From Bacteroidota bacterium (lineage in GTDB: Bacteria; Bacteroidota; Bacteroidia; Sphingobacteriales; Sphingobacteriaceae): a stretch of DNA of 64,000 nucleotides. How positions within the stretch are numbered: the stretch's first letter is position 1; each line of letters opens with the position of its first letter. Under the pieces are notes generated by a model that saw nothing but the letters and a program-made list of their open reading frames with translations, was not told where the DNA came from and ran no database searches. This document shows positions 1 to 64,000 of this stretch, in pieces. Both the position numbers and the translations under genes were made by a program. The stretch is taken from NCBI GenBank assembly GCA_018828585.1, contig JAHJVW010000015.1:1-64000 (forward strand). Reading direction: 5' to 3'.

Positions 1-238
1 AATCAGATTGAGTTTTATAAGAAACAATAACTGAATAATATTAACTAGATATTTTAGGAATATCTTTAACTAAGCTATTATCCTCTCTTTGTGCAGTTTA
101 TACAATGGTGGAAACTAAGATCAATTTTCAAACATTAGCTTGAATTAGCTAATCAATTAGCCAACAATAAATAAAAGTAAAATATGAGTTAAAGAAAGAA
201 AAATCTTAAATACAAATTCTTTTCAGATTTGAGCTGAT
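1..238. other. Intergenic region at window edge
   Basis: AT-rich stretch downstream of hisS. A short plus-strand open frame reaches a stop at about position 30 and could be the tail of a gene lying mostly outside the window, but nine codons are too few to support that. I see no RNA gene or clear terminator here. Confidence 0.4.
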
Positions 239-1612
239 TTATAATTTTCCGATTAATTCTTCCACATTCACTTTCACCTGTTCCCCACTTTCCATATTTT
301 TCAAACTCAACAAACCACTTTCCATTTCATCTCCACCAATGACCACCACATAAGGAATATTCTTGTCATTGGCGTATTGCATTTGCTTTTTCATTTTAGT
401 TCCAAAAGGAAAAAGTTCCGCATTGATATTGGCTTTTCTTAATTGATTCAGGATTGGAATGGCAAAAGCTTCTTCCATTTCACCAAAAACACAAATTAAT
501 ACCTTGGTACTTTCATTTACATCGGTTGGGAAGAGATTCAATTCTTCTAGTACATCATAAATTCGGTCTGCTCCAAAAGACACTCCTACGCCTGTCAATC
601 CGTCTTTACCAAACATTCCTGTTAAATCATCGTAACGGCCACCACCACCAATGGATCCCATGGCGGCTTCATTGGTTTTTACCTCGAAGATACATCCTGT
701 GTAATAGTTTAAACCTCTGGCTAAGGTTAAATCTAATTCTACTTTCGCATGGTTTAGGTCGAAATTTTTAAGGTAAGAAAATACTTTATCGATTTCTTCA
801 ATCCCTTTTAAACCAATCATCGAATTAGACAATATTGATTTTAGAGCAAGGAGTTTTTCTTCATTAGAGCCAGAAAGTAAAATGACTGGTTTTAGAATTT
901 CTATATCAGCAGTAATAAATCCCTTTTCTAAAAGTTCTTTTTCAACACCATCAAGACCTATTTTGTCCAGTTTATCAATCGCAACGGTTAAGTCAACAAT
1001 CTGATTGGGTTTGCCTATTAACTCTGCAATACCTGATAGGATTTTTCTATTATTGATTTTGATGGTGAAATCTTTTAGACCTAACAAACTTAAGGCCTCA
1101 TCATAAATGCACACAAACTCCGCTTCATTCAATAAAGAATCAGAACCTACCACATCCGCATCACACTGATAGAACTCACGATATCTTCCTTTCTGCGGAC
1201 GATCTGCTCGCCAAACAGGTTGAACTTGGAAACGTTTAAAAGGTGAGGTAATTTCATGTTGATGCATCACTACATACCTAGCAAATGGGACAGTTAAATC
1301 GTAACGTAAAGCTTTTTCAGAAATGACTGGCAATAGATTTTTTGAAGTTAGGCTTTCGGCATTTTGCTTTAAGCTTTCAGCTTTTGCCAGATAATCTCCA
1401 GAGTTTAGAATCTTAAAAATCAACTGGTCTCCCTCATCTCCATATTTCCCGGTCAAAGTATCCAAATTCTCCATCGTTGGAGTTTGAATTTCCTGATAAC
1501 CATATTTTCTGAACACCTTTTTAATGGTATCAAAAATATAGTTACGACGGTTCATCACCACCGGACCAAAATCGCGGGTTCCTTTTGGGATAGCTGCTTT
1601 CACATTTGCCAT
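239..1612 (-). CDS. hisS: Histidyl-tRNA synthetase
   Basis: Class II aminoacyl-tRNA synthetase that charges tRNA-His with histidine in the cytoplasm. The 457-residue product carries the family landmarks: [12 protein letters not shown] at residues 101-112, the motif 2 region [20 protein letters not shown] from residue 131, and the histidine-specific motif ARGLNYYTG near residue 299. These are followed by a glycine-rich motif 3 region and a C-terminal anticodon-binding domain. Length is normal for the Bacteroidota form. The start gives [15 protein letters not shown], the usual N-terminus with the PKGTRDF motif. The gene is divergent from the regulator at 1685 with about 70 bp between them. Confidence 0.97.
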
Positions 1613-1684
1613 GGCGCAAATTAAGCAATACTATATTATAGAGACAAACTTTTTTCCATTCGAAAAAATGAATAATTTCACTTC

Positions 1685-2374
1685 ATGAATAGGATTGACA
1701 GACTCTTTGGTATTTCCACACTTTTGCAATCCAACAAATTCACATCTGCTGAAAAAATTGCCGAAAAATTCGGCATTAGTTTAAGAACGGTTTATAGAGA
1801 TTTAAAGTCGTTAAATGAACAAGGGCTTCCCATTTGCTATGAACCTCAAAAGGGTTATCATTTGGTAAATGGCTATTTTCTACCTCCTGTGGCATTTAAT
1901 TTAGAAGAGGCTAACGCCCTTTTATTGATGGAGCATATAATAAATGCCTTTAGCGACAAATCTATTCAGAAAAATTATCAAAGCGCTTTGGTTAAGATTA
2001 AATCTGTTTTAAAGCAAACTCAAAAAGATAAAATTGAGCTTTTAGCTGGCAATATGTATTTTCAATTGCCAGATAGATTAACCAATGATTATGAATTTTT
2101 AAGTATCATACAAACCGCCATAAGCAATAAAAGCATCTTGGAGTTTGAATATAAAGACGCTAAGGAATTGCTCAGCAAAAGAAAAATAGAGGCTATTGGA
2201 TTGATTTTTTACGCTTTTGGCTGGCATTTGATTGGCTGGTGTCAATTAAGAAAAGATTACAGAGATTTCAAAGTTTCCAGGATAGTTAAAATAAAAGACC
2301 TAGAAATTCCTTTCGCTAAAGAATCTCATATCCCACTTACTGATTATCTGAAGCAACTCCCCGTTACTTATTAA
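1685..2374 (+). CDS. YafY-type HTH/WYL transcriptional regulator
   Basis: Transcription factor with an N-terminal winged helix-turn-helix (about residues 1-60; the helix region includes KFGISLRTVYRDLKSL) and a C-terminal WYL-type ligand-sensing domain from about residue 130, including FYAFGWHLIGWCQLRKDYR. At 229 residues it is the short form of the YafY family. The start ATG directly gives the usual MNRIDRLFGISTLLQ beginning. The next gene, on the same strand 81 bp downstream, encodes a DinB-family protein, and the gap holds a 7-bp inverted repeat that is a plausible operator. The ligand is unknown. Confidence 0.88.
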   Translation: MNRIDRLFGISTLLQSNKFTSAEKIAEKFGISLRTVYRDLKSLNEQGLPICYEPQKGYHLVNGYFLPPVAFNLEEANALLLMEHIINAFSDKSIQKNYQSALVKIKSVLKQTQKDKIELLAGNMYFQLPDRLTNDYEFLSIIQTAISNKSILEFEYKDAKELLSKRKIEAIGLIFYAFGWHLIGWCQLRKDYRDFKVSRIVKIKDLEIPFAKESHIPLTDYLKQLPVTY

Positions 2375-2398
2375 ATTATTAAAATTTTCTTTTCAATC

Positions 2399-2418
2399 AC
2401 TGACATAGGGTTGTCAGT
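2399..2418 (+). promoter_or_regulatory. Putative operator (inverted repeat) of the WYL regulator
   Basis: Perfect inverted repeat ACTGACA - TAGGGT - TGTCAGT with 7-bp arms and a 6-bp spacer, placed just upstream of a weak -7-like TTTTCTTTG at about 2427-2435 and 38 bp before the DinB-family start codon. Its place between the regulator gene and its neighbour, and its symmetry, fit a dimer binding site. Assignment to this regulator is inferred. Confidence 0.55.
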
Positions 2419-2455
2419 AGCGCATCTTTTCTTTGGATAAACAAATCCTAAGAAC

Positions 2456-2956
2456 ATGGAATCGATTACAAAATTATTATTAGAAGAATTAGAGCGTGAA
2501 GCTTCAACTACCAGAAAAATGCTATCAATTGTACCAAACGCTCAATACGGCTGGAAACCTCATGAAAAAAGCATGGATCTTAAAGCATTGGCTACTCACA
2601 TTGCTGATATTCCATCTTGGATAGAATTAATCTTAATCTCTGATGAATTGGATTTTATGAATTCTACCCATCAGATTGATGATGTAAACAACACCATTGA
2701 ACTGGTCAGTTTTTTTGACCGCTCTGTCGAGAAATCAACAAAAGCTTTATCAGAAGCTAAGGATGATATTCTGGATTTAATTTGGACCATGAGAAGTGGT
2801 GAAACAATTTATACCGAAGCTACTAAATACGAAAGCATCAGAATGTCATTCGGGCAGTTGATTCATCACAGAGCGCAATTAGGAGTTTATTTAAGATTGT
2901 TAAACATTCCAATACCGGGCAGTTATGGCCCAAGTGCAGATGACCACAGTTTTTAG
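2456..2956 (+). CDS. DinB-family protein
   Basis: 166-residue four-helix-bundle protein of the DinB/DUF664 superfamily. These usually bind a divalent metal through histidines and often act as thiol-dependent transferases; the substrate here is unknown. Candidate metal ligands are the histidine in LATHIADIP (around residue 48) and the pair in LIHHRAQLGVYLR (around residue 141). The gene follows a YafY/WYL regulator and lies behind its putative operator, so the two probably form a small regulated unit. A strong hairpin ends it just before the convergent gene at 2991. Confidence 0.85.
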   Translation: MESITKLLLEELEREASTTRKMLSIVPNAQYGWKPHEKSMDLKALATHIADIPSWIELILISDELDFMNSTHQIDDVNNTIELVSFFDRSVEKSTKALSEAKDDILDLIWTMRSGETIYTEATKYESIRMSFGQLIHHRAQLGVYLRLLNIPIPGSYGPSADDHSF

Positions 2957-2960
2957 TCAA

Positions 2961-2992
2961 AAAAAATGGGGATTTTAAAATCCCCATTTTTT
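2961..2992. terminator. Bidirectional terminator hairpin
   Basis: Perfect 32-base palindrome with two 16-base arms. It has A-runs on the left and T-runs on the right flanking an ATGGGGA/TCCCCAT core, so it can terminate from both sides. It sits exactly between the convergent stop codons of the DinB-family gene and the minus-strand gene ending at 2991. Confidence 0.85.
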
Positions 2993-3413
2993 AATTTGAT
3001 GCTATATCAGAATAGTACCATTTATCAATAATATTCTGACGTTCTTTAGCACTCAGATTATAAAACTCTGGATTTTTCTTTAGAAAGGTTTTCAAAGTAT
3101 GCATCTGATTGAAATAAAGCTCGGCGTATTCACCTGAATTTTTCATCCCATACTTTGTTAAAAACTCGGCATAAGTTCTTTCATTTCTCAGAATTTTATC
3201 TTGATTAGTCTCAATTTCTTGTAAAGCTTCTTTAGATGCGGGCAGCTTAAAATCATACTTTTTTTGTTCAAAAGTCTTTTTAGCTTTCAAGTAAGCCATG
3301 AAGTCATGATCCTGATTTACATAGTAGTAATAGTATTTAAGGTCTTTTTCTACCTTTTGGGCGTAAACCTGAACACTTAAAAAAGCAAAAACAATAAGGA
3401 TTAATTTTTTCAT
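2991..3413 (-). CDS. Secreted or periplasmic protein of unknown function
   Basis: I do not recognise a family. With the ATG at 3413 the product is 140 residues and begins MKKLILIVFAFLSVQVYAQ, a convincing signal peptide with cleavage after YAQ. The longer frame beginning at 3452 would overlap the phosphatase gene and bury the signal peptide, so I prefer the shorter form. The mature part is charged and rich in Tyr and Lys (a YYYYYVNQDHDFMAYLKAKK-like stretch) and looks helical. It follows the LMW phosphatase on the same strand by 28 bp and may share its transcript. Confidence 0.7.
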   Translation of the reverse strand: MKKLILIVFAFLSVQVYAQKVEKDLKYYYYYVNQDHDFMAYLKAKKTFEQKKYDFKLPASKEALQEIETNQDKILRNERTYAEFLTKYGMKNSGEYAELYFNQMHTLKTFLKKNPEFYNLSAKERQNIIDKWYYSDIASN

Positions 3414-3441
3414 GATGAATAGCTTTATATAATTAAAACTA

Positions 3442-3885
3442 TCAATTTTCATTTTTAAGCTCGGTCAAAAGTTTTTCACATTGTGTGGTAATCATCTCGA
3501 AAACAGGTAGAAAAAGGGCATCGTCATAATAAGGATCTGGAACAATACGCTCAGGAATTAAAAGCTCCACTTTACTCATTTGTTCAGCATTGCTGGCAAG
3601 GCTGGTTACGTTTTCATAATTCTGACGATCCATGACGTAGATATGGTCAAAAGTCTCTAAATCCGACTTTCCGAATTCCCTTGCCTTTTGCTGTGCGATG
3701 TCTATTCCATGTTGTTTTGCAACTGCAATTGAACGTTTGTCTGGGTGACTGCCAATGTGGTAACTTGCAGTTCCTGCCGAATCAACTTCCCAGTTTAAGC
3801 CGTTATCCTTAACTAATTTTTGCATTACCCCTTCAGCGATTGGTGAACGACAGATATTCCCTAAACAAACCATTAAAATTTTCAT
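3442..3885 (-). CDS. Low-molecular-weight protein-tyrosine phosphatase
   Basis: Cytoplasmic phosphatase of the LMW-PTP family, which removes phosphate from tyrosine (or arginine) residues. The P-loop CLGNICRS lies at residues 7-14, giving nucleophile Cys7 and phosphate-binding Arg13. The general-acid aspartate is in the PDPYYDD loop near residue 116. The length, 147 residues, is normal. In many bacteria such enzymes counter tyrosine kinases of polysaccharide export, but this copy is about 25 kb from the export genes, so a link is not shown. Confidence 0.93.
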   Translation of the reverse strand: MKILMVCLGNICRSPIAEGVMQKLVKDNGLNWEVDSAGTASYHIGSHPDKRSIAVAKQHGIDIAQQKAREFGKSDLETFDHIYVMDRQNYENVTSLASNAEQMSKVELLIPERIVPDPYYDDALFLPVFEMITTQCEKLLTELKNEN

Positions 3886-3888
3886 TCT

Positions 3889-4401
3889 TTAATTTTTATC
3901 ATCTTTTAAACTACAAGAACCTCTTTGTTTCAATATCAATTGATGATATAAACCTGTTTGTAAACTTTTTAGGATAACTATATTTTCGTTATCGCTGTTT
4001 AAAATGAAATCTTCCAGATATTTACCTGACCTATAACAACTACCCTCGGGTTTATATTTATATTCTTCTGAAACAAAATTTCCTTCAAACTTTAAAGTAT
4101 CTTTTGATATCCGATAATTCCCTTTAGCAAATTCATTCCAATGCTTTTTATTAAAACAGGAACCTCCTTCTAAATTTACTTTTGAGAATGTTTCAACTTT
4201 TAAATAAAAGGAATCACAGCTAAAACTAAATTGGTATTGCTGATAAGAAACTAAAGATTCTTTATTCATCACTGAGTCTTCATTCCATTTTCCTTGCAAA
4301 AAGTCTACTCCTGTTGAATATTTGGCTTTATTAAAACTACAAGAGTACAATAAAAGTGTAGTAATAAATAAAAAGTAATATGTGGCTGTTTTAGATTTCA
4401 T
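3889..4401 (-). CDS. Putative lipoprotein of unknown function
   Basis: Family not recognised. The ATG at 4401 gives MKSKTATYYFLFITTLLLYSC, a lipoprotein signal with lipobox LLYSC; an ATG three codons upstream (4410) is equally possible. The open frame extends to 4497, but that part reads through an intergenic hairpin and is unlikely to be translated. The mature domain, about 150 residues, has four to five further cysteines and a pattern of short beta strands (KGNYRISKDTLKFEGNF) reminiscent of small lipocalin-like Bacteroidota lipoproteins. That resemblance is only an impression. Confidence 0.6.
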   Translation of the reverse strand: MKSKTATYYFLFITTLLLYSCSFNKAKYSTGVDFLQGKWNEDSVMNKESLVSYQQYQFSFSCDSFYLKVETFSKVNLEGGSCFNKKHWNEFAKGNYRISKDTLKFEGNFVSEEYKYKPEGSCYRSGKYLEDFILNSDNENIVILKSLQTGLYHQLILKQRGSCSLKDDKN

Positions 4402-4464
4402 TTTTTGCATTAAAGATGGAAACGGATACCTTGTGGCTAAGGCCATGTGCAGTATGAGTGGATA

Positions 4465-4492
4465 GCGTTTTCCCGAGCTATCGAGAAAACGC
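4465..4492. repeat. Intergenic hairpin repeat
   Basis: Near-perfect inverted repeat, GCGTTTTCCCGA and TCGAGAAAACGC with a 4-base loop, between fumC and the lipoprotein gene. Together with the GC-richer flank at 4425-4465 it resembles a palindromic intergenic repeat unit. Neither strand has a T-run directly after the stem, so it is not a classical terminator. Confidence 0.5.
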
Positions 4493-4550
4493 TCCAAAAG
4501 TAATTAAAAAAACTTACGAGATTTTTCTATCCCTTAAGTCTTGATTTATG

Positions 4551-5948
4551 TTATTTTAAAGATCCTACCATGTCTTCAGGTTTTACCCACTCGGTAAATT
4601 GTTCTGATGTTAATAGTCCAGATTCTACTGCTGCTTCTCGTAAAGTCTTATTTTCTTTATGTGCTTTTTTAGCAATTTTAGCGGCATTTTCGTAACCAAT
4701 ATGCGGATTTAAAGCCGTTACCAGCATCAAAGAATTCTCTAAATGTTTTTGAATCTCTGGTAAGTTTGGTAGTATTCCAACTGCACAATTATCATTAAAA
4801 GAAACACAAGCATCGCCAATTAAACGAGCAGATTGCAATACGTTTGAAGCGATGACTGGCTTAAAAACGTTCAATTCGAAATGTCCGTTTGAACCGCCGA
4901 TAGAAACCGCCACATCGTTACCCATTACCTGAGCACAAACCATAGTTAAAGCTTCTGGCTGAGTTGGGTTGACTTTACCCGGCATAATAGAAGAACCCGG
5001 CTCATTATCAGGAATGATGATTTCACCAATTCCACAACGTGGGCCTGAGCTTAACATTCTGATATCATTCGCGATTTTCATCAATGAAACTGCTGCTCTT
5101 TTTAACGCACCAGACATTTCAACCATCGCGTCATGAGCAGCCAAAGCCTCGAATTTATTTGGAGCAGTGATGAAAGGCAATCCCGTTAAATCAGCAATAT
5201 ATTTGGCTACCAAAACATCGTAACCTTTAGGTGTATTTAAACCGGTTCCAACTGCTGTTCCGCCTAAAGCTAATTCTTTAACCGCTTCCAAAGCATTGTT
5301 GATGGTTCTAATAGAGTTGGTTAACTGTTGCGCATAACCAGAAAATTCTTGACCCAAAGTCAGTGGTGTTGCATCCATAAAATGGGTACGGCCAGTTTTG
5401 GTGATTGTAGCAAATTCTGCTGATTTTTTAGTCAGCGTATCTCTTAGCAAAGTCAATCCTGGTAAAGTGATTTCTACTACTTGCTTATAGGTTGCAATGT
5501 GCATTGCGGTTGGGAAAGTATCATTGGATGATTGAGATTTATTCACATCGTCGTTAGGATGCAATACCTTTTTTTCATCAGTTAAAGCACCGCTGTTCAT
5601 CACATGCGCTTTATTAGCAATCACTTCATTGGCATTCATATTAGACTGTGTACCCGAACCCGTTTGCCAGATCACCAAAGGAAATTGATCATCTAAGTTG
5701 CCTGTTAAAATTTCGTCACAAGCTTTAGCAATTAGGTCTCTTTTATCTGCCGATAAAACACCTAAATCGGTATTTGCCATAGCGGCTGCCTTTTTTAAAT
5801 AAGCAAACGCATGAATGATTTCTTTAGGCATAGAAGCCTCTGGACCAATCTTAAAATTGTTTCTTGAACGCTCGGTTTGTGCTCCCCAGAATTTATCTGC
5901 CGGAACTTTTACCTCGCCCATGGTATCATGTTCTAATCTGTATTCCAT
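4551..5948 (-). CDS. fumC: Fumarate hydratase class II
   Basis: TCA-cycle enzyme that interconverts fumarate and malate; iron-independent homotetramer of the aspartase/fumarase superfamily. The 465-residue product has the family signature [13 protein letters not shown] and the N-terminal [21 protein letters not shown]. The [20 protein letters not shown] segment and the [12 protein letters not shown] active-site loop with its histidine are also present. Length is normal and the start codon gives the canonical N-terminus. A -7 type promoter motif lies 18-25 bases upstream. Confidence 0.97.
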
Positions 5949-5965
5949 TTCCTTGTGATTTGTGG

Positions 5966-5973
5966 CAAAATTA
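5966..5973 (-). promoter_or_regulatory. Bacteroidota -7 promoter element for fumC
   Basis: Reads TAATTTTG on the minus strand, a full match to the TAnnTTTG -7 consensus of the group's primary sigma factor. It lies 18 bases before the fumC start codon. I did not see a clear TTG at -33. Confidence 0.5.
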
Positions 5974-6088
5974 AGATTTTTTGATTGATATCGTTAACCG
6001 ATGGAAGACATTAATGTTTAAAACTCCTTTTGTTTTTATACCATGATAATTTCTAATTTCAGCGCTCGTTAAGATTTAAAAAAAATTC

Positions 6089-7273
6089 ATGCTCAGATAC
6101 AAATTACCTTTCTATATTCTAATTCCTTATTTATTTATAGCAGCTTGTTCTTCAAGTGATTCCAAAAAAAAACCAGTTGAAATTAAGATAGATCCTAAAA
6201 AAGATAGCTTACTTTTACTTTATGATCCCGCTAAAGCAAATCAAAAATTAGAAGAATATTTTAACGATATACACCGAAAAAGGAATTTTAACGGGAATGT
6301 ATTGATCGCTAAAAAGGGGAAAATTATCTACGAAGGAGTTTTCGGCTGGGCCGATTATTTGCACAGAGATTCTTTAAAATTAGGCTCGCAATTTCAGCTG
6401 GCTTCTATTTCTAAAACCTTTACCGCTACCGCGATTTTAAAGTTGATGGAAGAAGGGAAGTTGACTCTTGATCAAACAATGGATCATTTTTACCCTGACT
6501 TTCCATATAAAGGCATCACCATTAAAATGCTATTGACTCATCGCTCTGGCTTAACGAATTACGTTTACTTTACGGATGATATCTGGAAAGAAAAATATAA
6601 AGGTATGAGCAACAACGATGTTTTAAGACTTTTTGCTGAGAAAAAACCCGCTCCTTATTTCACTCCGGATAGGATTTATCATTACAACAATACCAACTAT
6701 ATGCTTTTGGCCTCGGTAGTTGAAAAAGTAACGGGTAAACCTTTTGCTGATTATATGGCGGAGACTATTTTTAAACCCTTCGGATTAAAACACACCGCTA
6801 TTTATAGCTCTACCAAATACGATAAGATACCTGTGGATGTGGTTGGTCATGACCGAGTTTGGAGAAGATCAGTAAGACAAGATTTTTTAGATGGTCCTGT
6901 TGGGGATAAAGGAGTTTACTCTACTATGGAAGATTTGTATTTATTTGACCAAGCTTTAAGGGATAACCGAATTTTGAAAAGAAGCACTTTAGATTCGGCC
7001 TATATTCCTCGCAGTAAATTTAAAAATAACTATTTCAACTATGGGTATGGTTGGCATCTATACATCGATTCTGCAAAAAATCAAGAAGTAGCCTATCACC
7101 CAGGCTGGTGGCATGGTTTCAGACATATGTACATTAGAGATTTAAAAAATGATGTCACTATCATTATCTTAAGCAATCTGGTAAATGGTAGCATCACCCA
7201 AATTGATGAGGTGTATAAAATTGTTGGGATGCCAGTAGTGAGGCGTGGCGTACCTGGTAGTGATGATGAATAG
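6089..7273 (+). CDS. Serine hydrolase, beta-lactamase class C family lipoprotein
   Basis: Penicillin-binding-protein-like hydrolase, probably anchored to the outer membrane. The signal ends with lipobox IAAC (Cys20). The catalytic SxxK is SISK with Ser106 and Lys109, the YxN motif is YNN in IYHYNNTNYM near residue 205, and the third motif is probably the HPGWWHGF region near residue 344. Members include esterases, D-aminopeptidases and DD-carboxypeptidases, so the substrate cannot be named. Length (394 residues) is typical. It is divergent from fumC and 75 bp upstream of another exported hydrolase. Confidence 0.88.
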   Translation: MLRYKLPFYILIPYLFIAACSSSDSKKKPVEIKIDPKKDSLLLLYDPAKANQKLEEYFNDIHRKRNFNGNVLIAKKGKIIYEGVFGWADYLHRDSLKLGSQFQLASISKTFTATAILKLMEEGKLTLDQTMDHFYPDFPYKGITIKMLLTHRSGLTNYVYFTDDIWKEKYKGMSNNDVLRLFAEKKPAPYFTPDRIYHYNNTNYMLLASVVEKVTGKPFADYMAETIFKPFGLKHTAIYSSTKYDKIPVDVVGHDRVWRRSVRQDFLDGPVGDKGVYSTMEDLYLFDQALRDNRILKRSTLDSAYIPRSKFKNNYFNYGYGWHLYIDSAKNQEVAYHPGWWHGFRHMYIRDLKNDVTIIILSNLVNGSITQIDEVYKIVGMPVVRRGVPGSDDE

Positions 7274-7348
7274 TTATCATCAATTTTACATTTGAAAAAA
7301 TAATAGCTTCTTAAATTTTGTGTAGCTTAAGCATTCTAAATTTAATTT

Positions 7349-8620
7349 ATGAAGTTTAAATTATTTCTGCTTTTCAGTTTTGCTTGTCAATTTTCTTTTG
7401 CACAGCTATCTCCAAAAACTATCCTTCTAAAAGCCGACAGGGTTTTTGATGGTGTAGAAATGCACCAAAATTGGTTCGTGGTAGTTAAAGATACTCGCAT
7501 TTTTATGGTGGGCGATCAAAAAGATTTGCTCCAAATTAAATTTAAAATTGATACCACCATTAATCTTCCCGGTCAAACGCTTTTACCAGGCTTAATAGAA
7601 GGTCATTCGCATTTATTTCTTCATCCTTACAACGAAACCGAATGGAATGATCAGGTTTTAAAAGAAAGCAGAGCTGAACGCTTGGTACGAGCGGTCAATC
7701 ATGCCAAAACAACCTTGATGGCAGGTTTTACCACCGTGAGAGATTTAGGAACTGAGGGTGCTGGTTTTGATGATGTAGGTTTGAGAGAAAGCATCAACAG
7801 TGGATTGACTATTGGCCCAAGAATGATGGTGGCGGGGAGAGCCATTGTTGCCACAGGAAGCTACGGACCAAAAACTGATGTGACAGAATTAGATTTACCC
7901 AAAGGTGCTGAGGAGAGTGATGGAGAGCATTTAATCAGTACCGTAAGAAACCAAATTGGACACGGAATAGATGTGGTAAAAATTTATGCTGATTACCGTT
8001 GGGGATTAAATAAAACCAGCATGCCCACTTTTAGTGTGGCCGAAATAAAATCGGTGGTTGAAACTGCAAAAAGTACGGGCCGACCTGTGGCTGCTCATGC
8101 TGGAACTAAAGAGGGAATGAGGCGAGCCATTGAAGGTGGCGTAGAAACCATTGAACACGGAGACAATGGAGATGCTGAAGTTTTTAATTTGATGAAAGAA
8201 AAAGGCATTGCACTTTGTCCAACTATTGCTGCTGGCGATGCCATTTCGCAATATGATGGTTGGAAAAGAGGAACATTACCTGAGCCAGCAAGAATTACTC
8301 AGAAACACAAGAGCTTTAGTGCTGCTTTAGCGGCTGGGGTAACCATTTGCTTTGGTGGAGATGTAGGCGTTTTCCCACATGGAGATAATGCTCGTGAAAT
8401 GGAAATGATGGTAGAATACGGGATGAAACCTTTGGCTGTTCTGCAATCTGCAACTTCTATAAACGCTAAAGTTTTTCATCAAAATGAAATTGGGCAATTG
8501 AAAGCTGGCTTAAAAGCCGATATTATTGCGGTTTCTGGAAATCCCTTAGACAATATTTCTACTATAAGAAAGGTGAATTTGGTAATGAAAGATGGGGTGA
8601 TTTATAAATTAAATCCATAA
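7349..8620 (+). CDS. Secreted metal-dependent amidohydrolase
   Basis: Amidohydrolase-superfamily enzyme (imidazolonepropionase/prolidase-like subgroup) exported to the periplasm: the first 18 residues, ending SFACQFSFAQ, form a signal peptide. The metal-binding HxH is in LIEGHSHLFLHPY near residue 87. Further metal ligands are expected at the carboxylated lysine in VVKIYADYRW, the HAG histidine and the IEHGD histidine, with the last aspartate in FGGDVG. At 423 residues it matches Xaa-Pro dipeptidase or imidazolonepropionase relatives, but the substrate is not determined. Confidence 0.87.
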   Translation: MKFKLFLLFSFACQFSFAQLSPKTILLKADRVFDGVEMHQNWFVVVKDTRIFMVGDQKDLLQIKFKIDTTINLPGQTLLPGLIEGHSHLFLHPYNETEWNDQVLKESRAERLVRAVNHAKTTLMAGFTTVRDLGTEGAGFDDVGLRESINSGLTIGPRMMVAGRAIVATGSYGPKTDVTELDLPKGAEESDGEHLISTVRNQIGHGIDVVKIYADYRWGLNKTSMPTFSVAEIKSVVETAKSTGRPVAAHAGTKEGMRRAIEGGVETIEHGDNGDAEVFNLMKEKGIALCPTIAAGDAISQYDGWKRGTLPEPARITQKHKSFSAALAAGVTICFGGDVGVFPHGDNAREMEMMVEYGMKPLAVLQSATSINAKVFHQNEIGQLKAGLKADIIAVSGNPLDNISTIRKVNLVMKDGVIYKLNP

Positions 8621-8690
8621 GATATCATCATGAGTTAGCTGACAAAAGTCGTCTCTTAAAACAAGAAGTTTCTTTTTAACGAAACTTTAC

Positions 8691-8698
8691 TATCTTTG
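8691..8698 (+). promoter_or_regulatory. -7 promoter element before the HigBA-like locus
   Basis: TATCTTTG matches the Bacteroidota -7 consensus TAnnTTTG and lies 22 bases before the ATG of the toxin remnant. No clear -33 TTG is visible. Confidence 0.45.
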
Positions 8699-8719
8699 TT
8701 AAGATAAATATTTGACTTA

Positions 8720-9075
8720 ATGACTAAACTTTTTGAAGTTATTATTTTAGAGGAAGTATTTGAATTTCTAAAAGGCTTAGATAAAAAGCATTCTGAGAAG
8801 ATTCTTTATAACATTAGAAAATCTCAAGTCGAACTAGACGCTCAACTCTTCAAAATTTAAATAATGAAATCTGGGAATTTCGAACATTGTACCAAGGTCT
8901 TCAATATCGGCTTTTGGCTTTTTGGGATAAAACATCTAAAAATCAAACATTTGTTGTCTCAACACATGGCTTTGTGAAAAAGAGAAGTAAAGTTTCAGAC
9001 CACGAGATTCAAAAAGCAATGCAGATTAAGGAGAAATATTTATCGGAGAAAGAATTAAAAAATAAAAAGAAATGA
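8720..9075 (+). pseudogene. HigB/RelE-type toxin, frameshifted
   Basis: Toxin gene of a type II toxin-antitoxin pair (phage Gp49-like HigB family, ribosome-dependent mRNase), split by a frameshift. The first frame from ATG 8720 reads MTKLFEVIILEEVFEFLKGL and stops at 8858 after AQLFKI. The second frame picks up at NLNNEIWEFRTLYQGLQYRL and continues to 9075. The family core IWEFRTLY-x-YRLLAFWDK is complete across the junction. Adding one A to the A4 run at 8852-8855 restores a single frame of about 118 codons. The antitoxin follows with a 4-base ATGA overlap. This could be a true inactivation or a base-calling error in the A-run. Confidence 0.8.
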
Positions 9076-9386
9076 AGACCTACACATTAAATGAAGTCCA
9101 GGACAGAATTATAGGAGAAATCGGAACACCTGAACGCGATTTCTTTGAGTATGAAGTTCAAATGGATTTAATTGGGAAAGCCATCAAACAAACAAGACAA
9201 GAACGGAATTTGACCCAGGAAGAACTCGGAAAATTAATCGGAGTTCAGAAAGCTCAAATTTCCAGACTTGAAAACAATGCAAGTAATGTGACGATGGACA
9301 CGCTCATGAGAGTTTTCTCGGCTTTGAAAGCAAAGGTCAAATTACATGTGGAATTGGCAAACTTGAATATTAATGTTGGCAAATAA
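9072..9386 (+). CDS. HigA-type antitoxin, XRE-family HTH
   Basis: 104-residue DNA-binding antitoxin. The Cro/CI helix-turn-helix lies at about residues 35-90, with GKAIKQTRQERNLTQEELG and the recognition segment VQKAQISRLENNASNVT. Its start overlaps the stop of the broken HigB-like toxin by four bases, the usual translationally coupled arrangement with the toxin first. Such antitoxins repress their own promoter. With the toxin frame broken, this one may now act only as an orphan repressor. Confidence 0.88.
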   Translation: MKTYTLNEVQDRIIGEIGTPERDFFEYEVQMDLIGKAIKQTRQERNLTQEELGKLIGVQKAQISRLENNASNVTMDTLMRVFSALKAKVKLHVELANLNINVGK

Positions 9387-9441
9387 TTTGATTTAAAAAA
9401 TTTTAGACTTCGTAGAGAACTTCGTAAAACCACCAAACGAT

Positions 9442-9804
9442 ATGGTTGTAATTATTAAAATTCTAATCGGGTTTATCACTTTAGAACATCTTTATATCCT
9501 ATGGATGGAAATGTTTGCATGGACTACCCGTGGACCAAAAGTATTTAAAAGTTTTCCAAAAGATTTATTTATACCCACCAAGTCATTAGCAGCAAATCAA
9601 GGTTTATACAATGGCTCTTTATCTGCAGGTTTAATCTGGACTTTCTTTATTAAAGATTTAATTTGGCAAAAAAACGTCAGCCTTTTCTTTTTAGGATGCA
9701 TAGCTATTGCTGGTACTTATGGTGCATTAACGGCGGATAAAAAGATATTCTTTATTCAGGCCTTACCAGCCATCATTACACTTTTCCTAATTTCAATTCT
9801 TTAA
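9442..9804 (+). CDS. DUF1304 family membrane protein
   Basis: 120-residue integral membrane protein with about four hydrophobic segments (residues 3-22, 60-75, 80-96 and 103-119). The segment EHLYILWMEMFAWTTRG near the N-terminus and LAANQGLYNGSLSAGLIW are characteristic of DUF1304 (YqxK-like) proteins. Function unknown. It stands alone between the toxin-antitoxin locus and the convergent M16 peptidase gene, with 2 bp between their stop codons. Confidence 0.85.
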   Translation: MVVIIKILIGFITLEHLYILWMEMFAWTTRGPKVFKSFPKDLFIPTKSLAANQGLYNGSLSAGLIWTFFIKDLIWQKNVSLFFLGCIAIAGTYGALTADKKIFFIQALPAIITLFLISIL

Positions 9805-9806
9805 AA

Positions 9807-11051
9807 TTATTCCGGCTCAAATAACAACATGCTTAACTGATTTTGATCGAAAATTTCATTTGAAATTTGAAGCATATCATCCGCTGTCACTTTGTTGATT
9901 TTGAAAAAGACTTCTTTCAGAGAATCGATTTTATCGTAATCCAACAAACTTTTCGCCATCGAAATTAAAACGCCCATTCGGTTTTCTTCGCCTAAAGCGA
10001 TTTGCCCGATAAACTTTTGTTTGGCCTGCGCCAACTGAATTAAACCTAGCTTTTTTTCTCGCAGTTTCGTCAACTCCTTTTCTATTAGCTTTAAAGTTTT
10101 AGCTACTTTTTCAGTATCTGTACCAAAATAAATTGCGAATAAACCAGTATCACTTAAAGGTGAATAGTTAGACTCTATGGTATAGGCAATCCCGTGTTTC
10201 TCTCTTATTTCCAGATTTAATCTAGAGCTCATTCCCGTCCCTCCTAACAAATTATTTAGCAACAATAAACCTGTTTTTTGTTCCTGATTAAAAGAATATG
10301 CTCGACTTCCCAACATACAATGCGCCTGATTAATCGGCTTTTTAACAATAGCTTTTTGGACAGGAATCGTTAAAGGCGCAATTCTATTTTTAGGACTCTT
10401 GTTTTCAGGAATCACACCAAAATATTGTTCCGCTAATTTTAAAACCTTAACAGGATTGTAAGAACCAGAAACTGCAAAAATAATCTCGTGAGTATTGTAA
10501 TTTTTAGCAATAAAAGACGCAATATCTTTTTGGTCGAATTTTTTTACAGAATCTACAGTTCCTAAAATATTCTCACCCAAAGTATGTCCGGCAAAAAGCA
10601 TCGATTCAAAATCATCGTTAATAGCCTCTTCGGGTTGGTCCTCGTAACTGGCAATTTCATCTAAAATCACTTTCTTTTCTTTTTCCATTTCCTCTTTCGG
10701 GAAAGTGGAAAAGAAAGCAATATCTTGTAATAAATCCATCGCCCGCTCTAAATGACTTTTCAGAAACGACGCCTGTAAACAAGTATATTCTTTAGTGGTA
10801 TAGGCATTCAAGTCTCCACCAACCACTTCTAAACGATTTAAAATCTGATTGGTAGTTCTTCTCTGAGTGCCTTTAAATAGTAAGTGCTCAATGAAATGGG
10901 CTAATCCCGGTTCACCTGGATGCTCATCTCTCGAGCCTGCATTAATCACCAAACAGCAATGCGAAATGGTTGATTTTGCAGGTTTAAATAAAATCCTGAT
11001 GCCGTTAGAAAGGGTAAATATCTGGTGATCTGTCCTCATGAATGAATGCAA
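9807..11051 (-). CDS. M16-family zinc metallopeptidase
   Basis: Pitrilysin/mitochondrial-processing-peptidase-like protease. The inverted zinc motif HFIEH lies at residues 52-56 (His52, Glu55, His56), with the distal glutamate expected in the PEEAINDDFESMLF segment near residue 135. The 414-residue length fits the single-unit bacterial M16B form with an N-terminal catalytic and a C-terminal inactive domain (containing LLLLNNLLGGTGMSSRLNLE). There is no signal peptide, so it is probably cytoplasmic. The start could also be the methionine at residue 5 (11039), which removes the odd MHSF extension. Confidence 0.92.
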   Translation of the reverse strand: MHSFMRTDHQIFTLSNGIRILFKPAKSTISHCCLVINAGSRDEHPGEPGLAHFIEHLLFKGTQRRTTNQILNRLEVVGGDLNAYTTKEYTCLQASFLKSHLERAMDLLQDIAFFSTFPKEEMEKEKKVILDEIASYEDQPEEAINDDFESMLFAGHTLGENILGTVDSVKKFDQKDIASFIAKNYNTHEIIFAVSGSYNPVKVLKLAEQYFGVIPENKSPKNRIAPLTIPVQKAIVKKPINQAHCMLGSRAYSFNQEQKTGLLLLNNLLGGTGMSSRLNLEIREKHGIAYTIESNYSPLSDTGLFAIYFGTDTEKVAKTLKLIEKELTKLREKKLGLIQLAQAKQKFIGQIALGEENRMGVLISMAKSLLDYDKIDSLKEVFFKINKVTADDMLQISNEIFDQNQLSMLLFEPE

Positions 11052-11074
11052 AGATAAAATATTTCGGAATGTTT

Positions 11075-11105
11075 AGGCTGACAGGGTTTGAAACCCTGTC
11101 AGCCT
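11075..11105. repeat. 31-bp perfect palindrome
   Basis: Arms AGGCTGACAGGGTTT and AAACCCTGTCAGCCT around a single base, followed on the plus strand by five T. Both flanking genes are on the minus strand, where no T-run follows the stem, so it is not an obvious terminator for them. It looks like a mobile palindromic intergenic element. Confidence 0.6.
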
Positions 11106-11116
11106 TTTTGCTAAAA

Positions 11117-12256
11117 TTAAATCAACAAAGAATCAATCCGATGTGCCTGAACTTTCTGTTGTTTTGGCGACCAAGAGAAAACTGTAAAATGCCCGTCTTG
11201 GGAAGCTACCATCGCTAAAGCATCTGGCTGGTCGTGTATAAATTGAGCGGCAGATAAATGTCGCGTCCCGCCTACTTCGCCTGCAAACTTTTCTTTGGCT
11301 TCTCCGCCAATAATTGGCTCGATGTAAAGTAATTTCTCTACAGATTCATTCCCTTTTTTACGGGAAATTTTAGCGCCAAAAGTAAAAAGATGGTGATTAC
11401 GACTCATCACCGTGGCCCCATCTACAGCGGTTAAGCCCGCTAAATTCTCTACCTCACTCCTTAAATTACTTTGCCAAATTAGTTGTCCTATCTCCTCCTG
11501 ACTTTGATTCATCAAAGTGGCTAAAGATCCAAATGAAGGGAAAACTGGGTACTGCAAAGGATGAATAATAGACTTACGCCACTCGTCAGAATTTGGCGGC
11601 GTAACCAGCAAAATTCCTCCATGCTGATGAGATCGCATAGAAACGGCCAATTGGATGAGGACATTTACACCATCATTCCAGGAGCAAGGTGAATCTAAAT
11701 CTAATAAAGCGGTAACAATTGCCGGAGAATCTTCGGCCGTACCACAATCCTTATCAATAATCTTAACTTCATCGCCTTTTAAAACTGCTACGTTGGTATA
11801 CTTGCCAAAGCCATGCAAACGACGATGTTTTACGACTAATAAGCCAGGTTCTGAAACATCTAAAACGAAACAATAATTAGGGACTTTTAAAGTGGTTCCC
11901 CATATATAAAGTGAACTATTTTCGACCCAAATAGCCAAATGTACTCCTGGACGCTCGATTCCTGGAGCTAATTTTACAATGGTATCCGTATTAAATGGTA
12001 ATCGAACACCAAAAGAAAGCGGTTGCTCGGCTTCCTCTGGAGATAGAAATGCGATAGATATTTTTGGGGATTGTCCTTCTTCTTTCCGCAAACTTGCCCA
12101 AAAAGCTACATTAATAATCGCCTCAATAGTAGTGCTGTCGGGCGCAGGAGCAACCTTTTGTTCACCTTTTTCTAAAGCCGATGTAATCAGATTTTTAAAA
12201 TGCGTTTCTAAATGTGTCGAGGCAGATTTAGCTTCCTGATAAGTGCTATTATTCAT
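11117..12256 (-). CDS. DACNV-type diadenylate cyclase candidate
   Basis: Putative c-di-AMP synthase. With the ATG at 12256 the product is 379 residues; an upstream ATG at 12298 would add 14 residues of low plausibility. The C-terminal 110 residues carry both hallmarks of DisA/DAC cyclase domains: DGA at 279-281 and GTRHLSA at 330-336, spaced as in the family. The N-terminal two thirds match my recollection of the DACNV sensor domain common in Bacteroidota. No transmembrane segment is seen, so it should be cytoplasmic. The ligand sensed by the N-terminal domain is unknown, and cyclase activity is inferred from motifs only. Confidence 0.75.
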   Translation of the reverse strand: MNNSTYQEAKSASTHLETHFKNLITSALEKGEQKVAPAPDSTTIEAIINVAFWASLRKEEGQSPKISIAFLSPEEAEQPLSFGVRLPFNTDTIVKLAPGIERPGVHLAIWVENSSLYIWGTTLKVPNYCFVLDVSEPGLLVVKHRRLHGFGKYTNVAVLKGDEVKIIDKDCGTAEDSPAIVTALLDLDSPCSWNDGVNVLIQLAVSMRSHQHGGILLVTPPNSDEWRKSIIHPLQYPVFPSFGSLATLMNQSQEEIGQLIWQSNLRSEVENLAGLTAVDGATVMSRNHHLFTFGAKISRKKGNESVEKLLYIEPIIGGEAKEKFAGEVGGTRHLSAAQFIHDQPDALAMVASQDGHFTVFSWSPKQQKVQAHRIDSLLI

Positions 12257-12319
12257 GATTACCAAATTTAGGTTTTTGTTCTTTAGAGCAGCATACAAAA
12301 TTGACCAAGAAAAGTAAAA

Positions 12320-13684
12320 TTACTCCTCCAACAATTTACCATCAATTTCTTTTGTCGCCTTGGCACCAAGTTTTCTCAAAGTCTCTACCCTGTTCACCAA
12401 GTTCCCACTTCCAGTGGTGAGTTTGCCCATGGCATCGCCATAAGCTTTCTGTGATTTATCTAAAGTATCTCCAACTTTCTGCAAATCGGCAATAAAACCG
12501 ACAAACTTATCATACAATTGACCAGCTTTCGTGGCAATATCAATCGCATTTTTTGTCTGCTGTTCTTGCTTCCAAATAGAAGCTACTGTTTTTAAAGTCG
12601 CCAACAAAGTAGATGGTGTGACTATTACCACCCTTTTATTCCAGGCAAAATCAAATAAGTCTAAATCATGCTGTACTGCAATAGCAAAAGACGATTCTAT
12701 CGGAACGAAAAGTAATACAAACTCAGGTGAGTTGATTTGATATAAATCGTGGTAATTTTTAGCACTTAAACCTACAATATGATTTTTTATGGAGTTGATG
12801 TGCTGCTTAATAAAACCTTCTCTTTCAACATCATTTTCCGCATTCACCAATTTTTCATAAGCAACTAAAGAAACTTTAGAGTCAATTACGATATGTTTAT
12901 CTTCTGGCAAATAAATCACGACATCGGGCAATAAACGACTACCATCGTCAGCAGTGAAATTGCTTTGCTTACTATAATTTGTTCCTTCAATTAGGCCCGA
13001 ACCTTCCAGCAATTTATCCAATACCATCTCGCCCCAATTTCCCTGTTTTTTATTATCACCTTTTAAGGCCTTGGTTAAATTAGTGGCATCATCTTGTATC
13101 AGTTTGGTTTGTTTAATCAACTCATCAATGGTTCCTTTTAACGTGAAACGCTCGGCTGCTTCGGCCTTATAAGTATTATCTACTTTTTGTTCAAAGGCTT
13201 TGATGTTTTCTTTTAATGGATTTAAAAGAATATCTAAATTGGTTTTGTTGGTCTCGGTAAATTCGGCAGTTTTAGCTTTCAAGATTTGATTAGCTACATT
13301 TTCAAACTCTGTTTTCAAACGAATTTGTGATTCTTCCAAAAACACTTTTTGATCTTGTAACCTTTCCCTTTGCGCTTTAAAAGATTCCTCTGCCTGCGAC
13401 ATCCGTTTTTTCTCGTTGGTCAATTGCTCAATTAAATTATTCCTTTCCAACTCTAGCTTTTCTAACCTTTGATTCAGTTTAACCTCGATGTCAAACTTTT
13501 CATCCAAAGCACTTTTCACCTTTTGCTCGCTCACTGCTAATTGAATTCTTAAGTTTTCTTGCGCTGCTTTAAGCTGGTTGAATTCAGAGATGTCAATTCC
13601 TGAAGCTGAAACTGGTCTTTTTAGAAATAGCACCACAGCAATCACCAAAATAACAACCGCAACAATAATTAAAGCCATATCCAT
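12320..13684 (-). CDS. rmuC: RmuC family DNA recombination protein
   Basis: Putative nuclease-like protein that limits recombination at inverted repeats. The N-terminus has a single membrane anchor (residues 3-22, ALIIVAVVILVIAVVLFL), then a long coiled coil (about 35-150, rich in Glu, Lys and Gln). The RmuC core follows, with KGNWGEMVLDKLLEGSGL, LPDVVIYLPEDKHIVIDSKVSL and FVLLFVPIESSFAIA. At 454 residues it is normal for the family. It lies between the cyclase candidate and the rRNA methyltransferase on the same strand with short gaps, possibly one transcript. Confidence 0.93.
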   Translation of the reverse strand: MDMALIIVAVVILVIAVVLFLKRPVSASGIDISEFNQLKAAQENLRIQLAVSEQKVKSALDEKFDIEVKLNQRLEKLELERNNLIEQLTNEKKRMSQAEESFKAQRERLQDQKVFLEESQIRLKTEFENVANQILKAKTAEFTETNKTNLDILLNPLKENIKAFEQKVDNTYKAEAAERFTLKGTIDELIKQTKLIQDDATNLTKALKGDNKKQGNWGEMVLDKLLEGSGLIEGTNYSKQSNFTADDGSRLLPDVVIYLPEDKHIVIDSKVSLVAYEKLVNAENDVEREGFIKQHINSIKNHIVGLSAKNYHDLYQINSPEFVLLFVPIESSFAIAVQHDLDLFDFAWNKRVVIVTPSTLLATLKTVASIWKQEQQTKNAIDIATKAGQLYDKFVGFIADLQKVGDTLDKSQKAYGDAMGKLTTGSGNLVNRVETLRKLGAKATKEIDGKLLEE

Positions 13685-13715
13685 AAGGTAAATTTATATT
13701 AATTTTAAAAGGATT

Positions 13716-14909
13716 TTAATAAACTCGGCACAACAAGCCTTTTAGGTATTCTCCTTCTGGAAAAGAAATTCGAATGGGATGATCCTCGGGTTGAGAAAAT
13801 TGATGAATAATTTGAACTTCTTTTCCAGCATCTAAAGCCGCCCAAGCAATGATTTGCTTAAAAGTATCCATATCTACTGCTCCCGAGCAGCTGAAAGTCG
13901 CTAATAAACCGCCCCTTTCTAAAACTGACATTCCTAAACGATTCAAATCTTTATAAGCTCTTGAGGCTTTTACCAAAGCCGAACGAGATGGCGCATATTT
14001 TGGTGGATCTAAAATTACAATATCAAACTTTTCTTCTTGCTCTTTAAAGATGCGGAGTTGCTTATTCACATCATTCTGTACCACAACTGATTTAGTTACA
14101 TCGAATTTATTTAACAAAATATTTTTCTTCAAGGTTTCTATGGCTAAAGCCGAGCTATCCACAGCAATCACTTTTGAAGCGCCACTTTTTAAAGCATTCA
14201 AGCTAAAGCCTCCACTGTAAGAGAAACAGTCTAATACCTTTTTATCTTTTGCATAAGTCGCTAAAACCTTTCTATTTTCTCTCTGATCGCAGTAAAACCC
14301 AGATTTTTGTCCTTCCTTGATGTTGATATGGTATTTAATGCCATTCTCTTTTACCTCCACAAAATCGGGAGGAAGCGAACCCCAGAGTAATCCTTCAGTT
14401 TCTTGCAAGCCATCATGCGCTCTAGCTTTATCATCGCCTTTATCAAAAATGCCTTTGGCACCCGTTAGCTTTTGTAGTTCATCTAAAATAATAGGTTTTA
14501 TATTTTCGATTCCTGATGTCAAAATCTGTAGAGAAAGATAGTCTCCGTATTTGTCGGCAATTAATCCTGGCAAATAGTCTGACTCGCTAAAAATCAAACG
14601 ACAGGTATTGGTTTCTTTGGTTAACAAAGATTGACGAGCATTCACCGCATTTTGCAAACGCATTCTCCACCAACTTTCATCAGGGATTTCATTTTCATCC
14701 CAACTCAACAAGCGAACCGCAACCCTCGACTCGGCATTGTAATAGCCATAAGCTAGAAAGGTATGTTTGGTATCAAAAACTTTTACCAAATCGCCATTTG
14801 CAGGCTTGCCCTTAATTTGAGCCAATGCACCAGAAAAAACCCAAGGATGCTTTTGCAAAACAGCTTTTTCTTTACCCTTATTCAGAATGATATCTACCAT
14901 AGCCTGCAA
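13716..14909 (-). CDS. Class I SAM-dependent rRNA methyltransferase, RlmI/RlmK type
   Basis: Probable 23S rRNA cytosine-5 methyltransferase of the RlmI (YccW) group. An N-terminal PUA domain (about residues 1-80, containing HPWVFSGALAQIKGKPANGD) precedes a Rossmann methyltransferase domain with SAM motif DCFSYSGGFSLNAL and the DPPKYAPSR motif. A late conserved cysteine is in FSCSGAVDMD. Length of 397 is typical. The methionine at residue 4 (14900) is an alternative start. The exact target base cannot be read from sequence alone. Confidence 0.9.
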   Translation of the reverse strand: MQAMVDIILNKGKEKAVLQKHPWVFSGALAQIKGKPANGDLVKVFDTKHTFLAYGYYNAESRVAVRLLSWDENEIPDESWWRMRLQNAVNARQSLLTKETNTCRLIFSESDYLPGLIADKYGDYLSLQILTSGIENIKPIILDELQKLTGAKGIFDKGDDKARAHDGLQETEGLLWGSLPPDFVEVKENGIKYHINIKEGQKSGFYCDQRENRKVLATYAKDKKVLDCFSYSGGFSLNALKSGASKVIAVDSSALAIETLKKNILLNKFDVTKSVVVQNDVNKQLRIFKEQEEKFDIVILDPPKYAPSRSALVKASRAYKDLNRLGMSVLERGGLLATFSCSGAVDMDTFKQIIAWAALDAGKEVQIIHQFSQPEDHPIRISFPEGEYLKGLLCRVY

Positions 14910-15247
14910 AGGTAAATAAAGCTGTGGTAAAGATTTAGAAAAGGTACTTTATTGCTCATGGATGCTGCTGTCCCGCTATTCGTTCCAAATCCGCCCAACA
15001 CTTTAGCGCACATACTTCGGGTTTTCCACTGCTATCGCGTTTATTTAACCTAGGATTGTGTAGGAAAATAATTTCACCTCACCCCAACCCTCTCCTCAAG
15101 GAGAGGGAGAAAAACCTTCTTTTGATATATTAAGTCTCCTTCTCCCTGTGGGAGAAGGTCGGGATGAGGGTCACCAAAATTTTAGAATCAGAATTTCAAT
15201 ACTTTTACGTCATTAGATTTAATTATATTTGTTTAAATCATTAGCAA
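14910..15247. other. Intergenic region with palindromic repeat element
   Basis: 338 bp without a gene. The left half is GC-richer than its surroundings and resembles a decayed intergenic repeat around GTCCCGCTATTCGTTCCAAA. The right half contains the hairpin element at 15075-15175. The last 70 bp before the antitoxin gene are AT-rich and probably carry its promoter, with TATATTTG at 15224-15231 a fair -7 match. Confidence 0.5.
15075..15175. repeat. Paired REP-like hairpin element
   Basis: Left arm (15075-15107) contains CACCCCAACCCTCTCC-like sequence with its own small hairpin, CTCTCCTCAAGGAGAG. The right arm (15136-15175) contains CTTCTCCCTGTGGGAGAAG and ends GGGATGAGGGTCACC, roughly the reverse complement of the left. 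A degenerate half-copy recurs at 16581-16617. Dispersed copies of this kind are usually mobile intergenic repeats. Confidence 0.7.
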
Positions 15248-15475
15248 ATGAAAGCCATAGAGTTAAAATCAAAAACAAATCAATCTGGAAGGTTAAAAAT
15301 TGATTTAGACCTCAACGTAAAAAACAGTGCCGTTAGGGTTTTGATTTTAATGGATGAAAGCGAAGAAGAACAAAATTGGGCGACTTACGCTTTAAAAAAC
15401 GAAGCTTTCGATTTCTTAAAAGAACCTGAAGAGGATATTTATTCAATCCAAGATGGAAAGCCATTTAATGATTAA
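15248..15475 (+). CDS. Small antitoxin-like protein, partner of a PemK/MazF toxin remnant
   Basis: 75-residue acidic protein with no domain I can name. The N-terminus KAIELKSKTNQSGRLKIDLDL suggests a short beta-rich segment and the C-terminus ends IYSIQDGKPFND. Its stop overlaps the ATG of a broken PemK/MazF-like toxin gene by 8 bases, and size, charge and order all fit the antitoxin of that pair. The assignment rests on this context more than on sequence similarity. Confidence 0.65.
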   Translation: MKAIELKSKTNQSGRLKIDLDLNVKNSAVRVLILMDESEEEQNWATYALKNEAFDFLKEPEEDIYSIQDGKPFND

Positions 15476-15807
15476 ATATTCCATAGTTCTCGTTCCATTT
15501 CCATTCGATGATTTCTCTAATAGCAAAGTTCGTCCAGCAATTTGCTTAACATCCACATTTGAAATTATGAGCATATCATCATAGGCTTCATTTCAAGCAA
15601 AATCCCTAATGAACCACTAGGAACTGATGTAATCATCAAAAAATTGAGCAATTAATTGTTTCAACAGGTTTATTGGTTGATTCTGTTATTAGGCTTCATA
15701 AAGTGATAACTATTCCCAAACACCTCATCAAAAGAAAGCTAGGATTTGCAGAGCGTGAATTGACCAGGGAAATTTCTCAAAAAATCAAGCATTTATTCGA
15801 CGTCTAA
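15468..15807 (+). pseudogene. PemK/MazF-family mRNA interferase toxin, multiply frameshifted
   Basis: Three successive frames together spell a PemK/MazF-like toxin. From ATG 15468, MIKYSIVLVPFPFDDFSNSK followed by VRPAICLT is the canonical beta-barrel start, and it stops near 15585. A second frame gives GFISSKIPNEPLGTDVII up to about 15655. A third gives GLLVDSVIRLHKVITIPKHL and a helical tail ending ISQKIKHLFDV at the stop 15805-15807. At least two frameshifts are needed, so this is a real relic and not one read error. Its end overlaps the convergent DUF2071 gene by four bases. Confidence 0.82.
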
Positions 15808-16514
15808 ATCTTTCCCCCATCTCTGATTAAAACCTCAGAACCTTCCACTAGGAACACTGATTTTGGCGCTTGCTGATTTAAAAATGCGAAATCCGCTCCA
15901 TATAAATCCTCAAAATCTGCATGAATATGATACTTTTTTATTGGATAAACTCCCCATGAAGGATGCTCGACTGCATATTCTAAACTTTTATTTATTCCTG
16001 CCGAAGTATAGCCCCAGTAATGCTCGGTGATAAATTCTTCTTCACTTCCTTTTATAAAAGGTTGAGGGTTACCCGAAGTTTCAATTTCAAATTGATACCA
16101 ATTTTTCTTCTTCCATTCGTAGCTCACTTTTAATTGGTCATTATCATTTTGCCAACTATGTTTGGTTTTTAGGATTTCGTAATGTTCGTGAAATAAACTA
16201 TTCGCTACTAAGGCAATCATCGGTTTTGAGACGATTTCACTGATGAAAACCGCTCCTCGTCGCCATTCTTCTCCTACTTTATAGCGAACATAAAAACGCA
16301 AATTAACTTCCTCAAAATTGATATGAAAGGGGATCTTTATTCCTTTGATTCTAGTATTCATAAATAGGAAACCAATTAAACTTACATAACAATTGCCATT
16401 GTAAAAATCTAACTCGGTATGTGGAGGAACATATTTTTGAAGTATTCCCGGATCGACAATGTAATTTGCCATGGCCAGTTTTCGCCATTCGGCAGTAAGG
16501 AAAGTTTTTTTCAT
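15804..16514 (-). CDS. DUF2071 (YqjF-like) protein
   Basis: 236-residue protein matching the DUF2071 family, a predicted beta-rich fold related to acetoacetate decarboxylase-like barrels, with no assigned reaction. Typical features are the N-terminal TAEWRKLAMANYIVDPGILQ, then YVSLIGFLFMNTRIKGIKIP, and VNLRFYVRYKVGEEWRRGAVF. There is no signal peptide, so it is probably cytoplasmic. The start codon chosen gives MKKTFLTAEWRKLAM, the usual start position relative to the conserved W. Confidence 0.85.
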   Translation of the reverse strand: MKKTFLTAEWRKLAMANYIVDPGILQKYVPPHTELDFYNGNCYVSLIGFLFMNTRIKGIKIPFHINFEEVNLRFYVRYKVGEEWRRGAVFISEIVSKPMIALVANSLFHEHYEILKTKHSWQNDNDQLKVSYEWKKKNWYQFEIETSGNPQPFIKGSEEEFITEHYWGYTSAGINKSLEYAVEHPSWGVYPIKKYHIHADFEDLYGADFAFLNQQAPKSVFLVEGSEVLIRDGGKI

Positions 16515-16872
16515 TTATCATTACATAATACTCAAGCTATATATTTTGTTTGCATATTTTAATGATGATGATTCTTATTACACCTCATCCTACCTTCTCC
16601 TCAAGGAAAGGAGAAAGCTAGATCTAAGTTCTCTGCTAATGTATAAGACCAGGGTGCGTGAGATTGAAAGGACTTCGACTTTATTATAAATGAGCAAAAA
16701 CTAGGGGAAGACCCGCCCTATAAAGCTCAACCGATGAAAGATTAAAACAGTGAATTTAATTATTTGATCACCTAGTTTTTGAGCTGAGTTTAATTAACTA
16801 ACAAAATTTTATGCTTTAAAAGGTAAATTTGTATCTTGCGCCCTCTAAAAACAAAAAATTATATAATACAAT
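16515..16872. other. Intergenic region with repeat fragment and long-range inverted repeat
   Basis: 358 bp between divergent genes. It contains a degenerate copy of the 15.1 kb repeat (16581-16617). It also holds an 11-bp inverted repeat, CAAAAACTAGG at 16695-16705 and CCTAGTTTTTG at 16771-16781, enclosing a small GGG-AAGA-CCC hairpin and an AT-rich loop. A weak -7-like TATCTTGC at 16832-16839 lies 33 bases before the foldase start. The inverted repeat could close a small structured RNA, but I cannot match it to a known family. Confidence 0.4.
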
Positions 16873-18972
16873 ATGGGAATAATGGGTTTTTTGCGTAACC
16901 GAGCAGGTGTAATCATTGTGATTGCTATCGGTTTTGCAATTGTGGCGTTCTTATTAAGTGATGCAATTAGAAGTGGAAAAGGTTTTATTGCCGATTCTCA
17001 GAGTGAAGTAGGTAAAGTTGCGGGTGAGACCATTTCTTATAAGGATTTTAACGATCGGGTGGAGCAAAACTCACAGCAGTTTAAGCAACAAATGGGTAGT
17101 TTAAATGCTCAAATGACTGGTTATGTTGTTGAAAATACTTGGAATCAAACAGTTTCTGGTATCATTTTAAAAAAACAAACTGACAAATTAGGTTTAAGTG
17201 TGGGTCAAACTGAATTGTTTGATTTGATTTTTGATAATCCTACACAACAAGTAAAACAAATTTTCACCAATCCACAAACTGGTCAATTTGACAGAGCAAC
17301 TGCTGTAAACTCTAGAAAAAGTGCGGATACAGATCCAAGTGGTCAGTTAAAAGCGCAATGGGTTCAATTAGAAGATAACGTTCAACAACAACGGATCAAC
17401 GAAAAGTATATCAACTTGGTTAAAAATGGTGTTTATGTAAACACATTAGATGCTAAGGACGATTATACCAATAAAAATAAATTGGTGAATTTTGAATATG
17501 CTTACACCGATTACGCTGCTGTTCCAGATGCTGAAGTTAAAGTAACAGATGCAGATTATAAAGAATACTATGAGCAGAACAAATACAAATATAAAAATCC
17601 AACGGAAACTAGAACTTTCGAATATGTAGAATTTGATGCAGCTCCATCTGCCCAAGATACTGCAGAAGCTAAAGTTAAAATAGAAAAGATTGCCGAAGGC
17701 TTAAAAACTACTGACAATGATTCTTTATTTGTAGCCATTAACTCAGATACAAAAACTCCATTAATCTATCAAAAGAAAGGTTCTTTAGAGCCTTCTTTAG
17801 ATTCAATCATATTTAATGCAGCCAAAGGTGATGTGTATGGCCCCTTTATTTCCAACGGATCTTATAAGGTAGCGAAACTAATTGATAGCAGAATGAGTCC
17901 TGATTCGGTAAAAGCTCGTCACATTTTAATTAATCCAGCTGCTGAAGGTGGTTTAGATAAAGCACAAGCCAAAGCAGATTCTTTAAAGAAATTAATACAA
18001 GGTGGAGCTGATTTTGCAGCATTAGCAGCAAAATACGGAACTGATGGATCTAAAGATAAAGGGGGTGATTTAGGGACTTTTGCGAGAGGATCAATGATCC
18101 CTGCATTTGAAGATGCTGTTTTTAATGGCAAGTCAGGACAGGTTTTGGTCGTAAAAACTCAGTATGGTGTTCACGTAATAGAAATTGAAAAGCAAATCGG
18201 CTTATCCAGAGTCGTTAAAGTTGCTGTAGTTGATAAAGCCATTGTACCAAGTTCGGGTACTGAGCAATCGGCTTATCAAAAAGCACAAAGTTTCTTAAGT
18301 GGGGTGAGCAGTGTTCAGCAATTCGAAGAAAATGCACAAAAACAAGGTCTTAATAAAAAAGTGGGTGAAAACGTAGTTCCTTTACAAGCTTCGTTACCTG
18401 GTTTAGATGATTCTCGTAAATTAATCAAGTGGGCCTTTAATGCTGACAAAGGCGCTGTTTCTAATGAGATTTTTGATATTGGTGATAAATATGTGGTCGC
18501 TGTATTAACGACCATTAAACCAGAAGGAACACTTTCTTTAGAGGATGTTAAAAAACAAATCGAGCCTGATGTAAAGCGCATGGTGCAAGGTAAAATTTTG
18601 AAAACTAAATTTGAAAGTGCTTTAAATGGGGCGTCTAGTTTAGCTCAAGTAGCAACAAAGCTAGGAACGCAAGTAGTACCTGTTGAGAATATAGTTTTTG
18701 CCAATCCAGTAATTCCTGGAGTTGCGCAAGAAAACAAAGTGATTGGTGCTATTTTTGGCTCACAACCTAATAAACTATCCAAAGTAATTAACGGAGATAG
18801 GGGGGTTTATATATATACTGTAAAAAGTTTTACCAACCCACCAGCTTTAACCAATGTATTGAAAGTTAAAGAACAAATGGAACAAGCTATCAGTCAGCAA
18901 GTTGATCAAGCTGTTTTTGAAGTTTTAAAGAAGAAAGCAGACATTAAGGACAATAGAGCAAAGTTCTATTAA
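16873..18972 (+). CDS. PpiD/SurA-like peptidyl-prolyl isomerase, membrane anchored
   Basis: Periplasmic folding factor anchored by one N-terminal transmembrane helix (about residues 12-30). SurA_N-like chaperone segments follow, then one parvulin (PpiC) domain at about 346-440, beginning VKARHILINP and ending QYGVHVIEIE with the GGDLGTFARGSMIPAFEDA core. Parvulins isomerise X-Pro bonds; in the PpiD group chaperone action on newly secreted proteins is usually more important. At 699 residues it has the common Bacteroidota length. It is monocistronic or leads the DUF2480 gene, and a strong terminator follows it. Confidence 0.92.
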   Translation: MGIMGFLRNRAGVIIVIAIGFAIVAFLLSDAIRSGKGFIADSQSEVGKVAGETISYKDFNDRVEQNSQQFKQQMGSLNAQMTGYVVENTWNQTVSGIILKKQTDKLGLSVGQTELFDLIFDNPTQQVKQIFTNPQTGQFDRATAVNSRKSADTDPSGQLKAQWVQLEDNVQQQRINEKYINLVKNGVYVNTLDAKDDYTNKNKLVNFEYAYTDYAAVPDAEVKVTDADYKEYYEQNKYKYKNPTETRTFEYVEFDAAPSAQDTAEAKVKIEKIAEGLKTTDNDSLFVAINSDTKTPLIYQKKGSLEPSLDSIIFNAAKGDVYGPFISNGSYKVAKLIDSRMSPDSVKARHILINPAAEGGLDKAQAKADSLKKLIQGGADFAALAAKYGTDGSKDKGGDLGTFARGSMIPAFEDAVFNGKSGQVLVVKTQYGVHVIEIEKQIGLSRVVKVAVVDKAIVPSSGTEQSAYQKAQSFLSGVSSVQQFEENAQKQGLNKKVGENVVPLQASLPGLDDSRKLIKWAFNADKGAVSNEIFDIGDKYVVAVLTTIKPEGTLSLEDVKKQIEPDVKRMVQGKILKTKFESALNGASSLAQVATKLGTQVVPVENIVFANPVIPGVAQENKVIGAIFGSQPNKLSKVINGDRGVYIYTVKSFTNPPALTNVLKVKEQMEQAISQQVDQAVFEVLKKKADIKDNRAKFY

Positions 18973-18995
18973 CCGATAAAATACTTAATTTTGAA

Positions 18996-19026
18996 ACCGA
19001 AAGCCATGTAGGCTTTCGGTTTTTTT
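18996..19026 (+). terminator. Rho-independent terminator after the PpiD-like gene
   Basis: Stem ACCGAAAGCC / GGCTTTCGGT with a 5-base loop (ATGTA), followed by six or more T on the plus strand, 24 bases after the stop codon. The next start codon is only 10 bases further. Confidence 0.9.
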
Positions 19027-19035
19027 ATTTTAAAA

Positions 19036-19554
19036 ATGATGGACATTCAAGAAAATATAATCAATAAAGTTGCTCAAAGTGGATTGGTATCTTTCGATTT
19101 AGCAGATCTACAGGATAAAGGCGAAAGAGTGGTTTATGATATGAAAGACCACCTTTTTCAAGGATTGATATTAAGAGAGAAAGATTTTAGAGAACAAGTT
19201 AAAAACCAAGATTGGGAAGTATTTAAAGGTAAAAATATTGCCGTTATCTGCTCAGCAGATGCCATTGTTCCTACTTGGGCTTATATGTTAATTGCATCCA
19301 AACTACAACCAATTGCTAATTTCTTCGTATTTGGTGACCTCGAATTATTGGAAACTGCATTGTATTTAGGTGCCATAGAAAAGTTAGATGTACAAAAATT
19401 TAAAAATCAACGTTTAGTCATCAAAGGTTGCGGCGATATAGAGATTCCAGTGTCTGCATTTATGGCTTTAACTTCAAAATTAAATCCCATTGTAAAGAGC
19501 ATCATGTATGGCGAACCTTGCTCAACAGTCCCTATATTTAAGCGTAAAGATTAA
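19036..19554 (+). CDS. DUF2480 family protein
   Basis: 172-residue cytoplasmic protein recognised as DUF2480, a family restricted largely to Bacteroidota and without known function. Conserved segments include KNQDWEVFKGKNIAVICSAD, AIVPTWAYMLIASKL and IKGCGDIEIPVSAFMALT. Two adjacent ATG codons allow a start at 19036 or 19039. It sits right behind the terminator of the foldase gene, so it likely has its own promoter or depends on readthrough. Confidence 0.85.
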   Translation: MMDIQENIINKVAQSGLVSFDLADLQDKGERVVYDMKDHLFQGLILREKDFREQVKNQDWEVFKGKNIAVICSADAIVPTWAYMLIASKLQPIANFFVFGDLELLETALYLGAIEKLDVQKFKNQRLVIKGCGDIEIPVSAFMALTSKLNPIVKSIMYGEPCSTVPIFKRKD

Positions 19555-19584
19555 GTTTGGTTCGCTAATTGTTTTAAGTTGTCT

Positions 19585-20364
19585 ATGAAGAAAATTTTGT
19601 TTATTACTTTTGTAATCCTAACATTTAACGCAAGTATAAATGCACAAACCCTCTCCTATCTTAAATATTCTACATTCAAGCCGGGAGAAACCTTAAAATA
19701 TAAACTCAAATATGGTATTTTTACTGCTGCGGAGGCCACCATTAAAGTTTTAGATACCGATGTGAAATTCGATGGAAATCCAACCTACCATTTATCAGTA
19801 GATGGCTCTACATCAGGTAGTTTTGATATTTTTTATAAAGTGAGGAACAGGTATGACTCTTATATTGATGAGAAAAATTTTACGCCCTATCTTTATACAG
19901 AAAACATCAGAGAAGATGGATACCGTAGAAATGACAAAGCTCGCTTTTATCAGGAAGAACAAAAAGTAGTTTCCAATAAAGGAACTTTCAAGTCGCCAGT
20001 TGAACAAACTTTTGATTTGGTGTCTGCTTATTATTTTGCTAGAAATTTGGATCTAACGGGGATTAAACCAGGAGAAAAATTGACTTTAAATTATTTCTTA
20101 AATGATGAGATTATCCCATTAACCATAGAATACATAGGTAAAGAAACCATTAAAACTGATCTAGGTCAAATAAGATGTTTAAAATTTAGTCCTTCCATAA
20201 AGCCAGGTAGAATTTTCAGAAAAGACAGTAAACTCTATTTGTGGATTACTGATGATGGGAACAGAATTCCGGTGAAAGCTCAGGTTGAGGTTTTAATAGG
20301 CTCAGTGACGATGGAAATAAAATCTGCCGAAGGCTTAAGCCAACCGCTTCAGCCCAACCGATAG
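19585..20364 (+). CDS. DUF3108 family exported protein
   Basis: 259-residue protein with signal peptide MKKILFITFVILTFNASINA, then a beta-rich DUF3108 domain containing FKPGETLKYKLKYGIFTAAEA and PIKKxGR-like features such as LKFSPSIKPGRIFRKDSKLY. It is expected in the periplasm or outer-membrane side; function unknown. I use the ATG at 19585, because the in-frame TTG at 19579 adds only MS in front of a perfect signal peptide. It ends 60 bp before the polysaccharide genes begin. Confidence 0.82.
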   Translation: MKKILFITFVILTFNASINAQTLSYLKYSTFKPGETLKYKLKYGIFTAAEATIKVLDTDVKFDGNPTYHLSVDGSTSGSFDIFYKVRNRYDSYIDEKNFTPYLYTENIREDGYRRNDKARFYQEEQKVVSNKGTFKSPVEQTFDLVSAYYFARNLDLTGIKPGEKLTLNYFLNDEIIPLTIEYIGKETIKTDLGQIRCLKFSPSIKPGRIFRKDSKLYLWITDDGNRIPVKAQVEVLIGSVTMEIKSAEGLSQPLQPNR

Positions 20365-20424
20365 GTGGCTGTTTACGCTAAAAATAAATTCCTACTTTTA
20401 CCTTTCTAATACGCTTGATAAGCC

Positions 20425-21678
20425 ATGTATAAAATAGCTATAATTGGACAAGGTTATGTAGGTTTACCACTTGCAGTAGCATTTGGGCAGGTTTATGAAA
20501 CCATTGGTTTTGATATTGACGAAGAAAGAATCCATCAACTCAAAGAGGCTAAAGATAAAACCAAACAGATCAGCGAAAATGAGTTTAAATTAGCCTCAAA
20601 GCTTCAATTTTCATCTCGTTTGAAAGATATCGAATCTTGTACTATTTATATTATTACGGTTCCCACACCTATCAATCAATATAAATCCCCAGATTTATCT
20701 TTATTATTAAAAGCAACAGAAATGATTGCTAAAATCATCAAAAAAGATGATTTAGTAATCTACGAATCAACCGTTTATCCAGGTTGTACCGAAGAAGATT
20801 GCATTCCTTTGATTGAAAAAATAAGTGGTTTTAAGCTAAATCAAAATTTCTTTGTGGGCTATTCTCCTGAGCGAATCAATCCAGGAGATAAAGTCAACAC
20901 ACTTACTAAAATTTGTAAAGTGACTTCAGGATCCAATCCTGCAACAGCCGAAAAGGTGAACCAGCTTTATCAAAAAATCATCAGCGCAGGTACACACTTG
21001 GCACCAAGTATCAAAGTTGCAGAAGCTTCAAAAGCCATAGAAAATGCCCAAAGAGATGTGAATATTTCTTTTGTAAATGAGTTAGCTCTAATTTTTGATC
21101 GAATGGGAATCGATACCCATGATGTTATTGATGCTGCCGCAACCAAATGGAATTTTCTGAAATTCAAGCCTGGTTTAGTAGGTGGGCATTGTATTGGTGT
21201 AGATCCTTACTACTTGGCTCATAAAGCGGAAGCTTTAGGCTACCACCCTCAAGTAATTCTATCTGGAAGAAGAGTGAATGATAATATGGGGATGTTTGTA
21301 GCCAATAAACTCATCAAGCTCATGCTGAAAAAAGAGCAAAAAATTAGGCAGAGTAACGTTTTGATTTTAGGCTTTACCTTTAAAGAAAATTGTCCTGATA
21401 TTAGAAATACCCGAGTAATCGACATTTACAATGAATTAATTTCATTTGATTTAGCCGTTGATGTTTTTGATCCATGGGCTAACACAAGCGAAGTATGGTC
21501 AGAATATCACATTAAATTGATTAAAAAAATAATACCAAAAAAATATCAAGCGATCGTGATTGCCGTTGCGCATCAAGAATTTTTAATGCTCGATTTTGAG
21601 GAATTTCAGAAGAATAATGCGGTTGTTTTTGATACAAAATCCATTATCGATCGGAAATTTGTGGATGCCCGCTTATGA
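20425..21678 (+). CDS. UDP-HexNAc 6-dehydrogenase (WbpO/TviB/WbpA type), copy 1
   Basis: NAD-dependent nucleotide-sugar dehydrogenase that oxidises C6 of UDP-N-acetylhexosamine to the uronic acid. The Rossmann motif GQGYVGLP is at residues 8-15, the ESTVYPGCTEE loop near 115, and the catalytic cysteine is Cys256 in GGHCIGVDPYYL. The C-terminal domain starts around LILGFTFKENCPDIRNTRV. Length (417) is normal. It is the first of four tightly packed genes, and the aminotransferase start overlaps its stop (ATGA). A close paralogue lies at 32209. Whether the substrate is GlcNAc or GalNAc cannot be told here. Confidence 0.92.
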   Translation: MYKIAIIGQGYVGLPLAVAFGQVYETIGFDIDEERIHQLKEAKDKTKQISENEFKLASKLQFSSRLKDIESCTIYIITVPTPINQYKSPDLSLLLKATEMIAKIIKKDDLVIYESTVYPGCTEEDCIPLIEKISGFKLNQNFFVGYSPERINPGDKVNTLTKICKVTSGSNPATAEKVNQLYQKIISAGTHLAPSIKVAEASKAIENAQRDVNISFVNELALIFDRMGIDTHDVIDAAATKWNFLKFKPGLVGGHCIGVDPYYLAHKAEALGYHPQVILSGRRVNDNMGMFVANKLIKLMLKKEQKIRQSNVLILGFTFKENCPDIRNTRVIDIYNELISFDLAVDVFDPWANTSEVWSEYHIKLIKKIIPKKYQAIVIAVAHQEFLMLDFEEFQKNNAVVFDTKSIIDRKFVDARL

Positions 21679-22802
21679 AGAAAGCGATTAAAATGATTGA
21701 CCTTACCGCCGAATACCAACAGTTAAAGCCACAATTAGGTCAAGTGATAAAGAAAGTATGGTCTAATGGGCATTATATCAACGGGCCTGAGGTAACCCTT
21801 TTCGAAAATAAACTAGCTGAATATCTTAGTGTAAAAAATGTAATCGGTTGCGGAAACGGAACCGATGCCCTTCAAATTGCTTTGATGGCGATTGGTTTAA
21901 AACCTGGAGACGAAGTGATCATTCCAGCTTTTGCTTATGTTTCCGTCATAGAAGTCGTATGCTTACTTGGCGGAATTCCTGTGTTAGTCGATATCGAAGA
22001 CCAATATTTTCAAATAGATTCATCAAAAATTGAAGAAGCGATTACGCCATTAACAAAAGCAATTATTCCCGTCCATCTGTTCGGTCAATCTGGAGATCTA
22101 CAAAAAATCATCGCAATCGCAAATAAGCATCAAATTTTTGTGATAGAAGATAATGCACAGGCTTTAGGAGCTAAGTTAATCATAGATGGTAAAGAAAAAA
22201 TGCTAGGAACATTGGGCCATATTGGCTGTACTTCATTTTTTCCAACCAAAAATTTAGGTGGTTTTGGAGATGGAGGAGCTTTATTTACCAATGATGATGA
22301 ATTGGCTCACCAAATAAGAAGGATTTCAAATCATGGCCAACAAAATAAATATGAGCATGATATAATCGGTATAAATTCCAGATTAGATAGTTTGCAAGCA
22401 GCCATTTTAAACTTCAAACTTCAATACCTTGATCAAAATCTCTCCCTTAAAAGGTCAATCGCGGCGAAATATATCCAAGAATTGTCTTCTTGTAAAAAGA
22501 TTAGAATTCCTTCAAAAAATCCTGATGGAATCCATACTTGGCATCAATTCACGATTAAAGTGAAGATGGGAAAACGTAATGAGCTGAAAGATTTTTTAAA
22601 AAATCGCGGTATAGAGACGATGATCTATTATCCAAAATCCCTTCATCAGCAAAAAGCTTATACCAACTTTAGGGTATTTTCACCTATTTCTGATCGCATT
22701 TGCGATTCTGTTTTATCTTTGCCCATACATTCCTTATTAAAATTAGAGGAAGTCAGTTTCATCAGCCACACCATAAAAGATTTTTTTAATGCCAAGCACT
22801 AA
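21675..22802 (+). CDS. WbpE-type PLP aminotransferase (DegT/DnrJ/EryC1/StrS), copy 1
   Basis: PLP enzyme of the sugar 3-aminotransferase group. By analogy with WbpE it would aminate UDP-3-keto-GlcNAcA using glutamate. The PLP lysine is Lys192 in FFPTKNLGGFGDGGALF, the WbpE-like version of this motif. The nucleotide-sugar and PLP-binding features [15 protein letters not shown] and VIEDNAQALGA are also present. Length is 375 residues. It overlaps the dehydrogenase by four bases and the acetyltransferase by 14, indicating one operon. A paralogue lies at 33501. Confidence 0.9.
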   Translation: MKKAIKMIDLTAEYQQLKPQLGQVIKKVWSNGHYINGPEVTLFENKLAEYLSVKNVIGCGNGTDALQIALMAIGLKPGDEVIIPAFAYVSVIEVVCLLGGIPVLVDIEDQYFQIDSSKIEEAITPLTKAIIPVHLFGQSGDLQKIIAIANKHQIFVIEDNAQALGAKLIIDGKEKMLGTLGHIGCTSFFPTKNLGGFGDGGALFTNDDELAHQIRRISNHGQQNKYEHDIIGINSRLDSLQAAILNFKLQYLDQNLSLKRSIAAKYIQELSSCKKIRIPSKNPDGIHTWHQFTIKVKMGKRNELKDFLKNRGIETMIYYPKSLHQQKAYTNFRVFSPISDRICDSVLSLPIHSLLKLEEVSFISHTIKDFFNAKH

Positions 22803-23295
22803 TTACTTTGTCCACCCAACTGCGATCATTGATGCTGATGTTAAGATTGGGGTCCATACAAAAATTTGGCATTTCTGTCATCTTTCTGAAGGTGCTGAAA
22901 TTGGAGAAAATTGTACTTTAGGGCAAAATGTATTTGTGGGTAAAAATGTGAAGGTTGGAAATGGCGTGAAAATTCAAAACAACGTCTCTATTTTTGAAGG
23001 TGTTGAAATTAAGGATGAAGTATTTGTTGGGCCCTCTGTCGTTTTTACCAATATTTTAAATCCAAGATCGTTTATTGATAGAAAGCATGAATTCTTAAAA
23101 ACCATCGTTCATAAAGGAGTGAGCATTGGCGCAAACACCACTATCGTTTGCGGAAATGAAATTGGGGAGTTTGCATTTATTGGTGCTGGTTCAGTATTGA
23201 CTAAATCAGTAAAGCCATTTGAATTATGGTATGGGAACCCTGCAATTAACAGAGGGAAAGTTGATGAAAAAGGCGAAATAATTAAAGGAATATGA
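22789..23295 (+). CDS. WbpD-type left-handed beta-helix N-acetyltransferase, copy 1
   Basis: Hexapeptide-repeat acetyltransferase that would acetylate the new 3-amino group from acetyl-CoA, as WbpD does. Repeats of the (I/V)GxxxxI type run from about residue 12 (HPTAIIDADVKIGVHTKIWH) to 150. The conserved catalytic-type segment is NPRSFIDRKHEFLKTIVHKG. At 168 residues it is slightly shorter than the second copy at 34624, lacking that protein's C-terminal tail. Overlaps its upstream and downstream neighbours. Confidence 0.88.
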   Translation: MPSTNYFVHPTAIIDADVKIGVHTKIWHFCHLSEGAEIGENCTLGQNVFVGKNVKVGNGVKIQNNVSIFEGVEIKDEVFVGPSVVFTNILNPRSFIDRKHEFLKTIVHKGVSIGANTTIVCGNEIGEFAFIGAGSVLTKSVKPFELWYGNPAINRGKVDEKGEIIKGI

Positions 23296-23879
23296 AAGAA
23301 AAAGTGATGATAGCAGTAGGTGTTCATTTGGTTTCTGAGGAGTTAATCAAAGAAAATTTTATTTGTCACCTCGAAAAATGTAAAGGTACTTGTTGTATAG
23401 AAGGTGATGCAGGTGCACCCTTGGATCAAGAAGAGGTCGAAATATTAAAAAATATTTATCCCTTAGTAAAGCCCTACATGACGGTAAAGGGAGTTGAAAC
23501 CATTGAAAAAGTGGGGACTTCCGTTAAAGATTTGGATAATGATTTAACCACGCCTTGTGTGGACGGAAATAAAGAATGTGCTTACGTCATTTGGGAGAAC
23601 GGCATTACAAAATGTGCCATTGAAAAGGCTTATGAAGATGGGAAAATAGATTGGCAAAAACCGATCTCTTGTCATTTATACCCTATTCGGTTAACTCCTT
23701 ACCCAGAATTTGATATGCTACATTACGACAGATGGAGTATTTGCAGTTCGGCTTGTAGCTTTGGCGACGAACACAACGTAAAAGTTTATGAATTCCTAAA
23801 AGCTCCATTAATTAGGAAATATGGAGAAGCTTGGTACCATGAATTAGAAGAAAACGTAAAGGCACTAAATCAAGCATAA
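23292..23879 (+). CDS. DUF3109 family cysteine-rich protein
   Basis: 195-residue cytoplasmic protein of DUF3109, possibly metal binding. It contains many cysteines in conserved settings: CHLEKCKGTCCIEGDAGAP near residue 22-40, then PCVDGNKECAYVIWENG, CAIEKAY, SCHLYPIRLTPYPEFD and ICSSACSFG. This pattern resembles the Fe-S or zinc-binding YkgJ-like proteins. It starts with an ATGA overlap on the acetyltransferase gene although the family is usually conserved outside polysaccharide loci, so it marks the join between core and accessory genes. Confidence 0.87.
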   Translation: MKEKVMIAVGVHLVSEELIKENFICHLEKCKGTCCIEGDAGAPLDQEEVEILKNIYPLVKPYMTVKGVETIEKVGTSVKDLDNDLTTPCVDGNKECAYVIWENGITKCAIEKAYEDGKIDWQKPISCHLYPIRLTPYPEFDMLHYDRWSICSSACSFGDEHNVKVYEFLKAPLIRKYGEAWYHELEENVKALNQA

Positions 23880-23937
23880 TTTTTTTAGATTTACTATTCT
23901 AAACGAAAACTTATTAAATAATTAAAATAGCGCTCAA

Positions 23938-24810
23938 TTGAAAGGAATTATTCTAGCAGGAGGATCTGGAACCAGATTACATCCCTTAACCTTAGCAGTA
24001 AGTAAACAAATGATGCCGGTTTACGATAAACCCATGATTTATTACCCACTGTCTACTTTAATGTTGGCCGGAATCAATGAAATCTTGATTATATCAACCC
24101 CACACGATCTTCCTGGTTTTCAAAAATTATTAGGCGACGGAAAAAATTTAGGCTGCCATTTTTCTTATGCCGAACAACCCTCACCTGACGGTTTAGCACA
24201 AGCTTTCATTATTGGCGCCGATTTTATAGGAGCTGATTCCGTTGCGCTAGTTTTAGGAGATAACATCTTTTTCGGAGATGGAATGGCAAAGTTAATGCAA
24301 AGCAATACCCATCCAGATGGCGGAATTGTTTTTGCCTATCCTGTTCAAGATCCTGAGCGCTATGGGGTAGTCGAATTCGACGAAAACAAAAAAGCCATTT
24401 CTATAGAAGAAAAGCCAGCCCACCCAAAATCTAATTATGCCGTTCCCGGTTTATATTTTTACGATAACGAAGTCGTTAAAATTGCCAGTGGGATTAAACC
24501 ATCCCCTCGTGGAGAATTGGAGATAACAGACATCAACAGGGTCTATTTAGAAAAAGGGAAACTACAAGTCGGTTTATTAAGTAGAGGAACCGCTTGGTTA
24601 GATACCGGTACTTTTGAATCGTTAATGCAAGCTGGCCAATTTGTTCAGGTGATAGAAGATAGACAAGGCCTTAAAATTGGGTGTATAGAAGAAATCGCTT
24701 ATAGAATGAATTTTATAGACGCCAATCAACTTCGCGATTTAGGCCAACCCCTAGTAAAAAGTGGTTATGGTAAGTATTTAATTGACATTGCAGATGGAAA
24801 GATTTTGTAA
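23938..24810 (+). CDS. rfbA: Glucose-1-phosphate thymidylyltransferase
   Basis: Makes dTDP-glucose from dTTP and glucose 1-phosphate, the first step to dTDP-rhamnose and related sugars. The nucleotidyltransferase signature [11 protein letters not shown] is at residues 7-17 followed by [20 protein letters not shown], and [12 protein letters not shown] carries the metal-binding aspartate. The 290-residue length is standard. The start is a TTG (no in-frame ATG before an upstream stop), giving the usual MKGIILAGG. The rfbB, rfbC and rfbD partners are not in this window. Confidence 0.95.
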
Positions 24811-24838
24811 TACGATGCGTTAACTCCACTCAGCATGA

Positions 24839-24989
24839 TGTCACCTGAGCATGTCATCCTGAGCATGTCATCCTGAGCGGAGTCGAAGGAGGGAGTCGAA
24901 GGGAATGTCACCCTGAGCCCATTTTTCACTCTGAGCTTGTCACCCTGAGCGGAGTCGAAGGGGGAGTCGAAGGGGAAGTCGAAGAGGGA
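24839..24989. repeat. Intergenic repeat array, left of GIY-YIG gene
   Basis: Several partial copies of a unit with core GTCA(C/T)CCTGAGCGGAGTC followed by GAAGGG, in direct orientation and with truncated pieces (AGTCGAAG repeated up to three times at the right end). This is the well-known style of dispersed repeat in Sphingobacteriaceae and Flavobacteriia intergenic regions. It fills almost all of the gap between rfbA and the GIY-YIG gene. Confidence 0.85.
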
Positions 24990-25004
24990 TGTGTAATAAA
25001 TTTT

Positions 25005-25313
25005 ATGAAATACTATCATGTCTATATATTAAAATGCAGCGACGACAGCTACTATACTGGAGTTACAAATAATATGGAAAGAAGGTTATATGAACACGAA
25101 ATTGGATTGAATAAAAAGTCTTATACTCATAATAGAAGACCTTTAAAACTAGTATTTTGCGAAGATTTTTTAGATATTAATCAAGCAATTGCATTTGAAA
25201 AACAAGTTAAGGGATGGTCAAGAAAAAAAAAAGAAGCTATTATTTCAGATAACTGGGATAAACTAAAAGAATTATCAGTTTGTAAAAATGAAAGCAATCA
25301 TAAAAATAAATGA
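25005..25313 (+). CDS. GIY-YIG nuclease family protein
   Basis: 102-residue single-domain protein of the UvrC/YhbQ-like GIY-YIG superfamily. The two namesake strands read YHVYILKC and YYTGVTNN (residues 3-25), followed by the catalytic arginine region MERRLYEHE (about 26-34) and the metal-binding glutamate in AFEKQVKGWSRKKKE (about 66). It is probably a DNA nuclease; the target is unknown. It is bracketed at both sides by the same repeat family, suggesting that gene and repeats move or spread together. The start codon lies 15 bases past the left array. Confidence 0.9.
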   Translation: MKYYHVYILKCSDDSYYTGVTNNMERRLYEHEIGLNKKSYTHNRRPLKLVFCEDFLDINQAIAFEKQVKGWSRKKKEAIISDNWDKLKELSVCKNESNHKNK

Positions 25314-25326
25314 TGCTTCGTGAAAT

Positions 25327-25470
25327 ATGCTTCGACTCCGCTCAGCATGACACGTGGGCTGTCACCCTCAGCAGAGTCGAAGGGAATGTCACCCTGAGCA
25401 TGTCATCCTGAGAGGAGTCGAAGGAGGAGTCGAAGGGAATGTCACCCTGAGCGGAGTCGAAGGGAATGTT
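25327..25470. repeat. Intergenic repeat array, right of GIY-YIG gene
   Basis: Begins with an inverted unit, CTTCGACTCCGCTCAGCATG, then direct units GTCACCCTCAGCAGAGTCG, GTCACCCTGAGCATGTCATC and GTCACCCTGAGCGGAGTCG. The first two units form an imperfect hairpin of about 22 bp. It is the same family as the array at 24839-24989. Confidence 0.85.
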
Positions 25471-25533
25471 GGCGTAATGGAATATTGGGGTGGTAAAATT
25501 TTAACATTCTGTTAAAGAATAATTGACTAAGGA

Positions 25534-25541
25534 TAGATTTG
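25534..25541 (+). promoter_or_regulatory. -7 promoter element for the four-helix-bundle gene
   Basis: TAGATTTG, a perfect TAnnTTTG match, 27 bases before the start codon at 25569. Confidence 0.5.
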
Positions 25542-25568
25542 AATTATAAATAGTGTAACAAGAGTGGC

Positions 25569-25913
25569 ATGGAGCGTAAAAATATCAATAGAGGTTTTAA
25601 ACAATTAAGAGTTTGGAATGATGCTATTGATTTATATGTTCTTTCGTGTGGAATATTGATGAATTTTCCATTTGAATTAAAAAAAACGGCTGGTAATTGT
25701 ATTGATAGTGTACATAGCATTAGTAGAAATATTGCAGAGGGATATTGCAGGAGGGGCATTAAAGAGTATTTAAATTTTTTGAATATTGCGCTTCCATCAA
25801 GTGATGAGTTTCATTCAAGTTTAGTGAGTTTTTTTAAAGCTCAGCAAATAACTCTTACGGACTTTGAAAAGTTAGATGAGCTACATTTTAAAACCGAAAA
25901 TGAATTAATCTAG
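25569..25913 (+). CDS. Four-helix-bundle protein (23S rRNA-intervening-sequence family)
   Basis: 114-residue all-helical protein of the family named after proteins encoded in 23S rRNA intervening sequences, also related to the Avd accessory protein of diversity-generating retroelements. Family features are FKQLRVWNDAIDLYVLSC at the N-terminus, the SRNIAEGYCRRGIKEYLNFL turn and a last helix after KAQQITLTDFEKLDEL. No enzymatic motif. These genes are scattered singly in Bacteroidota genomes and their role is unclear. No reverse transcriptase or 23S gene is present here. Confidence 0.85.
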   Translation: MERKNINRGFKQLRVWNDAIDLYVLSCGILMNFPFELKKTAGNCIDSVHSISRNIAEGYCRRGIKEYLNFLNIALPSSDEFHSSLVSFFKAQQITLTDFEKLDELHFKTENELI

Positions 25914-26229
25914 TTGATAAATCACTACAAATTAAAATGAAGCATGGTGATTGGGAAAATAGTTTCGGATAAGGAAAGTATAGTGGAAAATTGGGTTAAT
26001 GGAATAGCGGGAAAAAGAAACCCATCCTTCCAACATTCCATTCTTCCGATAAAGAATAGTATAAGCAAAAAATTGAATAGTTAAAACTGGAACATTGAAG
26101 TAATAGAATAGTGGTCTGATGAAACCCATCCTTCCAACATTCCATTCTTCCATTAAAGATTAGTAAAACCCAACCCATTGAACCTAAAATTAAATATCAT
26201 TCACATTTTTACCTTTCAAAAAATAGTTC
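25914..26229. repeat. Intergenic region with a 30-bp direct repeat
   Basis: Contains two copies of GAAACCCATCCTTCCAACAT followed by TCCATTCTTCC, at 26017-26060 and 26121-26165, about 104 bp apart, with shared AT-rich flanks (AAAGAATAGT against AAAGATTAGT). They are direct, not inverted. No open frame of note lies between them. The segment separates the accessory island from the capsule regulator promoter. Confidence 0.8.
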
Positions 26230-26237
26230 TACTTTTG
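26230..26237 (+). promoter_or_regulatory. -7 promoter element of the capsule regulator/UpxY unit
   Basis: TACTTTTG fully matches the TAnnTTTG consensus and lies 36 bases before the ATG at 26273. It is the best candidate for the start of the regulated polysaccharide transcript. Confidence 0.55.
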
Positions 26238-26272
26238 ATATTAAAAATGAGTACTAATTTTACTCAATAAGG

Positions 26273-26809
26273 ATGTTAGAAAGTATAATTACATCTAAAA
26301 CAAGGGTTAAGCTCTTACTTAAATTTTTCCTGAATATTAATAATCAAGGATATTTAAGAAGCTTACAGAACGAGTTTCATGTGAGTACCAATGGTATTCG
26401 GCAGGAATTAAACCGTTTTGAAGAGGCTGGACTGCTGTTAACAGAGAATGAGGGGAACAAGAAATTATACAGGGCTAATACCTTACATCCGCTTTTTAAA
26501 GACCTGAATAGTATCATCAGAAAGTTTATTGGTGTTGAAGAACTAATTGAAAAGGTAATTGACCGCCTAGGTAATGTTCAGCAGGTTTATTTAGATGGAA
26601 AAATAGCGCAAGGGATTGATTCGGACGTGATAGACCTCATCATCATCGGAAAAGATATCGACAGAAATTACTTAGGGGTGTTAGTGGAGAAAGCGGAACC
26701 TTTAATCAAAAAAAAAATAAAATACCTGGTTTTTGAAATTGATGATGCAAAAAAATACATCTCAGATCATCACAAAGGATTGGTTTTAATATTTGATCTT
26801 TCTTTATGA
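26273..26809 (+). CDS. Winged-helix transcriptional regulator at head of polysaccharide operon
   Basis: 178-residue protein with an N-terminal ArsR-like winged helix (about residues 5-75, with QNEFHVSTNGIRQELNRFEE as recognition region). The C-terminal half resembles a degenerate nucleotidyltransferase-type fold (VQQVYLDGKIAQGIDSDVID, then LIIIGKDID). Proteins of this build are common directly before UpxY-like genes in Bacteroidota polysaccharide loci. The stop overlaps the UpxY start by four bases, so the two are co-translated. Role in regulation is inferred from that position. Confidence 0.8.
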   Translation: MLESIITSKTRVKLLLKFFLNINNQGYLRSLQNEFHVSTNGIRQELNRFEEAGLLLTENEGNKKLYRANTLHPLFKDLNSIIRKFIGVEELIEKVIDRLGNVQQVYLDGKIAQGIDSDVIDLIIIGKDIDRNYLGVLVEKAEPLIKKKIKYLVFEIDDAKKYISDHHKGLVLIFDLSL

Positions 26810-27300
26810 GTTGGTACGTGATCTATACGAAATCAAGGTGCGAAAAATCAGTTGCTGATCAACTGACCAAATCAGGATTTGAAGTATACTGCCCGCTTTT
26901 GAAACTTAAAAAGCAATGGAGTGATCGATGGAAATGGGTGGAGGAGCCGCTGTTTCGCTCCTATTGTTTTGTAAATGTGGAAGATGCTGAAAGAGAAAAA
27001 GTTTTTTCGGTGCCAGGTGTAGTTCGTTATTTATATTTTTGCGGAAAGCCCGCCACCATACGCAATAAAGAAATGGATCAGCTGAAAAACTGGTTGACAG
27101 CATATGATCATGAAAGTATAGAGGTAAAAGGCCTAAACACCAATGATAAGATTGTGTTTAAATCGGGTGCTTTAATGGATCAAAAAGCAGAAGTAGTAGA
27201 TAGCAAAGGTAATTTTGCACTCCTTTATTTAGAAAATATGGGCATGCAGGTAAAAGTTGATTTGAGAAAGAATATAGTGGAGAAATTAACTATTTCTTAG
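26806..27300 (+). CDS. UpxY-family NusG-like transcription antiterminator
   Basis: 164-residue NusG paralogue. The NGN domain occupies about residues 1-105 (WYVIYTKSRCEKSVADQL, EEPLFRSYCFVNV, VPGVVRYLYFCGKPATI) and a KOW-like segment about 115-160 (DKIVFKSGALMDQKAEVVDS). In Bacteroides each UpxY acts on its own capsule operon to prevent premature termination in the leader. Here it immediately precedes the long plus-strand polysaccharide locus, which extends more than 36 kb, so processive antitermination would make sense. Confidence 0.9.
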   Translation: MSWYVIYTKSRCEKSVADQLTKSGFEVYCPLLKLKKQWSDRWKWVEEPLFRSYCFVNVEDAEREKVFSVPGVVRYLYFCGKPATIRNKEMDQLKNWLTAYDHESIEVKGLNTNDKIVFKSGALMDQKAEVVDSKGNFALLYLENMGMQVKVDLRKNIVEKLTIS

Positions 27301-27391
27301 TTAAAACATCTTATAAAATATATGCCTACGGCGCATTGATTTGTGACTGAAAGGGCGGAGCCATGGCAAGACCTCAAAAATTGATATTAAA

Positions 27392-28527
27392 ATGAAAACA
27401 GCATTAATCACCGGAATTACGGGACAAGATGGTTCATACTTGGCAGAATTCTTATTAAAAAAGGGTTACTACGTTCATGGTATTAAAAGACGAAGCTCAC
27501 TATTGAATACAGACAGGATTGACCACCTATATCAAGACCCACATGAAGAAGGAGTAAAGTTGAAACTCCATTATGGTGATTTGACCGATTCAACCAACCT
27601 CATACGCATCATTCAAGAAGTGCAGCCTGATGAAATTTATAACCTAGCTGCCATGAGTCATGTCCATGTGAGTTTTGAAATGCCCGAGTATACTGCCAAT
27701 GCAGACGGTATTGGGACATTACGTATACTGGAGGCGGTTCGTATTTTAGGTTTAGAGAAAAAAACAAGAATATATCAGGCTTCCACTTCCGAATTGTACG
27801 GACTCGTTCAAGCAGTACCTCAATCTGAAACTACGCCATTTTACCCAAGGTCTCCTTATGCAGTGGCAAAAATTTATGGCTACTGGATTACCGTAAATTA
27901 TAGAGAAGCTTATGGATTATATGCTTGCAATGGCATATTATTTAACCATGAGAGCCCCTTACGTGGCGAAACTTTTGTAACCAGAAAATAACGCGAGCGG
28001 CTGCTAAAATAGCACTAGGCTTACAAAAATGTCTCTATTTAGGAAACCTATCTGCTAAACGAGATTGGGGACATGCTAAAGATTACATCGAAGCCATGTA
28101 TTTGATTCTTCAGCAGGATCAGCCAGAAGATTATGTCATCGCTACGGGGATTACCACAACGGTGAGAGATTTCGTAAAAATGACCTTTGCAGAATTAGGA
28201 ATAGAAGTAGAATTCAGTGGTAAAGACGAACAGGAGAAAGGCGTCATTATTGGTGTGGATGAAACCCTCATAGCAGAATTGGGATTAAATGCAGCTCAAC
28301 TCAAACAAGGTCAAACGGTGGTAAAGGTGGATCCGAGATATTTTAGGCCGACAGAAGTGGATCTTTTGTTGGGTGATCCCACCAAGGCCAATACCAAATT
28401 GGGTTGGAAACCCAAATATGATTTGGCAGCTTTGGTAAAGGAAATGGTATTATCTGACCTCCATTTGATGAAAAAAGATGAGTATTTGAAAGCGGGTGGT
28501 TTTAATATTTTGAATTATTTCGAATAA
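27392..28527 (+). pseudogene. gmd: GDP-mannose 4,6-dehydratase, split by a frameshift
   Basis: SDR enzyme that converts GDP-mannose to GDP-4-keto-6-deoxymannose. The first 199 codons have [19 protein letters not shown], the serine-containing ASTSELYG and catalytic YAVAKIYG. The frame stops at 27989-27991 right after RGETFVTRK. The reading continues without loss one frame over as [20 protein letters not shown] and runs to 28527, including RDWGHAKDYIEAM and YFRPTEVDLLLGDPTKA. Restoring one A in the A4 run at 27985-27988 gives a normal protein of about 378 residues. The break is therefore either very recent or a sequencing error. Confidence 0.9.
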
Positions 28528-28603
28528 TCATAAACACCTATAAATGAATTTTTTTAGCTTTAAAATTAGCTGAAGAAATTATTAAGATTAAATCTAAAAA
28601 ATG

Positions 28604-28611
28604 TAGTTTTG
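28604..28611 (+). promoter_or_regulatory. -7-like promoter element just before the wza-like gene
   Basis: TAGTTTTG, followed by CAC, matches the TAnnTTTG consensus. It ends only 6 bases before the ATG at 28618, so a transcript from here would be nearly leaderless. Confidence 0.4.
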
Positions 28612-28617
28612 CACTCC

Positions 28618-31110
28618 ATGAAAATACACAATTTAATTAAGGTTCTTTTTTTATTTATTCCTTTCTTTTTAATTATTGATAAGGCATATTCACAAAACAA
28701 TAAAGTAAACTATAGTGATATCCGAATTGATGCTTTAACCGATAGTAAAATCAGGGATTTTATGAATGAAGTAGAGGTGTCTGGATTAAATTTAGACCAA
28801 ATTGGAGAAGTAGCCCTTAATAGGGGGATGTCGCCAAGCGAAGTGGTAAAACTAAAGATAAGGGTGGAGAAGATAAGAAATGAAGATGCTAGATTACTTA
28901 GAGAAAGTAGACTATCCTTGAGATATCAGGATTCTACCAAACGAATCGGAATTGATACTTTAACTGGACTAAAAAGAGCAGAAGTTGAAAACGAATCTGA
29001 AAGAGCGCTATCTACTTTAAAAGCTAAAATTTTTGGATCAGGAATTTTCAGAAATAGCCAATTAACTTTTGAACCTAATTATAATATAGCAACCCCTAGA
29101 AACTATCGTGTAGCTCCTAACGATGAACTGATAGTGGATATTTTCGGACTATCTGAAGCCAACTATATGAGAACGGTAAGACCAGATGGTACCATCAGCA
29201 TTCCTTATGCGGGAGTGCTTCAGGTATCAGGCTTGAGTCTAGATGAGATTGACAAAAAGCTAAGTAGTAAGCTTTCTACTATTTATACAGGGATAAAGAA
29301 TGGGACTACCTATGTAAAGGTGACCACAGGTAAATTGAGGTCAATTAAGGTAACCCTTCTTGGCGCTGTTACAAAACCAGGTACTTATACTTTATCTTCA
29401 GCTTCAACTGTTTTTGCCGCATTGTATGCTTCTGGAGGACCAACAGAAAATGGAAGTTATCGAGATATAGAAATAATCAGAGAAAATAAAGTCATTGCTA
29501 AGTTGGATGTTTATGATTTCCTACTAAAAGGAGAACAAGCTAATAACATCACTTTAAAGGATCAAGACATCATTAGAATTCCTATCTATAGAACCAGAGT
29601 AGAAGTAACAGGCGAAGTAAAACGACCAGGTATATTTGAAACATTGGAAGGTGAGTCGTTGGATAATGTGATTTCATTTGCTGGTGGTTTTAATGACAAT
29701 GCCTATCAAAGCAGGATTAAAGTTTTTCAGAATACTTCCAAAGAGCGTAAATTAATTGATATTGCGAAGGAAGACTTTAACACCTATTTCCCGAAATCGG
29801 GAGATAAATATATTATTGAACCCATATTGGACAGATTTGAAAATCGAGTTAAAATAGAAGGGGCGGTATACAGACCTGGAGAATATGAATTAGAACCCGG
29901 CTTATCTTTAAAATCTCTTATCCAAAAAGCTGCTGGTTTAAAAGACAATGCTTTTTTAGATCGGGGTTACATCAATAGGGTAAAGAACGATGGAACGCCA
30001 GAGTTAATTTCCTTTAATACAAACAAAATTTTGAATAGTTCAGATGCAGATATCTCTCTTAAACGTGAAGATATTGTGACTATCCCCTCCATCTTTGATT
30101 TAAAGGATGAATACAATGTCAAAATTGATGGAGAAGTACGAAACCCAGGTCAATTTTACTATGCTGATAAAATGACTTTGGAAGACCTCATATTACAAGC
30201 TGGGGGATTAAAAGAAGGAGCAAGCTTATCAAGAATTGAAATTGCCCGCAGAGTAAGTGATAGTAACAAAGATCTAGCTTCTGCAGAATCAGCAGAAATA
30301 TTTCAAATTTCTATTGACGAGAACTTAAATGATAAGGCAAAAGACTTTGTACTTAAGCCATTTGATATCGTATCGGTTCGTAAATCAGAAGGCTATGAAA
30401 TACAAAGGCAGGTGAAAATAGAAGGAGAGGTTAAATATCCTGGAATTTATTTCATTGCTAGAAAAAATGAGCGTATTTCAGATTTGGTAAATAGAGCCGG
30501 AGGTCCGTCTGTATTTGCTTATACAAAAGGTGCATCCTTAAATCGTAGTTATTTAAAGGCCGAATCCAAAGTTTTAAATAAAGACCAAAAACAAGAGAAA
30601 GAAGCTATATCAGTGCTTAATAATCTTAAAAATAAAAAAGATTCTATTTCAACACTTCAAAATCAAAACCTAGTCAATAATTTGATAGGAATAAACTTAG
30701 AAAAAATCCTTACTAATCCAGGAAGCGATGTCGACCTTTTTCTGGAAGAGGGCGATATCATTAACGTACCCAAACAACCCCAAACAGTGAAAGTAAGTGG
30801 AAATGTCTTGTTACCCGTTACAGCAATTTACACCCCTAATAAAACTTTTAAATCTTACATTTCAGAAAGCGGGGGCTTTAAAAGAAGAGCCGTTAAATCT
30901 AGTGCTTATGTGAAATATGCGAATGGTTCGGTAAAGAGTACAAACAAGTTGTTTTTCTTATTTAATAATTACCCTAGTATAAAGCCAGGATCCGAAATCG
31001 TAGTACCAACAGATGAAATATCCAGAAAAATATCCTTGTCAGAAATTTTAAGTTCCACAACAGGCTTAATCAGCTTGGCTTTACTCGTCTTCACTCTTAC
31101 TAAAAAATGA
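28618..31110 (+). CDS. Wza-like polysaccharide export protein with six SLBB repeats
   Basis: Outer-membrane polysaccharide export channel of the OPX family. The ATG at 28618 gives a signal peptide ending DKAYSQ; a TTG three codons upstream is less likely. A Poly_export domain covers about residues 160-245 (YRVAPNDELIVDIFGL, RPDGTISIPYAGVLQVSG). Six SLBB-type repeats follow, each beginning like VKIEGEVKYPG, near residues 250, 330, 415, 500, 600 and 725. A C-terminal hydrophobic helix (ISLALLVFTLT) ends the protein. At 830 residues it is much longer than E. coli Wza but normal for Bacteroidota. It overlaps the Wzz-like gene by four bases. Confidence 0.92.
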   Translation: MKIHNLIKVLFLFIPFFLIIDKAYSQNNKVNYSDIRIDALTDSKIRDFMNEVEVSGLNLDQIGEVALNRGMSPSEVVKLKIRVEKIRNEDARLLRESRLSLRYQDSTKRIGIDTLTGLKRAEVENESERALSTLKAKIFGSGIFRNSQLTFEPNYNIATPRNYRVAPNDELIVDIFGLSEANYMRTVRPDGTISIPYAGVLQVSGLSLDEIDKKLSSKLSTIYTGIKNGTTYVKVTTGKLRSIKVTLLGAVTKPGTYTLSSASTVFAALYASGGPTENGSYRDIEIIRENKVIAKLDVYDFLLKGEQANNITLKDQDIIRIPIYRTRVEVTGEVKRPGIFETLEGESLDNVISFAGGFNDNAYQSRIKVFQNTSKERKLIDIAKEDFNTYFPKSGDKYIIEPILDRFENRVKIEGAVYRPGEYELEPGLSLKSLIQKAAGLKDNAFLDRGYINRVKNDGTPELISFNTNKILNSSDADISLKREDIVTIPSIFDLKDEYNVKIDGEVRNPGQFYYADKMTLEDLILQAGGLKEGASLSRIEIARRVSDSNKDLASAESAEIFQISIDENLNDKAKDFVLKPFDIVSVRKSEGYEIQRQVKIEGEVKYPGIYFIARKNERISDLVNRAGGPSVFAYTKGASLNRSYLKAESKVLNKDQKQEKEAISVLNNLKNKKDSISTLQNQNLVNNLIGINLEKILTNPGSDVDLFLEEGDIINVPKQPQTVKVSGNVLLPVTAIYTPNKTFKSYISESGGFKRRAVKSSAYVKYANGSVKSTNKLFFLFNNYPSIKPGSEIVVPTDEISRKISLSEILSSTTGLISLALLVFTLTKK

Positions 31111-32198
31111 TCAAGAAGATAGACCAGCAAATTGAGGATGATACAGAATTGTCCTTAAGAGAAATTCTAAAAAGAGTTGGAGGCTACTTTATATACCTTA
31201 AGGTTAAATGGAAATGGGTACTAACTAGCTTGATTTTAGGCCTATTAACTGGGTTTGTGTTTTCAAAAGTGGGCAATAGAATCGAATATATTGCTCAAAT
31301 TAAATTTCTAGTAAATGGGGGGGTAAAACAAGAATCGCCAAACCCTCTAGCTAGTTTGGGCATAGAAACAAACACTTCAGCAAGCACCTCCGGAGGAGGT
31401 ATATTTGAGAATTTGGATGTCACTTATATCATGACTTCCCCTCAAATCATTGAACGTACCTTATTATCCAAGATATCATATAATAACAAGACCGATTACG
31501 TCATTAACTTCTATATCAACTATAAAAAACAAGAAAAAGGGCTACTAGGCAATTCTACCTATGCGGGTTACCAATTATTTTCTGGCAAAAGAGATTCTTC
31601 AGATGTGAAGCAAAATGTTTACCTCAGAGGTATTATTGAGGATTTTACCGCAAATCTTAAAGTTGAAAGAGCATACAATAGCATCATCTCTGGAACCTTT
31701 AAAGCTTCTGATCCCTATTTCCCAAAGTATTTTTTAGAAAAACTGATAGAAGTGACCTCTAAATTTTATATATATACCAAAACGGCAAGGACGCTCCAGA
31801 ACATTAGCTTGTTAGAGCACCAAGCGGATTCTATTCGTAACTTAATGTCAAAGAGCATTGCAAGTTCAGCATCTAGTTTAGATGCTGATCCTAATGCGAT
31901 CCGGCCCAATACTGTGAAAGTTGGGTATCAAAAAAAACAGGTTGATAATGCAGTTCTTCAGTCGACTTATTCTACATTAGCTAGTTCTATCGTAACTACA
32001 AGGATAGAATTAGGCAAACAGATGCCTTTCATCCAAATTTATGAAAAGCCTATTTTTCCTCTTTTAGAGACATCAGGTTCAAACGTTAAGCTCAATATGT
32101 TGAAATTTGGTATAGGGTTTTTGGTACTAGCTTGGATTATAATCTCTATTGTATACCTTTTAAGTACTTTTAGAACATATTTAGCATATAATTTTTAA
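31107..32198 (+). CDS. Wzz/chain-length determinant inner-membrane protein
   Basis: Polysaccharide co-polymerase of the Wzz family. Residues about 32-53 (WKWVLTSLILGLLTGFVF) and 330-352 (MLKFGIGFLVLAWIIISIVY) are the two transmembrane helices, with a large periplasmic domain between that includes a predicted coiled coil near residues 220-280. The proline-containing PIFPLLETSG before the second helix fits the family. There is no fused tyrosine-kinase domain and no separate kinase gene is seen nearby. Starts inside the stop codon region of the exporter gene (ATGA). Confidence 0.88.
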   Translation: MIKKIDQQIEDDTELSLREILKRVGGYFIYLKVKWKWVLTSLILGLLTGFVFSKVGNRIEYIAQIKFLVNGGVKQESPNPLASLGIETNTSASTSGGGIFENLDVTYIMTSPQIIERTLLSKISYNNKTDYVINFYINYKKQEKGLLGNSTYAGYQLFSGKRDSSDVKQNVYLRGIIEDFTANLKVERAYNSIISGTFKASDPYFPKYFLEKLIEVTSKFYIYTKTARTLQNISLLEHQADSIRNLMSKSIASSASSLDADPNAIRPNTVKVGYQKKQVDNAVLQSTYSTLASSIVTTRIELGKQMPFIQIYEKPIFPLLETSGSNVKLNMLKFGIGFLVLAWIIISIVYLLSTFRTYLAYNF

Positions 32199-32208
32199 TA
32201 TAATTAGA

Positions 32209-33498
32209 ATGACAAAAACGCTACTTTCAAATAAAATCGCAATTATAGGATTAGGATACGTAGGTCTACCTTTGGCCATTGAATTTGGTAAAAAATACCA
32301 AGTATTAGGCTTTGATATCCATAAAACCAGAATTGATGAACTTTCTAAAGGTTATGACAGAACCATGGAAGCCGATATGGACAGTCTTCTGCAGGTAATG
32401 AAAGCTAACGAAAGTGCTTCATTAAGCTTTTCATCAGATGCTGAGGAACTTAAAGACTGTACTGTTTACATTGTTACTGTTCCTACTCCTATCAATCAAT
32501 TTAAGGCGCCAGATCTTGGTCCCCTATTAAGGGCATCTGAAATGCTGGGTAAAGTTTTGAAAAAAGGTGATTTAGTGATTTATGAATCAACGGTATATCC
32601 AGGCTGTACAGAAGAAGATTGCGTTCCCGTATTAGAGAAATTTTCAGGTTTAAAATATAATGAAGATTTTTTCTGCGGTTACTCTCCTGAACGGATCAAT
32701 CCAGGAGACAAAGTGAACACGCTGACCAAAATTCGTAAAGTAACCTCAGGTTCTACAGAAGAAATTGCGGAGGTAGTGGATCAGCTTTACGGGTCTATCA
32801 TTACGGCGGGGACACACAAAGCACCTAATATGAAGGTTGCTGAAGCCTCTAAAGCCATAGAAAATGCACAACGAGATGTCAATATTTCTTTCGTGAATGA
32901 ATTGGCATTAATTTTTGACCGTATTGGGATTGATACCAGTGATGTGATAGATGCGGCCGGAACCAAATGGAATTTCCTAAAATATAAACCTGGATTAGTT
33001 GGCGGTCATTGCATTGGAGTAGATCCTTACTATTTAGCGCATAAAGCAGAGTCTTTAGGTTATCATCCTCAGGTTATTCTTTCCGGAAGAAGAGTAAACG
33101 ACAATATGGGGATGTTCGTTGCCAATAAAGTGGTAAAACTCATGATAAAAAACGAGCATAAGATTAATGGAGCCAATGCATTGATTTTAGGCATCACCTT
33201 TAAGGAAAATTGTCCTGATATTAGAAATTCTAGGGTCATAGACATCTACAAAGAATTACAACAATTTGGATTAAACGTAGATGTTTATGATCCACATGCA
33301 GATAAAAATGCAGTAGCTCAAGAATACGGTTTAAATTTGGTGCCTGATATCAACAAGCAATATGATGCGGTAATTCTTGCAGTAAGCCATAATGAGTTTT
33401 TAACAATTGATTTTAAAGCTTTAAGGAACGGTCACGAAGCCATTATATTCGATACCAAATCTTTTTTGGATAGATCTTTAGTAGACGCCCGATTATAA
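32209..33498 (+). CDS. UDP-HexNAc 6-dehydrogenase (WbpO/TviB/WbpA type), copy 2
   Basis: Paralogue of the gene at 20425, very similar throughout (both have ESTVYPGCTEEDC, GYSPERINPGDKVNTLTK and GGHCIGVDPYYL). The NAD motif GLGYVGLP is near residue 14 and the catalytic cysteine is Cys268. It is 429 residues long because of a slightly longer N-terminus. The following genes complete the WbpA/O-E-D-B set, so this copy probably supplies the UDP-GlcNAcA-type substrate for diacetamido-uronic acid synthesis. Confidence 0.93.
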   Translation: MTKTLLSNKIAIIGLGYVGLPLAIEFGKKYQVLGFDIHKTRIDELSKGYDRTMEADMDSLLQVMKANESASLSFSSDAEELKDCTVYIVTVPTPINQFKAPDLGPLLRASEMLGKVLKKGDLVIYESTVYPGCTEEDCVPVLEKFSGLKYNEDFFCGYSPERINPGDKVNTLTKIRKVTSGSTEEIAEVVDQLYGSIITAGTHKAPNMKVAEASKAIENAQRDVNISFVNELALIFDRIGIDTSDVIDAAGTKWNFLKYKPGLVGGHCIGVDPYYLAHKAESLGYHPQVILSGRRVNDNMGMFVANKVVKLMIKNEHKINGANALILGITFKENCPDIRNSRVIDIYKELQQFGLNVDVYDPHADKNAVAQEYGLNLVPDINKQYDAVILAVSHNEFLTIDFKALRNGHEAIIFDTKSFLDRSLVDARL

Positions 33499-33500
33499 AT

Positions 33501-34631
33501 ATGAATATCCAAATGGTTGACCTAAAGGGTCAGTATGAAAAAATTAAAGCGGAAGTAGACGCGGCCATTCACGAGGTAATTGATAACACCGCTTTTATCA
33601 ATGGTCCTCAGGTTAAAAAGTTTGCAGAGGAACTAGCCGACTACTTAAAATCTGATTATGTTATCCCTTGTGGGAATGGTACTGATGCCTTGCAAATTGC
33701 ATTAATGGCTTTAGATTTAAAAACAGGTGATGAGGTCATTGTACCTTGCTTTACTTACGTGGCAACCGCAGAGGTTATTGCATTGCTACACCTCAAACCA
33801 GTGATGGTAGAGGTGGATCCAGATACGTTTAATATTACTGCAGAGATATTCGAAAAAGCCATCACTTCAAAAACTAAGGCGGTGGTACCTGTCCACCTAT
33901 TTGGTCAATGTGCCGATATGGAAACAATCATGGAGGTGGCTAATAAGCATCATATTTTCGTCATCGAAGATACTGCCCAAGCTATCGGTGCTGATTATTC
34001 ATTTTCGGATGGTAGCATAAAAAAAGCAGGCACCATAGGTCATGTGGGTAGTACTTCATTTTTTCCCTCAAAAAATCTAGGATGCTACGGTGATGGAGGT
34101 GCATTATATACAAATGATACAGCCTTAGGCACTACGATAAAAAAAATTGCCAATCATGGGCAGGCAAAGAAATACCACCACGAATTGGTAGGTGTAAACT
34201 CTAGATTAGACACCATACAAGCAGCAGTGCTAAATGTTAAACTTAAGCACTTAAATGAGTATGCTAAAGCAAGACAAATAGCAGCAGCTACTTACGATAA
34301 GGGTTTTGAAGCAGTTGCTTGGATACAAACACCCGTTCGCCAACACAATTCGACACACGTTTTCCACCAATATACCCTGAAAGTCGCTAAAAACATTGAT
34401 AGAACCGCTTTAAGAGACTTTTTAGCTGAAAAGGGAATTCCATCTATGGTCTACTATCCTGTAGCGCTTCATCTACAAAAAGCTTTCGCCACCGATGAAT
34501 TTGGAAAAGGTGATTTCCCTATTTCAGAAGAACTTTGCGAAAGGGTTTTATCGCTCCCTATTCATACTGAAATGACTTCAGCCGAATTAGACTACATCAT
34601 TGAAACCGTTAAATCTTATAAGAATGACTAA
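33501..34631 (+). CDS. WbpE-type PLP aminotransferase (DegT family), copy 2
   Basis: 376-residue sugar aminotransferase with PLP lysine Lys191 in [17 protein letters not shown], a motif nearly identical to that of characterised WbpE. It would transfer the amino group of glutamate to C3 of the 3-keto sugar made by WbpB, releasing 2-oxoglutarate. Starts two bases after the dehydrogenase stop. Paralogue at 21675. Its neighbours make the WbpE role more secure than for the first copy. Confidence 0.92.
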
Positions 34632-35205
34632 TCAAGACTTCTATGCACATCCCTCAGCTATCGTGGATGAGGGTTGCAAAATAGGTTCAGGAACTAAAAT
34701 TTGGCATTTCAGTCATATCATGACTGGTTGTACAATTGGGGAAAAATGTAATATCGGCCAGAACGTAGTGGTGTCTCCCGGTGTTATCCTTGGAAACAAT
34801 GTCAAAGTACAAAATAATGTCTCCATTTATGAAGGGGTGACCTGCGATGATGACGTATTTTTAGGCCCTTCCATGGTATTCACTAATGTAACCAATCCAC
34901 GAAGTGCAGTCAATCGTAGAGGACAATATTCCAAAACACATGTAGGTAAAGGAGTTTCTATAGGCGCAAATGCAACCATTGTTTGTGGTCATGATATTGG
35001 CGAATACGCATTTATTGGCGCAGGTACAGTGGTCACCAAAACAATCTTACCGTATGCCTTATTAGTTGGAAATCCTGGACGTCAAATTGGATGGATGAGT
35101 GAATATGGGCATCGACTTGTATTCGATCAGCATGGTCATGCAACTTGTCCAGAAAGTAAACAAGAGTATCAATTAAAAGATAATAAAGTAAGTAGAACAA
35201 AATAA
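34624..35205 (+). CDS. WbpD-type UDP-sugar 3-N-acetyltransferase, copy 2
   Basis: Hexapeptide left-handed beta-helix acetyltransferase of about 193 residues. The ATG at 34624 overlaps the aminotransferase stop by 8 bases and gives [20 protein letters not shown], the right place for the first helix coil; an upstream TTG start is less likely. Repeats such as [20 protein letters not shown] and the [20 protein letters not shown] loop match WbpD. The C-terminus has an extra tail ([13 protein letters not shown]) absent in copy 1. Confidence 0.9.
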
Positions 35206-36224
35206 TGAAGGATACTGGAAAGAAAGTAAAATTCGCGGTGGTTGGTTGTGGACACATCGGAAAAAGACATGCTGAAATGATAGTTCGCAATCCTGAGGCT
35301 GAATTAGTAGCCTTAGTAGATGTAAAGCCTGCAGCTGCATTAGGAGCGATTGAAACAGGAATTCCCTTGTTTAACTCTGTTGATGAGCTATTGGCTGCTG
35401 ACCTAGAGTTTGACGTCGTTAATATTTGTACCCCAAATGGATTTCATGCAGAACATTCTTTAAAAGCATTAGATCAACGCAAACACATTGTGGTAGAAAA
35501 ACCAATGGCTTTAAATAAAAGTGATGCAGAAAAAGTGATTTTCAAAGCTTTGCATGTACACAAATATTTATTTGCAGTCATGCAAAATCGCTACTCCCCA
35601 CCATCAGTTTGGATCAAAGAAATGATTGAATCAGGTAAATTGGGTAAAATATTCATGGTACAGCTCAACTGTTATTGGAACCGTGACAACCGTTACTACA
35701 AACCTGATAGCTGGCATGGGAAAAAGGATTTAGATGGAGGGACATTATTCACGCAATTCAGTCATTTTATTGACATCATGTATTGGCTGTTTGGGGATAT
35801 AGATAACATTACTTCCCGTATCAATGATTTTAACCACAAGGAATTAACAGATTTTGAAGATTCAGGCTTTATCAATTTTGACTTTGTAAATGGAGGTGCA
35901 GGAGCCATCAACTTTTCCACTTCGGTATGGGATCGTAACCTAGAAAGCAGCATGACCATTATTGCGGAACACGGTGCCATTAAAATTGGTGGACAATACA
36001 TGGACAAGGTGGAAACTTGCCACGTGAAAGATTATGACATGCCTGATTTAGCTCCTACTAATCCAGGCAATGATTATGGAGCCTATAAAGGTTCTGCTCA
36101 AAACCATAATTATGTGATTGAGAATGTAATTGATGTTTTGAAAGGAAGAGCTGCCATTACCACCAATGCTTTGGAAGGTTTAAAGGTAGTGGACATTATT
36201 GAAAGAATTTATAGCAGTAAATAA
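35205..36224 (+). CDS. WbpB/WlbA-type Gfo/Idh/MocA dehydrogenase
   Basis: NAD-dependent oxidoreductase that would oxidise C3 of UDP-GlcNAcA. The N-terminal Rossmann domain has VGCGHIGKRHAEMI (about residues 12-25) and the EKPMAL motif near residue 98 with the conserved lysine. The catalytic-type segment is DGGTLFTQFSHFIDIMYWLFG around residues 178-198. Length 339 is slightly longer than WbpB. It completes the dehydrogenase-WbpE-WbpD-WbpB set; only one copy exists for two copies of the others. Known WbpB homologues reoxidise NADH with 2-oxoglutarate. Confidence 0.9.
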   Translation: MKDTGKKVKFAVVGCGHIGKRHAEMIVRNPEAELVALVDVKPAAALGAIETGIPLFNSVDELLAADLEFDVVNICTPNGFHAEHSLKALDQRKHIVVEKPMALNKSDAEKVIFKALHVHKYLFAVMQNRYSPPSVWIKEMIESGKLGKIFMVQLNCYWNRDNRYYKPDSWHGKKDLDGGTLFTQFSHFIDIMYWLFGDIDNITSRINDFNHKELTDFEDSGFINFDFVNGGAGAINFSTSVWDRNLESSMTIIAEHGAIKIGGQYMDKVETCHVKDYDMPDLAPTNPGNDYGAYKGSAQNHNYVIENVIDVLKGRAAITTNALEGLKVVDIIERIYSSK

Positions 36225-36225
36225 T

Positions 36226-37203
36226 ATGAATATAGAAAAAAGTAAAGTTTTAGTTATTGGCGGAGCTGGATTCATCGGTAGCTTTGTAGTCAGCGAATTA
36301 TTAAAGGAAAATGTAGCAGAAGTGATCATTTATGATAATTTTGCTCGTGGCAAAAAAGATTATTTAATCGAATCGCTCAAAGATCCTCGTTGTAAGATTT
36401 TCCCAATTGGGGGAGACGTACGTGAAATTGATATTCTGGATACGGCAATGAAGGGAGTAGATTATGTATTTTGTTTGGCCGCCATGTGGCTATTGCATTG
36501 TAAGGATTATCCCCGTACTGCTTTTGATGTAAATATAGCGGGAACTTTTAATGTATTGGAAGCTTGTGTTAAGAATGGTGTCAAAAAATTAGTTTGGTCT
36601 TCATCCGCATCTGTTTATGGTGATGCGGTAGAGTTGCCTATGACGGAAAGCCATCCTTTTAATAATAAAAACTTTTATGGTGCCACTAAAATAGCAGGCG
36701 AAGCCATGGCTGCCGCATTTAACGACAGATACGGTTTAGAAATCATCGGATTACGTTACATGAATGTTTATGGCCCTCATCAGGATCAAACCGCTGCTTA
36801 TACCGGAGTGATACCAATCATGCTGAATAAAATTGACGCAAACGAAACGCCTATTATTAATGGCGATGGTAGTCAGGCTTATGACTTTATTTATGTAGAA
36901 GACGTAGCCAGATGTAATATCGAAGCCATGAAAAGTGATACGCCTTTCGGAATGTACAATGTGGGTACGGAAGTACAGACTTCTATTAAGGAGTTATGCG
37001 ACACTATTTTAAAACTTAAAAATTCGGATTTAAAAGTGACTTATAAGCCATATTCTGAAGATGATGCCCGTCAATTTGTACAAAATAGAATTGGCAGCCG
37101 AAAGAAAGCAGAAGAAGAACTAGGTTTTCTTTATAAATATCAACTTGAAGAAGGACTAATTAAGCTAATAGAATGGCGTGATCAAAATCCAAACAATCAA
37201 TAA
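36226..37203 (+). CDS. NAD-dependent nucleotide-sugar epimerase/dehydratase (SDR)
   Basis: Extended SDR enzyme of about 325 residues. GGAGFIGSFVVSELL is the NAD-binding motif, SSSASVYGDAVELP holds the active-site serine region and FYGATKIAGE the catalytic Tyr-x3-Lys. The ATG at 36226 is preferred; the longer frame from 36199 overlaps the WbpB-like gene. It ends one base before the oxidase start. Its exact reaction (C4 or C5 epimerisation or decarboxylation) cannot be assigned by inspection. Confidence 0.85.
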   Translation: MNIEKSKVLVIGGAGFIGSFVVSELLKENVAEVIIYDNFARGKKDYLIESLKDPRCKIFPIGGDVREIDILDTAMKGVDYVFCLAAMWLLHCKDYPRTAFDVNIAGTFNVLEACVKNGVKKLVWSSSASVYGDAVELPMTESHPFNNKNFYGATKIAGEAMAAAFNDRYGLEIIGLRYMNVYGPHQDQTAAYTGVIPIMLNKIDANETPIINGDGSQAYDFIYVEDVARCNIEAMKSDTPFGMYNVGTEVQTSIKELCDTILKLKNSDLKVTYKPYSEDDARQFVQNRIGSRKKAEEELGFLYKYQLEEGLIKLIEWRDQNPNNQ

Positions 37204-38409
37204 ATGAGCTTACAAAAAATTGGTATTGCAGGTGGTGGAATTATTGGTTTATCCATTGCTTATAAACTCCAAAAGGCGTATCCCAACGCTAAAATCCTGC
37301 TTTTTGAAAAAGAGGATTCTTTGGGAAAGCATCAGTCGGGTAGAAATAGTGGCGTTTTGCATTGTGGTTTATATTATGAACCTGGCTCTTTGAAAGCACA
37401 ATTGGCAGTTTCGGGAATTAGACAGATGACCGAATTTTGCCGAAAACATGAAGTCCCTCACGAAATATGTGGGAAAGTGGTGGTCGCTTCCGATAAAAGA
37501 GAAGCTTCATTTCTTAAAAATTTATTAGAAAGAGGAACTGCCAACGGATTGACTGGTCTAAAATACCTTTCGAAAGAAGAGTTGAAAAAACGCGAACCTT
37601 TTGTAGTAGCAGAAAAATCTCTTTTAGTACCCGAAGAAGGTATTGTAGATTATAAAGCGGTGATGTCAAAATTGGCAGAACAAATTTTAAATGCAAATGG
37701 CGAAATTCACCTAGGTAGCGAATTAACTTCTGCCAAAGAAAATAAAGAAGGAATTATAGTTTCAGATGGTCAAAAAGAATGGTCATTAGATTTATTGGTG
37801 AGTTGTGGCGGGCTACATTCGGATCGCATTTATCAAAAATTTACACATAAGCAAAGACCTTTAAGAATTGTTCCTTTTCGTGGAGAGTATATGATGCTCA
37901 CCAAAGATGCAGAAAAATTAGTCAACCACTTAATTTATCCTGTACCTGATCCTGAGTATCCTTTTTTGGGTGTTCATTTTACCAGAATGATGACGGGTGC
38001 TCGCGAGGTGGGTCCCAATGCTGTTTTTGCTTTCAAGCGTGAAGGATATACCAATCGGCAGATTTCCATCAAAGATACTTTTGATGCCATTAGCTATAAA
38101 GGATTCTTAAAGTTCATTTCAAATAATTTAGGCTTTGCCTTAGGAGAATTAAAAAGCTCGCTGTTTGTTACTGATTTTTTAAAAAAAGCAAGAAAACTGG
38201 TGCCCGAAATTCAGGAACAAGATTTTATAAAAGGTACTGCAGGGGTTAGAGCACAAGCAATGAATGTAGAGGGTAAGTTATTGATGGATTTCGATGTCAT
38301 CAAAGATGGCCGTCAGGTCCACGTTTTAAACGCTCCCTCCCCAGGTGCGACAGCATCCTTAGCAATTGCTGATTTTGTCATCAGTGAATATATAACTTTC
38401 CAAAATTAA
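37204..38409 (+). CDS. lhgO: L-2-hydroxyglutarate oxidase
   Basis: FAD-dependent oxidase/dehydrogenase of the DAO superfamily that turns L-2-hydroxyglutarate into 2-oxoglutarate. The dinucleotide motif GGGIIGLSIAYKL is at residues 9-21, followed by LFEKEDSLGKHQSGRNSGVL and HCGLYYEPGSLKA, typical of LhgO/YgaF. VPFRGEYMML and the C-terminal GTAGVRAQAMN also fit. Length 401 is normal. It is embedded without gap between the epimerase and the ABC permease (stop and start overlap by one base), a surprising place unless it recycles 2-hydroxyglutarate from WbpB. Confidence 0.88.
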   Translation: MSLQKIGIAGGGIIGLSIAYKLQKAYPNAKILLFEKEDSLGKHQSGRNSGVLHCGLYYEPGSLKAQLAVSGIRQMTEFCRKHEVPHEICGKVVVASDKREASFLKNLLERGTANGLTGLKYLSKEELKKREPFVVAEKSLLVPEEGIVDYKAVMSKLAEQILNANGEIHLGSELTSAKENKEGIIVSDGQKEWSLDLLVSCGGLHSDRIYQKFTHKQRPLRIVPFRGEYMMLTKDAEKLVNHLIYPVPDPEYPFLGVHFTRMMTGAREVGPNAVFAFKREGYTNRQISIKDTFDAISYKGFLKFISNNLGFALGELKSSLFVTDFLKKARKLVPEIQEQDFIKGTAGVRAQAMNVEGKLLMDFDVIKDGRQVHVLNAPSPGATASLAIADFVISEYITFQN

Positions 38410-39263
38410 TGACGGAAATTGAAGAAAACGATTGGGATATCGTTATAGAAAAAAAGAAAAGCTTATTGGATTTACAATTGAAACAGGTGTGGGAATACAG
38501 AGACCTCCTCGTTTTATTTGTTCGTCGGGATTTTGTTTCCTTCTATAAACAAACGATTCTTGGTCCAGTATGGTTCTTTATACAACCTGTTTTTACAACG
38601 ATTATTTATTTATTCTTATTTCGAAATTTGGCTAAATTATCTACAGACGAAATACCAGGACCTCTATTTTATATTTCTGGTATAACAATTTGGTCATATT
38701 TCTCAGAAACTTTGCTTAAAACTTCAAACGTACTAAGGGATAATGCGGGAATCTTTGGTAAAGTATATTTTCCAAGACTCATTATGCCTTTAAGCATCGC
38801 ATGTTCAGGATTATTTAAATTTGGAGTGCAATTGTCACTTTTGGCTTTAATCATGCTTTATTATGTATTGCTTGGAGGTGGACTAGATGTTCCTTGGCAA
38901 ATTGTGTTTTTTCCCTTCTTAGTCATTATAATTTCGCTGCAAGCCCTTGGCATAGGTATGCTTGTATCAGCTCTAGCCAGTAAATATCGTGATTTAGCAT
39001 TGCTACTTGGTTTTGGTTTACAACTGCTCATGTTTGCCTCTCCAATCGTTTATCCTCTATCTTCTTTAAGCGGTACCTTTAAAATATTGATTTCTGTAAA
39101 TCCCTTAACAGGAATTATAGAAACGGTGCGCTACTGTTTGTTTAGACATGGAACCGTAGATCCTATAGTGTTATTATACTCCATATTTTTCACTATAGGA
39201 AGCTTTTTATTAGGTATTATAGTATATAACCGCACAGAGAGAAGTTTTGTAGATACCGTTTAA
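38409..39263 (+). CDS. Wzm-type ABC-2 polysaccharide transporter permease
   Basis: Membrane subunit of an O-antigen/capsule ABC exporter. The 284-residue protein has six predicted transmembrane segments after a cytoplasmic N-terminal helix containing LKQVWEYRDLLVLFVRRDF, the family's interface helix, and the segment QTILGPVWFFIQPVFTTIIY. It pairs with the ATPase gene that starts two bases after its stop. It would export a completed polymer or glycan on a lipid carrier across the inner membrane. Confidence 0.92.
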   Translation: MTEIEENDWDIVIEKKKSLLDLQLKQVWEYRDLLVLFVRRDFVSFYKQTILGPVWFFIQPVFTTIIYLFLFRNLAKLSTDEIPGPLFYISGITIWSYFSETLLKTSNVLRDNAGIFGKVYFPRLIMPLSIACSGLFKFGVQLSLLALIMLYYVLLGGGLDVPWQIVFFPFLVIIISLQALGIGMLVSALASKYRDLALLLGFGLQLLMFASPIVYPLSSLSGTFKILISVNPLTGIIETVRYCLFRHGTVDPIVLLYSIFFTIGSFLLGIIVYNRTERSFVDTV

Positions 39264-39264
39264 T

Positions 39265-40554
<1,290 letters not shown>

Positions 40555-40560
40555 ATTTAA

Positions 40561-41700
40561 ATGAAAAGAATCATACCAATTTCCCTACCTAGTATGGGAC
40601 AAGAAGAGTGGGAGGCCCTGAAAGATCCTATTTTCTCAGGATGGATCACCCAAGGTCCTAAAGTAAAAGAATTTGAAAAGCTATTTGCAGAACGTCATCA
40701 GGTAAAACATGCTTTGGCAGTATCAAATTGTACAACTGCCTTACATTTAGCTCTAGTTGCTTTAGGAATTAAACAAGGAGATGAAGTTTTAGTTCCCGCT
40801 TTTACATGGGTTTCTACTGCCAATGCAGTGATGTATTGTAATGCCACACCTATATTCGTAGACATTGACCCCATCACTTTTAACATCGATCCACAAGAAA
40901 TAAAACGTAAAATTACTTCTAAAACAAAAGCGATTATTCCAGTTCATTTATTTGGACTTTGCGCAAATATTGATGCCATCAAGCAAATAGCTCCCCAACT
41001 TAAAATAGTAGAGGATTGTGCTTGTGCGGCAGGTGCTGCATTCAAAAATAAACCTGCTGGTAGTTTAGGGGATATTGGCTGTTTCTCATTTCATCCTCGT
41101 AAATCAATCACCACAGGTGAGGGGGGAATGTTAACCACAAATGATGATGATTTGGCAGAAAAACTGAATACACTCAGGAATCATGGGGCCTCTATTTCAG
41201 AAGAACAACGACATAAAGCACCTAAGCCCTATATTTTACCCGAATTTGATAGTGTAGGATTTAACTATCGGATGACTGACCTACAAGGAGCTATGGGTGT
41301 GGTTCAATTAAAAAAACTGGACCAATTTATTGATGAAAGGAGCAAATGGGCGAATTATTACCACCAAGAATTAAATAAAATAGCTTGGTTAAGAACACCA
41401 AAATATAGTAATGAATACAAGCATGGGTGGCAATCATATGTTCTTTTTGTGGATGAGGAAATATCACCCATCAAAAGAAATGATTTAATGGAATATTTAC
41501 AGCAAAAAGGAATCAGTACAAGACCTGGTACGCATGCCGTACACATGCTAGGATTTTATAAAAACACCTTTAATATAGCTTCTCAGGATTATCCAGGTGC
41601 TTATGCAGCCAATGAATATTCCATGTCTATACCCTTACACAACAAAATGGAAAAGGAGGATTATGAATATATTATTGAAACAATAAGCGAAATTAAATAG
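40561..41700 (+). CDS. DegT-family nucleotide-sugar aminotransferase, third paralogue
   Basis: PLP-dependent sugar aminotransferase, 379 residues, PLP lysine Lys181 in SFHPRKSITTGEGGML. The ITTGEGG form of the motif differs from the two WbpE-like copies and resembles 4-aminotransferases such as perosamine synthase. With gmd upstream it could make GDP-perosamine, and a decayed sugar formyltransferase lies 4 kb downstream, but this is inference. A relic of an asnB gene follows its stop by one base. Confidence 0.85.
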   Translation: MKRIIPISLPSMGQEEWEALKDPIFSGWITQGPKVKEFEKLFAERHQVKHALAVSNCTTALHLALVALGIKQGDEVLVPAFTWVSTANAVMYCNATPIFVDIDPITFNIDPQEIKRKITSKTKAIIPVHLFGLCANIDAIKQIAPQLKIVEDCACAAGAAFKNKPAGSLGDIGCFSFHPRKSITTGEGGMLTTNDDDLAEKLNTLRNHGASISEEQRHKAPKPYILPEFDSVGFNYRMTDLQGAMGVVQLKKLDQFIDERSKWANYYHQELNKIAWLRTPKYSNEYKHGWQSYVLFVDEEISPIKRNDLMEYLQQKGISTRPGTHAVHMLGFYKNTFNIASQDYPGAYAANEYSMSIPLHNKMEKEDYEYIIETISEIK

Positions 41701-41701
41701 G

Positions 41702-42188
41702 ATGTGTGGGATTGCCAGTGTATTTAACTTGAATAAAATTTTTTGCCTTATTAAGGAATTTAAAATTGATGGTAATACCTTGGAATACAAGTGGCCGGCC
41801 AGAGAGTGAATGTTTATTGATGAAGGTTTAGCACTGTTGCATAGACTTTTGACAATTTGGAGAAAATGAAATGAGTTCAGGAACAAGAGGAAAATATATC
41901 AGGAACATGATAATAGGAAAATATTCTGAGAAAAGCCATTCAGGCGTTTATGCCAGAAAAGATCATTAATCGTAAGAAACGATTGTTCTCAGTACCTGAT
42001 GAAAGTTGGTACGGAGAGGGGAATATCTTATAAATTAAGTAATTACAATTAAATAAGAAACCATTTTCTTCCTATTCTATCAATCAGTACCTCATAAAAA
42101 AATTGTTTATGAACATGTTTGTTATCATATTAATCATCGACTTCTCATATGGAGTTTAATGAATTTTGAATGGTGGTGTAAGATATCT
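41702..42188 (+). pseudogene. Gutted asparagine-synthase-like gene (asnB relic)
   Basis: A decayed copy of the intact gene at 47030. It starts ATGTGTGGGATTGCCAG (MCGIASVFNLNK), loses frame, then shows FIDEGLALLHR-like remains. It then jumps over most of the synthetase domain to KAIQAFMPEKIINRKK and PDESWYGEG near 41935-42030. It ends with DNA almost identical to the intact gene: ATATGGAGTTTAATGAATTT at 42149 also occurs at 48860. About 1.4 kb of the parental 1.9 kb is missing and several frameshifts are present. The tail runs directly into the methyltransferase start. Confidence 0.85.
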
Positions 42189-42194
42189 TAAATA

Positions 42195-43172
42195 ATGAAA
42201 AATATTAATATGGAAGTGTTACAATCGTTGTTCAAACAGTCAATAAGTCTTGAGGGAAATGTTATTTTTGTAGACGTAATTAGTGGATCATTAGCCTCAA
42301 ATCAGGATCAGACAAAAGATATCTTCTCAGATAAGTGGACTGAAGTTGAAGAAATGGGTGATGTTCAGGAACTCTATAGTTTTCAACGTAACTGGTTTCT
42401 GAAGCTATACGGTTTTGAGGATGAAGATGGGTTAAGAAAATTTCTGGCAAACAAAGAATCCATAATCGATACGGGTTGTGGCCTAGGTTATAAAGCAGCA
42501 TGGTTCGCAGAACTTGCACCTCATGCTGTAGTGATTGGAATAGATATATCAGATGCGGTATTATTGGCTTCAAAAAATTATTCTCATCTTAAAAACCTGT
42601 TCTTTCTGAGGGGTGATATTGGAAATACGGCATTGAAAGACGATACTATAGATTTTGTAGTTTGCGATCAAGTAATTATGCATACAGAAAATCCTGAGTT
42701 GACATTCAAGCATCTTTCTGCGGTAACAAAAATGGGAGGTGAATTTGCTTGCTACGTATATCGTAAAAAAGCTTTACCCAGAGAGCTTGTTGATGATTAT
42801 TTTCGGACGCATACCCATCATATTTCTAAAGACGAAATGTGGCAGCTGTCAGAACAATTAACACAACTGGGCAAGACACTCTCAGATCTAAGGGTGAATT
42901 TTAATTGCCCCGACCTGCCTGCCTTAGGTATAAAGGGCGGAGAATACGATATTCAACGGTTTATATACTGGAATTTCTTGAAGTGTTTTTGGAAAGATGA
43001 GTGGAGTTTCGAGTTGAATAAAAGTACTAATTATGATTGGTATGCACCGAGTAATGCCAAAAGGTTCAGTAAAGAAGATTTTCTTGAAATGGTTAACCAT
43101 AATAAATTAAACACAGAATTTTTTCATGAAGAGGAATCGTGTTATTCTGGCAGATTTACTAAAACTTACTAG
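42195..43172 (+). CDS. SAM-dependent methyltransferase
   Basis: Class I methyltransferase of 325 residues (or 320 from the second ATG at 42210). SAM-binding motif I is IIDTGCGLGYKAAWFAEL around residues 91-108, followed by VVIGIDISDAVLLA and DDTIDFVVCDQVIMHTENPE, a pattern seen in UbiE/Coq5-like enzymes and sugar O-methyltransferases. The first ATG lies in DNA derived from the tail of the asnB relic, so the ATG at 42210 may be the original start. It likely decorates the glycan; substrate unknown. Confidence 0.82.
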   Translation: MKNINMEVLQSLFKQSISLEGNVIFVDVISGSLASNQDQTKDIFSDKWTEVEEMGDVQELYSFQRNWFLKLYGFEDEDGLRKFLANKESIIDTGCGLGYKAAWFAELAPHAVVIGIDISDAVLLASKNYSHLKNLFFLRGDIGNTALKDDTIDFVVCDQVIMHTENPELTFKHLSAVTKMGGEFACYVYRKKALPRELVDDYFRTHTHHISKDEMWQLSEQLTQLGKTLSDLRVNFNCPDLPALGIKGGEYDIQRFIYWNFLKCFWKDEWSFELNKSTNYDWYAPSNAKRFSKEDFLEMVNHNKLNTEFFHEEESCYSGRFTKTY

Positions 43173-43246
43173 TTCTTCATTTATAAGGATAAGTAACCTA
43201 TAAATAGTTGTGAATTAAGTAATGTCAAAAAGAAGTAGCAAAACAT

Positions 43247-43756
43247 ATGGTTAAATATCTAATCAATAAAAGCTTTAAAAAGCTTCGAGCTTTTACTTTT
43301 AGGAATTTCAAAAGGACGCTCCCCCTAAACGAACTTTACACTGATCGATGGGAAAAAGCAAGATATCTGGGTTTTGGTGAAGGTGCAAGTATTTACGATA
43401 GTAGCATTGTCTTCGGTGAAGTTAGTGTAGGAAAGAACACTTGGATAGGCCCTTATACAGTACTAGATGGTAGCGGGGGACTAGAAATTGGGGCAAATTG
43501 CTCTATTTCTACAGGAGTACAAATTTACAGTCACGACACGGTCAATTGGGCATTAAGTAACGGTAGAGAACCTTACGATTATGCCAAGACTACTATCAAG
43601 AATAATTGCTACATCGGGCCAAATGTCATCGTTGCCAAAGGAGTTATTATAGGAGAATTCACCGTAGTTGGTGCAAATAGTTTTGTTAATAGATCCTTGG
43701 AAGGACACAAAAAATATGCTGGCAGTCCAGTAAAAGAAATAGTTGCAAAGATTTAG
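43247..43756 (+). CDS. Hexapeptide-repeat O-acyltransferase
   Basis: 169-residue left-handed beta-helix acyltransferase (maltose/galactoside acetyltransferase-like). A basic N-terminal helix (about 1-25) is followed by repeats from IYDSSIVFGEVSVGKNTWIG. The conserved loop GVQIYSHDTVNWALSN carries the catalytic-type histidine, and the last coil is GEFTVVGANSFVNRSL, with the closing AGSPVKEIV (the AGxPAK motif). Probably acetylates the repeat unit or a nucleotide sugar. Confidence 0.85.
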   Translation: MVKYLINKSFKKLRAFTFRNFKRTLPLNELYTDRWEKARYLGFGEGASIYDSSIVFGEVSVGKNTWIGPYTVLDGSGGLEIGANCSISTGVQIYSHDTVNWALSNGREPYDYAKTTIKNNCYIGPNVIVAKGVIIGEFTVVGANSFVNRSLEGHKKYAGSPVKEIVAKI

Positions 43757-43786
43757 CTATCTAGTATTCACAAGTAATTTTCCCTT

Positions 43787-45097
43787 ATGTTTTTTTTTTT
43801 AAATAGTAAACTTAACTCATTTTTAATAAAATTAAATCAGTATCTTCTTTATTATTATTTCAGATTCTTTGTTTTCTCGCAAGTTAATCGGGAAAAAGCT
43901 TTAAAACCCAGACTCCTTTTCGGCTATACACCAATTATCAGTAATAAATATTGGTCGAAAGCAATGAACAAGAAGGGTTATATTTCCCATTCAATTAGTT
44001 CTGAGGTACCCATAATTAACTCAAAAGATGATTTCGATTTGTATATTGATGATTTGTTTCCCATAAAGGGAAAGCCAACTAATTGGAAGGAAACGCAAAG
44101 AAAGCTCAGACTCTTTACTTATATTTTAAAAAATTATGACATTTTAATAATGTCATTCCGCTATAACTATTTCCGGGATACAGTATTCTGGAAGAAAGAG
44201 GCAGTTATTTTGAAACATTACGGTCTAAAAACAGTCATTATCCCTTATGGAAGTGATTATTATATTTATTCTAAAGTTATTGACCATAGTGTAAAACATA
44301 ATTTGATGATCAATGTTTCGTCTGATATTTTTAACAATAAAGAAAAGGAAGAAAGAATTGCTTATTGGCGAGACAATGCGGATTGTATGTTGATGGGTAT
44401 TATGTTGGATGATGCTCCAAGATGGGACTTCTTACCTGTAAGTACAGTTTGCATTGATAGTGAAAGTTGGAAGCGAATTAAAAAAAACAGCCTAGCAGAC
44501 GGATTAAATGAGCCAGTAACTATAGTTCATACACCTAACCACCGTGGTTTTAAAGGGACGGAGTTTATATTTAAGGCCATAGAGGAATTGAAACAAGAAG
44601 GCTTGAAAATCAATTTCAAGGTCATCGAGAATATGAAAAATACTGAAGTCAGACGAATATTGGTAGAGGAAGCAGATATATTAGTCGAGCAGATTATAGC
44701 GATGGGATATGCATTGAGCGGATTGGAAGGACTTTCTGCCGGTATTCCGGTAATCTCAAACTTGCATCGTGAAGACCTCACGCAGATCTTCCGAAGATAT
44801 TCCTATTTGAATGAATGTCCAATTGTTAGTGGTACGCCAGAGAATATAAAAGATACAATTAGGAAACTCATAACAAATCCTGGATTGAGAAATCAATTGG
44901 GTTATTCTGGTAGAAAATATGTAGAAAAATACCACTCTTATGAGGCTTTTCAGTCACTTTTTGAGAAAATTATTGAAAAAATTTGGCTTGAGCAACAGGT
45001 TGACTCGATGTATTTTTATAACCCACAGGATCCAACATCCTATAATAACGCTACATCACTAATAGAGCATCCTCTTAAAAATAACCGAATACCGTAA
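43787..45097 (+). CDS. Glycosyltransferase (GT-B fold), paralogue A
   Basis: 436-residue glycosyltransferase. The C-terminal half has the GT4-like features VTIVHTPNHRGFKGTEFIFK, ILVEQIIAMGYALSGLEGLS and the closing GRKYVEKYHSYE. The N-terminus is hydrophobic and aromatic (FLIKLNQYLLYYYFRFFVF) and may sit in the membrane. A very close paralogue is at 48954; the two share stretches of more than 50 identical bases. Donor and acceptor unknown. Confidence 0.82.
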   Translation: MFFFLNSKLNSFLIKLNQYLLYYYFRFFVFSQVNREKALKPRLLFGYTPIISNKYWSKAMNKKGYISHSISSEVPIINSKDDFDLYIDDLFPIKGKPTNWKETQRKLRLFTYILKNYDILIMSFRYNYFRDTVFWKKEAVILKHYGLKTVIIPYGSDYYIYSKVIDHSVKHNLMINVSSDIFNNKEKEERIAYWRDNADCMLMGIMLDDAPRWDFLPVSTVCIDSESWKRIKKNSLADGLNEPVTIVHTPNHRGFKGTEFIFKAIEELKQEGLKINFKVIENMKNTEVRRILVEEADILVEQIIAMGYALSGLEGLSAGIPVISNLHREDLTQIFRRYSYLNECPIVSGTPENIKDTIRKLITNPGLRNQLGYSGRKYVEKYHSYEAFQSLFEKIIEKIWLEQQVDSMYFYNPQDPTSYNNATSLIEHPLKNNRIP

Positions 45098-46069
45098 TTA
45101 ACTAGTTCCTAAAAGTTAAATTTTTAAGAAGTACCTTGATATATTTGACAGACTTAACTACAAATTATCGGAATAAGAACATCTGCCCGTAATAAATATA
45201 GTTAAGATTTTCATATGATTTAGATGAACGCATGTAAGTATTAATGATTTGAAAAGCTCTGAACTTTATTAATGATAATCAGTTTACTATAGGGTTATAG
45301 ATTTACAGCAGGTGATATGTACAAAAAAAAAATTCGAAAAGATCTCTAGACTATTTTGGGATGCTGTTTGGGTTTTAAACTTCAAATATTGAAACGAGGC
45401 GATGAAGTTTTAAAGATATCAAGATAAGACATTCATGATTAAATTGTATTCTTGGATTAATAAAAAATGAGATTTTGAATAGTATCTTAGATATGAGAGT
45501 TGGTGTAGTTAAAGAATGGATAACAAAAAGAATTGTTGAAATGATGCTAAAATTCATACCTCAATTCTTGCAGAATTCAAGCTACTTTATGGAAAACCAT
45601 CAACCAATACTTTAGATGCCTTGCGATGTTACCCGAGAATTTTATAAGATGACAAAATTAATTAGAATACCTCCACTAAAAATATCATAAGGTTAATAAA
45701 TGCATATTATGTGCCATAATGGCGTATATTGATTCAATGAACATGAGAAAATAATCGACTGAAAGCTTGATTCTATTAAGAGACTAAAAATTATATGGCC
45801 ATACCTAATCCTATATGCGTAATTAACAATTAACATGATAATGTTATAACAGATTAGGGTAAGATATAAATTACACTTGTTGAATATATGATGTGATTTC
45901 TAATCTTACTATTCTATTTTAATTCTATAAAAGCGTTTTACATAAAAATTTATGAGCCGATCAATTTTAAAATATCACAACTTAATATGATTCTATCAAT
46001 ACTTATATTGTTGTAATAGATATTTTTTGAATTTAATAATTATAATTAATACTTGAAATTTATTACCCA
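45098..46069. other. Long non-coding stretch holding a decayed gene
   Basis: 972 bp with no intact gene. The central 450 bp retain fragments resembling a formyltransferase (separate entry). The outer parts (45098-45340 and 45800-46069) are AT-rich without recognisable content. Confidence 0.6.
45351..45810 (+). pseudogene. Decayed formyltransferase-like gene (probable sugar N-formyltransferase)
   Basis: Fragments in shifting plus-strand frames, in order: GCCLGFKLQILKRGDEVLKI; CIVFLD and NEILNSI-like pieces; ITKRIVEMMLKFIPQFL; GKPSTNTLDALRCYPR; DDKIN-NTSTKNIIRLINAYY; VP-NGVY-FNEHEKIID. The order LDALRCYPR, KIN(W)N-S, I-RLI-A, PY-GAY, KII(W) is the hallmark of the C-terminal half of methionyl-tRNA/sugar formyltransferases such as those acting on 4-amino sugars. 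Many stops and shifts mark it as a relic. The identification is from memory of the motif pattern and needs a profile search. Confidence 0.5.
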
Positions 46070-46939
46070 ATGACAAAAAAAAGAATTTTAATCACAGGAG
46101 CAAATGGATTGTTAGGAAGATATGCTTTGGCGCACTTTAAAGACGACTACGAAGTCCATGCAATAGTTCGGAATAAACCAGAAGAAACAATAAAGGGAGT
46201 AGTTTATCACACTCACGATTTAAAAGATAACTGGTCAACAGAAAGTTTACCTAAAAAGATAGATGTCATATATCATTTAGCACAATCTGAATTATTTCGT
46301 GAATTTCCTAATCATGCGCTAGATGTATTTAATGTAAATGTTACTTCTACTGTAAAACTTTTAGATTATGCCAAGAATGCTGGGGCCCAAAAATTCATTT
46401 TTACATCAACTGGAGGAATTTATGATCGAAGTTTGGATGCGGTTAGCGAGAATTCGCCAATCAATACATTTGGCACCTTAGGTAATTATTTTGCAACGAA
46501 GCTATGCAGTGAAATTCTTACACATAACTACACCAACTATTTTGATGTGACACTGCTAAGGCTTTTTTTTATGTATGGAAAAGGGCAAAAGAGATCTATG
46601 CTGATACCCAGACTTGTAGATAATGTGAGACTGGGTAATCCAATAAAACTTACGCGAAACGGAGGAATTCAAATCAACCCGGTGCATGTAAGTGATGTTG
46701 TTAAAGTCCTTGAAAAGCTCTTGGAAACGTCAGGAAGTTTCACTTTCAATGTTGCTGGGCCACAAACCTTAACGCTTAAGGAAATAACAGAGATAATTGG
46801 AGAAAAAATGGGGAAAGAAATAATATATGAATACTCAGATAGCCTGGCAGATAATTGTATTGCTAATATTGAAATGTTAAATACTTCTCTTTACAATCCG
46901 GTAATTCGAATTAGCGATATCATTGAAGAACTTTTTTAA
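46070..46939 (+). CDS. NAD-dependent epimerase/dehydratase (SDR)
   Basis: 289-residue extended SDR, somewhat shorter than usual. NAD motif TGANGLLGRY at residues 8-17, the serine region TSTGGIYD near residue 108 and the active-site YFATKLCSE near 137. A conserved HLAQSELFREFP segment follows the cofactor half. A strongly decayed relative is found at 51801-52639. The reaction is not assigned; a 4-ketoreductase or epimerase on a nucleotide sugar is likely. Confidence 0.82.
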   Translation: MTKKRILITGANGLLGRYALAHFKDDYEVHAIVRNKPEETIKGVVYHTHDLKDNWSTESLPKKIDVIYHLAQSELFREFPNHALDVFNVNVTSTVKLLDYAKNAGAQKFIFTSTGGIYDRSLDAVSENSPINTFGTLGNYFATKLCSEILTHNYTNYFDVTLLRLFFMYGKGQKRSMLIPRLVDNVRLGNPIKLTRNGGIQINPVHVSDVVKVLEKLLETSGSFTFNVAGPQTLTLKEITEIIGEKMGKEIIYEYSDSLADNCIANIEMLNTSLYNPVIRISDIIEELF

Positions 46940-47029
46940 ATAAACTGGAAGCTTTAGTTAATAAACTAATAAAATTGAATTAACTAAATAGTATAAATTA
47001 TCTAAGAATTAATTACAAAAGAACATATA

Positions 47030-48919
47030 ATGTGCGGAATTGCAGGAGTATTTAATTTAAATAATGAGCCATTTGCTTTAAGCAATCTTAAAATAATGGC
47101 AGACGCAATCGCTCATCGAGGACCTGATGGGGATGGATTTTTTATAGATGAAGGTATAGCGTTGGCTCATAAAAGACTTGCTATTCTTGATGTCTCAACT
47201 AAAGGTGCACAGCCTATGACATCCAAAGATGGGCAATGGACCATCGTTTTTAATGGCTGTATTTATAACTACTTAGAGTTAAAGCAAGAATTAAAATCTA
47301 AAGGCCACGAATTTATCTCATCCAGTGATACTGAAGTGATATCAGAAGGATTAGCAGCCTATGGACCAGAGTTTTTCAAACGATTAAACGGAATGTTTGC
47401 AGTTGGTGCTTGGAATCATCAAGAAAAAATGCTCTATTTAAGCAGAGACCGTTATGGCATTAAACCCTTATATTATTGGTTTACAGGGAAAACTTTAGTA
47501 TTTGCTTCAGAAATAAAGGCCATAATAGCACATCCTAAGTTTTCTGTTCAACTAAATATGGGTGCCTTGAATGAATATTTTACCTTCCAAAATATGTTCA
47601 CTTTTAGAACATTATTTGATGGAGTGGAGATGTTACCTCCAGCTAATACAATCAAAATAAATAGCTTAAGTAGTAAGATCAAACATCATTCCTGGTGGGA
47701 TTATGATTTTTCGCAACCTGATGAAACGCTTTCTTTTGAAGATGCAAAAAATGAAACAGAAAGATTGTTTCGAAATGCTGTCTCCACACAAATGATCTCT
47801 GATGTTCCTGTAGGTTCTTATCTTTCTGGTGGAATGGACTCTGGTTCTATCACGGCATTGGCTTCTTCACATGTTAATCGTCTTGCAACATTTACTTGCG
47901 GTTTTGACATGAGCGAAGTTACGGGGGTAGAATCGAATTACGATGAACGAAGAGATGCAGAGCTAATGGCTAATTATTTTAAAACCGAACACTATGAACA
48001 GGTTTTAAATGCAGGAGACATAAAGTGGTCATTGCCAAGGGTAGTAAATCACCTCGAAGATCTTCGAGTAGGGATGTCGTATCCTAATTATTACATATCT
48101 AGATTAGCCTCTAAGTTTGTGAAGGTATGTCTTCAGGGCACTGGCGGTGATGAATTATTTGGAGGTTATCCATGGCGATATTACCGCGTATTTAAATCTG
48201 TCAGTCAGAAAGAATATTTTAATAATTACTATGATTTTTGGCAGCGACTAGTACCTGATAAAGATAAAAGTAATTTGTTTTCTGCAAATGTGTTTAAACA
48301 AATTAATTTAAAAGAACCTAGAGAAATATTTGAACGGGTATTTACCTTTAACGACAGCCTGCGCTATGATACTCCCGAGCAGCACATTAACAATTCCCTC
48401 TATTTTGAAAGCAAGACCTTTTTATCTGGCCTATTCTTGGTTGGAGACAAGCTGGCCATGGCCAACGGTTTGGAGGAAAGGTTTCCTTTTATGGATAATA
48501 ATCTAGTTGATTTTGCGCAAAAAATACCCATAAAATATAAATTGGGTAATCTAGAAGAAATGAAACGGATTAATGAGAATGAATTTGGCAATAAAAGAAA
48601 ACTGTATCAAGAATATGATGATGGGAAAAATGTTTTAAGAAAAGCTATGCAGGGTTTTATGCCAGAAAAAATTATCAACCGTAAAAAGCAAGGCTTTTCT
48701 GCACCTGATGAATCCTGGTATCGCGGCGAAAATGCATCTTATATCAAAGAGCTGCTGCTTAACAACAAAACAGTATCCTCTGATTTCATTAACAGGGATT
48801 ATATTAAGAAAATTGTTGATGAACACGTGAATGACCATATTAATCACAGACTTTTGATATGGAGTTTAATGAATTTTGAGTGGTGGTGTAAAATATTTTT
48901 AAATAATGAAAAATTTTAA
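47030..48919 (+). CDS. Asparagine-synthase-like glutamine amidotransferase, copy 1
   Basis: 629-residue two-domain enzyme. The N-terminal Ntn glutaminase domain begins MCGIAGVFNL with Cys2 as nucleophile, and has AHRGPDGDGFF and FNGCIYNYLELK. The C-terminal ATP-dependent synthetase domain has the pyrophosphate loop SGGMDS at 266-271. In O-antigen loci such enzymes (WbpS-like) convert uronic acids to uronamides, which fits the uronic-acid genes here better than free asparagine synthesis. A gutted copy is at 41702 and two more intact ones at 53784 and 56983. FNGCIYNY has Cys where relatives have Glu (FNGEIYNY). Confidence 0.88.
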   Translation: MCGIAGVFNLNNEPFALSNLKIMADAIAHRGPDGDGFFIDEGIALAHKRLAILDVSTKGAQPMTSKDGQWTIVFNGCIYNYLELKQELKSKGHEFISSSDTEVISEGLAAYGPEFFKRLNGMFAVGAWNHQEKMLYLSRDRYGIKPLYYWFTGKTLVFASEIKAIIAHPKFSVQLNMGALNEYFTFQNMFTFRTLFDGVEMLPPANTIKINSLSSKIKHHSWWDYDFSQPDETLSFEDAKNETERLFRNAVSTQMISDVPVGSYLSGGMDSGSITALASSHVNRLATFTCGFDMSEVTGVESNYDERRDAELMANYFKTEHYEQVLNAGDIKWSLPRVVNHLEDLRVGMSYPNYYISRLASKFVKVCLQGTGGDELFGGYPWRYYRVFKSVSQKEYFNNYYDFWQRLVPDKDKSNLFSANVFKQINLKEPREIFERVFTFNDSLRYDTPEQHINNSLYFESKTFLSGLFLVGDKLAMANGLEERFPFMDNNLVDFAQKIPIKYKLGNLEEMKRINENEFGNKRKLYQEYDDGKNVLRKAMQGFMPEKIINRKKQGFSAPDESWYRGENASYIKELLLNNKTVSSDFINRDYIKKIVDEHVNDHINHRLLIWSLMNFEWWCKIFLNNEKF

Positions 48920-48953
48920 TGTTAATGGTATTAATATTTAGTTAAGTAGTATT

Positions 48954-50282
48954 ATGTTTTATTTTTTTAATAGTAAACTTAACACATTTTTAATAAAATT
49001 AAATCAGTATCTTCTTTATTATTATTTCAGGTTATTTGTTTTTCCAAAAATTGAGAGACAAAGACTGGAAAAGCCACGCCTACTTTTTGGTTTTGCGCCA
49101 ATTTTAAATAATAAGTATTGGTCAAAGGCTATGAGTCAGAAAAACTATGTTTCACACTCCATTAGTTTTGCTGTACCCATCATTAACTCAAAGGATGATT
49201 TCGATTTATATATTGACGATCTGTTTCCTGTAAAAATAACGAGAAAGCCATCTGATTGGAACGAAACGAAAAGAAAGCTCAGACTCTTTACTTATATTTT
49301 AAAAAATTATGACATTTTAATAATGTCTTTTCGCTATAACTATTTCCGTGGTACCGTATTCTGGAAGAAAGAGGCAGTTCTTTTAAAACATTACGGGTTA
49401 AAAACAGTCATTATCCCTTATGGGAGTGATTATTATATTTATTCTAAAGTTATTGACCATAGCGTAAAGCATAATTTGATGATCAATGTTGCTTCCGATA
49501 TTTTTAATAATAAAGAAAAGGAAGAAAGAATTGCTTATTGGACAGATCAAGCAGATTGTATTTTAATGGGATTAATGTTAGACGACGCCCCGCGATGGGA
49601 TTTTTTGCCTGTTAGCACCTTATGTATTGATATAAATAGCTGGAAAAAAAATAAAAAAGAAAGCGTATTCGATGGAAAAAATGGGCCGGTTACTATTGTA
49701 CACACTCCCAATCATAGAGGATTTAAGGGTACAGAATTTATATTTAAAGCTATTGAAGATTTAAAGAAAGAAGGGCTAAAAATTAATTTTATTTTAATAG
49801 AAAAACTTCAAAATAGCGAAGTAAAGCGCATTTTAATTGAAGAAGCAGATCTATTGGTTGAGCAAATAATATTTACCGGCTATGCCTTAAGTGGAATTGA
49901 AGGTTTATCTGCGGAGTTACCTGTAATTTCTAATTTAGATCGTAAAGATTTAACACAGGTTTTTCGTAGATATTCTTATCTTGATGAATGCCCTATTGTG
50001 TCAGGAACACCTGAGAACATTAAAGATACTCTACGAAGTTTAATTAGAAATCCTGAGCTCAGAAATCAATTGGGTAAGGAAGGTAGAAAATATGTGGAGA
50101 AGTATCATTCTTATGAATCCTTTCAATTGTTTTTTGAAAAAATAATTGAAAAGATTTGGTTTGAACAACCTATTGATTCTATGAATTATTTTAATCCTCA
50201 AAACCCAAATTCATATAATAATTCTTTACCAATTGTTAAGCATCCTCTTGTCGAAAATTGTATTCAGGTTGGATCACTTTAA
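48954..50282 (+). CDS. Glycosyltransferase (GT-B fold), paralogue B
   Basis: 442-residue sister of the gene at 43787, starting MFYFFNSKLNTFLIKLNQYL. Shared motifs include IMSFRYNYFRGTVFWKKEAV, VIIPYGSDYYIYSKVIDHSV, IVHTPNHRGFKGTEFIFKAI and GRKYVEKYHSYESFQ. The 5' third is the most conserved at DNA level, with exact blocks such as the one around 48985-49030 and another around 49275-49325. The C-terminal half has drifted more. It lies directly behind asnB copy 1. The two may transfer to different acceptors. Confidence 0.83.
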   Translation: MFYFFNSKLNTFLIKLNQYLLYYYFRLFVFPKIERQRLEKPRLLFGFAPILNNKYWSKAMSQKNYVSHSISFAVPIINSKDDFDLYIDDLFPVKITRKPSDWNETKRKLRLFTYILKNYDILIMSFRYNYFRGTVFWKKEAVLLKHYGLKTVIIPYGSDYYIYSKVIDHSVKHNLMINVASDIFNNKEKEERIAYWTDQADCILMGLMLDDAPRWDFLPVSTLCIDINSWKKNKKESVFDGKNGPVTIVHTPNHRGFKGTEFIFKAIEDLKKEGLKINFILIEKLQNSEVKRILIEEADLLVEQIIFTGYALSGIEGLSAELPVISNLDRKDLTQVFRRYSYLDECPIVSGTPENIKDTLRSLIRNPELRNQLGKEGRKYVEKYHSYESFQLFFEKIIEKIWFEQPIDSMNYFNPQNPNSYNNSLPIVKHPLVENCIQVGSL

Positions 50283-50538
50283 TTTTAGACTGGAAACTGA
50301 TTTAAATATGATATAATAGAATTCAAATTAATACATAAGGATCAAGTATGATATTCAGATTAAAATTACCACATTCGCCAAATGTTTTGGATTTCATCTA
50401 AATAATAAACAGTTAAAATATTAATAATCATAAAAAAACTTTATTAAAAGAAGCACAGTTTATTTGCACTTTGTCTTTTCAGTTTTTGAGATCAAAATTT
50501 ATACTCTGGCATATCTTTCTAAAATTAACTTCAACTAA
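50283..50538. other. AT-rich intergenic region
   Basis: 256 bp between two glycosyltransferase genes. I see no gene or repeat. TATCTTTC at 50512-50519, 20 bases before the next ATG, is one mismatch from the -7 consensus and may be an internal promoter. Confidence 0.4.
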
Positions 50539-51786
50539 ATGAGCACTATTTTTAAATTTTTACGCTTTAAACTCGTTTTCACAATTATTTATCTGATTTA
50601 CTATATTTTTATATTTCCTATTATAATTCTTGCAATTATTTTTATTAGGGCATTTATCAAAAAGAAGATTGATATTGGATTAGGTCCTGAGCCGATGATC
50701 AATAATGTTTACCATAAGAAAGCCTTAACGGCATATGGATATTCTTGTGAAACCTTTGTAAATAATGTCTATTTTATTACCAGTGAATTCGATTACAGGT
50801 CTGACCTCGCTTTTTATTCCAAAATTCCAATAGTCAAAAAATTTAGAGCTACTTTTTTATTCTTAAGGTCAATCGCCAGATATAAGTGCCTATATGTATA
50901 CTTTAATGGAGGACCATTAATGACTGACTTTTTTCTTAGTAAGCTAGAATCGAAATTGTATAAATTATCTGGGACTAAAATCGTAGTGATGCCTTATGGT
51001 GGGGATGTCTATAATATGTTTAATTGTAACAACTTACAATTAAAACACGCCATGGCTGCTGACTATCCTCAATACCATAAATCAAATCAGAAAGTTCAAA
51101 CACAAATTATGCGTTGGAGCAATGCGGCAGATTTAGTAATTAGTGGCTGTGATTGGGTAGATTATATGCACCATTGGGATAAGTTAATGATAGCTCATTT
51201 TTCTATTGATTTAGAAAGATTTGAAAATTTAAGAGAATTAAATCCAATCAAAAGAGAATTTACAAATGAGAAGCCTTTGAGAATCTTACATGCACCTAAT
51301 CACAAAACGATAAAGGGTACATCTTATATTCAGCAGGCAATAGACGAGCTATCAGCAGAGGGCTATCCTGTAGAGTTGGTGTTTCTACAGAAGAGGCCAA
51401 ACCATGAAATTATTGAGGAAATATCAAAAGCAGATATTGTAGCCGATCAATTGGTCATAGGCTGGTATGCAATGTTTGCACTCGAAAGCATGGCATTAGC
51501 AAAACCTGTTATTTGCTACCTGCGTGAAGATCTGATTAATTTATATTTATTTGCAGGTTTACTGCAGTGTAGAGAAGAAATCCCATTCTTAAATTCAGAT
51601 GTTTTTAATTTTAAACAATTACTTAAAGATGTTTTGGATGGCAAAATTGATTTAACAATTTCATCTAGAAAAAGCTTTGAATATGTTTCCAAATACCATT
51701 CAATACAATACATTGGTAAAATATTTGACGAGGTAAACCAAAAAATTGGAGTGATAGGCTCTTTGCAAACGACTGACTCAAATTAA
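50539..51786 (+). CDS. Glycosyltransferase (GT-B fold), membrane-anchored, paralogue C
   Basis: 415-residue enzyme with a strong N-terminal transmembrane helix (residues about 13-37, FTIIYLIYYIFIFPIIILAI). The GT domain keeps the local family's marks: INNVYHKKALTAYGY, VVMPYGGDVYNMF, ILHAPNHKTIKGTSYIQQAI, ADIVADQLVIGWYAMFALES and SFEYVSKYHS. It is a more distant member of the family at 43787 and 48954. Likely adds one sugar to the lipid-linked repeat unit. Confidence 0.82.
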   Translation: MSTIFKFLRFKLVFTIIYLIYYIFIFPIIILAIIFIRAFIKKKIDIGLGPEPMINNVYHKKALTAYGYSCETFVNNVYFITSEFDYRSDLAFYSKIPIVKKFRATFLFLRSIARYKCLYVYFNGGPLMTDFFLSKLESKLYKLSGTKIVVMPYGGDVYNMFNCNNLQLKHAMAADYPQYHKSNQKVQTQIMRWSNAADLVISGCDWVDYMHHWDKLMIAHFSIDLERFENLRELNPIKREFTNEKPLRILHAPNHKTIKGTSYIQQAIDELSAEGYPVELVFLQKRPNHEIIEEISKADIVADQLVIGWYAMFALESMALAKPVICYLREDLINLYLFAGLLQCREEIPFLNSDVFNFKQLLKDVLDGKIDLTISSRKSFEYVSKYHSIQYIGKIFDEVNQKIGVIGSLQTTDSN

Positions 51787-51800
51787 ATTTAGTAATAAAT

Positions 51801-52639
51801 ACAGTAATAATAACAGGTGGTACGGGTTCAATTGGGCCCTATCGAATACCTGAAATTACAAAAAGTAAATACAAGATATTTCTATTAGGTAGTTCAAAAT
51901 CATTTGATAAATCAAATTGATATTGATTTATCAAATGATTAGAACAGCATTTATTACCGGAAAAAAAGATTTTATTATTCATATGGCGCAATCCGAAAAT
52001 TTTAGAGATTTTCCGGGGAACGCCAATGATATATTTTAAGTTATTACTCCGATTACCTTAAAACTTGCTAACTATGCGATGAAATCAGGTGTTTCAAACT
52101 TTATTTATGCATCTTTTGCAAGAGTTTATGCCTGAGGGGTTGAACCTAGATTTACGGAAGACATGTCGATTATTTAAAATCTAGAATTTGGTTTTTATTT
52201 AATTACAAAGCATTGTATTGAGACTATTCTAGATAATTATAATAGTCAGTTCAATGTAGTTATGCATCGTTTTTCTTGTAAAAGCTAAAGATAAAATATG
52301 CTGATTCCGCGTTTGATAAACTTAGTTAAAAATGATCAGCCGATAAGTCTTTAGGGAAAGGATAGACTTTTCATTAACCCAACACACGCGAGCGATACTG
52401 ATAACTTCATATTAGAAATTGTAACTTTAAAGGGAAGTTTCAAACTAAACGTTGCTGGACAACAGGTTATATCTTTAAGAAGAATGGACACAATAATTGG
52501 GTCACTCTTAAATAAAAATCTAACGTTTAATTTACAAGAGAGCGAAACAAAGTATCTAACTGATGATGTCACAAAAATAGAAGAAGTGTTATATGAGCCA
52601 AAGATGAGTTTTGAGTGTGAGATCAAAGACTTGATATAA
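51801..52639 (+). pseudogene. Decayed SDR epimerase, relative of the gene at 46070
   Basis: Fragments in plus-strand frames line up with the 46070 product along its whole length: VIITGGTGSIGPYRI (against RILITGANGLLGRYA); HMAQSENFRDFPGNANDIF (against HLAQSELFREFPNHALDVF); ITLKLANYAMKSGVSNFIYA; then INPTHASDTDNFILEIVTLK and GSFKLNVAGQQVISLRRMD (against GSFTFNVAGPQTLTLKEIT). Numerous stops and frameshifts are present, and the catalytic Tyr-Lys region is not recognisable. DNA similarity is low, so this is an old duplicate. Confidence 0.85.
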
Positions 52640-52645
52640 TCAAAT

Positions 52646-53725
52646 ATGAAAATATTATTTGCCCCATCCAATATTGCTTCAATGCCAGCAATTACTGCAC
52701 AAGCAATGGTTGCACTGGGTCATGAGGCTAAATGTATTACTTTGAGTGATAATCTCATCACCTCAAAAAACGAGCATGTAATTTTATTAAAGCATCATTC
52801 GATTCGTAATCCCTTTCTTTATGGCTATTATAAATTAGTATACCTGCTTACACTTTACAAACTATTGAAATGGTGTGATGTGGTACACTGGACGTGGAAT
52901 ACAGCGTTACCATTCTCATTAGATTTAAAATTGATAAAATGGATGAAGAAGCCGCGTTTCATTGAGTGGGTGGGCAGCGATATCAGGATTCCTGAAGTGA
53001 CTATGGCTGAAAGCCCATTTTATAAAGAAGCATATAGTAATGGCTATGAGTATTCCACGATGGAGAATAAGATGAGCTCGTACCGGAATCAGAATAACTT
53101 TGCAAAACATGGTTTTGTGCCGATTCTCGTACCTGAAATGCAGCTGTTTTTAAAAACTGGATTATTTGAAATGGTCCATACTACTCAGTACCGCATACCA
53201 ACCGCTAAATTCGATGCTCATTACCCGGAACTTCAGAATGAAAAAATTGTCATAGTTCATTCTCCGTCCGCAAAAATTGCCAAGGGTTCAAACTATATAC
53301 TACCCGTTGTGGAATCGCTGAAAGAGAAATATAACATAGAATTTGTCTTGCTCCATAACGTTCCGAGATCTGAAGTCTTAAATGCCATGTCCAAAGCCGA
53401 CATCTTTATAGATCAAATCATACTTGGGAGTTTTGCGGCAGCGGCAATTGAAGCCATGAGTTTTGGTAAGCCGGTGGTCGCTTATATTATGCCAAGTGTT
53501 TATAAAAAAGGGATATCTAAAGATTGCCCTATCGTGAATGCCAACCCTTCAACATTAAAGGAAAAATTAATTGAACTTATTGAAAGCCCAAAGCTGAGAA
53601 GGGATATCGGTAAAAGGAGTAGAGCTTACGTGGAAAAAGTACACGATGCCAAATTGGTGTCACAGACGCTATTGGAGATTTATAAATCTTCTAGCAAATT
53701 AACGACCATTACCCGACACATATAG
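52646..53725 (+). CDS. Glycosyltransferase (GT-B fold), paralogue D
   Basis: 359-residue glycosyltransferase without the membrane N-terminus of its relatives, starting MKILFAPSNIASMPAITAQA. Family marks are FIEWVGSDIRIPE in place of PYGSDYY, IVIVHSPSAKIAKGSNYILP, IFIDQIILGSFAAAAIEAMS and SRAYVEKVHDAK. The GT-B C-terminal domain is thus complete. It begins seven bases after the decayed epimerase and precedes an amidotransferase, repeating the GT/asnB pairing seen elsewhere in this locus. Confidence 0.82.
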   Translation: MKILFAPSNIASMPAITAQAMVALGHEAKCITLSDNLITSKNEHVILLKHHSIRNPFLYGYYKLVYLLTLYKLLKWCDVVHWTWNTALPFSLDLKLIKWMKKPRFIEWVGSDIRIPEVTMAESPFYKEAYSNGYEYSTMENKMSSYRNQNNFAKHGFVPILVPEMQLFLKTGLFEMVHTTQYRIPTAKFDAHYPELQNEKIVIVHSPSAKIAKGSNYILPVVESLKEKYNIEFVLLHNVPRSEVLNAMSKADIFIDQIILGSFAAAAIEAMSFGKPVVAYIMPSVYKKGISKDCPIVNANPSTLKEKLIELIESPKLRRDIGKRSRAYVEKVHDAKLVSQTLLEIYKSSSKLTTITRHI

Positions 53726-53783
53726 AAGTAATAATAAGTGATGCTTTTTTGTCACTTTCAGATAAGTATAAAAGAAAAAAATT

Positions 53784-55667
53784 ATGTGTGGAATAGCCGG
53801 TATAATCAGGTTTTGTAATGAAAAGATCTCCAAAGATCAGCTCAAGGTCATGACTGATGTCATCAGTCATCGGGGGCCAGACGGTCAAGGTCAGTGGGTT
53901 AATGAGAGAGGGAATGTTGGCTTAGGTCATCGTCGCCTGTCGATTATTGATCTTAGTGATTTGGGGCATCAGCCTATGCACTATCGGGATAGGTATACGA
54001 TAACATTCAACGGAGAGATCTATAATTATGTAGAACTTAAAGAGATGCTTTCAAAAAAAGGATATAGCTTCAAATCACATTCTGACACTGAAGTTTTAAT
54101 GGCTCTATATGACAACCTTAAAGAAAAAGCACTAGATGTAATAGATGGAATGTTTGCCTTTGCAATCTATGACCATAAAGAAAACATCGTTTTTTGCGCC
54201 CGAGATAGATTCGGTGAAAAACCATTTTTTTACCGTCTTGATAAAGGAAATGAATTAGTTTTTGCTTCTGAAATGAAAGCGATACACGCTTTAAAGGGAA
54301 AAGCCTCGGTTAATAACAAAATTCTTTACAACTACCTTGCGTTTGGTTATGTTGACAATAGGGTAGATTTTTCAGAAACATTTTATGAAGGAATTGAAAG
54401 TTTACCTCATTCTCATTACCTAGTAATTGATCTGAATAAATCCTCTGTTAGTTTAGAACGATATTGGTCAATTAAGATGAGTACAAATGATGATACAGAT
54501 TTTAAACCAGAAGAAGTTAAGAGTACTATTCATGATTTATTTTATACTGGCTTAAAACGAAGATTACGCAGTGATGTTTCGGTTGGAAGCAGCCTGAGTG
54601 GTGGCCTCGATAGCTCAATGATTGTTTGTGCCATTGATCAGTTGTTTAAAATGGGTCACACAGATCAGCATGTTCAACAAAAAACATTTAGTGCTCGTTT
54701 TCCAGGATTCTCCAGAGATGAGGGAAAATATATTGACATGATTACTGGAGTGACGAACGCTATTCCCTTTTCTACTTTTCCAGAAGAACAAACGCTTTTA
54801 TCTGAAATTGATAAGGTTGCTTACCATCAGGAAGAACCATTTGGAAGTGCAAGTATTTTAGCTCAATATGAAGTGATGAAACTTGCCAAAGAAAATGATG
54901 TAACGGTTTTATTGGATGGACAAGGGGCCGATGAAATTTTTGCCGGTTATCACGGTTACTACAACGTCTTTTTTCGCGAAATGGAAAGGAAATCGACAAA
55001 GGTGTACGAAAAAGAGGTTAAAGCATATGAGGCATTACATGCTGATAATATAGTTAATGAGAAACCAAAAAAGCACATTGGACAATATGCAAGAAAATAT
55101 TTTCCTTCTTACGTAGACAGACTTAGGTTTGGAAAAATGTTACTTAAGCAGAAGACCAATAAATATTTTAACACGGATTTTTTTCAGGAATATAGTAGTC
55201 ATTACTATCGTTTTAATAATTCCTTTAATAATCTGAATCAAGAATTAAACTACGCCACAATGAAAGGCGATTTACAAGTATTATTACGATATGCTGATCG
55301 AAACAGCATGGCTCACTCTCGTGAAGTTCGCCTTCCGTTTCTTTTCCATGAGCTGGTAAATTATGCTTTTAGTTTGCCAGCAAGTTATAAAATTCACGAA
55401 GGCTGGACCAAGTGGATTTTGCGAGCAACCTTCGACAATCTTTTACCGAAAGAAATTTGCTGGAGAAAAGATAAAGTAGGATATGAACCTCCTCAAAAAC
55501 GTTGGATGGATAATGTCTTGATAAAGGATAAAATCATGACAGCTACCGAAAAATTAGTGGATGAAAGGATTCTTGATAAGAAAGTGCTAAAAAAGGAAAC
55601 TCAGTCTCACGGAACAAGTGAACGTGGAAATAATGAATGGGCTCATTTAATGACTTCCTACTTATAA
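53784..55667 (+). CDS. Asparagine-synthase-like glutamine amidotransferase, copy 2
   Basis: 627 residues; Cys2 nucleophile in MCGIAGIIRF, SHRGPDGQGQW, FNGEIYNYVELKEML with SHSDTEVLM, and the synthetase loop SGGLDS at 272-277. It is clearly a different lineage from copy 1 (internal sequence differs widely) and so was probably acquired separately. DGQGADEIFAGYHGYY is the conserved second ATP-site motif. Probable role: amidation of a uronic acid or other carboxyl group on the glycan or its precursor. Confidence 0.87.
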   Translation: MCGIAGIIRFCNEKISKDQLKVMTDVISHRGPDGQGQWVNERGNVGLGHRRLSIIDLSDLGHQPMHYRDRYTITFNGEIYNYVELKEMLSKKGYSFKSHSDTEVLMALYDNLKEKALDVIDGMFAFAIYDHKENIVFCARDRFGEKPFFYRLDKGNELVFASEMKAIHALKGKASVNNKILYNYLAFGYVDNRVDFSETFYEGIESLPHSHYLVIDLNKSSVSLERYWSIKMSTNDDTDFKPEEVKSTIHDLFYTGLKRRLRSDVSVGSSLSGGLDSSMIVCAIDQLFKMGHTDQHVQQKTFSARFPGFSRDEGKYIDMITGVTNAIPFSTFPEEQTLLSEIDKVAYHQEEPFGSASILAQYEVMKLAKENDVTVLLDGQGADEIFAGYHGYYNVFFREMERKSTKVYEKEVKAYEALHADNIVNEKPKKHIGQYARKYFPSYVDRLRFGKMLLKQKTNKYFNTDFFQEYSSHYYRFNNSFNNLNQELNYATMKGDLQVLLRYADRNSMAHSREVRLPFLFHELVNYAFSLPASYKIHEGWTKWILRATFDNLLPKEICWRKDKVGYEPPQKRWMDNVLIKDKIMTATEKLVDERILDKKVLKKETQSHGTSERGNNEWAHLMTSYL

Positions 55668-55884
55668 GATTTAAATAAAAGCATATACTGGACGCTCCTA
55701 TCATTCAGATGGAGTGGAAATCCATCTTTAAATTGTAGATTTGACAATGCTTTCGAACTATTAGATTGATATTGACTTTCAAAAAATTCATCTAAAATCT
55801 ACATTGAGATATAAAAATATATCATTTCAAATAGTCGAATTTAAGCAATAAAAAACGTATCGTTAATCAGACGAATTTTACCAA
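55668..55884. other. AT-rich intergenic region
   Basis: 217 bp with no recognisable gene, repeat or terminator; likely holds an internal promoter, but no consensus -7 element stands out. Confidence 0.3.
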
Positions 55885-56979
55885 ATGATATTAAATAAAG
55901 TTGGAAATAGAATGCGAATAGCGATTTTTATAGACTGGGTTATTCCCAAAAATAAAATCCAGATTGATAGCATGCATAAACTTGGATTCTCCCTCTCTAT
56001 TTTCGTTAATAAATACAATTCCGCTTCATCAAGCTATTTTAATGAAAATGATGGATATGCCGTTTTGAATACTAATTTCTTCATTCGGCTCGCAATGATT
56101 TATAATTTCTTTAATAAAAATTATAAATCATTGCATCATTTGGAAATCTATCCCAGCGGTAGATTTTCCTTTATATATGTGTTGCTTTCCAGATTTTTTA
56201 GAGTACCTGTAATATGTGTAGAGAGGGGGGATTTATTGTATTATAAGAAAGATGGCTATGGTTTACTTACCCGATTATCTATGTGGGTCTGTTACAAGCT
56301 TTCAGATATCGTTTGGTATAGAGAACCCTATATGTTGGACTTACTTAAAAAGATGAATGTAAAGAATACTTTCTTTCTGCATAATGCTATAGAACAGCGA
56401 GATGAAGATCTACTACACGAAAAAGTGAGTTTTTTCAAGGAAAGAAATATAGATTTTTTATGGATGAACAGAATTATACCAGAGCGGAGATCGGATTGGT
56501 TTGTTCATATACTATCAAAGGAATACTTTAAAAAGTCTAAAAATATTTTAGCGGGTATACTAGAGGAGTCCACTTATAATCAAATGCAAGAATCGATATT
56601 AAAAAATGCACTAGATAATTTGTCGGTACTTAAATTTATATCAGACCCCTCGCAAAAATATAAAAAAGCTAAGTTTTTTGTTCTACCAGCCGATATTATT
56701 TTTGCAAATAATTCTTTATTAGAAGCTATGAGTTATGGCGTAGTCCCATTAGTTGCGAAGCAACCAGGTACTGAGATGATAGTAGAGGATGGTGTGAACG
56801 GTTTTGTTTTCGATTATAATGAGGAATCTTTTGAGAGAGCCATGCGCAAAGCAATGGAGACTCCTGATGAAATATATATAAGTATGTCGCTTGCCGCACA
56901 AAACCAAATAAGAACTCATTTTTCTTTCGATGGCTATCTTGGCAATTTATCAAAACTATACAATCAATTTAACATCTGA
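55885..56979 (+). CDS. Glycosyltransferase family 4-like protein
   Basis: 364-residue GT-B enzyme (355 if the ATG at 55912, MRIAIFIDWVIP, is used; that start looks better because the protein then begins at the first Rossmann strand). C-terminal features are FVLPADIIFANNSLLEAMSY, GVVPLVAKQPGTEMIVEDGV and NGFVFDYNEESFERAMRKAM, the usual GT4 donor-binding region with the E-x7-E spacing. Donor unknown. It is separated by only three bases from asnB copy 3. Confidence 0.82.
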   Translation: MILNKVGNRMRIAIFIDWVIPKNKIQIDSMHKLGFSLSIFVNKYNSASSSYFNENDGYAVLNTNFFIRLAMIYNFFNKNYKSLHHLEIYPSGRFSFIYVLLSRFFRVPVICVERGDLLYYKKDGYGLLTRLSMWVCYKLSDIVWYREPYMLDLLKKMNVKNTFFLHNAIEQRDEDLLHEKVSFFKERNIDFLWMNRIIPERRSDWFVHILSKEYFKKSKNILAGILEESTYNQMQESILKNALDNLSVLKFISDPSQKYKKAKFFVLPADIIFANNSLLEAMSYGVVPLVAKQPGTEMIVEDGVNGFVFDYNEESFERAMRKAMETPDEIYISMSLAAQNQIRTHFSFDGYLGNLSKLYNQFNI

Positions 56980-56982
56980 TAT

Positions 56983-58887
56983 ATGTGCGGAATAGCAGGA
57001 TTTATTGACAATACACGAAGTTTTTCCGAAGATCAGTTAAACAATATGACGGGCACCTTAGCTCATCGTGGTCCGGATGGAACGGGTGGTGAAATATTTA
57101 AAACCGATACCTGTAATTTAGGTTTGGGTCATAAAAGACTGAGTATTATTGACCTTCATAGCAATGCTTCACAACCCATGTTCTATGGGGATTGGTGCAT
57201 TGTATTTAACGGTGAAATCTATAACTTTCAAGAAATTAAAGATGAATTAATCAACAAAGGTCGTTCATTCAATACTCAATCTGATACAGAGGTAATACTG
57301 CAAGCAATTGACGAATGGGGACATGCTGCGGTGAATTTTTTCATAGGAATGTTTGCTTTTGCTTTATATCATAAAGTCCTCAACAGAGTTTTCTTTTATC
57401 GCGACCGAGCAGGGGTAAAACCGCTTTATTATTATACTGAGAATGGACAATTTCTATTCAGCTCGGAATTGAAGGCCTTTCACAAATATCCGGCTTTTAA
57501 AAAGGAACTTAACAGAGATGCCGCTGCTCAGTTTCTACAATACGGTTATATTTTAGCGCCCAACACCATCTTCAGAAATACCTTTAAGGTAAAACCAGGG
57601 CATTATATCGACTTTGACCTCACATCCTCAACATTTACGGAGCATAAATATTGGGACGTAACCGATTTTTATAATAAACCCAAGCTAGACATTAGCGAAA
57701 ACGAGGCAAAGCAGAAGACAGAAGAGCTATTGACATCGTCATGTATCTATAGAATGGTATCAGATGTACCTGTCGGAGTATTTCTCAGCGGTGGTTATGA
57801 CAGCAGCACTGTCGCCGCTATTCTTCAAAGGGACAGTTCCACTAAAATTAAAACTTTTACGATAGGCTTTGAAGAGAAAAAGTATGATGAAGCGTCCTAT
57901 GCTAAGAAAGTAGCTGATCACCTAGGAACAGATCATACGACACAATATTGTACAATCAAGGATGCTAGCTCTTTAATTCCTTTAATACCTGAATATTGGG
58001 ATGAGCCTTTTGCTGATGCATCTGCCATTCCAACTATGCTGGTGAGTAAGCTAGCCAGGCAATCGGTCACGGTTGCTTTATCTGCCGATGCGGGCGACGA
58101 ACTCTTCGCTGGATATACCAAGTATTCTTATATTCTAAATACATCTAATAAAATTAAAGGTATTCCTAGCTCAATAAGAAGTTCAATGGCGGGGTTACTT
58201 CAGAAAATAGATCCGGATTCGATACCCTATTTCAATAGTACATATAATTTCAAGACTAGGTATTATAAAGGGATAAGCTTACTAAAAGCTAATACGGTTC
58301 AGGATGGTTTGAAAGGCCTTGCAAAGTTTTTTACTGATCATGAAATTGATCAGCTCTTTCATGGCTCTGCGACATCTGATGGAAGCAGTTACCTTTTTTC
58401 TGGGATTTCAGAAGAGTTTGCCGATGATTTGAGTAAGCTGCTGTGTACAGATTATAAAACGTATATGGTTGATGATATTTTAACCAAAGTAGACCGGGCA
58501 TCGATGAGTGTTAGTCTGGAAGGTCGCGAGCCTCTTCTTGATCATAGGTTAGTTGAATTTGTGGCTCAGTTGCCCAATCACTTTAAAATTAAAAATGGTA
58601 ATAAGAAATACTTATTGAAAGAGATATGCCATCAATACTTACCAAAGGACTTAATGGATAGAAAGAAAATGGGCTTTGGTATTCCCCTGGTTGAATGGTT
58701 TGAGGCTGAAATCAAAGAGTATATTAATTTATATCTAAACAGTACTTACATCAGCGCTCAAGGACTTTTTCGACTGGAAGCGATAGATAAATTGCTGCAA
58801 GGCTATGACAAAAATAAAAGTGAAAATGTATTTAAACTTTGGAATTTGATTATGTTTCAACTATGGTATGAACGATGGATGAAGTAG
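56983..58887 (+). CDS. Asparagine-synthase-like glutamine amidotransferase, copy 3
   Basis: 634 residues; Cys2 in MCGIAGFIDN, AHRGPDGTGGE, FNGEIYNFQEIKDEL, synthetase loop SGGYDS at 269-274 and SADAGDELFAGYTKY. It resembles the WbpS/WbqG amidotransferases of O-antigen loci in overall layout. The 13-base overlap with the next glycosyltransferase gene indicates translational coupling. Third intact member in 12 kb. Confidence 0.88.
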   Translation: MCGIAGFIDNTRSFSEDQLNNMTGTLAHRGPDGTGGEIFKTDTCNLGLGHKRLSIIDLHSNASQPMFYGDWCIVFNGEIYNFQEIKDELINKGRSFNTQSDTEVILQAIDEWGHAAVNFFIGMFAFALYHKVLNRVFFYRDRAGVKPLYYYTENGQFLFSSELKAFHKYPAFKKELNRDAAAQFLQYGYILAPNTIFRNTFKVKPGHYIDFDLTSSTFTEHKYWDVTDFYNKPKLDISENEAKQKTEELLTSSCIYRMVSDVPVGVFLSGGYDSSTVAAILQRDSSTKIKTFTIGFEEKKYDEASYAKKVADHLGTDHTTQYCTIKDASSLIPLIPEYWDEPFADASAIPTMLVSKLARQSVTVALSADAGDELFAGYTKYSYILNTSNKIKGIPSSIRSSMAGLLQKIDPDSIPYFNSTYNFKTRYYKGISLLKANTVQDGLKGLAKFFTDHEIDQLFHGSATSDGSSYLFSGISEEFADDLSKLLCTDYKTYMVDDILTKVDRASMSVSLEGREPLLDHRLVEFVAQLPNHFKIKNGNKKYLLKEICHQYLPKDLMDRKKMGFGIPLVEWFEAEIKEYINLYLNSTYISAQGLFRLEAIDKLLQGYDKNKSENVFKLWNLIMFQLWYERWMK

Positions 58888-60113
58888 GAGCAAAAGGAGG
58901 TCGAAATTTATACTTTCTAATTAATTCTCTGAACAAAGGAGGTGCAGAAAGGCAGGTTGTAACTCTCCAAAAATCATTGGGTGGTAAAATTATTTTATTG
59001 GAAAATAGTGTTCAGTATGCCGAGGTTGATTTGCAAGCCGTTTTCATTCTTAATAGCAGTTCCGTTCATTCCCTTTCAGGCAAGCTGGTTCAATATTTTC
59101 GGAGTTTATTTAAGTTGAGATCTATTATAAAGGGCTCAAATACACAGGATAAACCCATAATTATTTCTTTTTTGGAACGATCCAATACACTCAATTTAGT
59201 TTCTTCGTTTTTTTTTGGGCAGATAGTTATATTAAGCGTACGAATTAATCTGGATATTCAGTATAAGTCGGCTCCTCTTTTTAGACTATTTGCAAAATGT
59301 TTTTATCGATTTGCGGATGCAGTGAGCACTAATTCTGAGGGAATGAGAAAGCTGCTGGTTGATCAATATAATATTCCGGAGAAGAGGGCTGTTTTTGTGC
59401 CAAATGCTTATGAAGTCACTTCAATTCAAAGAATGAGCGATAGGCCTTTGGACTATCTTGAACTTGAAAATCTAGCACTGAAAAGTCCATTCCTGCTTAG
59501 TGTGAATCGACTTGATGAGCAGAAGCTTATAAAAGCTCAATTAATACTTTATGAGGAATTGAAAAAAATAAAGCCAAAGGTCAAATTGTTGATTGTTGGA
59601 GATGGCCCCTTACGTGATGAATTAGTTCATTATGGCAAAGCACTGGATCTGAAAATTTTTAATGAAGCTGAAAAAGAGCGACCTGTCTTGACAGATAAGT
59701 ATGATGTTTATTTTTTGGGTTTGATTGCTAACCCATACCGCCTATATAAATTATCAAAATGCTTTATACTTACTTCAAGTTACGAATCATTACCAAACGT
59801 AGTAATAGAAGCGCTTATTTGTAATGCTACTATTTTAGCAGCCGACTGTAGATTTGGTCCCCGTGAAATATTAACGAGCGATATTAATTATGATATTAAT
59901 TATAAGCACCGTTATGGATTAAACAATTATGGGGTGTTATTACCCGTACCCTCCGAAATGACCAAAGCAAATCCTCTTTGGTCAAAATATCTTTTAGACA
60001 TATTTGATGAGAAGATTGACCTATCTTTTAAATTAAATATAGTCAATAAAACAGAAGAATATTCAAAGGAAAATGTCCTCATGAAATGGATGACGCTAAT
60101 CAAAGACAATTAA
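58875..60113 (+). CDS. Glycosyltransferase family 4
   Basis: 412-residue GT-B glycosyltransferase. The N-terminal nucleotide-fold start is LYFLINSLNKGGAERQVVTL, a classic GT4 opening. Donor-side features are KVKLLIVGDGPLRDELVHYG, CFILTSSYESLPNVVIEALI and DCRFGPREIL, the last resembling GalNAc-transferase-like GT4 enzymes. The start at 58875 lies within the amidotransferase gene and is the only ATG before the conserved region. Confidence 0.88.
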   Translation: MDEVGAKGGRNLYFLINSLNKGGAERQVVTLQKSLGGKIILLENSVQYAEVDLQAVFILNSSSVHSLSGKLVQYFRSLFKLRSIIKGSNTQDKPIIISFLERSNTLNLVSSFFFGQIVILSVRINLDIQYKSAPLFRLFAKCFYRFADAVSTNSEGMRKLLVDQYNIPEKRAVFVPNAYEVTSIQRMSDRPLDYLELENLALKSPFLLSVNRLDEQKLIKAQLILYEELKKIKPKVKLLIVGDGPLRDELVHYGKALDLKIFNEAEKERPVLTDKYDVYFLGLIANPYRLYKLSKCFILTSSYESLPNVVIEALICNATILAADCRFGPREILTSDINYDINYKHRYGLNNYGVLLPVPSEMTKANPLWSKYLLDIFDEKIDLSFKLNIVNKTEEYSKENVLMKWMTLIKDN

Positions 60114-61211
60114 ATGCGAAAGTCTCTATTCTTACTATTAATTATTAAATTATTTTACTGCTTCTACGGCGTATTTATTTTTGGAAAAATCACTTATTTA
60201 GGTGATGCGATTTCCTATTTAAATTCACCAATTACTTTATCGATTCAAACGCTCAGAAATAATACCTTATTGATTTCATCTTTAACAGCAATTCTGAAAA
60301 AGATACTTTTTCTTGATTTTTTTGTTCACTTAGCTTATTGTTTATTCAGTTTCTGGGGCCTGACTATTTTAATAAAAGAACTGAAATGGAGTTTATATAA
60401 AGAATACATACTTGTTTTTTTTCTCTCCATGCCCAGCTTTGGGATGTGGACATCAGTTATTTCTAAAGAAGCGTTTACTTGTTTTTTTACTTGTATTGCT
60501 CTGGTCTGGTTGGTAAATCTCTTTGAAAAAAAACCCTTAAGATTTTCAGTTTTTTTGAATTTAATTTCGTTGTATATTATCATTATAATGCGTCCCACCG
60601 TTGGGGTAGGTTTATTGCTGTTAATTATTATCTTATATTATTTTAAAATCACTTTTATCAATAAGTATGTGCGATTTTTAAGCATTATTTTAACGGTTTT
60701 TATTAGTTCCATTATCGTTTATAATCTTGCTAACAAATATATAAAAGACGAATTCCTTCCTCTTGCGGAAGCTTATTTCGATCCTTCTAGTTTCAGCTCT
60801 ACATCAACTAGAAAATTTGGATTTTGGAAAAGTGCAAGCGATTTATTTCTAAAGGCGCCTCAAGGAATATTTATTGCTAATTTAGGCCCTACATTACCAG
60901 AAAGCATAAATAAGCCATACTTTATGCCTTATTTCTTAGAGGGAATGCTATTTATTATAACCATGATTTACCTAATTTCTGCGATAATTTTTAAACAACT
61001 TTTCCGCGATACAATTAATCCTAATTTTGTAATGTTTTTGTTGTTTGGTGTTATTTTGATTTTATTTATGAATTATCCTTTTGGATTATTTAATCCTGGT
61101 TCAGCAACACGATACAGGTCCTCCTATTACCATATTATCATCGTCGGATTACTTTATTTCTATTACAAAGAAAAATCCTATTTTAAAATGAAGAATCTTA
61201 TCAAAGACTAG
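60114..61211 (+). CDS. Wzy/EpsG-like membrane protein, putative repeat-unit polymerase
   Basis: 365-residue protein with about eight to nine hydrophobic segments, starting right at the N-terminus (LFLLLIIKLFYCFYGVFIF). It has a cytoplasmic or periplasmic loop with GDAISYLN and later a large loop around residues 215-275 containing STSTRKFGFWKSASDLFLKA. FLSMPSFGMWTSVISKEAF resembles the EpsG/Wzy-type motif with a charged pair. Polymerase function is inferred from topology and location among glycosyltransferases; such proteins have little sequence conservation. Confidence 0.65.
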   Translation: MRKSLFLLLIIKLFYCFYGVFIFGKITYLGDAISYLNSPITLSIQTLRNNTLLISSLTAILKKILFLDFFVHLAYCLFSFWGLTILIKELKWSLYKEYILVFFLSMPSFGMWTSVISKEAFTCFFTCIALVWLVNLFEKKPLRFSVFLNLISLYIIIIMRPTVGVGLLLLIIILYYFKITFINKYVRFLSIILTVFISSIIVYNLANKYIKDEFLPLAEAYFDPSSFSSTSTRKFGFWKSASDLFLKAPQGIFIANLGPTLPESINKPYFMPYFLEGMLFIITMIYLISAIIFKQLFRDTINPNFVMFLLFGVILILFMNYPFGLFNPGSATRYRSSYYHIIIVGLLYFYYKEKSYFKMKNLIKD

Positions 61212-61225
61212 AATCGAGAATCATA

Positions 61226-62254
61226 ATGAAAGTATTAGTTACAGGAGCTGCAGGTTTTATTGGTTTTCATATCGCAGCCAAATTAAATAACGAAAATCAC
61301 ACGGTAATTGGATTAGACGTTATTAATGAATATTACGACAAAGATCTTAAATTTAATAGATTAGCCGAACTCGGTGTTTATAAGCAAGATATCAGATATA
61401 ATGAGATGATCATTAGTACTTCATCACCTAATTTTTCATTCATTCAATTAGATCTGAAAGATCATGATGGGCTCTCCGAACTCTTCATTAAGCATAAATT
61501 CGATATAGTAATCAATCTGGCTGCCCAAGCTGGGGTTAGATATAGTATCACGAATCCCATGGCATACATTGATAGTAATATCGTTGGATTTATGAATATT
61601 CTTGAGTGTTGTAGGCACAATGATATTAAACATTTGATTTACGCCAGCAGTTCAAGCGTCTATGGGATGAATAAAAATATACCTTTTAGTGAATCTGATG
61701 TTACCGATAGTCCTGTTTCCATTTATGCTGCCACTAAGAAAAGCAACGAATTGATGGCTTATACCTACAGTCATCTTTATAAAATTCCGGTTACTGGTTT
61801 AAGATTTTTTACTGTTTATGGTCCTTGGGGCAGACCAGATATGTCACCAATCCTCTTCGCAAACGCAATTATTTCTGGAGAGCCTATAAAAGTCTTCAAT
61901 CACGGCAATTTAAGTCGTGATTTCACCTATATTGATGACATCGTTGATGGCGTTAATCAACTACTTTGCGCCATCCCTCCAATATCTGAAGAAGAAGGTA
62001 AACCGCCATATCGCCTATTTAATATCGGGAATAACTCACCGGTAGAACTTAACTATTTTATTTCCGTAATTGAAAATGCTTTAGGAAAGAAAGCTTTGAA
62101 AGAGATGTTTCCCATGCAAAAAGGTGATGTTTATAAAACTTATGCAGATATTGATGCACTAAAAAATAGCACAGGTTATTCCCCTTCTACTTCCATTGAA
62201 GATGGAATTCAGAAATTTATCATCTGGTATAAATCTTATTATAAAATTAACTAG
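61226..62254 (+). CDS. UDP-glucuronate 4-epimerase-like SDR
   Basis: 342-residue extended SDR. NAD motif TGAAGFIGFHIAAKL at residues 6-20, then the CapI/LspL-type DVINEYYDKDLKFNRL, active site SSSSVYGMNKNIPFSE and YAATKKSNELMAYTYSHLY. This combination is characteristic of the UDP-GlcA 4-epimerase group (UDP-glucuronate to UDP-galacturonate), though HexNAcA could be the substrate here. Fits a polymer with several uronic acids. Confidence 0.87.
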   Translation: MKVLVTGAAGFIGFHIAAKLNNENHTVIGLDVINEYYDKDLKFNRLAELGVYKQDIRYNEMIISTSSPNFSFIQLDLKDHDGLSELFIKHKFDIVINLAAQAGVRYSITNPMAYIDSNIVGFMNILECCRHNDIKHLIYASSSSVYGMNKNIPFSESDVTDSPVSIYAATKKSNELMAYTYSHLYKIPVTGLRFFTVYGPWGRPDMSPILFANAIISGEPIKVFNHGNLSRDFTYIDDIVDGVNQLLCAIPPISEEEGKPPYRLFNIGNNSPVELNYFISVIENALGKKALKEMFPMQKGDVYKTYADIDALKNSTGYSPSTSIEDGIQKFIIWYKSYYKIN

Positions 62255-62259
62255 GATTT

Positions 62260-63420
62260 ATGCCTGACAATATAAAATCCAAAGTATTATTGATTGAAAA
62301 CTCAGGAGCTGATTTTTATAATAGCAGACTTAAACTTGCACTTTATCTACAAGATGTTGGATACGTTGTGTCTGCCTTAGTGCCTAATGATGGTTATGTA
62401 AATTTGATTGAAAAAAGTGGATTAAGGGTTTTTCATTATGAGATGAAACGGAGTAATAAAGGGATCTTCCAAACAATCCGTTTAATACGCATCTACAGGG
62501 ATATTATAAAAAAGGAAAAGTTTGATCTTATTCATTCATTCCGGTTTCAACCCAACTTCATTACAAGCTTTGCGTCACTGTTACTACCGCCGAAAATAGT
62601 GTTGCATGTTACAGGTCTTGGAATTGCATATGCCAATAGGTCATTAAAATACATGATTTTAAGAAGTCTAAGCCAATCATTATATTTCTTTAAATTCTTG
62701 GTTTGCGACTTAATAATCGTACAAAATCCTGACGATATTAAATCTTTGTGGTTTACTAGATTCAATCCCAAGAAAGTAAAATTAGTGTTAGGTAGTGGTA
62801 TTGATTTAGAACTATTTAAGCCTGAGGCTGAAACTCGGAAATTAGTAAGAAAATTACATGGATTACTTTCTGATGAGCTGTTGTTTATCTGTGTCACTAG
62901 GCTGCTTTGGGAAAAAGGGATAAAGGAATTGACTGAAGCATTCTTAGGGTTACAAAAAGAAAACCCAAAGATTAAATTATTTATTGTTGGCTGGTCAGAT
63001 GAAGACAATCCGAGGCATATACCGTATGATTTCATTAACCTTTTTAAAAATAACAGCAATATTCTCTTTACTGGTAAACAGAAAGATATCCAAAATCTTC
63101 TTTCTGCTGCTGACGTATTTATATATCCCAGCTACTATCGTGAAGGGATCCCAAGAGGGATTCTAGAAGCATTAGCGATTGGACTTCCGATCATTACCAC
63201 CAATACTCCTGGATGCAATATAACGGTTAAGGAAGGAATAAATGGATACTTAATCAAACCACGCTCGGTAAAAGCAATAGGTGATGCAGTCAAACTTGTT
63301 GTCAAAGATTCACAGAAATTAGAAATGATGGGACTGAATAGTAGAAGAATGGCTGAAAGCAGTTTTAAGGATACTATAGTTTACGAGCAGATTAAGCAAT
63401 TGTATAAACAGCAGTTTTAA
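62260..63420 (+). CDS. Glycosyltransferase family 4
   Basis: 386-residue GT4 enzyme. N-terminal half: KVLLIENSGADFYNSRLKLA, HSFRFQPNFITSF and VLHVTGLGIAYANR, like WbpY/PglA-type GTs acting on polyprenyl-linked sugars. C-terminal half: ICVTRLLWEKGIKELTEAFL, DVFIYPSYYREGIPRGILEA and the closing LAIGLPIITTNTPGC. The YREGIPRGILEALA motif is common in GTs for bacillosamine or diacetamido sugars, consistent with the locus. Followed closely by another SDR gene. Confidence 0.88.
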   Translation: MPDNIKSKVLLIENSGADFYNSRLKLALYLQDVGYVVSALVPNDGYVNLIEKSGLRVFHYEMKRSNKGIFQTIRLIRIYRDIIKKEKFDLIHSFRFQPNFITSFASLLLPPKIVLHVTGLGIAYANRSLKYMILRSLSQSLYFFKFLVCDLIIVQNPDDIKSLWFTRFNPKKVKLVLGSGIDLELFKPEAETRKLVRKLHGLLSDELLFICVTRLLWEKGIKELTEAFLGLQKENPKIKLFIVGWSDEDNPRHIPYDFINLFKNNSNILFTGKQKDIQNLLSAADVFIYPSYYREGIPRGILEALAIGLPIITTNTPGCNITVKEGINGYLIKPRSVKAIGDAVKLVVKDSQKLEMMGLNSRRMAESSFKDTIVYEQIKQLYKQQF

Positions 63421-63452
63421 ATTACTACTTTCTACGAAAATATTTTTAGAAG

Positions 63453-64000
63453 ATGAGAACTGGTAGTGAGTATATATATATATCTGGAGCATCTGGCTTT
63501 GTGGGTTGTAATATATTGAGGTACTTCTCAAATTCTCAATACTATTTTGAGATCTTAAAACTTCGTCAACAGCAGTCGCTAGCAATATTGGCAGAAGCAC
63601 ATGGAGGATCAATCATCCACTTAGCAGGCAAAGCACACGATCTAAAAAAAGTTTCGCAACCAAAAGATTATTACGAAGCCAACTTTGAACTCACCAAACA
63701 ATTGTATGATGCTTTTCTAAAGTCTGATGCTAAAAAGTTTATTTTCATCAGCTCGGTAAAAGCAGCAGCAGACACCGTGAATGGAATTTTAACAGAGGAC
63801 ATCATCCCTAACCCTCAAACCCATTATGGAAAGTCAAAATTAATGGCGGAGGAATACATCAAAGCTCAACCTTTACCAGAAGGAAAGTCTTATTATATTT
63901 TACGTCCCTGCATGATTCATGGTCCAGGGAACAAGGGAAATTTGAATTTATTATATCAATTTGTAAAAAAGGGAATCCCCTACCCGCTAGCCGCTTTTGA
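63453..64000 (+). CDS. NAD-dependent epimerase/dehydratase, cut by window end
   Basis: Partial gene; 182 codons are visible and the frame is open at the edge. It begins MRTGSEYIYISGASGFVGCN with the SDR glycine motif, continues with IIHLAGKAHDLKKVSQPKDY, ISSVKAAAD and the active-site YGKSKLMAEE, then ILRPCMIHGPGNKGNL. This pattern fits the 4-ketoreductase/epimerase SDRs (such as WbpV/WcfB-like) that act with a polyprenyl-phosphate sugar transferase, which would be expected just outside the window. A run of TATATATATATA lies at codons 7-9. Confidence 0.85.
   Translation, partial: MRTGSEYIYISGASGFVGCNILRYFSNSQYYFEILKLRQQQSLAILAEAHGGSIIHLAGKAHDLKKVSQPKDYYEANFELTKQLYDAFLKSDAKKFIFISSVKAAADTVNGILTEDIIPNPQTHYGKSKLMAEEYIKAQPLPEGKSYYILRPCMIHGPGNKGNLNLLYQFVKKGIPYPLAAF

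Follow-up and report, generated by a model that had tools for sequence, protein, structure and literature searches.

The question raised by this locus is whether a small GIY-YIG nuclease gene lying between two arrays of REP-like repeats is a partner of those repeats, as RAYT transposases are of GTAG-tagged REPs, or only their neighbour. The window, that is the whole 64 kb stretch of DNA that was analysed, contains an ORF of 102 aa at 25005-25313 that matches the Pfam family GIY-YIG (PF01541, 61.7 bits, E 8e-17) and has rfbA on one side, a four-helix-bundle gene on the other and a repeat array at either end. The features of the locus are:

24835..24996, strand not assigned: left array, both full units listed next together with incomplete TGTCAyCCTGAGC and GGAGTCGAAGG pieces
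24866..24890, + strand: left REP-like unit TGTCA-TCC-TGAGC-GGA-GTCGAA-GGA, exact core 24874-24888; consensus from 300 units
24938..24962, + strand: left REP-like unit TGTCA-CCC-TGAGC-GGA-GTCGAA-GGG, exact core 24946-24960
25005..25313, + strand: single-domain GIY-YIG nuclease, 102 aa, from Pfam match, orthologue alignment and AlphaFold2 model
25328..25352, - strand: right REP-like unit, inverted, TGTCA-TGC-TGAGC-GGA-GTCGAA-GCA on the - strand, exact core 25330-25344 (-)
25360..25384, + strand: right REP-like unit with 2 core mismatches (copy at 25368), inverted-pair mate of 25328-25352
25401..25425, + strand: right REP-like unit with 1 core mismatch (copy at 25409)
25440..25464, + strand: right REP-like unit, exact core 25448-25462

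A first-pass annotation of this DNA had proposed that the gene is enclosed by arrays of one repeat family, and this was borne out by exact TGAGCGGAGTCGAAG cores on both sides, at 24874 and 24946 to the left and at 25330 (-) and 25448 to the right. With up to 2 mismatches allowed, TGAGCGGAGTCGAAG has 7 matches in 64 kb against 0.01 expected. The exact core occurs in 26 copies in the 3.58 Mb genome of the window organism (reversed control, 0), and four of the 26 are those around the window gene. The same annotation held that the right array forms hairpins, which stands for its inverted pair (25320-25352 / 25360-25392, 76% complementary), folding better than dinucleotide shuffles with a z of -2.3, but not for single units, which fold no better than shuffles. 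A 23S_rRNA_IVP four-helix-bundle gene (25569-25913) adjoins the right array, and the DNA around it (25470-26160) carries low-complexity word repeats, e.g. TTCCAACATTCCATTCTTCC twice.

The consensus of the window repeat, here called type A, was derived from 300 copies as TGTCA-NNN-TGAGC-N2/3-GTCGAA-N'N'N', a REP-like hairpin with a covarying stem, and the TGTCA tag is found at positions -8 to -4 in 274-289 of the 300 units. Single type-A hairpins are short and thermodynamically ordinary, folding no better than shuffles; thermodynamic stability was therefore dropped as evidence and pairing was judged from covariation between repeats. With one repeat taken per locus, the two variable positions of the stem were complementary in 72/78 and 68/78 repeats, where 26 and 30 of 78 were expected once the right arms had been shuffled, and covariation supports 3-5 pairs. 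An initial exact pattern, CTGAGCNNNGTCGAAG, was replaced by a wider one because a genus with a 2-nt loop and a GG..CC stem was otherwise missed. Repeats lie close to the gene (median distance 62 bp upstream and 26 bp downstream), and the tag points outward in the nearest upstream unit at 53/71 loci and in the nearest downstream unit at 37/50.

A search of 121 Sphingobacteriaceae genomes found 20 orthologues of the nuclease at loci that are scattered, 18 of the genes being intact and 2 broken. The core was present near all 20, at one of them (L080) as the variant TGAGGTACTCGAACC, which has a matching stem of its own. The survey was extended to Bacteroidota at large with the best 80 orthologues from one genome per species (84,980 species), which came from Flavobacterium, Chryseobacterium, Dyadobacter, Algoriphagus, Mucilaginibacter, other Bacteroidota and one Marinimicrobia MAG. 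The core lay within 500 bp of the orthologue in 77 of these 80 and almost none was seen farther out; the three loci without it include L134 and L163. Cores numbered 7.5 per kb in the 450 bp next to orthologues and 0.35 per kb at 600-1050 bp; the same genomes gave 0.0125 per kb over 800 kb of control DNA. The type-A core, found at just 1 of the 74 other GIY-YIG loci, is specific to one GIY-YIG clade. The association of nuclease with repeats is a dedicated one, and of this there is very little doubt.

Small GIY-YIG genes outside the orthologue clade proved to have other hairpins on their flanks, with a CGTC or TGTC tag, and 60 paralogue loci were added for comparison of flanks. Matching flanks on both sides were found at 79/94 GIY-YIG genes and at 7/613 random genes (p about 1e-80); further controls gave 3/109 for small genes and 2/43 for genes beside long intergenic gaps. 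Clade-specific repeats include CGTCATTGCGAG..GAAGCAATC, CGTCATTTCGA..GAGAAATC and TGTCATGCTGAA..TTCAGCATC among others, and a paralogue with the ATTGCGAG repeat type is present at locus L222. When all 256 4-base tags were scanned at hairpin feet, CGTC (25.6x) and TGTC (16.3x) led beside paralogues and TGTC (25.2x) was top beside orthologues; GTAG was not among the enriched tags. Strict CGTC REPs, defined by the tag, an 8 bp stem and a 3-6 nt loop, were 44x enriched beside paralogues (80 units in 60 kb, 24 in 792 kb of control), where 86% of them start with AT; the 18 kb of orthologue flanks had none. For 124 nucleases placed on a tree, repeat type needed 26 changes compared with 69.6 when shuffled (as few as 26 in 0 of 200 shuffles, which leave shared ancestry in place). 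Each nuclease clade has a matched repeat type, which shows partner specificity. The window's own genome has three GIY-YIG genes with three different tagged repeats, the further two (L030, G000:C13:13285, and L029, G000:C66:6415) being accompanied by other tagged repeat families. A different GIY-YIG subfamily adjoins tRNA genes at L027, L034 and L373 and is without tagged repeats; at L373 its gene directly follows a repeat-nuclease unit.

Comparison of related genomes showed that gene and repeats are gained or lost as one block. At the floA-adk site one genome (G272) has repeats, GIY-YIG gene and repeat in that order, and five genomes, the window's own among them, are empty there; the bcp-adk site is filled in G075 and empty in two relatives. 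It is because the relatives without the gene at these two sites are also without the repeats that the two are taken to arrive or leave together. In Mucilaginibacter one site was found filled, empty, or with a decayed repeat alone left. No target-site duplication was resolved at filled sites. Inverted outward-tagged pairs flank some copies, of 32 nt with 97% complementarity at L075 and of 37 nt with 95% at L080.

Copy number follows the gene. The earlier annotation had named equal repeat numbers in genomes with and without the gene as grounds for refutation, and the numbers were unequal, with a median of 42 repeats in genomes with an orthologue and 0 in those without (p = 1.2e-9; within-genus permutation p = 2e-4), yet 14/101 genomes without an orthologue still carry at least 10 repeats, so that an orthologue is not needed for repeats to persist or to be served. 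The genome G014 carries 237 type-A repeats and has neither an orthologue nor any Y1_Tnp; either the nuclease has been lost there or another enzyme serves the repeats.

The link is also found beyond Bacteroidota. Tagged or core repeats flank GIY-YIG genes on a Planktothrix plasmid (Cyanobacteria), on a Sphingomonas parapaucimobilis plasmid and on a GC-rich contig of a viral collection, and two Methylobacterium replicons carry GIY-YIG genes with CCTC-tagged flanking repeats. The nuclease-repeat link thereby extends to Alphaproteobacteria and Cyanobacteria; relatives in Sphingomonas paeninsulae, Cupriavidus and Legionella had no repeat flanks. A phage link was rejected, with 3 relatives in 2.9 million viral contigs. 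An alphaproteobacterial centre represented by a 'Rhodobacteraceae' MAG (L171) was likewise given up, since its class sample had a Bacteroidia-like base composition, and the locus was treated as Bacteroidia.

The closest known arrangement is the REPtron, in which GTAG-tagged REPs are paired with a RAYT (TnpA_REP) tyrosine transposase. Common to both are short, tagged, imperfect hairpins, dispersed as well as clustered and mostly intergenic, with tags often outward in inverted pairs, and single-copy nuclease genes that each have repeats of their own type on either side, with several nuclease-repeat pairs per genome. The tag here is TGTC or CGTC instead of GTAG, and the enzyme is a GIY-YIG hydrolytic nuclease instead of an HUH Y1 tyrosine transposase; we know of no covalent protein-DNA intermediate for the GIY-YIG fold. 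By analogy the window system would work like a REPtron, yet it has neither an HUH transposase nor a GTAG tag.

With regard to the repeats, Di Nocera et al. (2013) described a superfamily of CGTC-tagged REPs that is apparently without a dedicated transposase, leaving the mobiliser open (PMC3733652). Its members have the tag CGTC, often TGTC or CCTC, with AT at the stem start and outward-tag (HH) pairs, and they occur in several phyla including Bacteroidetes and Alphaproteobacteria (PMC3733652). The type-A repeat has an allowed tag (TGTC) at one hairpin end, but its stem is ~4-5 bp and its conserved inner part (GAGC..GTCGA) is longer, where the superfamily has an 8-9 bp stem and 4-5 nt loop; strict members, with tag, 8 bp stem and 3-6 nt loop, flank other GIY-YIG clades. 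The window repeat is a shorter-stemmed relative of these strict CGTC REPs. In the open-access literature no paper was found that names the type-A repeat or the GIY-YIG link.

Residues Y17, G19, R27, H31 and E65 are invariant in 18 orthologues, and the GIY-YIG catalytic Y, R, H and E are present. An AlphaFold2 model of the window protein has a pLDDT of 86, and by model comparison the nearest solved folds are UPF0213 followed by Slx1. UPF0213 is a name for structures of unknown function, and Slx1 is a nuclease that cuts branched DNA. The small UPF0213 proteins (1zg2, 1ywl) share the single-domain fold and the size of the window protein; unlike it, they have no repeat partnership that was found in the open-access literature. 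GIY-YIG homing endonucleases and Slx1 share the catalytic fold but differ from the present case, in which there is no intron, DNA-binding tail or Slx4-type partner and the flanks are hairpin repeats.

The best explanation is probably that the locus is a self-contained unit in which hairpin repeats are joined with the small, structure-specific nuclease of GIY-YIG type that recognises them. Recognition by the nuclease of its own repeats is likely, and that it drives their dissemination is somewhat favoured, although GIY-YIG enzymes hydrolyse DNA and to our knowledge have no strand-transfer step, which counts against a mobiliser. The nuclease would bind the hairpin of its own repeat family when exposed as a single strand or cruciform, e.g. 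at replication forks, and make a nick in or close to the (C/T)GTC tag, which faces outward, after which host repair or recombination would copy or move the repeat. One nuclease gene could in this way maintain tens to hundreds of dispersed repeats, and might occasionally move too, if an inverted pair with outward tags lies on its flanks. The first-pass annotation had suggested a RAYT-like partnership with a different nuclease, and strong support for this comes from the linkage, from the agreement between repeat type and nuclease clade, and from gain or loss as a block.

The alternative with the most in its favour, though an unlikely one, is that a homing-type selfish nuclease lands in pre-existing REPs, which would be its target and not its product and would be spread by something else. 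GIY-YIG enzymes do include homing nucleases, the gene is found at many unrelated loci, and the 14 gene-less genomes with many repeats would be expected; against this, the relatives lacking the gene at floA-adk and bcp-adk also lack the repeats, the arrays cluster less than 450 bp from the gene, and no other enzyme was linked to type-A repeats, RAYT loci included. Unlike a homing endonuclease gene, the window-type gene is free-standing and intergenic, with no intron, intein or defined allelic target at its many unrelated loci. Less probable still is a repair or housekeeping nuclease that resolves local hairpin structures, or expression controlled by the hairpins, with no mobiliser involved. The nearness of the fold to UPF0213 and to the branched-DNA nuclease Slx1 would fit this, as would repeats near both gene ends, but sporadic presence within genera, shifting locations and a clade-specific repeat type would be unexpected, and dispersed genomic copies need no local gene.

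RAYT (Y1_Tnp) transposases of the same genomes could move the repeats, the GIY-YIG link being incidental, and such enzymes are encoded in 27/61 genomes of the family, the window's included. This is very improbable, as type-A cores or CGTC-tagged arrays were found at 0/12 RAYT loci (two have other repeats), G042 has 70 repeats and a GIY-YIG orthologue without Y1_Tnp, and no RAYT was flanked by CGTC repeats in Di Nocera et al. (PMC3733652); RAYTs, although present in the family, were rejected as movers on the 0/12 count. That small orphan genes merely happen to sit in repeat-rich intergenic DNA is scarcely credible. Four-helix-bundle (23S IVP) genes have repeated flanks in 14/30 cases in the family, but these are low-complexity word repeats and not tagged hairpins, for which reason IVP genes were rejected as an equal partner; the rarity of matching flanks at control small genes and long-gap genes and the restriction of the core to one GIY-YIG clade also speak against chance.

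On the preferred reading, that of a self-contained nuclease-repeat unit, the data suggest that single-domain GIY-YIG nucleases are the missing dedicated partner of CGTC/TGTC-tagged REPs. By inference they would have the role for these repeats that RAYTs have for GTAG-tagged REPs, as functional analogues of unrelated fold and chemistry. The wider proposal is evenly poised: that such nucleases mobilise the whole CGTC/TGTC-tagged superfamily as a second, independently evolved REP-nuclease system and form an autonomous mobile element that may be the smallest known, with an inverted hairpin, a nuclease of 100 residues and a second hairpin in ~430 bp, and that needs no transposase, integrase or polymerase of its own to move. 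If it is true, two nucleases that share neither fold nor chemistry have each come to domesticate or drive REP-type repeats, and a function can be given to many genes whose sole annotation is 'GIY-YIG nuclease family protein'. As it stands, this is a hairpin-repeat/nuclease partnership with an unrelated enzyme; proof of movement by the nuclease would make it categorically new. The CGTC REPs now have a named candidate, an enzyme family whose clades have matched repeat types, and their mobilisation can be tested directly in vitro and in vivo.

Two observations concern cores in other settings. At position 1501 of L019 and L021, two loci of the genome to which the window belongs, the core is inserted in frame in two related histidine kinase genes, where it gives the peptide A/T-ERSRS between conserved kinase boxes. 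In the window organism's own genome the core is centred in a ~95 bp palindrome, GCGGCATCCTTTTTTGTCATCC-core-GGATAA..CAAAAAAGATACAGC, at L002, L003, L011, L012 and L026 (~1440-1560), and the palindrome around these dispersed cores is possibly a non-autonomous element of its own.
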